35,509 nucleotides of DNA from a virus. Of this stretch, positions 1-35,509 are shown in pieces; position 1 is the first letter of the stretch, and every line of letters begins with the position of its first letter. A program made the translations under genes and the position numbers. The notes under the pieces were generated by a model. That model ran no database searches, was not told the DNA's origin, and saw nothing but the letters and a program-made list of their open reading frames with translations. Where the stretch lies: positions 1 to 35,509 of the IMG/VR virus record IMGVR_UViG_3300008517_000347. The stretch is one strand, 5' to 3'.

Positions 1-90
1 GGCGAAGATCTTGACAAGCTTGAGAAAATGATTAGACGTGTAACAGCGGTAGCTAAGTTGCGAAAGCTGAGTGAGAAGAACAGAAAATAG
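1..90 (+). CDS. C-terminal end of an unidentified protein (partial)
   Basis: An open frame enters from the left edge and ends at a TAG whose last base is position 90. Only 29 residues are visible. They are highly charged (many Lys, Arg and Glu) and look helical, ending in KNRK. No function can be assigned. The stop codon's final G is also the first base of the tRNA-Ser acceptor stem, so gene and tRNA abut with a one-base overlap. The frame is open across the whole visible part, but the fragment is short, so confidence is moderate. Confidence 0.55.
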   Translation, partial: GEDLDKLEKMIRRVTAVAKLRKLSEKNRK

Positions 91-180
91 GTGAGTTGTC
101 CGAGTGGCCGAAGGTGTTCGCTTGGAAAGCGAATGTGCCCCAAAAGGGTACCGGGGGTTCGAATCCCTCACTCACCGCCA
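90..180 (+). tRNA. tRNA-Ser (anticodon GGA), CCA encoded
   Basis: The acceptor stem GGTGAGT (90-96) pairs perfectly with ACTCACC (170-176), followed by discriminator G177 and a genome-encoded CCA (178-180). The anticodon stem TTCGC/GCGAA flanks the loop TTGGAAA with anticodon GGA at 124-126, which reads UCC and UCU serine codons. A long variable arm (about 134-153) is typical of class II serine tRNAs, and the T arm carries GGTTCGAATCC. The encoded CCA means a mature 3' end without host CCA addition. Phages commonly carry such tRNAs to supplement host decoding. The gene sits directly between a protein stop codon and the IMPDH/GMPR-family gene. Confidence 0.95.
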
Positions 181-194
181 GTTAGAGGGGTATA

Positions 195-1223
195 ATGAAA
201 ACTGCACTGTCGTTTGATGATGTCTTATTGGTTCCTTCCTACAATGATGTGGCTAGTAGATCTGATGTATCTCTAGACACTGAGGTAGCAGGGATACACC
301 TGCGCACGCCTATTATAGCTGCTAACATGCCCTCGGTGTGCGAGTACGATATGGCAGATGCTATGGGGTATCTAGGGGGTATAGGCATCGTTCATAGAAT
401 GCAGCCTATCCTTAGGCAGTGCGACCAGGTAGCCCAGAATGTCATGTACAATACCGGTGCAGCTATTGGTATTGGAGACGACTGGCAGGAACGAACGGAA
501 AGCCTCTTAGGGGCAATGGCTAACATCATTTGTTTGGATGTTGCTCATGGTCACCAAGAGCGTGTTATGGAGGTGGCTCTAGAGTTCCTAGACCGCTATG
601 ACTCCTCCCTCATCATTGGGAACATCGCCACGGCAGCAGCAGCTGCAGACTTCGCAAACCAAATCTCCCCCATTGACCACTCCAGGGTAGCCCTGAAGGT
701 GGGCGTGGGTGGTGGATCTGTCTGTACAACTCGCATCAAGACTGGGTTTGGTATGCCCACCCTCCAGTCCGTTATGGATGTGTACGAGGCTCTAGACGCT
801 ATGGACTCCGAGATTAGCATCATTGCTGACGGCGGCCTAAAGTCCAGTGGGGATATTGTTAAAGCTTTAGCTGCTGGTGCAGATGCAGTCATGCTAGGCA
901 GTCTTCTTGCCGGAACCAAAGAAGCCCCAGGAGATGTCATCAAGGATGATAAGACCGGGCTCAAGTACAAGGTATACCGAGGCGCGGCATCCTACGGAGC
1001 TAAGGAATCCTTTTCCGGGGCGACAGAGTACGTGGAGGGCGCAGAGCGCCTAATAGACTACAAGGGTGCCGTCCAGAAGACTATTACGTCCCTAAGAGAC
1101 GGAATCAGCTCTGCTCTCACCTACTGCGGCGTGGACAACCTCACAGACCTCTGTGACGAGTCTGAGTTCGTTCGAATCACTGAGGCAGGCTTCAAGGAGT
1201 CTATGCCCCACGGAATCTTCTAA
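195..1223 (+). CDS. IMP dehydrogenase / GMP reductase family protein
   Basis: The 342-aa protein has the (beta/alpha)8 barrel of the IMPDH/GMPR family. The start reads LSFDDVLLVPS, the active-site loop is GVGGGSVCTTR with the catalytic Cys at residue 177, the phosphate-binding segment is IIADGGLKSSGD (about 209-220), and a later segment is YRGAASYGAK (261-270). There are no CBS domains, and the length matches GMP reductase (about 345 aa). The SVCTTR loop looks GMPR-like, whereas KVYRG followed by a Ser resembles IMPDH, so the direction of catalysis (IMP to XMP, or GMP to IMP) cannot be decided. Either way it acts in cytoplasmic guanine nucleotide balance. An AGAGGGG ribosome site lies just before ATG 195. 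The stop TAA shares its last A with the next ATG. Family assignment is firm; exact activity is not. Confidence 0.9.
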   Translation: MKTALSFDDVLLVPSYNDVASRSDVSLDTEVAGIHLRTPIIAANMPSVCEYDMADAMGYLGGIGIVHRMQPILRQCDQVAQNVMYNTGAAIGIGDDWQERTESLLGAMANIICLDVAHGHQERVMEVALEFLDRYDSSLIIGNIATAAAAADFANQISPIDHSRVALKVGVGGGSVCTTRIKTGFGMPTLQSVMDVYEALDAMDSEISIIADGGLKSSGDIVKALAAGADAVMLGSLLAGTKEAPGDVIKDDKTGLKYKVYRGAASYGAKESFSGATEYVEGAERLIDYKGAVQKTITSLRDGISSALTYCGVDNLTDLCDESEFVRITEAGFKESMPHGIF

Positions 1224-1897
1224 TGACTGACATCGTTTGCATCTCTGACACCCACACCTATCATAAGCGGGTTACGGTCCCCGAGGGGGACATCCTGGTC
1301 CACGCGGGCGACTTCTGCGGCAGAGGAGACCCCTTAGAGGTTGGGCACTTCTTAGACTGGATGGAGTCCCTCCCGCACGAGACTAAGATTGTAGTTCCAG
1401 GCAACCACGACATTTGCGTGGCAGACGACCCCCAGGTGCGTATACAGTTTGAGTACTCTGGTATCCACCTCCTTATAGACGAGTCCGTTACCGTAGCAGG
1501 TCTGAAGTTCTATGGAGTCCCCTGGACCCCTGACTTCTTCCCCGATACGTGGTCGTTTCAACATTGTCAGGCTGGTTGCACCCCTGAAGAGATCTGGGCC
1601 AAGGTCCCCGAGGATACGGACATCTTGGTCTCTCATGGGCCTCCTTACGGCTGCGGAGATCAGATTACCCCTATATTCAGCCAGCATCTAGGCAGCAAGC
1701 CTATGCGGGATCGGATTGAGGAACTGAAGGGAAGCCTACGCTACGTCATCTGCGGGCACATTCATGGTAGTTACGGCAGGCAATGTACGGATTCTACCGA
1801 CCCCAACGGGATTGAGGTGATTAATGCCTCCATAAACACGGAGCACTACATGCCTACGAATGCTCCAATAGTATTGAAGGTGGACGATGGCCGTTAA
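1223..1897 (+). CDS. Calcineurin-like metallophosphoesterase
   Basis: The 224-aa protein has the full set of metallophosphoesterase motifs in order: ISDTH (D9, H11), HAGDFCGRG (D30), VPGNHDI (N61, H62, D63), LVSHGPPYG and ICGHIHG. These residues bind a two-metal centre that hydrolyses phosphomono- or diesters. The spacing and the HGPPYG motif resemble small stand-alone MPPED-type phosphoesterases. The substrate is unknown; cyclic nucleotides, nucleotides or nucleic-acid ends are possible. Its start overlaps the stop of the nucleotide-metabolism gene by one base and its end overlaps the deformylase gene by 11 bases, so the three are probably co-translated. Confidence 0.88.
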   Translation: MTDIVCISDTHTYHKRVTVPEGDILVHAGDFCGRGDPLEVGHFLDWMESLPHETKIVVPGNHDICVADDPQVRIQFEYSGIHLLIDESVTVAGLKFYGVPWTPDFFPDTWSFQHCQAGCTPEEIWAKVPEDTDILVSHGPPYGCGDQITPIFSQHLGSKPMRDRIEELKGSLRYVICGHIHGSYGRQCTDSTDPNGIEVINASINTEHYMPTNAPIVLKVDDGR

Positions 1898-2390
1898 GCA
1901 AGTAGTATTTTATCCAGGCAAGGTGCTCAGGGAGAAGTGTACAGACATAGAGGACTTCACCTCCGAGGAGTTCCTGACCCTGATGCAGGACCTAGCAGAC
2001 ACTCTAGCCGCTTATGGTGCCCTCGGCCTAGCTGCCCCCCAGATTGGGGTGCCTAGGCGCGTCTTCGTTACTAACGTGGAGGGACAGCTTCATTACTTCA
2101 TAAACCCCCAGATTGTCCGCAAAGAAGGCAGTATTACTACCAAGGAGGGCTGCCTCTCTTTCCCTGACGTGTTCGAGAGAATCGAGCGTTCTGCAGAGGT
2201 GAGCATTGAGGCAATAGACGCCGACGGCCAAGAGTTCAAATGTGAACTAGACGGAATGGACGCCGTGGCAGCCCAGCACGAGTATGACCATTTGGAGGGA
2301 GTATTATACATTGATAAGGTCTCCATCCTGGCCAAGAAGATGATGTTGAAGAAACTTAGCAAATTCAAGAAGAAGTTCAACATCAAGTAA
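1887..2390 (+). CDS. def: Peptide deformylase
   Basis: The 167-aa protein carries all three deformylase motifs: GLAAPQ (47-52), EGCLS with metal ligand Cys89 (87-91), and HEYDH (131-135), whose two His and Glu complete the Fe/Zn catalytic site. It removes the N-formyl group from nascent peptides. Length is normal for the compact phage and bacterial forms, and it ends in a Lys-rich tail that could help ribosome contact. Phage deformylases are well known, especially in marine phages. Here the gene lies next to a tRNA and an S4-like protein, suggesting a small translation-support group. The start overlaps the preceding phosphoesterase gene by 11 bases. Confidence 0.95.
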   Translation: MAVKQVVFYPGKVLREKCTDIEDFTSEEFLTLMQDLADTLAAYGALGLAAPQIGVPRRVFVTNVEGQLHYFINPQIVRKEGSITTKEGCLSFPDVFERIERSAEVSIEAIDADGQEFKCELDGMDAVAAQHEYDHLEGVLYIDKVSILAKKMMLKKLSKFKKKFNIK

Positions 2391-2409
2391 TTGCTATTGG
2401 TATCATCCT

Positions 2410-2781
2410 ATGCTATTCTTATTCTGTATAGGTGTACAAAAAGGTATGATCAAAATAGGCTGGCCTACGCTGCAAAAGCAGGTGAATGCTCAGGTCTGGC
2501 GCGTTCTGGACTTGAGCGGACTTACGAGAAGCACTCGTGAATCTAAGAATTACACCAGGTCAGGCTTTGTGTTTCTGAACGACTCGTGCATAACTTCGCT
2601 CAGACATACCGTTACGATAGGTGACCCTTTCACCTTGGAACTTAGATTTCCTAATGGTCGTATAAAGGGAGCTGAAATCATGTTGGTTCCTACCAACCGA
2701 CTCGTCAAGAGAAAGCCCAGAGAGATGTCTCCGGGTACCAATCCTTACCTCAACGATCCTGAAAAGTATTTCTACAAATGA
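2410..2781 (+). CDS. Small basic protein with an S4-like RNA-binding segment
   Basis: The open frame gives 123 aa from ATG 2410, but ATG 2446 (codon 13) is also possible; the first 12 residues are hydrophobic and the recognisable fold starts after Met13. Residues about 27-80 resemble the S4 RNA-binding domain of ribosomal protein S4: a helix with VLDLSGLTRSTRE, then a strand-turn segment SGFVFLNDSC (a V-x-hydrophobic-N element), then a VTIGDPFTLEL end resembling the 'xPGD' edge of S4. The tail is Lys/Arg-rich. The match is by eye and weak in the middle. If real, it binds structured RNA and would fit beside tRNA and deformylase. It ends in an ATGA overlap with the next gene. Confidence 0.6.
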   Translation: MLFLFCIGVQKGMIKIGWPTLQKQVNAQVWRVLDLSGLTRSTRESKNYTRSGFVFLNDSCITSLRHTVTIGDPFTLELRFPNGRIKGAEIMLVPTNRLVKRKPREMSPGTNPYLNDPEKYFYK

Positions 2782-2960
2782 ATACTCCTTATGTACCTAA
2801 GTTCCGCTGCGAGTACTGTGGTGAGACTAAAGACGCGATTGTGGAAGGCGAACAGGGAATCTTTATCCCCTGTCAGTGTAAAGAAGCTAAAGAAGGCCGA
2901 GACCGGGACCACTACCTTGCTATGGAACGACGTAAGCAAGCTAGGAGATCTCAGCGATGA
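2778..2960 (+). CDS. Small Cys-motif protein, putative zinc knuckle
   Basis: This 60-aa protein starts in an ATGA overlap with the upstream stop. It has CEYCG near residues 11-15 and CQC at about 33-35, an arrangement that could bind one zinc ion, followed by an acidic then basic helical tail ending KQARRSQR. The function is unknown; such small proteins can bind nucleic acid or protein partners. The other open frame over the same stretch (2791-2988) was rejected because it has no Cys pattern, no ribosome site and no overlap coupling. About 34 bases separate this gene from the next. Confidence 0.6.
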   Translation: MNTPYVPKFRCEYCGETKDAIVEGEQGIFIPCQCKEAKEGRDRDHYLAMERRKQARRSQR

Positions 2961-2994
2961 TGCTTTCTATTTATTTAACTACAAGTGAGGGACA

Positions 2995-3684
2995 ATGGCT
3001 ACTAATTTAGGTGACTTGAAGAGGAAGAGGCGACAGCCCGATCCACGTAAGATTAAGAAACACTCGGACATTATGCGACGAACTGCTTCCAGTTTGGTCG
3101 TTGGTGGTGGCCGAGAGCGAACAGAGACTGGCTTTAGAGTGCCAGGCTTCCAGGGCAAGACTTTCGAGACGTACTTTGAAACTATGCTAGCAAAAACATC
3201 TACGCCAGACTATAAGCACGAGAAGAAGGATCGCACTATTCGCATCCTCTCTGGTGCGTTGTTTGTCCTCAAGGACGATGGTAATGGAGAGACTCAGCAC
3301 ACGGCTATTGCTGGGGATGAGGTTTCCCTAGAAAGAGGCACTACCTACCGCCTGGCTACCTCCAAGGAGAATGTAGAGTTCTTCGTTTGTCAGAGCGCAA
3401 AATATGCGGCAACTCTTGAAATCATTAGCGACAGTGCTTTTGTGACACAAGAAGTTCCAGAATATCTACTAGAGGACCCAAGCGTTGCTGGTAGAATGTA
3501 CAAGAGCACAGGACAGGGCCAGACCCGTCGTCGTGGCTCCAAGGCTAAGCAGCAGCTGATGGCAATGAAGAAAAAGACTATTGCCATCACTGAAGAGCCA
3601 ATTCCCGGTCGCCAGGGCGACGTGACCGCTCAAGTTAATCCTGGTCCTTCTCACGGCAAGTTCGACACTGAGGGTGCTGGTTAA
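2995..3684 (+). CDS. Cupin-like beta-barrel protein, possible virion component
   Basis: The 229-aa protein has a basic N-terminus (KRKRRQPDPRK) and then a region (about 55-150) with the rhythm of a cupin barrel: a lead segment ending YKHEKKDRTIRILSG, then ALFVLKDDG, then AIAGDEVSLERGTTYRLAT, which matches the 'G-x-hydrophobic...G-D-x-hydrophobic-x-x-P/G-x-G-x-x-H/Y' pattern. The second cupin metal motif is not clear, so it may be structural and not enzymatic. The C-terminus is Arg/Lys/Gly-rich (TRRRGSKAK) and looks disordered. It stands right before the long Ala/Lys-rich gene and portal, so a head role is possible. A GAGGGAC ribosome site precedes ATG 2995. Confidence 0.65.
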   Translation: MATNLGDLKRKRRQPDPRKIKKHSDIMRRTASSLVVGGGRERTETGFRVPGFQGKTFETYFETMLAKTSTPDYKHEKKDRTIRILSGALFVLKDDGNGETQHTAIAGDEVSLERGTTYRLATSKENVEFFVCQSAKYAATLEIISDSAFVTQEVPEYLLEDPSVAGRMYKSTGQGQTRRRGSKAKQQLMAMKKKTIAITEEPIPGRQGDVTAQVNPGPSHGKFDTEGAG

Positions 3685-3689
3685 ATGAA

Positions 3690-5501
3690 ATGAGTGAACC
3701 TTTCCTATATCTTGAAGACCTTATTAAGGCAGAAGTTCCTAAGCCTCCAAAAGAGATTGGGGGAGGAGCCAAGGCCCCTGGTGCGCGCATGACGCTGGCT
3801 GGAGGGCCTAAAGCTACTCCTAAGGTAAGCGACAAGGCACAGGCCCTTGCCTCAGGTCCAGCCAAGGATATAGGCGGAGGTGTAGCTCCCCCCGCGCAGC
3901 AGACCTTAGCTCAGAAGAATCCAAACCCAGCACCTCTTCCAGCAGCCAAGGCAGCCGCTACACAGACGTATGAGTACTGGTCTGGTGATGGCGCTCCTCC
4001 TTCTTCCGGTGGATGGGAGAAGGGTCCCGAGGGTGGTTGGCGTCGTCCAGAGGGATCTGGTAGCGGAGGCAACAGCGAAGCAGACCACTTGATCGCGGAC
4101 ATGAAGCCCGCCGAGCCTGAGGATCCTGCTACAGCCCAGAAGCAAGCCCAGGAGCCCGACAAGAAGCTTGTCTCCTCAGGAGACCAGGAATCAGCGCCAG
4201 TGTCCTCCTCCGCTGAGAAGATTGAGCAAGCTAAGCAGGGAGCGGCCCCTACTCCTCCCGCGTCCGCAGAGGCCAAGAAGATTGCCAAGGAAGAGAAGAA
4301 CGTTCATAAGGAAGCAGAGAAGAAAGTCAGGGCTGAGGCCAAGAAGGCAGCTGACAAGGAAGCTAAGGAAGCAAAAGCAGATGTTTCTGTTGGTGCTGAC
4401 GGCAAGCCTAAGGGCAAGCCCGCAGACACCAGAAGCGCAGACGAGATTGAGATGGCCGCTGGAGCACATAAGAAGGCAGCCCGCTCCATGCTTAACGATA
4501 TGCAGGCGCACCTAGACTCTGGTGAAGTGACTGACCCAGAGGATAAGAGGCACTTAGAGGCTACTATCAAGGTTTTGGAAAAGCAGTCCTCTATGCCTGG
4601 AGTACCAGGCAAGGATGACACAGCTAAACTCAAGCTAGCCTCTCAGATTGCTAAGCAGCATAACGTAAAGCCTCCTAAGCCAGAAGGCGACGAAGAGCCC
4701 AAAGAGCAGGTCTCCAAGACTCCGAAGACGAACTACGGCGCAGTCTTTGATGCAGGCAGAGCAGCAGGCGAGCGCGCAGGCCATGCCGCCGCTACAGCGG
4801 AGGGCGCTGGGGATCTAGGCGCAAGTGTGCTAAGCTATGGTACTAGTGGTGCAGTCAGGGGTGGCCACCGTCTTCTCCAAGGAAACGAGAAGAAGGCAGC
4901 CACTGAAGCAGCTCCTAAGAAGGCTCCAGCAAAGGGAGCAGAAGTAGAGCAGTCGTCGATGAAGACAGAGAAATCTTTACCGCTATATATAGATCTAGAC
5001 ATACTCAAAGCAGTTAATGCCCCTAATGTGGGCCATACTACTCCCTCAGAGAGCCGTGCAAGAATAAAGCACGAGTCTTCCTATGCGAAGCGTCCTGTTG
5101 GTGTAGCTAACGAGGGTATCGTCACCGAAGACGACCCCGACGAAGGAAAGGAGTGGAAGCACGATGATGCGGATGCTGTTGAAACTTCTGTCGATCAGAA
5201 GCTTAAGGAAAAGAAGAAGGATGAAGAGGAGACAGAAGAGGAAACAGAAAAAGCCCTCCTAGCCGACCCTTCGTCTCTCCTCAAGTCCCTTAACACTGAA
5301 GTACGTTCGGAACTCAATAAGGTTCTTCCTTCTGACATGGAGACCGCCTTTATGGTAGATGTTCTCCAATACGACCCTGCTCTTGTGTCTAAAGGCCAGA
5401 AGCACATTATGGGCAGGGACCGTCACCTCTTTAATGAGTGGATGCAGGGCCGCCTATCCAAGTCTATCTCTTCGCTAACTGAGAGGATCGTTATCAAATG
5501 A
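3690..5501 (+). CDS. Large Ala/Lys/Pro-rich protein upstream of portal, function unknown
   Basis: The 603-aa protein is mostly low complexity. Residues 21-30 and 59-68 are a short repeat (KEIGGGAKAP and KDIGGGVAPP, each followed by a TLA). Residues 94-120 form an aromatic Gly/Trp motif containing SGGWEKGPEGGWRRP. Residues about 180-260 are Lys/Glu/Ala heptads likely to be helical. Then follow a middle segment TEKSLPLYIDLDILKAVN and an acidic stretch. The last about 80 residues (LLADPSSLLKSLNTEVRS onward) look folded. Its N-terminus, PFLYLEDLIKA, resembles the LYIDLDILKA segment and similar motifs in neighbouring proteins. It may be an internal head or scaffold-type component, but this is inferred only from position. 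It overlaps the portal gene by ATGA. Confidence 0.7.
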   Translation: MSEPFLYLEDLIKAEVPKPPKEIGGGAKAPGARMTLAGGPKATPKVSDKAQALASGPAKDIGGGVAPPAQQTLAQKNPNPAPLPAAKAAATQTYEYWSGDGAPPSSGGWEKGPEGGWRRPEGSGSGGNSEADHLIADMKPAEPEDPATAQKQAQEPDKKLVSSGDQESAPVSSSAEKIEQAKQGAAPTPPASAEAKKIAKEEKNVHKEAEKKVRAEAKKAADKEAKEAKADVSVGADGKPKGKPADTRSADEIEMAAGAHKKAARSMLNDMQAHLDSGEVTDPEDKRHLEATIKVLEKQSSMPGVPGKDDTAKLKLASQIAKQHNVKPPKPEGDEEPKEQVSKTPKTNYGAVFDAGRAAGERAGHAAATAEGAGDLGASVLSYGTSGAVRGGHRLLQGNEKKAATEAAPKKAPAKGAEVEQSSMKTEKSLPLYIDLDILKAVNAPNVGHTTPSESRARIKHESSYAKRPVGVANEGIVTEDDPDEGKEWKHDDADAVETSVDQKLKEKKKDEEETEEETEKALLADPSSLLKSLNTEVRSELNKVLPSDMETAFMVDVLQYDPALVSKGQKHIMGRDRHLFNEWMQGRLSKSISSLTERIVIK

Positions 5502-7255
5502 GTAACGACTGGAACGACACGTTCTCTGCCTGGAATGACCAGACCAAAGCAGTTCCTGCTATGGTAAGGGACCACATTAATAAGTCTCGAATGAAGCCAG
5601 AAGAGGCGGCTCGTGGAATGCGTTCCATGATGTTCGACCCACTGGCCATTCAGTATGCTATGGGATTCAAGGACCGTAAGTACTCCCTTACCTACGATGT
5701 TCTTAAGCGAATCCCTCACCAGGTTTCCGTAATCTCCGCCATCCTTCAGACTCGTTGTAACCAGGTTGCTGCGTTTAGCGTACCTTACCGTGCTTCTAAG
5801 AGTGTTGGCTTTGTTATTAAGCATAAGGACCCCAGCCACTTGACCACCAAGTCTGAGCAGGAGTTCATCAAAGACTTAGAGCGATTCATTTACAACTGTG
5901 GCTACGACAAGCCAAACCCACACAACAACACTAAGCGAGACGACTTCGAGAGTTTCCTCAAGAAGATTGTCCGCGACTCCCTTCAGTACGACCAGGCGTG
6001 TGTCGAGGTCATCCCTGACCGCCGAGGCAACCCCTATGAGTTTATGGCTGTTGATGCGGCTACGATTCGCATTGCCGCTGTAGACACCCCCTACGGTCCT
6101 AATGAAACCTGGAAGGGCCGCTCCCAGAACTACAGTGGACGCATGCTGGCAGAGCTGGACGCAGAGCCCAACCGCCACCCATACCGCGCTTTGAAGCTCT
6201 ACGAGGGCACTAAGTTCGATAAGAAGGCAGACTTCGTCCAGATCATCAATGGACAGATTGAAAACGTATACACCCGTGAAGAGCTTATGTTCGGTGTTCG
6301 TAACCCGCGTACCGACATTTACATCCAGGGCTACGGCTATGGAGAGCTTGAGCAGCTTGTAACTACTATCACCGCTCACCTCTACGCAGAGGAATACAAC
6401 CGTCGCTTCTTCAGTCAGGGCTCTGCCCCTAAGGGCATCCTGAACTTCAAGGGCGACTCCATGACCCCCGACCAGTTGGAAGGTTTCCGCCGTCAGTGGA
6501 GAGCCAACCTTGAGGGTGTGGACAACTCCTGGAGAACTCCCATCCTCCAGTCTGAGCAGGGTGTTGAGTGGCTAGACCTGAACCCAACCAACAAGGACAT
6601 GGAATACGGTTCGTGGTTGGAGTACCTAATCAAGATCACTTGTGGTGTGTTTCTTATCGACCCAGCCGAGATTAACTTCGACCTTAAGGGCGGCGTACAG
6701 CAGACTCCTTTGTTTGAGTCTTCTCAGGAGTGGAAGCTCAAGGCATCTCGTGACCGAGGCTTGAAGCCTCTCCTTCGTTTCATCGCGAAGCAGATCAACG
6801 AGAACATCATCAGCCAGATTGATGACCACTTCGTATTCGACTTCGCAGGACTTGAGGAGCTTACCGAGCAGGAGAAGCATACGCTTCGCACCGAGCAGGT
6901 TTCCTCCTACCTCACTCTGAACGAGGTCCGTCGTTCCGATGATCTCCCTGATCTAGAGCATGGCGACCTTCCAATGAACCCAGCGTATCTCCAGGCTATG
7001 CAGCAGAGAATGGCTGAGGAGCAGCAGAAAGACCAGATGGAGCAACAGAAGGCCCAGATGGAAGCTCAGCAGGCTGCACAGGAGGGTGCCGCTGGCGGAG
7101 AAGGCGGAGGAGAAGGAATGGGAGAGGCCGAGGATGAGGTAAATGCACCTCAGTACAGCGACTCTTTCGGAAAGTCTCTTGCCGTAGTACAAGGTGACAA
7201 GTACTTGGAGATTGACCTTAACGATTTGGATGACTGGAAAGACAGCATCGGATGA
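5498..7255 (+). CDS. Portal protein
   Basis: The 585-aa protein shows the phage portal pattern: an early region IPHQVSVISAILQTRCNQVA, typical of the portal helix where the polypeptide samples 'I-x-x-x-I-x-x-R-x-x-Q', then YDQACVEVIPDRRGNPYEFM, a crown/wing region with VDAATIRIA, and the segment YGYGELEQLVTTITAHLYAE followed by FFSQGSAPKGIL, which is very characteristic of SPO1-like and related portals. The C-terminal about 80 residues are Gln/Ala/Glu/Gly-rich. The protein would form the dodecameric DNA channel at the head vertex. The final segment contains FGKSLAVVQG and KYLEIDL, similar to motifs in neighbouring proteins. It overlaps flanking genes by ATGA on both sides. Confidence 0.93.
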   Translation: MSNDWNDTFSAWNDQTKAVPAMVRDHINKSRMKPEEAARGMRSMMFDPLAIQYAMGFKDRKYSLTYDVLKRIPHQVSVISAILQTRCNQVAAFSVPYRASKSVGFVIKHKDPSHLTTKSEQEFIKDLERFIYNCGYDKPNPHNNTKRDDFESFLKKIVRDSLQYDQACVEVIPDRRGNPYEFMAVDAATIRIAAVDTPYGPNETWKGRSQNYSGRMLAELDAEPNRHPYRALKLYEGTKFDKKADFVQIINGQIENVYTREELMFGVRNPRTDIYIQGYGYGELEQLVTTITAHLYAEEYNRRFFSQGSAPKGILNFKGDSMTPDQLEGFRRQWRANLEGVDNSWRTPILQSEQGVEWLDLNPTNKDMEYGSWLEYLIKITCGVFLIDPAEINFDLKGGVQQTPLFESSQEWKLKASRDRGLKPLLRFIAKQINENIISQIDDHFVFDFAGLEELTEQEKHTLRTEQVSSYLTLNEVRRSDDLPDLEHGDLPMNPAYLQAMQQRMAEEQQKDQMEQQKAQMEAQQAAQEGAAGGEGGGEGMGEAEDEVNAPQYSDSFGKSLAVVQGDKYLEIDLNDLDDWKDSIG

Positions 7256-7755
7256 AACATAAGCTAGCCTATAGGACGACCTTTCATGGCCTTCCTATCT
7301 CAATTGAGAATAGGGCTGGCTCGACCAGGCACTGGTATGACCCGGAGGCAGACGAGCACGGGACTACCAAGCAACTACACCCCTACGGATATGTTAGGGG
7401 TACATTAGGGCTCGATGGGGATGAAGTAGATGTCTACCTGGGACCAGAGAAGGAATCCGATAAGGTTTTCGTTATCACCCAGATGAAGAGATTTGAGTTC
7501 GAACAGGTAGATGAACAAAAGGTAATGCTAGGTTTCCCAGACGCTGATAGCGCCAAACATGCCTATACACAGCACTTTAATGATGCCAGGTTCTTTGGTG
7601 ATATGAAAGAAATGACAATGGACGAGTTTAAGAACAAACTAGAAAAGAAGAAAGGTAAGCTTATCAAGTCTGAGAAGCTGTACCTGAAGAAGTCTATTGT
7701 TGATAGTAATATCCCCGGTAGACCGAATCTCTATCTAAATCCTCGAAAAGTATGA
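7252..7755 (+). CDS. Stand-alone inorganic-pyrophosphatase-like (InPase) domain protein
   Basis: Residues about 8-130 of this 167-aa protein match the phage InPase domain known from polyvalent proteins: HGLPISIENRAGSTR (12-26), YGYVRGT (45-51), DGDEVDVYLGP (55-65), which parallels the D-x-D-x-x-D metal site of inorganic pyrophosphatase, VFVITQ and DEQKVMLGF. In known elements this domain is thought to hydrolyse a phosphoanhydride or nucleotide-like substrate; its real substrate is unsettled. The C-terminal about 30 residues (LIKSEKLYLKKSIVDS) lie outside the domain and resemble short motifs in nearby proteins. The gene follows the portal through an ATGA overlap. Family recognition is by motif only, but fairly clear. 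Confidence 0.78.
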   Translation: MKHKLAYRTTFHGLPISIENRAGSTRHWYDPEADEHGTTKQLHPYGYVRGTLGLDGDEVDVYLGPEKESDKVFVITQMKRFEFEQVDEQKVMLGFPDADSAKHAYTQHFNDARFFGDMKEMTMDEFKNKLEKKKGKLIKSEKLYLKKSIVDSNIPGRPNLYLNPRKV

Positions 7756-7791
7756 GAATAAGTGATATACTACAAATGGAGTATACTCTAA

Positions 7792-8415
7792 ATGCCCGCA
7801 CTTAAACCCAATAAGCTAAAGCCCGTCTCTGAGGTAGGTAGTAAGACTACTTTTACCCAGACTGGTTCGCCTATGAAGAAGGCAGAGAAGCTTGTGGGTG
7901 GGGAAGGTGATAACTCCCCCGATTCCGCTTTTGACCCGGAGCAGCTGAAAGCTGGAATTAAGGTCGAACTAGAACACACTAAGGACCGTGCAGTGGCAAA
8001 AGAAGTTGCTAAGGACCACCTCACCGAGTCTCCTGATTACTACAAGAAGTTAAAGGTAATGGAATCTGATATGGATGCTACTAAAAGTTTGGTTGAGATT
8101 ACTAAGGCTCTAAAGGCTATGGCCGTGTTAGGGCTTAGTCGTCGCGCACGTATGGACGTTGCCTACAAGGTGGGTGTAGCCGCAGGTAGCCAGGCTGCTG
8201 AAGGTCCTTTCACTACCCAAGATCTCTCTAAGGAGAAGCTCAACATTGGTATCACCAAAGAGCAGCTTCGCCCTTCTTACGAGCCCCCAGTTGTTCCTGT
8301 CCGTCGTGTTGAGACGCCAGGCTTCATCGCACCTAAGCCGTGCGGAGACCACGAGTACAAGACCACCCCCGCTGGACCTGAAGAGGCCAAACCACTTTCG
8401 GAGCGTGAAAGATGA
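7792..8415 (+). CDS. DUF5661-like domain protein
   Basis: In this 207-aa protein residues 47-91 match the small helical DUF5661 pattern: a lead FDPEQLKAGIKVELEHTKD, then VAKDHLTESPDYYKKL, with the conserved ELEHT and DHLxExPxYY elements. This domain is common in phage head-region and MuF-type proteins, with unknown activity. The rest is probably disordered: a Pro/Lys N-terminus, a segment ATKSLVEITKALKAM, and a Pro-rich end. A GGAG ribosome site (7778-7781) precedes ATG 7792. It overlaps the next gene by ATGA. I would treat it as a structural accessory or cargo protein. Confidence 0.72.
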   Translation: MPALKPNKLKPVSEVGSKTTFTQTGSPMKKAEKLVGGEGDNSPDSAFDPEQLKAGIKVELEHTKDRAVAKEVAKDHLTESPDYYKKLKVMESDMDATKSLVEITKALKAMAVLGLSRRARMDVAYKVGVAAGSQAAEGPFTTQDLSKEKLNIGITKEQLRPSYEPPVVPVRRVETPGFIAPKPCGDHEYKTTPAGPEEAKPLSERER

Positions 8416-8843
8416 AAAAGCGTTTATACATAGGCGAGGACAAGCTCGGGTTTCTCCGTAAGAGCAAGGAGCAGACCGGAGAGCACCAGGGCGGAACCTA
8501 CGTGGCTCGCGTCCAGACAGGAACCGAGAAGGATGGCTCCCCTCAGTACCGCTACTTCCGCTCCCAGGCAGACTACAATGAGTACCTTTCGCGTGCTCGT
8601 GATGCCAAGCAAAAGGGCGCAGGCAAAGTTCAAGGCGGCAAGAAGGGCAATAAGCCTTCCGGCAAGGAGCGCCTCAAGGCTAAACTTAAGGAAGAACAAG
8701 AGAGTTCCTCCCAGAAGACCAGAAGTAACCAAGCTAATAAAGTCACTAGTAAAGATGATGACAAAAAGAAGCGAAGCTTGCTAAGCGGCGATAAGACAGC
8801 TAAAAGCATGAGAATATACCTAGGAGATACCGATGTCGAATAA
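8412..8843 (+). CDS. Small Lys-rich protein with N- and C-terminal LY[LI]G motifs
   Basis: The 143-aa protein is strongly basic (many Lys, Arg, Gln and Ser) and probably largely disordered apart from residues 20-60, where a TYVARVQTG...QYRYFRSQADY segment could form a small beta unit. Its N-terminus has RLYIGEDKLGFLRKS and its last residues are SMRIYLGDTDVE, so the same short aromatic/acidic motif occurs at both ends. The first copy is almost identical to LYLGEDKINKS in the 99-aa protein encoded at 10265-10564. No family is recognised. It overlaps both neighbours (4 and 11 bases), so it is translated with the morphogenesis group. Confidence 0.7.
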   Translation: MKKRLYIGEDKLGFLRKSKEQTGEHQGGTYVARVQTGTEKDGSPQYRYFRSQADYNEYLSRARDAKQKGAGKVQGGKKGNKPSGKERLKAKLKEEQESSSQKTRSNQANKVTSKDDDKKKRSLLSGDKTAKSMRIYLGDTDVE

Positions 8844-9348
8844 CCTTCCAAGAAGACCAGTGCGATTCGTTCCACAGAACGACGAGCTGTTGAAGTCCCA
8901 AGAGGGAATAGCAGGCCAGAGAAAGGGCGCAACTGACTTCAGTGAAGATCAGGTCGTTGCTCATGTCCCTGTTCCCGTCCAAACCTACAGAACCCCCGTG
9001 GGCCGTCTAAACGGCAACGAGTTCTTCCGTCGTTACATGGATGGCAGCCTTGATATCAAGTATGCTGCTTCCAAGGTAATCGATGCACTTCACCGTTCTA
9101 AGGACGGTGGTGGAGTTGACCAGCTTAACTCCGAGGAAAAGGTCTGCCTTAGCGTTCTTTTCCCTGAGGTGTTTATGGAGGTTGATGCAGCTATCGTATC
9201 GACCGTTGCGGCAGTTCAGTTGAAGATCACTGTTGATGAGATGTATGCTATCAAGCAGCTAGTAGCTCGTCATCTTCAGGAAGAGCTTAACTACAACGCC
9301 GGTCGTGGAGGTAACTCCGCTCCAGGTCGTCACCAGACCCGGTCGTAA
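8833..9348 (+). CDS. Hypothetical protein, mixed helical
   Basis: The 171-aa protein is not recognised. It has a basic N-terminal segment (PRRPVRFVPQ), then LLKSQEGIAGQRKG, a Pro/Val-rich part, and a compact helical-looking region about 60-155 with FFRRYMDGSLDIKYAASKVIDAL and a Leu/Ile/Val-rich core up to ARHLQEELNY. The C-terminus is Gly/Arg-rich. The start overlaps the previous gene by 11 bases and the stop TAA shares an A with ATG of the next gene. Position suggests a virion-associated or assembly role, but nothing in the sequence proves it. Confidence 0.65.
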   Translation: MSNNLPRRPVRFVPQNDELLKSQEGIAGQRKGATDFSEDQVVAHVPVPVQTYRTPVGRLNGNEFFRRYMDGSLDIKYAASKVIDALHRSKDGGGVDQLNSEEKVCLSVLFPEVFMEVDAAIVSTVAAVQLKITVDEMYAIKQLVARHLQEELNYNAGRGGNSAPGRHQTRS

Positions 9349-9554
9349 TGAGAGTAAAAACAAACCTGTCCTCTGAGGAGCTTATGCTCGTTAGTAAGGG
9401 CCTCAGCAAGTTGGCTAAGAAGCAGCAGGCTGACGGTAGGTTTGTTCCAAATAACCCAGCAGAGAAAGATTTGCTTGCAGAAGCAGGTGGGTCTATCGAC
9501 GAAATGCTGGACAGTCTAAAGTCAGCAGTGTCTGACTTGTTCAAAGGGGAGTGA
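9348..9554 (+). CDS. Small hypothetical helical protein
   Basis: A 68-aa protein with TNLSSEELMLVSKGLSKLAK at the start and a DEMLDSLKSAVSDLFKG amphipathic helix at the end. It is acidic at the C-terminus and has no Cys, signal or membrane segment. The function is not known. It starts in a TAATG overlap with the upstream gene and ends 10 bases before the lipoprotein protease gene, so it is probably part of the same operon. Confidence 0.6.
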   Translation: MRVKTNLSSEELMLVSKGLSKLAKKQQADGRFVPNNPAEKDLLAEAGGSIDEMLDSLKSAVSDLFKGE

Positions 9555-9564
9555 AAGGCCGTAT

Positions 9565-10263
9565 GTGAGACCGATTCTCTTCCTTATAGTTCTTGTTCTT
9601 TGCAGTTGTAAATATACCCCAAGCCCCGTTATTCCGGGAGAGCAAGTAAACCATTCCTCCCACTCTACTGTGGCTCTTGTGGCTCCTAAAAGCTTCTTTG
9701 CCAAAGAAGGAGAGCAGTGGGCTTTTTGTACTGGTTCCTTTGTGAGTCAGTATGAGGTTCTTACAGCGAACCATTGTGTAACTGAGATTGGGGATAGGAT
9801 TAGGATTGCTACCTACTCCGACTATGTGGCCACTGACGGCACCTTCGATGGAGGAAAGTGGACCGAGTTTCATGTAGTCAAGATGTTCAAGGACGCTGAC
9901 CTAGCCCTGCTACGGATAGTGAAGAGTGAAAAGTCCAGGCTGCCAAATCATACTGTTTTCGCTCTTGGAGACCGCCCCCCTAATGTAGGAGAGCAAGTAT
10001 ACATTGTAGGCCACCCCAATATGACTCTTTGGACCTACACCATAGACATTGTGTCAAGCGCCCTTAGGATGGTTGACAAGTTCGGAGAACCTAGGAAGTT
10101 CTTCCAACACCAGACCCCGGTATTTGAGGGCAACTCTGGTGGCCCCGTAATCTCCATGTATGGAGATCTAGTAGGAGTAGTATCCCTTTACACTCCAGGA
10201 ATCAGTCAACTAAATCTATCCGTCCATTTGGATGAGATCAAACAGTTTCTAGTGAGAAAGTAA
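9565..10263 (+). CDS. Secreted trypsin-like serine protease with lipoprotein signal
   Basis: The start codon is GTG (an ATG two bases upstream is followed immediately by a stop). The 232-aa protein begins MRPILFLIVLVLCSC, a hydrophobic signal peptide with lipobox-like LCSC, Cys15 being the likely lipidated residue. The mature part has a chymotrypsin-fold protease pattern: CTGSFV and TANHC with His70, ADLALLRI with Asp112, and EGNSGGPV with Ser191. The catalytic triad is complete, and Cys55/Cys71 could form the usual disulphide. It therefore should act outside the cytoplasmic membrane as an active S1-type protease. It is odd to find this among head genes. Roles could include superinfection control, surface-protein cleavage or envelope work at entry or exit. 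Confidence 0.88.
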   Translation: MRPILFLIVLVLCSCKYTPSPVIPGEQVNHSSHSTVALVAPKSFFAKEGEQWAFCTGSFVSQYEVLTANHCVTEIGDRIRIATYSDYVATDGTFDGGKWTEFHVVKMFKDADLALLRIVKSEKSRLPNHTVFALGDRPPNVGEQVYIVGHPNMTLWTYTIDIVSSALRMVDKFGEPRKFFQHQTPVFEGNSGGPVISMYGDLVGVVSLYTPGISQLNLSVHLDEIKQFLVRK

Positions 10264-10264
10264 T

Positions 10265-10564
10265 ATGCCATCATACAAAGATAGTCCTAAGCCATTACGA
10301 AAAAGTGACCCCAACCCCCTTTTCACAGAGGGAAATGATGATTATATAGTAAAGGCAGCAAATGCTATGGAGCGTCAGCGTACAGCTGATGGTTCCCAGC
10401 ACAGCATGAATCGTCCAAGCTCTGTAGAACCAACAGGATATGACGAGTCGCTGTACCTCGGTGAGGATAAGATCAACAAGTCCGACAAGTCCGTGTCCGC
10501 TCAGATGGACCGGGATGATATTGATGCGGATGAGGTTGTTAAGTCTTGGTTGGAAGCAAAGTAA
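10265..10564 (+). CDS. Small hydrophilic protein with LYLGEDK motif
   Basis: The 99-aa protein begins two bases after the protease stop. It is hydrophilic, with many Asp, Ser, Lys and Pro, and is likely mostly unstructured. Residues 63-73 read LYLGEDKINKS, almost the same as residues 5-12 of the Lys-rich protein encoded at 8412-8843. A second part, DDIDADEVVKSWLEAK, forms an acidic helix at the end. No enzyme motif is present. It could be an internal head protein or small adapter, inferred only from neighbours and the shared motif. Confidence 0.65.
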   Translation: MPSYKDSPKPLRKSDPNPLFTEGNDDYIVKAANAMERQRTADGSQHSMNRPSSVEPTGYDESLYLGEDKINKSDKSVSAQMDRDDIDADEVVKSWLEAK

Positions 10565-10575
10565 AATAATATATA

Positions 10576-13527
10576 ATGGACAATCGGTTAGCGTCATTAC
10601 GCAGGTTACTGCGTATTCATATAAATTGGCTGACCGTAAAGTTACTTGGTAAGGAGCTAGTCTCAAAAGAGGAGCTAGCCGAGCTGAAGGACTACGGTAG
10701 GCTATCTTTGGGGGATGAGGTAGGACTGGTCGAACGGTCTTTCATCCTGGGCCGTACCAGTGCGACCGGCAAGAAGTCCGATTATAAAGATTTAACACTA
10801 GACAAGCTATCGAGGCTCCAGAAGAGAAAGTTCTCTAATGCCGAGCAACTAGCACTGAGAGAAGCGAAGCTCCACACCGCTCGTCGTATACAGGCCCTTG
10901 CCGACGACGCAGCAGCTGGGGCTTCTGCGCGTGTGAACAACGCCACCCAGGACCTCCTAACGGACGCTACCGTTAAGCAGATCCTGGAAGACGAGATCGC
11001 CATAGCCCTGGCAGAGAAGAAGTCCCGACAGCAACTTGCCACCACCGTAGGCAACGCCCTGGGAAGAGACCTTACTTCCGGCCTCAAGAAGCTCATGGTC
11101 ACGGAGATGCACCGCGCCAAGACCCGTGGTGTAGCGATGGCTATCGCCAACAAGGTAGACATCTATTCCTCCTCCGATGGGGTTGAGTCAATTGTAAGTG
11201 TTGTCCCAAATAGAGAAGCGTGCGACGACTGCCGCAACCTCTACACTACAGACACGGGCAACCCTAGAATATTTAAGCTCTCTGACCTAGTAGGCCAGGG
11301 AAGCAACTCTGACGAAGGAGTCAGCCACTCCCGAAAAGGTGGGCTCCACCTTGGTTGGAAGCCTGTGCTGCCACCGGCACACCCCAACTGCTACTGCGAA
11401 CTAACGTATGTCCCACCAGGAATGGCGTGGGAGAACGGTAGGCTAAAGGTCACCGACGAGCTACGCTACAAGAACCAGATCAGTAAGGCTGTTGACAAGG
11501 GCTCTATGTCCCCCAAGGTCAAGCCTCCGGGTCCGAAGAGTACCCAAGGTCCTGATACTCCTAAGGTAGGAAGCATTCCTGGTATTGCCGCTCCAGGGAA
11601 CGTTGCAGGCCCAGGACGACCTCCATCCGCACAAACAACTGCAGAGGCAGTCACCCCTTGGGAAAGCGGCCCTGGAGCAAAGACTCAGCCAGCAAAGGAA
11701 GAGGAAGGCTCCTCTCCAGACAACAAGGTTCCTTGTCCTTATGGAGGAGGAACAGACTGCACCAAGCATGGTGGCTCGGGCGGTAAGATGCACGACCCCA
11801 ACGGTGAGAGCATGACTGCGCACCGCGAGTTCGACGATTTCAAGTCTCGCGTAGAGGATGACCAGAGAGACCCTGTGGAGGTAGCAGAAGAGCACGCAGG
11901 GAAGATGCTCATTGCTAAAGATTATGACCCTATGTCCAAGCCCCTAGAGGTCATGAAGGACCATGTTGTCAACGGAACGATTATAAACTCTAAGCCTATG
12001 AAGGGCCACGGCGGGTCTATACATGAGTCTTATAAGCGAACCATTGAAGGTAACGGTTCCTATTTAGGGAAGCCTGGCAGCACTGAGTTCGGCTCTGGCG
12101 TGCATAGAGAAGCTGCGGCGTCCGAGCATTATGCGTACTTTGGTAGCGATAGATGCCCCCCTACGTTTGTTAGGACTAAAGGGCCTCTACCTGAGAGTGG
12201 ACAAGTTTGGTTAGAAGAGTACGATAATGCCTTTACCCGCATGGAAAAGGTTATGGAAGAGAAGTCTCCACGCGGGCTAGAGGAGCGGGGAGCCTTGATT
12301 TACGCCATCCTAGACGTTGCTCCCGATAAGGATAAAGCTGTTGAGCAATTGTCTGCCATTGCTGTACAGGATATTGTTATGTGTAACAGTGATCGGCATA
12401 TAGAAAACTTCATGATAAATGAAGACTACTCTGATATCAGGGCAATCGACCACGGATTTTGTTACGAGACTGGATTAAACCACTATAACAGTTCTATCCA
12501 TCAAGGGTTCCACTCTAATAATAGGCCCCTAAGAATTCCTCCTGCGATGCGAGAGATATTTGACAACACGACATACGGGGATCTGAAGCGTTCTGGTGGG
12601 GATGCTCATCTTCAGGAGTGGCAGACAGCACAAACCTACCTTCGCATGAAGTACACTATGCACGTAGCCGACAACAACGACGGCAAGCTACCCTACGAGG
12701 AGTTCGATAGTGCAGGCTATGGTTTCGGTGCAAGCAAGACAGCATTTAGAGATAATGGATCTGAAAAGTTTGAAGACTTTATGGTTGATTTTATCGATGA
12801 GCATAGCAAAAACGAGGATAGCCCCGAGTACGCCACAGCCAAACACTTTGCTGAAATTGGAGTGTTCATGCCTCCTTGGATTCGTCAAGTAGAGCCAGAG
12901 TATCACGCGGCGGAACTAGGCAAAGGAGGGCACTATCAGTACGAGCAGTTTGTCAGAACTGAAAAAGCGGTAGCTGAAGCAGCTAAGAGAGGAAACAAGG
13001 ACTGGACTGCTCAAGAGAAAGAAAAGTATGATAAGGAAGTCCTTAATCTAAACAAGGAAGAGCTAGAAGCTGCTAAGAAGAATGTTTTCGACTTGGGTAT
13101 AGCGTATGACCAAGCAAATGAAGACTTCGCCAAATGGCAAAACGACAACCCTGGCGTTTTCGGGGACGTGTTTATGGCGGAACAAGACAAGACTGATGTT
13201 GCTATGGCAGCTCTCAATAGAGGAAGAATAGAAGAAGACGTGTTAAAGAAGGAAACAAGAACCCGTCAACTTGACGAACGAGCTAAGTTCCAGGTTATGG
13301 CCGAGAAAGATGTTGCGCGCTTTGAGGAGCTAGACAGGAAGATTGCCGACGCACAAACGGGTACTCCCAGAGGCCGAAAACAAATGGCCTACAGAATGGA
13401 GCCCGGAACTAGCACTAGGTCGGCGGCGGATATTGAGAGTGAGAAACGACAGATAAAGCCTAAGGACCCGGATCTTGAGGGCTTAGGGTGGGCAGGCAGA
13501 TCGAAGGGACCAGGTAAGAATGGCTAA
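10576..13527 (+). CDS. MuF-like minor head protein fused to a phosphoinositide-kinase-like domain
   Basis: In this 983-aa protein residues about 85-280 form a MuF/SPP1 gp7-type head morphogenesis domain: LTSGLKKLMVTEMHRAKTRG, the Cys pair CDDC (216, 219), RIFKLSDL, and PPAHPNCYC (His269, Cys272, Cys274), the family's diagnostic Cys/His end. Residues 300-385 are a Pro/Gly linker. Residues 387-400 carry C-x2-GGG-x2-C-x3-GG. Residues about 445-630 look like a PI3/PI4-kinase-like fold: GSIHESYKRTI with SYLGKP (Lys499), REAAASE (Glu512), CNSDRHIENFMI (Asp606, Arg607, His608, Asn611) and AIDHG (Asp625). The remaining part is charged and coiled-coil-like. No clear ribosome site is seen before ATG 10576. 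The MuF part is firm; the kinase-like part is by motif, moderately sure. Confidence 0.82.
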   Translation: MDNRLASLRRLLRIHINWLTVKLLGKELVSKEELAELKDYGRLSLGDEVGLVERSFILGRTSATGKKSDYKDLTLDKLSRLQKRKFSNAEQLALREAKLHTARRIQALADDAAAGASARVNNATQDLLTDATVKQILEDEIAIALAEKKSRQQLATTVGNALGRDLTSGLKKLMVTEMHRAKTRGVAMAIANKVDIYSSSDGVESIVSVVPNREACDDCRNLYTTDTGNPRIFKLSDLVGQGSNSDEGVSHSRKGGLHLGWKPVLPPAHPNCYCELTYVPPGMAWENGRLKVTDELRYKNQISKAVDKGSMSPKVKPPGPKSTQGPDTPKVGSIPGIAAPGNVAGPGRPPSAQTTAEAVTPWESGPGAKTQPAKEEEGSSPDNKVPCPYGGGTDCTKHGGSGGKMHDPNGESMTAHREFDDFKSRVEDDQRDPVEVAEEHAGKMLIAKDYDPMSKPLEVMKDHVVNGTIINSKPMKGHGGSIHESYKRTIEGNGSYLGKPGSTEFGSGVHREAAASEHYAYFGSDRCPPTFVRTKGPLPESGQVWLEEYDNAFTRMEKVMEEKSPRGLEERGALIYAILDVAPDKDKAVEQLSAIAVQDIVMCNSDRHIENFMINEDYSDIRAIDHGFCYETGLNHYNSSIHQGFHSNNRPLRIPPAMREIFDNTTYGDLKRSGGDAHLQEWQTAQTYLRMKYTMHVADNNDGKLPYEEFDSAGYGFGASKTAFRDNGSEKFEDFMVDFIDEHSKNEDSPEYATAKHFAEIGVFMPPWIRQVEPEYHAAELGKGGHYQYEQFVRTEKAVAEAAKRGNKDWTAQEKEKYDKEVLNLNKEELEAAKKNVFDLGIAYDQANEDFAKWQNDNPGVFGDVFMAEQDKTDVAMAALNRGRIEEDVLKKETRTRQLDERAKFQVMAEKDVARFEELDRKIADAQTGTPRGRKQMAYRMEPGTSTRSAADIESEKRQIKPKDPDLEGLGWAGRSKGPGKNG

Positions 13528-13756
13528 AGAAGAAATAAGAGAGTCTGAGATTGAGTTCATTTCCTATGGGAAGAACGAGAAAGTAGAAGGCTCAGTCTGG
13601 TGGAACGGCAAGAAAGTGGACTCAGATTCCAAGCTATTGCTCGCCAGGCTTAAAGATCTTAGAATTAAAGACCTAACCATCGATGATGGTGTAGAGTTTC
13701 TTGAGGAGCTACCGGCTAGATTCCGTAGCTACCTGACCGCTAGAAAGGTATTATGA
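13520..13756 (+). CDS. Small hypothetical protein
   Basis: A 78-aa acidic/basic mixed protein that starts eight bases before the end of the MuF-kinase gene and ends in an ATGA overlap with the next one. A central Leu/Ile-rich section (LLLARLKDLRIKDLTI, then a Phe/Leu-rich end) suggests a small alpha/beta fold. No family is recognised. The tight overlap on both sides means its translation is coupled to the kinase fusion; it may be a partner or small regulator of it, but this is inference. Confidence 0.6.
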   Translation: MAKEEIRESEIEFISYGKNEKVEGSVWWNGKKVDSDSKLLLARLKDLRIKDLTIDDGVEFLEELPARFRSYLTARKVL

Positions 13757-14229
13757 TGCTTCGTAAATGTATACACGGGGGAGGCAGTAGCTGTTCCCGT
13801 CAGGGAGGAGACGGCTCCTTGCAGCATAGGGCGGATTTCGTGCATCCCTACCCTACTATTGATGAGGCCGGTCTCCCCGTGGGCGATTTCGTAGAGAAAT
13901 CACACTCCAGCCAGGAGACACATTCTTTGTCAGATTTCACTATTGACTTTGATGAAGATAACACTTCTGCTATTATGTCACTAGTCCTATCAAAGGGTAT
14001 CGATGTGGGTGACTTGATTAAGTCCCTCTACGATTTCGACTTGGAGACTGAAGAAGGAATCCGGAAGCTTCTGGGCCTTCTCCCTGTTCTCGACCCTGAG
14101 ATTGTTGTTGATTTAGTAGAGAAGATTTGGCCTGGGTATGCCGTACAAGAAGAAGACCCAGACCTGTTGAGAGCCGAGGTTAAGGGGTACCTCCTAGATT
14201 ACTTAGGAGAAGATGATGCAGCCATTTGA
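13753..14229 (+). CDS. Hypothetical acidic protein with N-terminal C-x2-GGG-x2-C motif
   Basis: A 158-aa protein; ATG 13753 and ATG 13756 are both possible starts. Residues 6-19 read CIHGGGSSCSRQGG, which has the same spacing as CPYGGGTDCTKHGG in the linker of the MuF-kinase protein just upstream. After this comes a His-containing stretch and a long acidic part with Leu/Ile/Val (DVGDLIKSLYDFDLETEEG, then LLPVLDPEIVVDLVEKIWPGY), likely helical. The function is unknown. The shared motif suggests both proteins bind the same ligand or partner, or share a metal site. Confidence 0.65.
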   Translation: MMLRKCIHGGGSSCSRQGGDGSLQHRADFVHPYPTIDEAGLPVGDFVEKSHSSQETHSLSDFTIDFDEDNTSAIMSLVLSKGIDVGDLIKSLYDFDLETEEGIRKLLGLLPVLDPEIVVDLVEKIWPGYAVQEEDPDLLRAEVKGYLLDYLGEDDAAI

Positions 14230-14737
14230 AATAGTCTTAGTATGCTCCGCGTCAGGAGCTATTGCCGGTTGGCTGTGGTCCTTCCATAAGGTGAAGATGA
14301 TGGAGCACAGCCTGGATAAGGCAACGTGCAAAGTTCAGAAACGAACGGAAGCACTACACAACCTAGAGAAGCTGATTGAAAACAGTCTAACCGCCTTCTC
14401 ACAGCTTGAGGCATTCGCAGAGAAGACATTAGATGGTTTGGCAATAATCAAACATGTGGACAAGAAAGATTCTCATTTTGTATACGCCAACCCTGCCATG
14501 AGCCAAACGCTAGGCTACACGCAGGATGAGCTTATTAGCCGTCCGTGGAGAGAGTTCCTAGTTTCAGAAGACAACAACGTAGAAGAAGTGACAAGAGCAT
14601 TAGCTACAGGAAAGCCGGTGCGCAGAGTTCTTGGTGAGTATAAGTGTAAGGACGGAAGCAAGAAGCTCCTTTCCGTATCCTCCTGTCCCGCAGATGAGGA
14701 AGGCTTTATTTACGCAGTATTCAGAGAGATATCGTAA
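14213..14737 (+). CDS. Membrane-anchored PAS-domain protein
   Basis: The 174-aa protein has one N-terminal membrane segment (about 5-24, IVLVCSASGAIAGWLWSF), a helical linker (about 30-68) with KRTEALHNLEKLIENS, then a PAS domain (about 69-173). The PAS signature is clear: FVYANPAMSQTLGYTQDELI, followed by a GRPW-like SRPWREFL, then a KPVRRVLGEYKCKDGS beta segment and LLSVSSCPADEEGFIYAVFREI. There is no kinase, GGDEF or HTH output domain, so it could act as a sensor/adapter for a ligand, redox state or partner protein. PAS domains are uncommon in phage morphogenesis clusters. It overlaps the preceding gene by 17 bases and the next by one. Confidence 0.82.
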   Translation: MMQPFEIVLVCSASGAIAGWLWSFHKVKMMEHSLDKATCKVQKRTEALHNLEKLIENSLTAFSQLEAFAEKTLDGLAIIKHVDKKDSHFVYANPAMSQTLGYTQDELISRPWREFLVSEDNNVEEVTRALATGKPVRRVLGEYKCKDGSKKLLSVSSCPADEEGFIYAVFREIS

Positions 14738-14958
14738 TGACAGACCAGTTGAAAGGTGGCAATGGCTGGCAAGAATACCAGCGCTTAGTTCTTCACGAAC
14801 TAAAGGCCCATACTGATTCCCTTGCGGAGTTCAGTAAGGAGCTTAACTCTGTGAAGATTGAGATTGGTATGCTCAAAGTAAAGTCCGGTCTATGGGGCTT
14901 GATGGGCGGCTTTGTGCCAGTTGCCCTCGCCGTTATTATGAAAATGATTGGCGAATGA
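14737..14958 (+). CDS. Small one-TM protein, holin/XhlA-like
   Basis: A 73-aa protein with an N-terminal amphipathic helix (about 10-48) and one C-terminal membrane segment (about 50-70, GLWGLMGGFVPVALAVIM). This layout matches small phage XhlA-like and related envelope proteins, often near lysis genes. No endolysin is seen close by, so a holin role is uncertain. It shares A of TAATG with the PAS gene and an ATGA overlap with the next gene. An alternative is a membrane partner of the PAS protein. Confidence 0.6.
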   Translation: MTDQLKGGNGWQEYQRLVLHELKAHTDSLAEFSKELNSVKIEIGMLKVKSGLWGLMGGFVPVALAVIMKMIGE

Positions 14959-15170
14959 AACTAGCCGTAAAGCATTTGCATTTGACCGACCTGATGGTTC
15001 TTAAGGGACTTCAGAAGGCAGGACCTAAGACCAGGCTGCAACTACAGACTATGGGCATGACGCCCGCTATGATCGACAGACTAGAGGAAATAGGTATCCT
15101 CTTAAAAGAGCTGAACAACGCTAACCTAAATGAGTACAAGGTAAACAATGGAATCTTCGACGGGACATAA
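14955..15170 (+). CDS. Small winged-helix-like protein
   Basis: The start ATG 14955 overlaps the previous stop (ATGA); an earlier in-frame start at 14892 would lie inside the previous gene and is less likely. The 71-aa protein reads like a compact winged helix-turn-helix: LTDLMVLKGLQKAG as helix 1, TRLQLQTMGMTPAMIDRLEEIG as the turn and recognition helix, and LLKELNNANLNEYKVN as the wing. Such proteins usually bind DNA and may be transcription regulators, though some are adapters. Its end overlaps the next gene by 23 bases. No target site can be assigned. Confidence 0.6.
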   Translation: MKLAVKHLHLTDLMVLKGLQKAGPKTRLQLQTMGMTPAMIDRLEEIGILLKELNNANLNEYKVNNGIFDGT

Positions 15171-16680
15171 GGGACATGCACATCGCTGGACTCTGAGAAC
15201 AGGGCCACAGGTGGTATCGTCCGTTGCAGAAGGTGCAGACCACAGACATGAGATCCGTGGCTCCCTTTCCGGTCCTCCCATACCAAAGGGAGAGGACCAT
15301 GTACACGAACTAATGATGGACCGAATCTTGGTTGAATCGGGTCCAAGTATCTCTCACGCAGAGGCTTCTAAGGATATGGATAAATACGGAACCGGCCTAG
15401 GCTCTACTATGAATAAGGGCATCATGCCTGACCTAGTTGACCCAGAGCACTCCTACGTCTTCAAGTCTGGGGAGTTCGGTCTGTTCGACTATTGGTACAT
15501 CGACCGAGCCCACAACTACTGGAAGTACACCAACGCCCCTGAAGGAACCCCAGACCACGACCCAGACTTGGGCGAGCCTATCATGCAGAAGGGCCAGCCC
15601 CTACCGGCTGAGAACCCTCAGTTCTTTACGGCAGAAGGCAAGAAGCGAAGCCTAGCCGTTCCTCCGGACCTTCTAGCGGAAGAGAATGAGAATTACAACC
15701 CTATTGACTCTAGGAACATTTGGCACGAAATGTACGAAAGAGAAGGGGAAACCCGCTACATCTACCTGGACTCAGACGTTAGGGAGAACATCGACCTCTG
15801 GGTGCAGTACCAGCTTAGGATTACGGACGCTAATATCCCTAGTCTTCGTAGGTTCGCCATAGACAAGTTCTCTAACGAACACCCCAAGGACCGCGTTATC
15901 GGTGCAATGCTGATGCTTATGGACCAGGGGCTTTACGAGCTGGAAGACCTTACCAACGCTACCGTGTCTGACATTGAGTTTATAGACAACACAGTGAAGC
16001 TGTTAGGGCGAAAGTTCATTTGCGACCCTGACCTCCTGGACTTCTTGACAAGCCTTACAGGGCCTAGAGAGTCCACCGCTCCTTTGTTCATGTTTACCTC
16101 CGTACAGGGCGAGGGACCAGTAGGCGTAAAGCATGTAGCCTCGGTACTTAAGTACCTCAAGGTTTCCGCAGCCTACCTCCTAGCCTGGCACGCCAGCCAC
16201 ATCTACTCCCGAGTAACCAACAGGCTTGCTTTTGAGGAAGTTGCCCCGGAAGAAATAGATGGAATGGCCCTAAGCGAAGTTAAGAGAGTCTTCGGCACGC
16301 AGAAGGACCTTCAGTACCTTGTTGATTCTAAGCTCCGAGAGGTTCTTCTCACCAACTACAAGGAAACAGTAGTTAAGAGCATAGTTCCTAGAGTAGATGC
16401 AGACGACTACAGCACTCGCACCGTGTTCTCCGACCTGCTAGGTCGCCACTCCGATGAGCTTGAGTTCTCCACCTGGCTGCACGCCCAGCCTATGCACGAC
16501 ATCTCTCCTGAGGAACAGGCTGAGGTAGAAGCCTCCGTAGCAGCTACGATAGAAGAGAAGGCCCAGGAAGAAGAGGGCGGGGAAGAAGTTACAGACGCAG
16601 AAGGAAATGTCCAAGAGTCTGATGTAGCCGACCAAGAAGCTGGTGCAGTAGATACCGACTTTGGAAAGGAGGAGAAGTAA
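15148..16680 (+). CDS. HxH-motif protein with topoisomerase-IB-like core, probably catalytically inactive
   Basis: In this 510-aa protein residues 10-12, 32-34 and 51-53 are three HxH motifs (GHAHRW, DHRHEI, DHVHEL), spaced about 20 residues, likely metal-binding. Residues about 168-415 resemble type IB topoisomerase: a VPPDLL entry, GETRYIY, PSLRRFAIDKFS, a helix AMLMLMDQGLYELEDL in place of the catalytic Arg segment, LLGRKF, AAYLLAWHAS (compare FRTWHAS) and LTNYKETVVKSIVPRV (compare LGNTPAVCRxSYIHPAV), where the catalytic Tyr seems missing. The C-terminus is Glu-rich. It could be a repurposed DNA-binding head protein. The similarity was seen by eye, so this call is tentative. A weak AAGGT ribosome site precedes ATG 15148. 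Confidence 0.6.
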   Translation: MESSTGHKGHAHRWTLRTGPQVVSSVAEGADHRHEIRGSLSGPPIPKGEDHVHELMMDRILVESGPSISHAEASKDMDKYGTGLGSTMNKGIMPDLVDPEHSYVFKSGEFGLFDYWYIDRAHNYWKYTNAPEGTPDHDPDLGEPIMQKGQPLPAENPQFFTAEGKKRSLAVPPDLLAEENENYNPIDSRNIWHEMYEREGETRYIYLDSDVRENIDLWVQYQLRITDANIPSLRRFAIDKFSNEHPKDRVIGAMLMLMDQGLYELEDLTNATVSDIEFIDNTVKLLGRKFICDPDLLDFLTSLTGPRESTAPLFMFTSVQGEGPVGVKHVASVLKYLKVSAAYLLAWHASHIYSRVTNRLAFEEVAPEEIDGMALSEVKRVFGTQKDLQYLVDSKLREVLLTNYKETVVKSIVPRVDADDYSTRTVFSDLLGRHSDELEFSTWLHAQPMHDISPEEQAEVEASVAATIEEKAQEEEGGEEVTDAEGNVQESDVADQEAGAVDTDFGKEEK

Positions 16681-17810
16681 TGGAAATCGATCTGTTTGAC
16701 TCCTGGGAACCGATGGCCAAGGCAAGAAAGCCTATTGGTCTAGAGAACTGGAAGCGCCTATCCCACATGGCCGAGCAGCTGAAGGGCAAGAAGGCATCAG
16801 ACCTGACCTTTACCTCCTGCTACCCTGGTCACGAGGGCAAGAAGAAGCTTCTTGGCTCTATTGAAGGAAACTTGCATTTCCTACTGGGGTATGGAAACCC
16901 AGCCTTCCACATGGCCCCTTACCACTGGATGATCATAGATCCTAATCTCAGTGAGAAGGATGCCCTCATTCTCCACAAAACAAACGGACACCCATCTCGA
17001 CCAGAGCTTTGGGAGCGTTCAGAGCTAGAAATGGACGATGAGGGGGATCAGATCGAAGGCGAGCCCCATCCTGCCGTCGCAGACGTTAGAGAGATGCGCA
17101 AAGTTGCTCGTGCCAAGAAGGCCGAGAGTATTACCGTCACCTCCGGTGTCGGCTCCTACACCGCTATCCCTTCTGAGGGACTGGTGTACGGCAACCACAA
17201 CAGGCAGGTTTACGCTTGGGCGATGCTTGCTGACTCCTTCTTTGCGGCAGCCAACCCTGAGATGACAGAGAAGATGAACGAGGCAGCAGAGGCCCACACA
17301 GAGATGGAGCAAGAGATCACCCGCACTGTGGAGGTCCCTGAGCTTGTGAAGCACTTCTCCCACCAGTACAAGGGCCTGGACTTCGAGGACGAGGTATACG
17401 CCCTAGTGAAGTCCCACTTCCCTATTCCTAGCTCCACTGTACCTGTAGAGGTGGCTACTGGAGAGACCGTCTACGGTATCGTCACTCCTACCTCTATTGA
17501 TTTCTACGACAGAGAGGGTTGTGCGGTCAACGTTGAGGTCTACGATCTTCCGTTCACCAGCTTCGACCTGACCAAGGGCGGCGGTATCTTCACCAGCGTC
17601 CTTCACAGCTTTGGCAGGAAGTACTTCGGTCTCCCTGACGATCTGGTTCAGTATGTCACGGAAGACAGCCCAGAGGCTGAGACATCCCTCCTAAAGGGAA
17701 TGCCCACTCCTGGTCTTGAGTCCTATGAAGCAAGCTTCACAGAGTCCGCTCTGGTGAATAAGAATGTTGTAATCGAAGAAGATGGAACATTTAGGCTGGT
17801 AGTTGAATGA
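16680..17810 (+). CDS. Hypothetical structural-region protein
   Basis: A 376-aa protein preceded by an excellent ribosome site (AAGGAGGAG, about eight bases before ATG 16680), itself inside the end of the previous gene. The N-terminus is MEIDLFDSWEPMAKA, similar in flavour to acidic/aromatic motifs in other proteins of this block. The first 100 residues are His/Pro/Gly-containing, an acidic linker follows (ELEMDDEGDQIEGEP), and the second half is beta-rich (PSSTVPVEVATGETVYGIV, then IDFYDREGCAVNVEVYDL). I do not recognise the family. The strong ribosome site suggests high expression, consistent with a virion protein. Confidence 0.65.
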   Translation: MEIDLFDSWEPMAKARKPIGLENWKRLSHMAEQLKGKKASDLTFTSCYPGHEGKKKLLGSIEGNLHFLLGYGNPAFHMAPYHWMIIDPNLSEKDALILHKTNGHPSRPELWERSELEMDDEGDQIEGEPHPAVADVREMRKVARAKKAESITVTSGVGSYTAIPSEGLVYGNHNRQVYAWAMLADSFFAAANPEMTEKMNEAAEAHTEMEQEITRTVEVPELVKHFSHQYKGLDFEDEVYALVKSHFPIPSSTVPVEVATGETVYGIVTPTSIDFYDREGCAVNVEVYDLPFTSFDLTKGGGIFTSVLHSFGRKYFGLPDDLVQYVTEDSPEAETSLLKGMPTPGLESYEASFTESALVNKNVVIEEDGTFRLVVE

Positions 17811-18061
17811 ATAACTCTGTATTCTTAGCGTGTTCGAACTGCCATGAGATGGTCATCAAGAGCGTCAATGGCGAAATCAAGGTACGCACCAAGATATTAC
17901 TCCTATCGGAGGACAAAGAGGCCCGCGCAGTCTGTAAGGGCTGTGGTGAGGAGATTCCTATCCCCGTCAAACTAGACGTGGAAATGGTCAAATCCATAGC
18001 CAGGGAGAAATCCCCACCTCTGTATCTGCGTAGTTTCAAAGGCGAAGGACGCTCCAAGTAG
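17807..18061 (+). CDS. Zinc-ribbon protein (Com-like)
   Basis: The 84-aa protein overlaps the preceding gene by four bases. It has a four-Cys zinc ribbon: CSNC at about 9-12 and CKGCG at about 43-47, separated by a beta-hairpin segment VIKSVNGEIKVRTKILLL. Similar small zinc-ribbon proteins, sometimes compared to Mu Com, occur beside portal and protease genes in many phages, with unknown or RNA-related roles. It is the last gene before the promoter of the protease-capsid operon. Confidence 0.72.
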   Translation: MNNSVFLACSNCHEMVIKSVNGEIKVRTKILLLSEDKEARAVCKGCGEEIPIPVKLDVEMVKSIAREKSPPLYLRSFKGEGRSK

Positions 18062-18069
18062 CACATCCT

Positions 18070-18098
18070 ATAAAAAGTCATAAGTAATGTACTTTTAT
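18070..18098 (+). terminator. AT-rich weak hairpin, possible terminator of the upstream operon
   Basis: ATAAAAAGT (18070-18078) can pair with ACTTTTAT (18091-18098), with one bulged A and a 12-base loop. The sequence then continues directly into the TTGACA promoter element. It may end transcription from the portal block partially, but the stem is AT-rich and no clean T tract follows. Confidence 0.35.
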
Positions 18099-18100
18099 TG

Positions 18101-18128
18101 TTGACAGTAGGATGATATACAGTATACT
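18101..18128 (+). promoter_or_regulatory. Strong sigma70-type promoter
   Basis: A perfect -35 TTGACA (18101-18106), a 16-base spacer, and -10 TATACT (18123-18128, one mismatch from TATAAT). A start near 18135 would place the structured leader at the 5' end of the transcript. It is the best promoter match I found in the window and precedes the protease, scaffold and capsid genes. Confidence 0.72.
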
Positions 18129-18134
18129 TGTAAT

Positions 18135-18236
18135 AGAAGCTTGAAGGTCTCCGCCTAGGGGGCTTCTTTAAATCTAGAAGACCTCCATCCAAAGGGAGCA
18201 GCCAGACACGTTTAGTTGTCCGGTGCTCCCTTTTTT
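18135..18236 (+). ncRNA. Structured leader or about 100-nt small RNA ahead of the prohead protease
   Basis: The predicted transcript start is followed by AGAAGC (18135-18140) pairing with GCTTCT (18162-18167) around an inner CTCC/GGGG stem, then TTTA. Inside this hairpin AGGTCT (18145-18150) can instead pair with AGACCT (18179-18184), so the two structures exclude each other, as in attenuators. The stretch ends in a strong terminator hairpin. Two readings fit: a leader that controls read-through into the capsid genes, or a separate small RNA of about 100 nt. The sequence alone cannot choose. Confidence 0.45.
18191..18236 (+). terminator. Strong Rho-independent terminator
   Basis: AAAGGGAGCA (18191-18200) pairs perfectly with TGCTCCCTTT (18224-18233); the interior CCAGACA/TGTCCGG extends the stem, and a run of six T (18231-18236) follows. 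It lies only about 60 bases after the predicted transcript start and 27 bases before the protease start codon. Confidence 0.8.
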
Positions 18237-18262
18237 AATCTAGCACTAAGGTAATACTCAAT

Positions 18263-19003
18263 ATGCACAATGGTTGGACTGACGAAGATACGTTTACATT
18301 CTTTGTACCCGCTACTGCTCTTGAAGTTAAGAAATCCGGTAAAGGCAAGGACAGCAAGCGCTGGATCCAGGGAATCGCTTCCACGGACACCAGAGACTTG
18401 CAGGGTGAGGTTGTCAAGCAACACGGAATTGATTTCTCGTACTTTATGAAGCATGGGTACTTCAACGACGATCACAAGCCTGGACCTGAATCTAAGGTCG
18501 GGCAGCCAACTGAATGTAAGGTTACGAAAAACGGTTTGTGGGTGAAGGGCTTTCTCTTCAATGGCCACAAGAAGGCAGACGAGTACTGGGAGCTAATGCA
18601 CGCTCTCACCGCTTCTAACGCCTCCCGTAAAGTAGGCTTTTCTATTCAGGGCAAAGTAAAGAGGAGAGCTGGTAAGGAAATCGCTGAATGTTGGATTCAG
18701 GATATCGCCCTTACACCAGCACCCGTAAATACAACTACGTGGGCGGAGATTGCAAAATCCCTGTCTGCTGAAAAATGGCAGTTATCTAAGTCTGACGTTG
18801 CTGATAAGGCAGAAGAAGATGAGGAAAAGGCCCTAAGCGCAGGTGGGGGTTCCCCTCTTGTACCCGAGAGTCTTGACGGTGGCATCAAAAAGGATCGCAC
18901 TAACAAGGCATTAACCTATGACGAAACTGTGGAAACACTCACCAAATCTCTTGGTGAAGAAGCTGCAGTAGCTGTCGCAAATGTAGTGTTTGAGCTTTTT
19001 TAA
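18263..19003 (+). CDS. Prohead maturation protease (S78/U35-like)
   Basis: The 246-aa protein has the prohead serine protease pattern. The entry RWIQGIASTDTRDLQGEVV is followed by FNDDHKPG with His71, a beta segment GLWVKGFLFN, and SRKVGFSIQG with Ser127, the probable nucleophile; IQDIALTPAPVN is the typical 'SLTPAPAN' ending of the catalytic domain. The last about 85 residues are helical and Lys/Glu/Ala-rich with AKSL and TKSLG segments, possibly a removable or scaffold-interacting tail. It cleaves scaffold and capsid precursor inside the prohead. An AAGG site precedes the start; the next gene is 12 bases away. Confidence 0.88.
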   Translation: MHNGWTDEDTFTFFVPATALEVKKSGKGKDSKRWIQGIASTDTRDLQGEVVKQHGIDFSYFMKHGYFNDDHKPGPESKVGQPTECKVTKNGLWVKGFLFNGHKKADEYWELMHALTASNASRKVGFSIQGKVKRRAGKEIAECWIQDIALTPAPVNTTTWAEIAKSLSAEKWQLSKSDVADKAEEDEEKALSAGGGSPLVPESLDGGIKKDRTNKALTYDETVETLTKSLGEEAAVAVANVVFELF

Positions 19004-19015
19004 GGAGCATTAATC

Positions 19016-19987
19016 ATGAGTGAAGATAAGACTGTAGCAGTAGAGAGTGTCGCTAAGGCACTTGAAACGCTCCAGGATCTTGCCAAGGGCCACAGCTCTC
19101 GCGGCACCGCAACGACAAATGTAGAGTCGATGCGTGATGCGGGTGCAGGTGCTGGTTCTGACGCCGGATCAACTCAGGTTTTCCACACGCCATCCAACTC
19201 CGACCCAGGTACCTGGGCAGGAACTGGCCAGCGTAAGTCACCTGAAGACGGAGCAACAGACGGAGTCGATGAGGATGGAACAGATTATTCTGGTTCCGCC
19301 GAAATGGTGAAGTCTGTAATGGAGAAGGCCGCTAGTGGCCAGTCTCTTAATGACATCGAACAGGCCGTTCTTACGGCAGCCCTTTCTAAGGGTGGAATGT
19401 TTACTAACTTCTCTGGGACTGGCAAAAAGTCCAAGGCCGAAGACGACGATAAGTCCGAAAAGGTGGAGAAGGCAGCAGACTGTGACGATGATGACGACGA
19501 TAAGAAGAAGAATCCTTTCGCTAAGTCCCTAGAAGCCAACGAGGATGTGGCTAAGGGTCTTGAGGTTTCCTCATTCCTATCTGGCTGGGCCGACGTACAG
19601 GGCGAGACACTTAAGGGTGTTGAAGCTCGTTTGACGAAGTCCCTCGCAGCATCCCACGGAGAGCAGCGTGAGTACAACACCGAGCTAGCAAAGTCTATTG
19701 TTGGTTTGGCTGAGGTTCTTACCCTCCAGTCTCAGCGCATTGAGCAGCTTGAGTCCACGCCAGCGCGTGGTCCTAAGTCGGCTACCGCTGTTGAGAAGAG
19801 CTTCGGAGCAGGCGGCGCGGAACCTCAGGGTGACGAGCAGCTTTCGAAGTCCCAGGTGCTTTCCACAATGACTCAAATGGTTGAGTCGGGCGATCTCAGT
19901 GCAACCGAGGTCGTTAAGTTCGAGTCTACAAATGCTCTGACCCCAGAGATTGACTCACAGGTTAAAGCGTACCGTTCCGGTCGCTAA
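19016..19987 (+). CDS. Prohead scaffold / core protein (probable)
   Basis: The 323-aa protein between protease and capsid gene is where a scaffold is expected. It is Ser/Gly/Glu/Lys-rich and mostly helical or disordered: acidic Gly/Ser parts, an Asp cluster CDDDDDDKKKNP, then repeated short motifs of the type x-K-S-hydrophobic (MVKSVM, FAKSLE, LTKSLA, LAKSIV, VEKSFG, LSKSQV). The 190-260 region with TLQSQRIEQLES is coiled coil. The repeats could be helix starts or protease sites. There is no enzyme motif. The ribosome site AAGGAG is excellent. Role assigned from position and composition. Confidence 0.72.
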   Translation: MSEDKTVAVESVAKALETLQDLAKGHSSRGTATTNVESMRDAGAGAGSDAGSTQVFHTPSNSDPGTWAGTGQRKSPEDGATDGVDEDGTDYSGSAEMVKSVMEKAASGQSLNDIEQAVLTAALSKGGMFTNFSGTGKKSKAEDDDKSEKVEKAADCDDDDDDKKKNPFAKSLEANEDVAKGLEVSSFLSGWADVQGETLKGVEARLTKSLAASHGEQREYNTELAKSIVGLAEVLTLQSQRIEQLESTPARGPKSATAVEKSFGAGGAEPQGDEQLSKSQVLSTMTQMVESGDLSATEVVKFESTNALTPEIDSQVKAYRSGR

Positions 19988-20011
19988 TAGAAGATAATTG
20001 GAGATATTAAA

Positions 20012-21466
20012 ATGACTATTGGTCTTAGATCCTTTCAGTCTTCTACGTCAGGCATGTCCGGATTCGGTGCAGGAACCGACCAGGATATCGCTGAGCTTAG
20101 CAAAGCTCTTGAAGCAGGCTACCAGACAGGCGCAGGCAAGACGGGCGGTTCCGCTCTTCGTGTCGAGTCTCTTGAAGCAAGCCTCAAGGTACTTACGTAC
20201 ACTTCTTCCCACATCAAGTTCTGGAAGAAGATCCCTAAGAGCCCAGCTTACTCGACCGTAGAAGAGTACAACCAGCTTATCAATTACGGTGGATCTCAAA
20301 ATCCATTCGTTCAAGAAGGTGAGCTTCCACAGGCAACTGACACTAGCTACGCACGTCGCGTTCAGCTTGTTAAGTTCCTTGGTACCACACGCGAGGTCAC
20401 GCATCAGGCATCCCTTGTTCACCCAGCTCATGGCGACTTGATCGCTCTTGAGAACCAGTCGGGCATCCTTTGGTTGCTTGAGCAGGTAGAACGTAACTTG
20501 TTCTCGGGTGACTCCTCTCTCTCCTTCGACGGTGAAGCAGAGCAGTGGGACGGTCTTGATTCGTTGATTGACGCTTCCTCTGTTCTTGACTTGGAGGGTA
20601 ACTCCATTCAGGAAGCAGACATGGAAGAGGCCGCTAACGAGATCATCGAGAACTACGGTTTCCCAACCGACATGTTCCTCGGTACTCGTACAATGAGCGA
20701 CCTTGTCAAGACGTTCTACCCACGTGAGCGTATCAGCCTCCCTGCACCACAAAATGGTCAGGTTGGTCAGACAATCCAGACGATCAGCACCCAGGCTGGC
20801 GTAATTGAGTTCAACCCGGATGTCTTCATTCGCCAGAACGCAACGCCTCCAGCAGCTGCAACGTCTCCTAACGCCCCAGCGGCTCCAGTGATTATCGCTG
20901 CGATTACGCCAGCTGGTACCTCCGGCGATCACAACAAGGGTGCCCCAACCGGTACTTCCAACGTGAACTACGTCGCAACGGCTTGTAACCGCTTCGGTGA
21001 GTCCGCTCCTTCCCCATTTCAGGCTGCGGTTGAGGCTCTCACTCAGGCTAACAAGGATGGCGGTCTTAGCCTTCCTGTGTCCGTTGATAACGCCGGTTCT
21101 GTCGGCGCTTTCCCAACTGAGTACCTACGCATTTACCGTTCGGCCGCAACTCTTGCAGCTGGCGTTCCTACGGATCTTTCAGCTTACTCGCTGATCGCTC
21201 AGGTACCTGTAGCATCCCAGGCTGCTTCCGGAACGACAGTATTCGACGATGTGAACCTCACACTACCATTTACGTCCACGGCGTACTTGGGTGAGCTTAC
21301 ACCTTCGGTTGTCACCTTCCGTCAGCTCATGCCTATGATGAAGATGGACCTTGCAGTTCTCTCCCCAGCTTACCGCTGGATGATTCTTCTGTACGGTACT
21401 CCAATCCTCTTCGCTCCTAAGAAGTGGATCCGCATGATCAACATCGGTCGTCTCGAAGTTCGATAA
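20012..21466 (+). CDS. Major capsid protein with inserted Ig/Fn3-like domain
   Basis: The 484-aa protein shows the HK97-fold capsid pattern of SPO1-like phages: an N-terminal arm with ALRVESLEASLKVLTY, the strand EEYNQLINYG, FVQEGELPQATDTSYARR, GTTREVTHQASLV, the helix NQSGILWLLEQVERNLF, a DGLDSLID loop, FPTDMFLGTRTMSDLVKTFY and the C-terminal AYRWMILLYGTPILFAPKKW. Residues about 287-423 are an extra beta domain (APAAPVIIAAITPAGTSG, NVNYVATACNRFGESAPSP, TEYLRIYRSA) of fibronectin/Ig type, probably exposed on the shell. The ribosome site is GGAG (gGGAGatattaaaATG). The gene is followed by a strong terminator. Capsid assignment is firm. Confidence 0.93.
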   Translation: MTIGLRSFQSSTSGMSGFGAGTDQDIAELSKALEAGYQTGAGKTGGSALRVESLEASLKVLTYTSSHIKFWKKIPKSPAYSTVEEYNQLINYGGSQNPFVQEGELPQATDTSYARRVQLVKFLGTTREVTHQASLVHPAHGDLIALENQSGILWLLEQVERNLFSGDSSLSFDGEAEQWDGLDSLIDASSVLDLEGNSIQEADMEEAANEIIENYGFPTDMFLGTRTMSDLVKTFYPRERISLPAPQNGQVGQTIQTISTQAGVIEFNPDVFIRQNATPPAAATSPNAPAAPVIIAAITPAGTSGDHNKGAPTGTSNVNYVATACNRFGESAPSPFQAAVEALTQANKDGGLSLPVSVDNAGSVGAFPTEYLRIYRSAATLAAGVPTDLSAYSLIAQVPVASQAASGTTVFDDVNLTLPFTSTAYLGELTPSVVTFRQLMPMMKMDLAVLSPAYRWMILLYGTPILFAPKKWIRMINIGRLEVR

Positions 21467-21473
21467 AGGGTAG

Positions 21474-21512
21474 GTAGGGACCGGGCCTAGCTTGGTCCCT
21501 ACTTTCTTGTTC
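21474..21512 (+). terminator. Rho-independent terminator after the capsid gene
   Basis: GTAGGGACC (21474-21482) pairs perfectly with GGTCCCTAC (21494-21502) across an 11-base loop; TTTCTTGTTCTT follows. It lies eight bases after the capsid stop and directly abuts the start of the next gene, so capsid messages probably end here to a large extent. Confidence 0.85.
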
Positions 21513-21514
21513 TT

Positions 21515-22117
21515 ATGGCAAAATGTCGATGGTGTGATAAGGAAGGTCTCGATGAGGCTGCCAACGCTTGCGGCTCTTGCCTGCTGAAGTCCCGAGAAGA
21601 ACTTGATTCTTCAGAGGACGATGCTACGAATCCAGATGGTGTCAAGATAAACTTTGATATGTCTGGCCTTGGTGATAAAGACAAAGTGTCCAAAACCAAA
21701 GGTAAAAGGGCGGGGGAGCTTCGGCAAACTCTGTTCTTGAATTCATTGAAACAAGAACAACCAATTTCGAACCAGGAGATATTGATGAAGAAAGTGAAAG
21801 TACATAGTAACAGCATTCGCGGCAAGGTTTTTGTCGTGGGTGATGGGCTAGTTCTCAACTTTGATGAAAATGGAGACGCTTCCTGTAATGCAAGCGACCT
21901 CCCGCAGATTAAGGCATACTCCAGGCACCGCCCTGGACGCTTTGCCGTAGTTGAGGCCCCTAAGAAGGCTTCTCCCGCTCCTGCCCCTAAGAAGGTAGAA
22001 GTTAAGGCTGCTAAGAAGGAAGAGTCCAAGTCTACTAAAGATGAATCAGATAACACCCGTCGTGCTCCAAAGAAGAAGGCCCCTAAAAAGTCTTTCTTCA
22101 AGAAGGACGAGGAGTAA
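21515..22117 (+). CDS. Small zinc-finger-like head-region protein
   Basis: The 200-aa protein has an N-terminal Cys pattern CRWC and CGSC (about 4-22) and probably binds zinc. The middle has a VKVHSNSIRGKVFVVGDGLVL segment with DLPQIKAYSRHRPGRF, a small beta-rich unit. The C-terminus is Lys/Pro/Ala-rich with repeated APKK, likely disordered. ATG 21515 is immediately downstream of the terminator T tract with no clear Shine-Dalgarno, but the Cys motif argues for this start. It may be a capsid accessory protein, from position only. Confidence 0.65.
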   Translation: MAKCRWCDKEGLDEAANACGSCLLKSREELDSSEDDATNPDGVKINFDMSGLGDKDKVSKTKGKRAGELRQTLFLNSLKQEQPISNQEILMKKVKVHSNSIRGKVFVVGDGLVLNFDENGDASCNASDLPQIKAYSRHRPGRFAVVEAPKKASPAPAPKKVEVKAAKKEESKSTKDESDNTRRAPKKKAPKKSFFKKDEE

Positions 22118-22129
22118 GGAATATTAACA

Positions 22130-22414
22130 ATGGCAAGAGCAAGATCAGTCGTAAGCGACCAGAATAGCCAGGAGCTAGACGAGCTTCGCCGCCAGTTCAA
22201 CAATCTTTTGTTGGTCCTTCAGAGAAATGCTAGAGATGAAGCGGATGCTACGACCACAGCGGTCCAGGCAGCCGAGGCTCTTGCAACAGCTCTTGAAGGT
22301 GGCACCGATGTAGACACCGGTCGTGAGATCAATGGTGTTCGTCCAACCCCGACCCATCCTCGCCGTCCCCGCAAGTTGGGAACTGAGGAAATGAACGACA
22401 GTTCAGACTACTAA
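22130..22414 (+). CDS. Small helical protein, function unknown
   Basis: A 94-aa protein with an N-terminal coiled-coil helix (QELDELRRQFNNLLLVLQRN to TAVQAAEALATALEGG) and a Pro/Arg-rich, disordered C-terminus (PTPTHPRRPRK). It starts 12 bases after the previous gene with a weak site (AGGAATATTAACA). It is the last gene before a long hairpin and a promoter-like region. Similar small helical proteins often lie between capsid and neck genes. No specific role is visible. Confidence 0.62.
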   Translation: MARARSVVSDQNSQELDELRRQFNNLLLVLQRNARDEADATTTAVQAAEALATALEGGTDVDTGREINGVRPTPTHPRRPRKLGTEEMNDSSDY

Positions 22415-22445
22415 TCTGGGTAGCTAGACAAAAAGTATCATATGG

Positions 22446-22479
22446 AAGTACCCCCTCCTCTTAGAGGCAGGGGGTACTT
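22446..22479 (+). terminator. Long perfect hairpin between head and neck genes
   Basis: AAGTACCCCC (22446-22455) and GGGGGTACTT (22470-22479) are a perfect 10-base inverted repeat, with CCTC/GAGG extending the stem inside. No T run follows (GTATGTTATG), so it may be an RNA-stability or processing hairpin or a weak terminator. The 135-base gap between 22414 and 22550 otherwise holds a promoter-like element. Confidence 0.6.
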
Positions 22480-22506
22480 GTATGTTATGCCTATGAATGC
22501 TACAAT
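22478..22506 (+). promoter_or_regulatory. Extended -10 promoter ahead of the neck genes
   Basis: TGC directly followed by TACAAT (22501-22506) gives an extended -10 with one mismatch from TATAAT. The -35 region at 22478-22483 (TTGTAT) is weak, with a 17-base spacer. The leader to ATG 22550 would be about 37 bases. It is plausible as a middle/late promoter but not proven. Confidence 0.45.
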
Positions 22507-22549
22507 GGGTTAGCACCAATTTCCACTCTTTTACAGTAGAGTTTTATCT

Positions 22550-23164
22550 ATGTCGTGTGTAATTTTACTTCAGAGCCAGATAGGTGATATCTCGGTTTAT
22601 GTAGAGACAACCGCTGGCGTTGCTGCCACGGGTTTGCTCTTTTCAGACGTGACCGTCACTGTCGATAAGGACGGCGGTGGATACGCCGCTCCGGTTCCTG
22701 CCCTTGACGGCACTACTTGGACCGAGGTAAGCGGCGGGTGGTATACCGTTCGTCTTTCCGCTGCAGACACAGATACCTTAGGTAATCTAACTGTCCGTGT
22801 TGAAGGTGCAGGACTCAAGACTGGGCTAACCCCAGCCTTTATTTCAGTAGCTGCTCCCGCTCCAACCGCTGCCCTTTCTGTCACCACCACCCTCCTATTT
22901 GGGTACGTGCTAGACTCCCAGGGAGCCCCGCTTGTAGGCGCTGCAGTTTCAGCCAAGCCCCTGGCAACTCCATCCGTGGGATACTCCCCGCCCGAGGGCT
23001 ACGTTCAGAGCACCGACCTAGTTACTGCCACTACTGACGGCTCTGGCTTCTTCCAGATCTCGCTGGTCACTGGCTCGCAGGTGGATATGTTCATTCCTTC
23101 CGCCAACTACCGCAGAACCTTAGAGGTTCCGGTCACATCCACTAATGTCTTCGATATTCCTTAA
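22550..23164 (+). CDS. Two-domain beta protein, capsid decoration or neck-associated
   Basis: The 204-aa protein has an N-terminal beta domain (about 10-100) resembling phage BppU-like modules, with a VYVETTAGVAATGLLFSDV opening and a TWTEVSGGWYTVRLSAAD core, and a C-terminal domain (about 115-204) of the carboxypeptidase-regulatory (CarbopepD_reg) type: LFGYVLDSQGAPLVGAAVSA, then a TTDGSGFFQISL segment. Both are surface-type beta folds found on phage heads and necks. There is no catalytic motif. It has a weak ribosome site. The extended -10 promoter lies just before it, and the next gene follows after 9 bases. Confidence 0.66.
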   Translation: MSCVILLQSQIGDISVYVETTAGVAATGLLFSDVTVTVDKDGGGYAAPVPALDGTTWTEVSGGWYTVRLSAADTDTLGNLTVRVEGAGLKTGLTPAFISVAAPAPTAALSVTTTLLFGYVLDSQGAPLVGAAVSAKPLATPSVGYSPPEGYVQSTDLVTATTDGSGFFQISLVTGSQVDMFIPSANYRRTLEVPVTSTNVFDIP

Positions 23165-23173
23165 GGGGTTTAA

Positions 23174-25006
23174 ATGGCTACGCCTACATCAATTGAAGTC
23201 TCGGTAGATGCCGAGGAGTATAGTCGGTACGAGACTGGCCGAGATACCATCACGGTTACTCTGTCCATTACTGGCGGCGCTCCATACGTCGATGATCAGA
23301 TCTACGTAGACCTTGTAAAGGCTCGTCGCTCTCGTGACGCCGTAGTTGCTACCTCCACAGTTTCGTTTACGAACACGACAGACCCCCAGTCTGCGGTCGT
23401 AACCTTCTTCCTTCCTGACATAGTTGACCAGGACCTGATTAGTCTTGTCCGTCACGGCAACTACTTTGTGAAGGCTACCAGTGCTGCAGACGAGGACATC
23501 ACTGCCTCCACCCCCGACTTCTGCCTTAGCATCGTTTCTGTAGAGCGTTTGAAGACTGACTTCTTGTTTGGTCTCGACCTCTCCGCTACTGAGATTCGTG
23601 AGCCTAAGTTCCAGCCACAGACCATTACCGGCGTGACAATCACTGAGCTGAGCAAGACTCACCCTCTAGGAGCCTACGAGCTAGGCTACATTTACCACGA
23701 GGACCCAACCACTAATGCTACCGCAGTTATTGGCAGCGCAGGTGGGGTACTCACCGTCGCCTCTGACGGAACTTACCTTGGTGCTGATGGTAACGCTCTT
23801 ACTGTTACTGTGCAGCTACCCGTAGGAAACAACCTGCCCCTGAGTGCTTCCTTTGCATCCAATCAGCTGATTATCAACCTGGCTACGGACGGTGGTGGAG
23901 CCGCAGATGACGCCGCCAACACGGCTGCCCTTATTAAGGTTGAAATCGACGCCCTCCCAGACTTTACCGCAACAATCGATACTGCGGGATTTTTGAACGT
24001 TGCTGAGGGTCCAACCCAGTTTACTGGTGGCCTTACAACAATCGTCCGTCAGCTCAACTGGAACGGTGGACCTCTTGTAAGCATCCCATCAGCCGGTACT
24101 TACATCCTCATCTCTGGCAACGGTAACGGAGCCTCAGGAGGCGACTGTGCTGGCGGCGGCGGCGCAGCTGCCCTAGGCGCAGGTGCAGACTACGTTTGTG
24201 TCCGAGTTTCCAGCACTCTTCTTATGCCCCTTGAGAATGTCACTGAAGGTATTCTCATCGCAAAGAAGACTATGGATAATGACTCCATCAAGCGGTATAT
24301 CTGCCAAGCGGTAGATTGGGTGGAGAAGGATTACCTAGCCACCTACGTAGAGCCTACCAACGTCGTAACAGACAGAGACCCTACAACTATCCAGTATTCT
24401 GCAGGCATTAACGCTCCTGCTCCTATCTTTACAGATACGGACTTCGATTACATCGTCAGCCCTCTCACCTACTTCGTTCCTAGAAGCCAGGGTAAGTGGG
24501 TCCAGATTCAGACTCCATACCCACAGCTTCTCCGAGTAGACAGCTTGTACGGCGCTATCGCTAACACCCGTGTTATCGACATCGACCTTGAGTGGATTGA
24601 GCACTCCGAGCAGGGTGGCATGATCCAGCTGGTTCCTTTCAACCAGGAGATTGCTTTCGACTTCATCGGACTTCTCTGGGTCAACGCTATCCGTGGCGCA
24701 GCAGAGCTTCCCAACTTCTGGCACTTCAATGCCATTGTCGGTACTCGCGAAGCCAGCTGTGACATCCAGGAGCTTATCGCCAAGAAGGCTGCCATTGACG
24801 CCCTAGTCATGGCCGGTCAGGCTATCCGCCCAGGTCTTGGCTCCGTCTCTCTTGGTAGAGATGGTGTCAGCGAGTCTGTCTCGTACACCAACGCCGCACA
24901 GTACGGCATGTTCACCGGCACCATCAACGCCTACAAAGAGTGGATTGAAGAGCACGGCAAAGAGCTTCGTGCCAAGTACCGTGGCGTTACTATGGTGGTT
25001 GTATAA
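23174..25006 (+). CDS. Neck / head-to-tail connector protein (probable)
   Basis: The 610-aa protein is beta-rich at the N-terminus (VDDQIYVDLVKARRSRDAV, an Ig-like strand pattern), with a middle beta segment ending in a Gly-rich patch (GNGNGASGG and GGGGAAALGAG) that could be a linker. The C-terminal about 250 residues are more compact and helical, including YVEPTNVVTDRDP, QIQTPYPQLLRVDSLYG and a final helix TINAYKEWIEEHGKELRAKY. Size and position after the capsid genes and before adaptor-like genes resemble neck components of SPO1-like phages. It ends in a TAATG overlap with the next gene. Assigned from position, so the confidence in function is moderate. Confidence 0.68.
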   Translation: MATPTSIEVSVDAEEYSRYETGRDTITVTLSITGGAPYVDDQIYVDLVKARRSRDAVVATSTVSFTNTTDPQSAVVTFFLPDIVDQDLISLVRHGNYFVKATSAADEDITASTPDFCLSIVSVERLKTDFLFGLDLSATEIREPKFQPQTITGVTITELSKTHPLGAYELGYIYHEDPTTNATAVIGSAGGVLTVASDGTYLGADGNALTVTVQLPVGNNLPLSASFASNQLIINLATDGGGAADDAANTAALIKVEIDALPDFTATIDTAGFLNVAEGPTQFTGGLTTIVRQLNWNGGPLVSIPSAGTYILISGNGNGASGGDCAGGGGAAALGAGADYVCVRVSSTLLMPLENVTEGILIAKKTMDNDSIKRYICQAVDWVEKDYLATYVEPTNVVTDRDPTTIQYSAGINAPAPIFTDTDFDYIVSPLTYFVPRSQGKWVQIQTPYPQLLRVDSLYGAIANTRVIDIDLEWIEHSEQGGMIQLVPFNQEIAFDFIGLLWVNAIRGAAELPNFWHFNAIVGTREASCDIQELIAKKAAIDALVMAGQAIRPGLGSVSLGRDGVSESVSYTNAAQYGMFTGTINAYKEWIEEHGKELRAKYRGVTMVVV

Positions 25007-25797
25007 TGAGCCTAATAAACGTAGACTTCGACTTCGCTCGTCTTGATGAACTCATTCAAGCACGCGGAGAGAAGGTTCTTATTGAGACGGCTGTAGCCTG
25101 CACCTGCCGAAATGGCGACTTGCACGCTGCTCTCATCCTCCGCGAGGGCAAGCCTGCTAATCAGAGAAGTCTAGCCTGCCCACAGTGCCAGGGAGATGGC
25201 TTCCTCTACAGGAACCTACGGCAGACACTAGGGCTTGTCACAAGCCTGGACCCAGGCAAGAACCGTCAGCTATACGAAATGGGCTACGCTGTGCCAGGTG
25301 ACGCTACCTTCTCTCCTTCCCTTAGAGCCGGGTACGTTACAGACTTCGACAAGATCACCATGTGCAAGCCAGAGCCCACCAACGAGGGCCAGGTCATCAT
25401 GCGTGGGGCACACACCTTAGAGGACAACGCTCAGTACGTAACTGACCTAGCAGACAACGAGGACCGCCTCTGGTACCGGCCTGCTTGTGCTATTTGGTGC
25501 GAGGACAGCAATGGTGTGGTATACTCCCAGGGCAGCGACTTTGTGTTCGAAGCAAAGAAGATTCAGTGGGTAGGAAACCAGCCTGATATAGGAACCTTGT
25601 TCACCGTCAAGTTTACCGCCTACCTTGAGTGGGTGGCTTACGCTACTCCTTTCGCCAGAGTGGATAGAGGACGCAACCTAGGTCAACGTGTTATGATTCG
25701 CAAGAAGCACGTAACCTTTACGACCGACAGCCCACTAGACAGCCCTGCCTATCGAGCGCAGGCGGAAGTGGACTTCACTACCAGAACTAAGATCTAA
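25006..25797 (+). CDS. Neck protein with a Cys-rich zinc motif
   Basis: The 263-aa protein has CTCRNGD at about 32-38 and CPQCQGDGF at about 58-66, a four-Cys arrangement like a small DnaJ-type or zinc ribbon. The rest is beta-rich with a PARVDRGRNLGQRVMI-like end (actually FARVDRGRNLGQRVMI) and looks like a virion adaptor. It starts in TAATG overlap with the connector gene and ends in another overlap with the next, so the four neck genes are one translation unit. I infer a role in joining head and tail. Confidence 0.65.
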   Translation: MSLINVDFDFARLDELIQARGEKVLIETAVACTCRNGDLHAALILREGKPANQRSLACPQCQGDGFLYRNLRQTLGLVTSLDPGKNRQLYEMGYAVPGDATFSPSLRAGYVTDFDKITMCKPEPTNEGQVIMRGAHTLEDNAQYVTDLADNEDRLWYRPACAIWCEDSNGVVYSQGSDFVFEAKKIQWVGNQPDIGTLFTVKFTAYLEWVAYATPFARVDRGRNLGQRVMIRKKHVTFTTDSPLDSPAYRAQAEVDFTTRTKI

Positions 25798-26267
25798 TGG
25801 ATATAGAACTAAAAATACATGTCCAAGACACTTTGTTTGATATCCCAGCGTTTGAAGACGCGATGGATAGGGTGCTGCATAGGATCGCTTGGGAGGCTGA
25901 GGACTTCTGGAAAACCATTGCAGGGCAGAGACTAAAGACTAGTCGCAAGGCTTACCAGGATGCTATCAAGTCTACCGGCACTGCCACACAGGGAACCATG
26001 TCTCTGGAGCTGAAAGGGGGATTCCTCCCCTACGCACTAGAGGTAGGTACTCCAGCTTACACCATGAACGTGAAGCGCGGACAAATTGTCCCTATGAACA
26101 TGAACAGGCAGATTATCTTCACCAGTCCTGAGGTCTGGAGAACAGGAACAGGGGAACCTTGGAACCATCCAGGCTTCCCAGGATTTAACATGCGAGACGA
26201 TGTAGTAGACTACATACGCAATGAGCTAGCTCCTAAATACATTGAGGAAGCTCTAGGGGAACTATAA
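25797..26267 (+). CDS. Tail completion / neck protein (HK97 gp10-like)
   Basis: A 156-aa alpha/beta protein whose layout fits the gp10-like neck/tail completion family: an N-terminal helix DIPAFEDAMDRVLHRIAWEA, then a beta region with TMSLELKGGFLPYALEVGTP, then WNHPGFPGFNMRDDVVDYI, in which the P-G-F/H-P-G element is typical of that family. A C-terminal helix ends at ALGEL. It overlaps the genes on both sides by TAATG-type junctions. The next gene is the probable tail terminator, in keeping with this order. Confidence 0.72.
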   Translation: MDIELKIHVQDTLFDIPAFEDAMDRVLHRIAWEAEDFWKTIAGQRLKTSRKAYQDAIKSTGTATQGTMSLELKGGFLPYALEVGTPAYTMNVKRGQIVPMNMNRQIIFTSPEVWRTGTGEPWNHPGFPGFNMRDDVVDYIRNELAPKYIEEALGEL

Positions 26268-27268
26268 TGGCCGTTATACCTGAAGTCATCTTACAGAGAG
26301 CTATCATCGCCGGGGTCAGAGCCATGCGACAGGATAGTCGTATTCTTGATGCCATTTTCAGGCACTTGAACCAGGACCAGCTCCAGGCAGTCAAAAGCTT
26401 TATTCTTGAGACGCCTATCGACTTCTCCATCAACTACCCTCGCAAAGAGCCCACCCTTCCTTCCCTGATATTACTTCTTAGGAACGAGGCAGAAGGAGAG
26501 ACCTGGTTGGGGGATGTTATGGGAGATCGCAGCGATCTGTACGTACCAGACCCAGAACTGTCCTATGACACCTTGGGAGGCCACGGAGCCTCTACAAGCG
26601 GTTCTAGCGGCCTTCCTGTGAAGGTGGCGGGGCCTCTAGGCGTCCAGTCTCAGCCCGCTTCGGGTAGTATCATATTCGACGAGGGAGAAGATATTACTTC
26701 ATTAGTTGAGAATTTACTTGATAATCCCACTGGATGCCTTATACTATATGTAGTAGAGGGCGCTGGTGCTGGCGAGACTTATAATATTCTTCGACTAAGA
26801 GAAGATGGTCTCGACATCGACGGCGCATTTAGTCCTCAACTTGACGATACGAGTGTCGTAGATATTCGTAAACCAGACGATCCAATGCTTGCCACAGGTG
26901 AGCCATCTAGGGTATACTCTAGTACTGGGTCGTATCTCCGTAAGGGCGCTAACTTCGCCGTTAACTATAATCTGCATGTATTGGCCGGTCAGCAGGACCA
27001 GGTGATTTACCTATATGCAGCGATGAAGGCTCTTCTTCTTTCGCAGAGAGCGTTCCTTGAGAGTCAAGGAATCATCAACCTAAAGATTGGCGGATCCGAT
27101 TTCGCCCCCAGAACTGAGTTCCTACCTGATGAGGTCTTTCAGAGAATGATGACCCTTCAGTTTACAACTCCGTTCAGCTTCCTAGAGGAGCAAGAGGTCT
27201 TCGAACAGATCCAAATCAACTACTCGGTTTATGGTACCACAATAGTCGAGTTCCCGATAACCTTATAA
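26267..27268 (+). CDS. Tail terminator-like protein with an inserted beta domain
   Basis: The 333-aa protein starts with a helical part (ILQRAIIAGVRAMRQDSRIL) and IDFSINYPRKEPTLPSLILL, a pattern of tail terminator or tail-joining proteins. The C-terminal part (about 225-333) with FAVNYNLHVLAG, MKALLLSQRAFLESQG, FQRMMTLQFTTPF is also typical. Between them, residues about 132-203 are a separate beta domain (GSIIFDEGEDITSLVEN, YVVEGAGAGETYNIL) like the repeats in the sheath. At DNA level this insert (about 26660-26876) is richer in A and T and uses rarer codons than its surroundings. The role is inferred from position before the sheath. Confidence 0.68.
   Translation: MAVIPEVILQRAIIAGVRAMRQDSRILDAIFRHLNQDQLQAVKSFILETPIDFSINYPRKEPTLPSLILLLRNEAEGETWLGDVMGDRSDLYVPDPELSYDTLGGHGASTSGSSGLPVKVAGPLGVQSQPASGSIIFDEGEDITSLVENLLDNPTGCLILYVVEGAGAGETYNILRLREDGLDIDGAFSPQLDDTSVVDIRKPDDPMLATGEPSRVYSSTGSYLRKGANFAVNYNLHVLAGQQDQVIYLYAAMKALLLSQRAFLESQGIINLKIGGSDFAPRTEFLPDEVFQRMMTLQFTTPFSFLEEQEVFEQIQINYSVYGTTIVEFPITL
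26660..26876 (+). repeat. Beta-domain unit inserted in the tail terminator gene
   Basis: Residues 132-203 follow the same scheme as the sheath units: an opening G-S-x-x-x followed by an acidic V/L-D/E segment, a core with hydrophobic strand then G-A-G-E-T/R-x-I, and a closing acidic beta segment. The DNA is more A/T-rich than both flanks, suggesting a separate origin from the rest of the gene. Confidence 0.5.
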
Positions 27269-27280
27269 GGCGGTTAGTAC

Positions 27281-27562
27281 ATGTCTGAAGACAGAAAAGA
27301 GTTTAAGCCAGAAGTGAAGCGCGAAGCTGAACCTGTGGCGGAAAAGAAAGTGGCCCCTAAGAAGGCCCCTACCAAGAAACGTCGTCCAGCACCTGCTGCA
27401 CGTCCAGTAGCTGTTAAGCCCGAAAAGCGCTACAGCTTCGAACAATGGGCATCCCGTCGTGGTGTTAAAGAACATCACCGTGGCGGTCTTCGCGCATTTA
27501 TCACGAATTCAAAGAAGCACCGCACTCTGGCCGAGTGGGATGCATGCTTTAAAGGCTATTAA
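27281..27562 (+). CDS. Small protein with basic N-terminus and conserved C-terminal helix
   Basis: A 93-aa protein. The first 45 residues are Lys/Pro/Ala-rich (KKVAPKKAPTKKRRPAPAAR), likely unstructured and possibly DNA- or RNA-contacting. The last about 45, YSFEQWASRRGVKEHHRGG to LAEWDACFKGY, form a compact helical unit with conserved aromatic positions. I recognise it only as a kind of small phage protein between neck and sheath. A weak ribosome site is present 12 bases after the previous gene. Confidence 0.62.
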   Translation: MSEDRKEFKPEVKREAEPVAEKKVAPKKAPTKKRRPAPAARPVAVKPEKRYSFEQWASRRGVKEHHRGGLRAFITNSKKHRTLAEWDACFKGY

Positions 27563-27578
27563 TAGGAGATAATCTAAA

Positions 27579-30131
27579 ATGGCACGTAGCGTAACTTTCA
27601 ATGGTATCACACGATTCACCCCCGGTGGTATCACTAAAATCAATGCCGCTGGTCTCGTTCAGGTTACTCTGTCCGACAACAGCATCGTTGGTCTTGTAGG
27701 TGAGGCAGAAGGCGGAGCCCCCGGCTCTGTCGGAGGCATTGTCACATTATTCGACCCAGCTAAAGCAGCAGAGCTGTTTAAGAGTGGCGATATTGTTGAC
27801 GCCCTTGGCCTTGCTTTCCAGTCCTCGAACGACCCTGACGTACCAGGTGGCGCTTCCCGAGTACTTGTATACAAGACTAATACCTCTCTAGCATCTAGCT
27901 TGAGTCTTCCCGCAGAGAACGCAACTGAGGTTGTGAACAGCACCGCAACCGGTGGTTCCACCACAACTCTTGTTGATTCCAGCTTGGTTGGTGCCTCTGT
28001 AGACGATCAGTATAACGGCAAATGGCTTGTTGTAGACGATCCTGCTGTAGCAGCCTCTGCTACCTCTGAGGCTCGCCTTATCACAGACTACGATGCTTCT
28101 ACTGGCACATTTACGGTTGATACACTAGCCACCACACCAACAACTGAGGATTACGTAGTTCTTGAGGCCGAGGTTGAGCTTGTGGATGTTGTAGACACCG
28201 GAGCCACAACTACTTTAGTTCCTCTTACGGATACTACCCTTGTGACAAATGAACAGGCAGGACGTTGGGTCTACATTCAGGACACCGCTACTGTTTCTTA
28301 CCTTCGTCAGATTGTAAGCAACGACGCCAGTATCCTTACTGTCAGTCCAGCACTTCCAGCAGCTCCAACACAGGGTGCGACTCTTCAGGTTCTTGCTAAC
28401 TCAGTTGACCTTACCTCTAAGGACTGGGGCGAGCACACCAACAGCATTTCTGTTGATGTGGCCACCGGTACTGCAGCTGGTTCCAAGGTTGTGACTGTTG
28501 TTTTCGAAGGCGAAGAGGAAGTATCCCCTGATGTCGGCGGCAAGGTACAGCTGAAGGTTCTTTACAAGGGCGGCGCAGAGAACATTGGCGATACAGCTAA
28601 GGTGGGGCCTCTTGTTCCTCACACAGCCTCTTCCATCGAGCTTGAGACCGCTGGCCTTACGCCTTCGGCGCATGAAGGAACTCAGGTTCTAGTCAACGGT
28701 GAATACACTGTAATCACAGCAAACACAGCTTCTGTGCTCACCCTGGACCCACCGCTTTCTGCGGCTCCAGCAGATGGAGACGATGTAAGCATCCGCACCG
28801 TAACCGCAGGTGAACTTGAGGTTCAGGGCGCAGCAGGAAATGCAACTGGTTTTACCACCACTGTTACTCCTACTGATGACCTCTCTGTCACCTTTGTAGC
28901 CGGTCAGACGCTTAAGCAGCTGATGGATACCATCAACGCAAACTCAAACTACGAAGCAGTCGCAGGACAGGGAATCAACCCAGCCTCCATTTTGGTAGCT
29001 GACCTTGACTTCGGTCCAGAGACCGCAGCAAGCGTTCTTGTAGACACTGACCTTGCCGTTGAGGGAGCTACCCGCAACGTAATGGCCATCGTAGATTACC
29101 TGAACGACTTCTCCGTGTATGTTAAAGCTGTTCGTACAGCAACCACAGGGAGCCTTGTTTCGGGTTGCTGCCCTCCAGCAGACATCCTTGAGCCAGTCTA
29201 CCTAACCGGTGGTGCTCGCGGCGAGTCTACTAACGCTTCCTTCCAGGCTGGTCTCGACGAGCTTCTAAAGGTTCGTTGTAACTCGGTTGTTCCTCTAATC
29301 GACGAGGACTTCGTGCCCGTAGATCTTCCTGCGGTTGCTACAGTAGCCTCCGTTGCTGCTCAGCTTGCAGACCACGTTGCGCAAGCACGCGGCGCAGCGC
29401 AGGACAAGGCTGGCGAGCGTGGAGGATTCCAGGGCTTCGTAGGAACCAAGGATCAGGTTATCGCTCAGGCGAACTCCCTTAATGACCAGGATGTTGCTCT
29501 AGTCGCTCAGAACCCAACTGTTCTTAACGCCCTTGGCTCTCTAGAAGAGTTCGGGCCTCGTATGCTTGCTGTCATGGCTGCTTCGATGCGCTCCGGTGTT
29601 CAGGAAGTTGCTGAGCCTCTTACTCACAAGCTTATCCGTAGCTCTGGCCTAACTCAGGATGCTTCCTGGGATCCAGGCGATCTTACGGATGCAAACGAAA
29701 TGATTATCAATGGTGTTCTGTTCGCAGAGCGCATTGACGGTGTTGGCACCCGTTGGGTCCGAGACCTCACTACTTGGGTTGCAGACGATAATCTCGCCTA
29801 CAGCGAAGGTAGTGTTCGTGACGCAGTTCGTTTCGTAGCCTTCGGGTTGCGCACGACTCTTGTTGAGCGTTTCACAGGGAAGAAGGCAGCTCCATCCACC
29901 ATCGCTAACGTGAAGGATGCAGCCGCAACATTCCTTGAGCTAACTCGCCAAGATGACATTATCGTGGATTCCACGGATCCAACAACCGGTGAGACCGTCA
30001 AGGCTTACCATAACCTAAAGGTGACATCATCCGGTGACACCGTTCGTATCAACGTAGGTATCTTCCCTGTCCCAGGGATTAACTTCCAGTTGAACGATAT
30101 TTTCCTTCAGTTGCCAACGCAGTCGTCGTAA
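27579..30131 (+). CDS. Contractile tail sheath protein
   Basis: The 850-aa protein has sheath characters: an N-terminal strand VTFNGITRFTPGG, LFDPAKAAELFKSG, a VYKTNTS segment, and a C-terminal core (about 420-850) with VLNALGSLEEFGPRMLAV, VAEPLTHKLIRSSGL, WVRDLTTWVADDN, and a closing INVGIFPVPGINFQLNDIF, typical of sheath domains I and IV. Between the N-terminal and core parts, residues 122-407 contain three small beta units (122-196, 206-272, 347-407). This makes the sheath longer than simpler ones and puts extra domains on the outside of the tail. The ribosome site is AGGAG before ATG 27579. Confidence 0.9.
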   Translation: MARSVTFNGITRFTPGGITKINAAGLVQVTLSDNSIVGLVGEAEGGAPGSVGGIVTLFDPAKAAELFKSGDIVDALGLAFQSSNDPDVPGGASRVLVYKTNTSLASSLSLPAENATEVVNSTATGGSTTTLVDSSLVGASVDDQYNGKWLVVDDPAVAASATSEARLITDYDASTGTFTVDTLATTPTTEDYVVLEAEVELVDVVDTGATTTLVPLTDTTLVTNEQAGRWVYIQDTATVSYLRQIVSNDASILTVSPALPAAPTQGATLQVLANSVDLTSKDWGEHTNSISVDVATGTAAGSKVVTVVFEGEEEVSPDVGGKVQLKVLYKGGAENIGDTAKVGPLVPHTASSIELETAGLTPSAHEGTQVLVNGEYTVITANTASVLTLDPPLSAAPADGDDVSIRTVTAGELEVQGAAGNATGFTTTVTPTDDLSVTFVAGQTLKQLMDTINANSNYEAVAGQGINPASILVADLDFGPETAASVLVDTDLAVEGATRNVMAIVDYLNDFSVYVKAVRTATTGSLVSGCCPPADILEPVYLTGGARGESTNASFQAGLDELLKVRCNSVVPLIDEDFVPVDLPAVATVASVAAQLADHVAQARGAAQDKAGERGGFQGFVGTKDQVIAQANSLNDQDVALVAQNPTVLNALGSLEEFGPRMLAVMAASMRSGVQEVAEPLTHKLIRSSGLTQDASWDPGDLTDANEMIINGVLFAERIDGVGTRWVRDLTTWVADDNLAYSEGSVRDAVRFVAFGLRTTLVERFTGKKAAPSTIANVKDAAATFLELTRQDDIIVDSTDPTTGETVKAYHNLKVTSSGDTVRINVGIFPVPGINFQLNDIFLQLPTQSS
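27942..28166 (+). repeat. Beta-domain repeat unit 1 of the sheath
   Basis: Encodes residues 122-196 with GGSTTTLVDSSL, then DDQYNGKWLVV, EARLITDYDASTGTFTV and DYVVL. The same scheme recurs in units 2 and 3 of the sheath and in neighbouring genes, with sequence identity too low for DNA-level repeats. Confidence 0.7.
28194..28394 (+). repeat. Beta-domain repeat unit 2 of the sheath
   Basis: Encodes residues 206-272 with DTGATTTLVPLTDTTLV, AGRWVYIQDTATVSYLRQI, SNDASILTVSPALPAAP and a closing TLQVL strand. It aligns by pattern with unit 1. Confidence 0.65.
28617..28799 (+). repeat. Beta-domain repeat unit 3 of the sheath
   Basis: Encodes residues 347-407 with TASSIELETAGLTPSAHEG, QVLVNGEYTVI, ANTASVLTLDPPLSAAPA and DDVSIRTV. 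It is more divergent than units 1 and 2. Confidence 0.55.
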
Positions 30132-30169
30132 GCAGCTTTTTGATTGAAAGAAACTTAAGGAGTTAAACA

Positions 30170-31081
30170 ATGGCTATCGTTCTTGATACAGTAGTTAGTG
30201 ATTATCTAACAGCAATAAAAGGCGCGTTGACAACAGGAACCGATACCGGAACTCCTGGTGCCTACGCTGGTGACGTTCACGCCGCAGCGCAGAACTACCT
30301 TCGCGCGCAGGATATGGCAACCGTTTTGGACCTGCTTCAGCAGGCTATGAGCGCCACAGTCGCTCTCACAGTAGTCAGTGGTTCCACCACTACTATTGTG
30401 GATGGTGCTTCTACGTTTGTTGCAGGCGAGCAGGTAGGTAACGAAGTAACTATCGTTACTGCTACCGAGACTATCGTAGGCGAGACAGCTACTGTTGTAT
30501 CTAATACTACAACCACGCTGACCCTCTCTCCAGCGTTCTCGGCAACAACCACGGTTGGTGATACATACACCATCGAGGCCAAGTTCGTTGATACCGAGAT
30601 TGCTACCCTTAGAGAGGGTGGCGGCATTGCAGATTCTACCGTAAACCCATACGGTGCGCACAGAGATGCCATCAACGGTCTCGTTAGGTTCGCAGAGCAG
30701 CTCGCTTCAACGTTCGCAGAGCGTAATATCGGCGCATCGGGCCTCACAGCCCTAGCTGGCTCCGATGACACGACAATCCTCCTTTCTGGTGGTGCGTACC
30801 GCATCGATGAGCTTAAGGGCTATCGTGTAGTAGTTACCGCTAGAGGCGAAGGCATCGTTCTTAAGAACGATGAGAACTCCGTCACCCTTCGTGGCCCAAT
30901 GGCAGCTGCTGCACAGGCAGCTGATGCTGTTGCTATCACCGTCCCACTAAATGATTTTGGAGGCACTTCTGCTCCCAAGATCCGAACCCACCCAGGCGCA
31001 CAGCCAGGTGAGAATGCCGCTTTGGCTGACCTTATCGACCAGTTGCAGGCTCTGGTTGAAGCCGCTACGGTTCCAACCTAA
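30170..31081 (+). CDS. Virion protein between sheath and tube, with two beta-domain units
   Basis: The 303-aa protein has an N-terminal helical part (VVSDYLTAIKGALT, QNYLRAQDMATVLDLLQQAM), then a beta unit at 66-138 (VVSGSTTTIVDGASTFVAG, GNEVTIVT, TLTLSPAFSA) and a second weaker one at about 199-259 (DDTTILLSGGAYRIDELKG, VVVTARGEGIVL). These are the same type of module as in the sheath. A C-terminal helix with ALADLIDQLQALVEA follows. I do not recognise the whole protein; position suggests a tail accessory or sheath-associated protein. The ribosome site AAGGAG is strong, and the gene ends at a probable terminator. Confidence 0.68.
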   Translation: MAIVLDTVVSDYLTAIKGALTTGTDTGTPGAYAGDVHAAAQNYLRAQDMATVLDLLQQAMSATVALTVVSGSTTTIVDGASTFVAGEQVGNEVTIVTATETIVGETATVVSNTTTTLTLSPAFSATTTVGDTYTIEAKFVDTEIATLREGGGIADSTVNPYGAHRDAINGLVRFAEQLASTFAERNIGASGLTALAGSDDTTILLSGGAYRIDELKGYRVVVTARGEGIVLKNDENSVTLRGPMAAAAQAADAVAITVPLNDFGGTSAPKIRTHPGAQPGENAALADLIDQLQALVEAATVPT

Positions 31082-31098
31082 TCTAAAGTTTGGCAGCC

Positions 31099-31149
31099 TG
31101 GGGGCCGATCTGTCGTCCCCTCCGGAGAAGCCCTCGGGTTTGCTTTTTA
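31099..31149 (+). terminator. Tandem hairpins ending in a T run
   Basis: GGGG (31100-31103) pairs with CCCC (31117-31120) with a further inner C-G and GA/TC pairing, followed by a smaller hairpin around CCGGAG / CTCGG or AAGC/GCTT (31122-31145) and then TTTTTAT. It would end transcription from the neck-sheath group. Details of the second stem are uncertain. Confidence 0.5.
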
Positions 31150-31171
31150 TTAGATTTAGTCCGCAATTAGT

Positions 31172-31179
31172 GTTATAGT
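31172..31179 (+). promoter_or_regulatory. Possible extended -10 promoter before tail tube gene
   Basis: The sequence TGTTATAGT contains TG, one base and TATAGT (31174-31179), similar to the extended -10 element at 22501. No good -35 is visible. The start would fall almost on the AGGAG ribosome site before ATG 31197, so the leader is very short. Tentative. Confidence 0.3.
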
Positions 31180-31196
31180 ATATTTAGGAGTTTAAA

Positions 31197-31619
31197 ATGG
31201 CGTCACAGACATTCTCAGGAGCAAGAGCTATCTTCCTGGTCAATGGTGCAGCCGTTGGTTTCGCAGGAGGCGTTTCCGGCGAGGAAATGATCGACTACGA
31301 GCCAATTGATGTTCTCAACTTGCTTGAGGTGCGTGAGCACGTACCAGTTGCCTACAGAACTAGCTTGAACGCTCAGATCTTTAGAGTCGTTGGCGACTCT
31401 CTCAAAGCACAGGGTATTCTCCCTGTCCAGTCCGACATTATCACATCTGGTGATTTGGAAGCAGCTATCCAGGATAGCGTTACATCCAACACCGTACAGT
31501 TGTTCCAGGGCGTTCGTTGCGCTGGTCACAGCTTCGACATCACTGCCCGAGGCGTTGTTCAGGAGAATGTTCCTTTCGTCGCCATCAGAGTTGTCGATGA
31601 GTTCGAGAATCCAGTATAA
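31197..31619 (+). CDS. Tail tube protein
   Basis: A 140-aa protein with the length and beta-strand rhythm of a myovirus tail tube: FSGARAIFLVNGAAVGFAGG, EMIDYEPIDVLNLLEVREHV, then a LNAQIFRVVGDSLKAQGI segment and IRVVDEFENPV at the end. The opening 'G-A-x-A-x-hydrophobic-x-x-x-G-x-x-V-G-x-A' and the 'V-L-x-x-x-x-V-x-E-H' element are typical of tube proteins of SPO1-like phages. It directly follows the sheath group and precedes the chaperone pair. The ribosome site AGGAG is good. Confidence 0.85.
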   Translation: MASQTFSGARAIFLVNGAAVGFAGGVSGEEMIDYEPIDVLNLLEVREHVPVAYRTSLNAQIFRVVGDSLKAQGILPVQSDIITSGDLEAAIQDSVTSNTVQLFQGVRCAGHSFDITARGVVQENVPFVAIRVVDEFENPV

Positions 31620-31661
31620 TACTGGAAGAGGACTCACATCTTAAAAGTTCTTAAAGAGATC

Positions 31662-31689
31662 CTCATACCGTCTATAGTGGCGGTATGAG
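31662..31689 (+). terminator. Perfect hairpin between tube gene and chaperone gene
   Basis: CTCATACCG (31662-31670) and CGGTATGAG (31681-31689) form a nine-base perfect stem with a ten-base loop. No T run follows, so full termination is unlikely; it may reduce read-through or stabilise the upstream tube message, which fits the need for far more tube than chaperone. Confidence 0.45.
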
Positions 31690-31716
31690 TAGTTCTCTAT
31701 TTAAGGGGAAATAGCA

Positions 31717-32193
31717 ATGGTAGATTCAAGTCTATTACATACCTTTAGCGTTGACGTTTTGTCGTCAAACCAGCAAAGGTATCAAGGTCAGTTTACAACA
31801 AAGAAGCTCAGCATTCGTGATCTCACGACTGTAGGAGTCCGTAAGGTGCAGCTCAATGGAGGCATGCACTTCTCTGCTACCGCCCCAGGGCAAGGCATTG
31901 ACGAGGGCACAGATGACCTCAACTCAATGATTGCCCACCTGGAGGTGGCGCTTACTTCCTTCCCTCGCTGGTGGAACTTGGACGAGATCACAGATATGGC
32001 TGTGCTTGGTTCGGTTTACCGGGAGGTAATCTCTTTTGAAAACAGCTTTCGCGGACGAGGGCAAACCTCTGAAGCAGAAGGACCTGGAGGAAGCAGCGAA
32101 GCAGATAGCGCGTCGGCGCAAGGGGAAGCCAAGCCTGCTGGAAGTAATCAGCCGGTGGTGGGCGAACAAGTACAAGCTTCCCTCGAACCATGA
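31717..32193 (+). CDS. Tail assembly chaperone, first frame (gpG-like)
   Basis: The 158-aa protein has an N-terminal folded part (1-110) with FTTKKLSIRDLTTVGVRKVQL, LNSMIAHLEVALTSFPRWW and a helical end LGSVYREVISFENSF, typical for chaperones of tail tape-measure assembly. The last about 48 residues (FRGRGQTSEAEGPGG onward) are Gly/Ser/Glu-rich and overlap the next frame by about 158 bases, as expected if that part is a by-product of dual coding. The ribosome site AAGGGG precedes ATG 31717. It is followed by the second chaperone frame and the tape measure gene, the usual order. Confidence 0.78.
   Translation: MVDSSLLHTFSVDVLSSNQQRYQGQFTTKKLSIRDLTTVGVRKVQLNGGMHFSATAPGQGIDEGTDDLNSMIAHLEVALTSFPRWWNLDEITDMAVLGSVYREVISFENSFRGRGQTSEAEGPGGSSEADSASAQGEAKPAGSNQPVVGEQVQASLEP
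32021..32038 (+). promoter_or_regulatory. Shine-Dalgarno site for the second chaperone frame
   Basis: GGGAGG (32021-32026) lies 9 bases before a TTG at 32036-32038, ideal spacing for initiation. In the frame of the second protein a TAA stop sits at 32027-32029, so that frame can only be entered after it. The site could drive TTG starts or aid a frameshift, as internal Shine-Dalgarno sites do in other genes. Confidence 0.5.
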
Positions 32194-32563
32194 GTTATTT
32201 CAGACTCAAACTATGTTTGAGCTGTTAGTAGAGTTCTGGGAAGACCACTATACTGAGAACCCTCTGGAGGCTAGTAGGCTTGCTGATGGTAGAATCCAGT
32301 TCAAGGATACTGGAGACGACCTCATTGATAAGTGGGAAGAGCAGTTGATTGATGGAGAACGGCCAGACTTTATGGAAGGCTTTAGTCCTGAGCAAATAGA
32401 GAAGCTCAACAATCTCAGAACAAGGGGAAGGTCCAAGCATGGACATCTTGTGCGTGGTGGAACCCTGAAGAATGCTGTGGAATCAGCTACACAGGACGCC
32501 ATAGACCAGGGACTTGATAATAGGCTCCCATACCCTGTAAGGTTCAAAGACGTAATTGAATAA
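32036..32563 (+). CDS. Tail assembly chaperone, second frame (gpT-like), TTG start or frameshift product
   Basis: The 175-aa open frame starts with TTG 32036 (read as Met if used as a start). It is charged and helical: LKQKDLEEAAKQIARRRKGK, VISRWWANKYKLPSN, QTMFELLVEFWEDHYTENP, and ends DNRLPYPVRFKDVIE. It is one base forward of the first chaperone frame (+1, or -2), not the common -1 arrangement. In tail chaperone pairs the two frames are joined by programmed frameshift; here separate initiation from TTG with a good ribosome site is also possible. It overlaps the tape measure gene start by one base. Confidence 0.68.
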   Translation: MKTAFADEGKPLKQKDLEEAAKQIARRRKGKPSLLEVISRWWANKYKLPSNHELFQTQTMFELLVEFWEDHYTENPLEASRLADGRIQFKDTGDDLIDKWEEQLIDGERPDFMEGFSPEQIEKLNNLRTRGRSKHGHLVRGGTLKNAVESATQDAIDQGLDNRLPYPVRFKDVIE

Positions 32564-34659
32564 TGGCTGACGACAACAAAAAGCTAGAGATTGAGCTGTC
32601 TCTTAAGACTGAGAAGTTTAAAGAGCAGCTTAAAGAGCAGACCCGAGATGCTAAGGGTATGGCCTCCACAGTGGGCCGCATGGAAGGCGTGCGTGCCAAG
32701 CTGCAGACTGGCACTCTCAAGCTGAAGGAAAAGATCTCTGGTCCGAAGGCTAATAAGGCAGAGATAGCAGCTGCCAAGACGATGGAGAAGTTTGAGAAGA
32801 AGAAACTTGCCATCATTGAGGATCAAATTAAGGCAGTAAAGCGGCTCAACGCTGAGATAGCCAAGGGCGGCAAAGGCGGAGGTGGACAAAACCGTTTTAG
32901 CGGAGGATTAGGCGGTCGTCCAACCTCCGCAGGCATTGGAGGTGCCTTCAAGAAGCTAGGAGGCGTAGCCGGTGCCGCTGGTATGGCACTGGGCGGAGCA
33001 GCCGTAGGAGCTGTTAGCAGTCAGATTCGCGAAGGCTATGGGATGTACTCCCAGTACAGGCAGTCTCAGGGAGGCTTGATTGGTACTGGAGCCACAATGG
33101 GTGGCATGTATAACGCCCGTCAGAGAGGACTGAATCGAGGGTATGGCGCAATTGAGTCTATGCAACAGGCTCGTGGAGTAGCACAAGCAACCGGCCAAGC
33201 AGGCGCTGTTACCTCTGCACAAGACATAAGCCGTATCACTGGTATGGATATGGGCGGAGCAACTGGCTTCATGGGTCAGTTGACCCGCGCTGGTCAGGGC
33301 TTTGGGGGTAAGGCAGGATCTGGTGGAGACAAGCAGCTTGAGAAGGCTATTGCCGCAGGCTTCGAGTCCGGACTAGACCGTGCTCGTATGCCCGAGTTTA
33401 TCCAGGGCGTAGGTAAGCTTGTGGAGATGCAGGCTGGTCGTCAGGGTGGAGACGTTTCTGCTGGTGGTTTCTCTCAGATGCTTGCCGCTATGGGCATGAC
33501 CGGAGACTCTGGCATGCAGGGTGCTCGCGGAGCCAGTGTGCTGTCCCAGCTGAACGAGGCTATGGTAAACCCTGGTGGTGGAGATCACGGCCAGGCTATG
33601 ATGCTTCAGGCATATGGCTTTGGTAAGCCGGGTGGAAACACCAACTACTACGAAGCTCTTAAGCGCCAGGAAACAGGTGCCTCTTCTGTAGAGAATGTTA
33701 AGGCTCTCTTTGCTGAAACGGAGTCTCAGTATGGCGGTGGCCAAGAACAGATTCTCGCCCTAAGAGAGATGACCGGACTCAGCATCACACAGCTTGAGAG
33801 CCTCCGCGACGGTGTAGACAATCTCGATGATGGAGCCCTCAAGAAAGCTATAGAAGAGTCCAAGCCTATTGATGAACAAGCGTTGGCCCAGATGAAGGGT
33901 ATGGGCGACCATCTTAAGCGCTTAGTGAAGCTTGATGATCGTCTTATTGATATCGGGGATAAGTTCCATACGGATATTGAGGATCTGCAGGACGCAGTAA
34001 ATGCGGGAGTGGATGCCGCTCTTCCTTTGGCGAAGTCCACTCTGGATGTCGCTACGGACATATTGGATGCCTTACAGACCCACTTTGGTTTAGACAAAGA
34101 CGCCGACAAAGAGTACAGCGTGGACTCTGTTAGATCCATCAGGCAGAGCTACCAGGACGCCTCTGCTAAGTTCGCAAGAGGAGAAATATCCGCATCAGAG
34201 TACAGAGAGGCTTCTAGAGGCGCGGCAGGACAGCTTCAGTCTGCTCAAAGCAGCAGAGAAAGCAGCTGGCAAACCAAGGAGTGGGCAGGCAGAACGGGCA
34301 GAGGTATACAGAAGGAGCTAGGTGCTCTTCCTGGTGGTGCCGACACGGCAATTGACACTATTCTCCAAGGTCGTGCAGGCGCTCATCTTGAGGGTAAGGG
34401 TGAAAAATATCAAGCTATGCTAGCCCAGGCTAAGATGCAGGCGGAAGCGGTAGGGAGTACTCCTGGTACTGCAGACGATGCTGCTTTCTTCGCAGAGTTC
34501 AAATCTGGCGGAGAGTTCTACGAGTTGTTGCGCATTGTTATTGAGTCTATGGCTAAGACAGGCCAGACTTTGGACAGGGCCGCTATTTTGTCCGTAGACG
34601 GCAAGGTTAAGGCCAACTTTACCCCACCTGCTGACGCAAGTGGAGGACCCCACGGGTAA
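32563..34659 (+). CDS. Tail tape measure protein
   Basis: The 698-aa protein begins with a charged coiled coil (about 1-105, KTEKFKEQLKEQTRDAKG and similar), followed by a Gly/Ala-rich part (about 106-170) with AAGMALGGAAVGAVSSQI that may be membrane-interacting, then long Gly/Gln/Met-rich and helical sections with an AYGFGKPGGNTNYYEALKR element seen in other tape measures. The C-terminal part is helical with AKMQAEAVG and ends in a Pro/Gly tail. It follows the chaperone pair directly, in the usual order. Its length suggests a tail of about 100 nm, if one residue spans roughly 0.15 nm. Confidence 0.85.
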   Translation: MADDNKKLEIELSLKTEKFKEQLKEQTRDAKGMASTVGRMEGVRAKLQTGTLKLKEKISGPKANKAEIAAAKTMEKFEKKKLAIIEDQIKAVKRLNAEIAKGGKGGGGQNRFSGGLGGRPTSAGIGGAFKKLGGVAGAAGMALGGAAVGAVSSQIREGYGMYSQYRQSQGGLIGTGATMGGMYNARQRGLNRGYGAIESMQQARGVAQATGQAGAVTSAQDISRITGMDMGGATGFMGQLTRAGQGFGGKAGSGGDKQLEKAIAAGFESGLDRARMPEFIQGVGKLVEMQAGRQGGDVSAGGFSQMLAAMGMTGDSGMQGARGASVLSQLNEAMVNPGGGDHGQAMMLQAYGFGKPGGNTNYYEALKRQETGASSVENVKALFAETESQYGGGQEQILALREMTGLSITQLESLRDGVDNLDDGALKKAIEESKPIDEQALAQMKGMGDHLKRLVKLDDRLIDIGDKFHTDIEDLQDAVNAGVDAALPLAKSTLDVATDILDALQTHFGLDKDADKEYSVDSVRSIRQSYQDASAKFARGEISASEYREASRGAAGQLQSAQSSRESSWQTKEWAGRTGRGIQKELGALPGGADTAIDTILQGRAGAHLEGKGEKYQAMLAQAKMQAEAVGSTPGTADDAAFFAEFKSGGEFYELLRIVIESMAKTGQTLDRAAILSVDGKVKANFTPPADASGGPHG

Positions 34660-34665
34660 GTTTAG

Positions 34666-35509
34666 ATGTCCGCTATATTAGATGATTCTTACAGGCTCGA
34701 TACTGACCTAGGACCGGATGGGGTTCGTAGGTATAAGACCCGTTGTAAGGTTCTAGTTGATAGCCACAATGCTGGGGCTAATCAGGGGGCTGATAGAACG
34801 GTTGAGATCACTGATGATGTTTACGCTGTCGAGACGGGTAAGACCATCAAAGGAGCAGGTAACGCCACGATCTCCCTCACCCCCTCTGAGAACTACCTAA
34901 ATCTTATCTTCCCAAATGATTATGTCAATATCTACTTTGACATAGGAGATGGGTCGGGTTGGACTCGCACCTTCTTCGGTATGGTTGATAGGGTAGAAGA
35001 GTCGTACACCGTAGCATCAACTGGTGTTCCCTCTACCACCTACCGTATCGTTTGCACAGACTTCCATAAAGCTTTTGAGAAGACCAATATCTATTTCAAC
35101 CCCCACATGGCGGGTCGTAAAGATTTCCAGGAGTATGACTTCGCAAGCGGGAACATTGGAGGTCTAACTCTAATGTCCAAGGGCATTGTTGTGGGTGGTG
35201 CTCCTTCTGATATTATTGAGAATGTAATCCTCCTTCTGATAGGGTTCGGCACGCAGTTCATGCTTCCTACTTCCTACCACCCCGGAAAGACCCAACAGCG
35301 TCTTAGGGAGCGCAGAATAGAAGATGTAAGGGGCCGCCTACCCGCTGAAGCAAAGAAAAACCTAACCGCTGCCGGAAACTCTTACCGCAAGCTAAGAGAT
35401 AAAGCGCGAGCGGAGGCAACTAAGGCGGTTGACAATATCCAAAGCGAGTCAGCTGGTCAAAGCGAAGAAGAACGAATTGCTCTCATGGCTGAGAAATACG
35501 GCTATACAA
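34666..35509 (+). CDS. Tail hub / baseplate protein, N-terminal part (runs off the window)
   Basis: From ATG 34666 the frame stays open to the right edge, giving at least 281 residues. The start MSAILDDSYRLDTDL is followed by YKTRCKVLVDSHN, a beta region with VNIYFDIGDGSGWTRTFFG and MVDRVEESYTV, and YRIVCTDFHKAFEKTNIYF. The alternation of a strand pair with G-D-G-S-G-W and F-x-G-x-V-D/E-x-V is typical of tail hub proteins of the gp27/gpD type, which sit under the tape measure. Further on are a hydrophobic helix and a long charged helix. The position right after the tape measure supports the call. Confidence 0.75.
   Translation, partial: MSAILDDSYRLDTDLGPDGVRRYKTRCKVLVDSHNAGANQGADRTVEITDDVYAVETGKTIKGAGNATISLTPSENYLNLIFPNDYVNIYFDIGDGSGWTRTFFGMVDRVEESYTVASTGVPSTTYRIVCTDFHKAFEKTNIYFNPHMAGRKDFQEYDFASGNIGGLTLMSKGIVVGGAPSDIIENVILLLIGFGTQFMLPTSYHPGKTQQRLRERRIEDVRGRLPAEAKKNLTAAGNSYRKLRDKARAEATKAVDNIQSESAGQSEEERIALMAEKYGYT

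What the first reader, a model, noticed from the sequence alone, without database searches (positions are those of the whole stretch)
10576..13527. MuF-type head protein fused to a phosphoinositide-kinase-like domain
Seen: residues 216-274 carry the MuF Cys/His end (CDDC and PPAHPNCYC); residues about 445-630 carry a nucleotide-kinase-like order of motifs: a glycine-rich start with SYLGKP (Lys499), REAAASE (Glu512), CNSDRHIENF (Asp606/Asn611) and AIDHG (Asp625). This D-R-H-x-x-N plus I-D-H-G pair is the mark of PI3/PI4-kinase-like folds. Known: MuF proteins in phages are often fused to effector domains (polyvalent proteins), with ADP-ribosyltransferases best described. Inference: the kinase-like domain may be carried in the head and injected to phosphorylate a host lipid, protein or small molecule.
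Basis: partly seen in the sequence, partly recalled or inferred. Interest (0 to 1): 0.78.

Follow-up and report, generated by a model that had tools for sequence, protein, structure and literature searches.

The report
Phage head protein carrying swappable kinase
A virus of bacteria makes a head protein that ends in an enzyme domain shaped like animal lipid and secretory-pathway kinases, followed by a small partner gene; the same pair recurs on head proteins of many unrelated viruses, which suggests an undescribed kinase weapon delivered with the viral DNA.

Summary
The finding holds and is larger than stated. ORF 10576-13527 has a divergent MuF-like head domain (res 1-300), a linker, and a complete two-lobed PI4KII/Fam20/HipA-type kinase (res about 455-735). 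AlphaFold2 on an 80-sequence alignment gives pLDDT 90.5 and pTM 0.90; the best solved matches are PI4KIIalpha (Z 20.3, 243 aa, 3.1 A), CtkA, Fam20 and HipT/HipA. K499, E512, D606, N611 and D625 are all kept.

(2) Many IMG/VR phages fuse such kinases to MuF, minor-capsid-2 or portal proteins. (3) Relatives of the 78-aa protein lie next to these kinases: 66 of 75 profile hits among 13,647 ORFs. In three phages the relative is the front end of the neighbouring MuF protein.

Best reading: a virion-carried, probably injected kinase effector with a cognate partner, in an SPO1-like phage. Fold, active site, fusion and pairing are computed; packaging, injection, activity, substrate and the partner's role are inferred.

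The parts
10576..13527 (+). MuF-like head protein with PI4KII/Fam20-type kinase domain, 983 aa
10576..11475 (+). MuF-like carrier domain (res 1-300), 79-95% identical in relatives; 27% identical to 286-aa standalone homologues in Herelleviridae (Goe26, LysYB1)
11221..11232 (+). CDDC, first Cys pair of the MuF end (res 216-219)
11371..11403 (+). PPAHPNCYCEL, Cys/His end of the MuF domain (res 266-276)
11512..13743 (+). hypervariable cassette: no DNA similarity to L002 here (apart from one 22-nt match), while both flanks are about 89-92% identical
11734..11793 (+). linker motif CPYGGGTDCTKHGGSGGKMH, zinc-site-like, repeated in the gene at 13753
11938..12780 (+). kinase domain, N- and C-lobe (res about 455-735)
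12070..12072 (+). K499, beta-3 ATP lysine
12109..12111 (+). E512, alpha-C glutamate
12391..12408 (+). DRHIEN catalytic loop, D606 to N611
12448..12456 (+). DHG, metal-binding D625
13520..13756 (+). partner gene, 78 aa, overlaps the kinase ORF by 8 nt; member of a small family found next to phage kinases
5498..7255 (+). portal protein, about 42% identical to SPO1-like phages
9565..10263 (+). trypsin-like protease, 312 nt upstream (one 99-aa gene lies between); possible processing enzyme
20012..21466 (+). major capsid protein, about 45% identical to SPO1-like phages

Best explanation
It is a virion-carried kinase effector. The N-terminal MuF-like domain puts a few copies of the protein in the phage head (inferred from MuF biology and gene position). 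The C-terminal PI4KII/Fam20/HipA-type kinase, with an intact active site (shown by sequence and model), leaves the capsid with the DNA and phosphorylates a host target early in infection, more likely a protein, as HipA, HipT, CtkA and Fam20 do, than a phosphoinositide (inferred). The 78-aa partner gene next to it is probably a cognate binding protein that holds the kinase inactive in the producing cell or guides it into the head (inferred from conserved pairing and joint divergence). Kinase and partner are replaced together as a cassette on a conserved carrier, as in polymorphic toxin-immunity pairs.
For: Fold: pLDDT 90.5, pTM 0.90; PI4KIIalpha Z 20.3, CtkA 17.3, Fam20 16.3, HipT 13.4, HipA 13.0; Foldseek PI4KIIbeta E 7e-7; profile of the phage kinases finds PI4K2A sequences at E 1e-16 and a Fam20 homologue at 2e-15. 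Active site: K499, E512, D606, N611, D625 invariant in the family; K499, E512 and D599, which were not in the search motif, nearly invariant in 80 diverse viral kinases. Carrier: same-ORF MuF in ten further loci (two of them weak); minor-capsid-2 fusion L193 (9e-99 and 1e-6) and Mu-portal fusion L231 (4e-58 and 1e-10); among 86 representatives PF00454 in 75, MuF 15, minor capsid 2 in 8, portal families 6 matches. Cassette: window versus L002 protein identity MuF 95%, kinase 28%, partner 44%, next gene 94%. Partner: 66 of 75 profile hits within -250..+350 nt of a kinase ORF end, against 439 of 13,647 ORFs; for hits not used to build the first profile, 23 of 34 within 60 nt, Fisher p 3e-34. Head fusions delivering effectors are an established proposal (PMC5512222, PMC5576092).
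Against: No virion proteomics, enzyme assay or infection data. Most relatives are metagenomic. The distant kinases were found with the catalytic motif itself, so motif conservation among them is not independent evidence. Only 47 of 107 kinase ORFs of 450 aa or more (with room downstream) have a detectable partner. In three phages the partner is fused to MuF, which would be odd for a soluble antitoxin. The phage is of a lytic kind, where a classical immunity gene has less obvious use.
Confidence: 0.55

Rival explanations
1. The kinase works in the producing cell or inside the head: it phosphorylates virion proteins (portal, MuF, scaffold, capsid) and so controls assembly or DNA release, with the partner as its activator or docking site.
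For: Fusions are to proteins at or near the portal vertex; in L231, L183 and L131 the kinase is on the preceding ORF (a portal in L231) and the partner is the N-terminal part of the next, MuF-bearing ORF, so a kinase-partner contact would link the two.
Against: The rest of the head cluster is conserved while the kinase is replaced; an assembly enzyme with conserved substrates should not vary so. SPO1-like relatives have a MuF homologue of 286 aa without a kinase.
Confidence: 0.2
2. It is a true lipid (phosphoinositide) kinase that changes the host membrane on entry, as bacterial effector PI kinases do in eukaryotic cells.
For: PI4K type II is the nearest solved structure by Z score, though CtkA and Fam20 follow closely.
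Against: Most bacteria lack phosphatidylinositol (general knowledge); the host is unknown; protein kinases CtkA, Fam20 and HipT share the fold.
Confidence: 0.12
3. Kinase fold and partner form a non-catalytic docking clamp at the portal vertex.
For: Partner fused to MuF when the kinase is on the preceding ORF, a portal in L231.
Against: All catalytic and metal-binding residues are kept across very divergent members of the window family, and the unselected Lys and Glu across 80 viral kinases.
Confidence: 0.08

Closest known systems
MuF polymorphic toxins of phages (Jamet et al. 2017, PMC5576092; Apk2, PMC12226406)
   Same: MuF N-terminal carrier, variable C-terminal enzyme, small ORF directly downstream, head gene cluster
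   Different: No kinase of this fold found in the texts read; described as encoded within temperate phages, whereas this one is in an SPO1-like cluster; the partner is a separate family
Polyvalent-protein kinases (Kinase-PolyVal, PF18762; PMC5512222)
   Same: A kinase domain in phage proteins thought to be delivered
   Different: That family is described as having lost its C-terminal subdomain; PF18762 has no match in ten records tested here, and this domain has a full C-lobe
Phosphatidylinositol 4-kinase type II
   Same: Whole kinase fold (Z about 20) and catalytic residues
   Different: 16-19% identity; fused to a virion protein; substrate unknown
CtkA of Helicobacter pylori, HipA and HipT toxins
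   Same: Bacterial kinases of the same fold (Z 17, 13 and 13)
   Different: Not head proteins; HipA's Couple_hipA domain was not found in the 13 records tested, which include partner genes
SCO1664 family (TIGR03843)
   Same: Best family-level sequence match besides PF00454 (about 30 bits over res 509-631; 55 bits in L191)
   Different: Far below its cut-off of 172 bits; bacterial protein of unknown function

Membership tests
PI3/PI4-kinase superfamily (PF00454 fold) | Two-lobed fold with Lys, Glu, DxHxxN and metal Asp | tested here: met
   PF00454 26.7 bits library-wide, 28.8 in the single-genome search, cut-off 27.1
PI3/PI4-kinase superfamily (PF00454 fold) | Phosphorylates phosphoinositides | not testable with these tools
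   needs an assay
PI4K type II | Closest solved structure over the whole domain | tested here: met
   Z 20.3, 243 aa, rmsd 3.1, 18% identity
PI4K type II | Palmitoylation motif and PI specificity | not tested
   no Cys-rich motif was looked for systematically
Phage MuF superfamily | PF04233 above its cut-off | tested here: not met
   14.3 bits against 29.6; E 0.003 in a single-genome search
Phage MuF superfamily | Cys/His end and place in the head gene cluster | tested here: met
   CxxC and HPNCxC invariant; portal, scaffold and capsid genes around
MuF polymorphic toxin | Conserved carrier with variable C-terminal effector | tested here: met
MuF polymorphic toxin | Small downstream ORF | tested here: met
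   13520-13756, family-wide
MuF polymorphic toxin | Temperate phage | tested here: inconclusive
   35.5-kb fragment; nearest capsid and portal relatives are SPO1-like Herelleviridae
MuF polymorphic toxin | Toxicity and immunity | not testable with these tools
   needs expression tests
Kinase-PolyVal | Matches PF18762 | tested here: not met
   no match at E<=1 in ten records; not among the Pfam hits
HipS / HipA N-subdomain (for the partner) | Matches PF13657 Couple_hipA | tested here: not met

The most novel reading that the evidence does not exclude
Tailed viruses of bacteria and archaea share a mobile two-gene module, a PI4KII/Fam20-type kinase plus a small cognate inhibitor of a new family, that is fused onto different head proteins and injected as a toxin-antitoxin-like weapon.
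Probability: 0.3. Interest if true: 0.88.

Novelty: new variant of a known kind. Interest (0 to 1): 0.78.

Why it matters
Effector domains on phage head proteins are known, but nothing on this kinase class or on the small gene paired with it was found in the papers read, and PHROG phrog_3162, which overlaps the kinase in several members, has no function assigned. If the kinase is injected, it offers a direct handle on how phages switch host processes at the start of infection. The pairing gives a ready test (does the small protein silence the kinase?), and the cultured archaeal virus HSTV-2 carries a related kinase in its head gene cluster, so the question can be asked in an isolate.

Tried and rejected
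phmmer of the ORF against solved structures gave only chance matches to designed Pizza propellers around the CDDC stretch. A five-sequence AlphaFold job gave a poor N-lobe (pLDDT 52.7) and was superseded. A tblastn-confirmed scan of genome contigs found no bacterial homologue of the window cassette. Phage records gave relatives of the MuF part only; the kinase part gave nothing but E 7-8 noise. Kinase-PolyVal rejected. HipA N-subdomain for the partner rejected. HK97-gp10 as the N-terminus of the HSTV-2 kinase was my guess and was not met. Tree conflict between MuF and kinase parts: the unrooted trees agree, so cassette replacement rests on localised divergence and branch lengths, not on topology. 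Solved relatives of the partner: none.

Full report
What was checked. Library profiles place a PI3/PI4-kinase signal at 589-632 (PF00454, E=6e-6, just under the curated cut-off) and a wider TIGR03843 signal at 509-631 (E=3e-7). The MuF signal is real but weak: PF04233 sub-threshold, hhalign E=4e-4 against independent MuF domains but with a probability of only 36%. The strongest support for a head protein is the neighbourhood: portal, scaffold, major capsid and tail sheath on the same strand, and 27-29% identity over roughly res 47-322 to proteins of SPO1-like phages; in Goe26 and LysYB1 these are 286-aa genes without a kinase.

The phage. The window is a 35.5-kb virus record. Its capsid and portal proteins are nearest to Bacillus, Lysinibacillus and Exiguobacterium phages of the SPO1 group (41-45% identity), a lytic kind by general knowledge; lifestyle cannot be tested on the fragment.

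The kinase. A first model on five sequences was poor in the N-lobe. A non-redundant part of them was aligned with the window family (80 sequences). The search motif itself is conserved by construction, but K499, E512 and D599, outside the motif, are nearly invariant too. With that alignment AlphaFold2 gives mean pLDDT 90.5 and pTM 0.90 for res 450-760. VIA-align 2 ranks PI4KIIalpha/beta first (Z 20.3, 243 aligned, 3.1 A), then CtkA (17.3), Fam20 (16.3), HipT (13.4), HipA (13.0) and actin-fragmin kinase (12.4); Foldseek agrees. The profile also finds PI4K2A (1e-16) and Fam20-type sequences (from 2e-15) in the PDB by sequence alone. Foldseek against predicted viral structures shows uncultured Caudovirales proteins already named 'PI3K/PI4K catalytic domain', an HK97-type portal, a Mycobacterium phage ADP-ribosyltransferase, HSTV-2 and HHTV-1.

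The cassette. Four related contigs (held as L002, L003/L009, L004/L008, L005/L007) give an anatomy by comparison; L001 is 99.8% identical to the window over 8.2 kb. Window versus L002: DNA 88-92% identical over 6068-11511 and again from 13744, and nothing alignable in 11512-13743 apart from a 22-nt match at 11733. Protein identities with L002: MuF 95%, kinase 28%, 78-aa gene 44%, next two genes 94-95%. Across all four contigs the genes outside the cassette that were compared run from 62.9% (the 99-aa gene at 10265 against L007/L008) to 95%. L004 and L005 have 99-100% identical MuF parts but 56-74% identical kinase regions. MuF and kinase trees do not conflict in unrooted topology, so replacement is inferred from local divergence; the window branch is 2.3 substitutions per site in the kinase tree and about zero in the MuF tree.

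The class. Of 86 representative long ORFs from the motif scan, 75 match PF00454; 15 match MuF, 8 minor capsid protein 2, and there are six portal-family matches (a protein may match more than one). Single ORFs with both domains include L172, L197, L122, L107, L155, L054, L128, L097, L058 and L191 (MuF; the last two with E 2e-4 to 4e-4), L193 (minor capsid 2) and L231 (Mu portal). L191, the closest outside relative by the window-family profile (68 bits), is itself a MuF fusion. HSTV-2 ORF16 (PF00454 E=2e-7) lies three genes after the capsid gene, and HHTV-1 ORF13 (kinase motif by eye, no PF00454 match) lies two genes before gpF.

The partner. The ORF list with an 80-aa limit hid a 78-aa ORF at 13520-13756, which overlaps the kinase gene by 8 nt. 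Directly downstream of MuF-kinases and one minor-capsid kinase in other phages lie ORFs of 70-92 aa that align with it as one divergent family. A profile of 26 of them hits 75 of 13,647 ORFs in all loci, 66 of them within -250..+350 nt of the end of a kinase ORF, against a background of 439 ORFs in that position. That profile was partly built from such neighbours; the fairer test is the first profile: of its hits outside the seed set, 23 of 34 start within 60 nt of a kinase end (217 of 13,647 ORFs do), Fisher p 3e-34, though some loci are near-duplicates. 47 of 107 long kinase ORFs with room downstream have it. In L231, L183 and L131 the partner is at or near the N-terminus of the next ORF, which ends in MuF. 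HSTV-2 ORF17 is a weak candidate (9.6 bits). No solved relative; not Couple_hipA.

Mechanism. Shown by computation: kinase fold, complete active site, fusion to head proteins of several types, cassette-like divergence, paired small gene. Inferred: packaging, injection, phosphorylation of a host protein, partner as inhibitor or packaging aid. The direct precedents are MuF toxins with downstream immunity genes (PMC5576092, PMC12226406), the polyvalent-protein concept (PMC5512222) and HipA-like kinases that act on translation (general knowledge). Ten literature searches found no description of this kinase-head fusion or of the partner; the library holds open-access papers only.

Limits. The motif scan selects for the catalytic motif, so its counts are lower bounds for kinases with exactly that spacing and say nothing of inactive relatives.

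Noticed in passing
window 14213-14737: Protein of 174 aa with a C-terminal PAS domain (E 9e-11) in the head gene cluster, next to the 13753 gene; unusual for a phage structural region.
   Followed up: no
window 13753-14229 and 11734-11793: The motif CxxGGGxxCxx[HQ]GGxGxxxH occurs in the kinase linker and again at the start of the next gene, in all five phages with small variations: a possible zinc site or virion-targeting tag.
   Followed up: partly
window 7252-7755: Stand-alone InPase domain (PF18823, E 2e-34), which also matches parts of large phage proteins in PHROGs.
   Followed up: no
window 9565-10263: Trypsin-like protease (E 2e-19) 312 nt upstream of the MuF-kinase gene, with a 99-aa gene between; might release the kinase from its carrier.
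   Followed up: no
window 90-2390: tRNA-Ser(GGA), an IMP dehydrogenase-type enzyme (E 4e-90), a metallophosphoesterase and a peptide deformylase (E 1e-45) in a row.
   Followed up: no
L101, L168, L201: Large phage proteins with two or three separate PF00454 stretches in one ORF; the L101 one starts with a NUDIX domain.
   Followed up: no
L118:15-3207: Two kinase ORFs in tandem, each followed by its own partner gene.
   Followed up: no
L239:10647-12339 (HSTV-2) and L240:9436-13022 (HHTV-1): Cultured archaeal viruses carry kinase-like genes in the head cluster, each followed by a 76- or 95-aa gene that overlaps it; only HSTV-2 ORF17 resembles the partner, weakly.
   Followed up: partly
L002, L004, L005 kinase ORF ends: A conserved basic tail (ALSHHGKMLKDAKRDLKRMKRG...) ends the protein in three relatives but is absent from the window and L003.
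   Followed up: no
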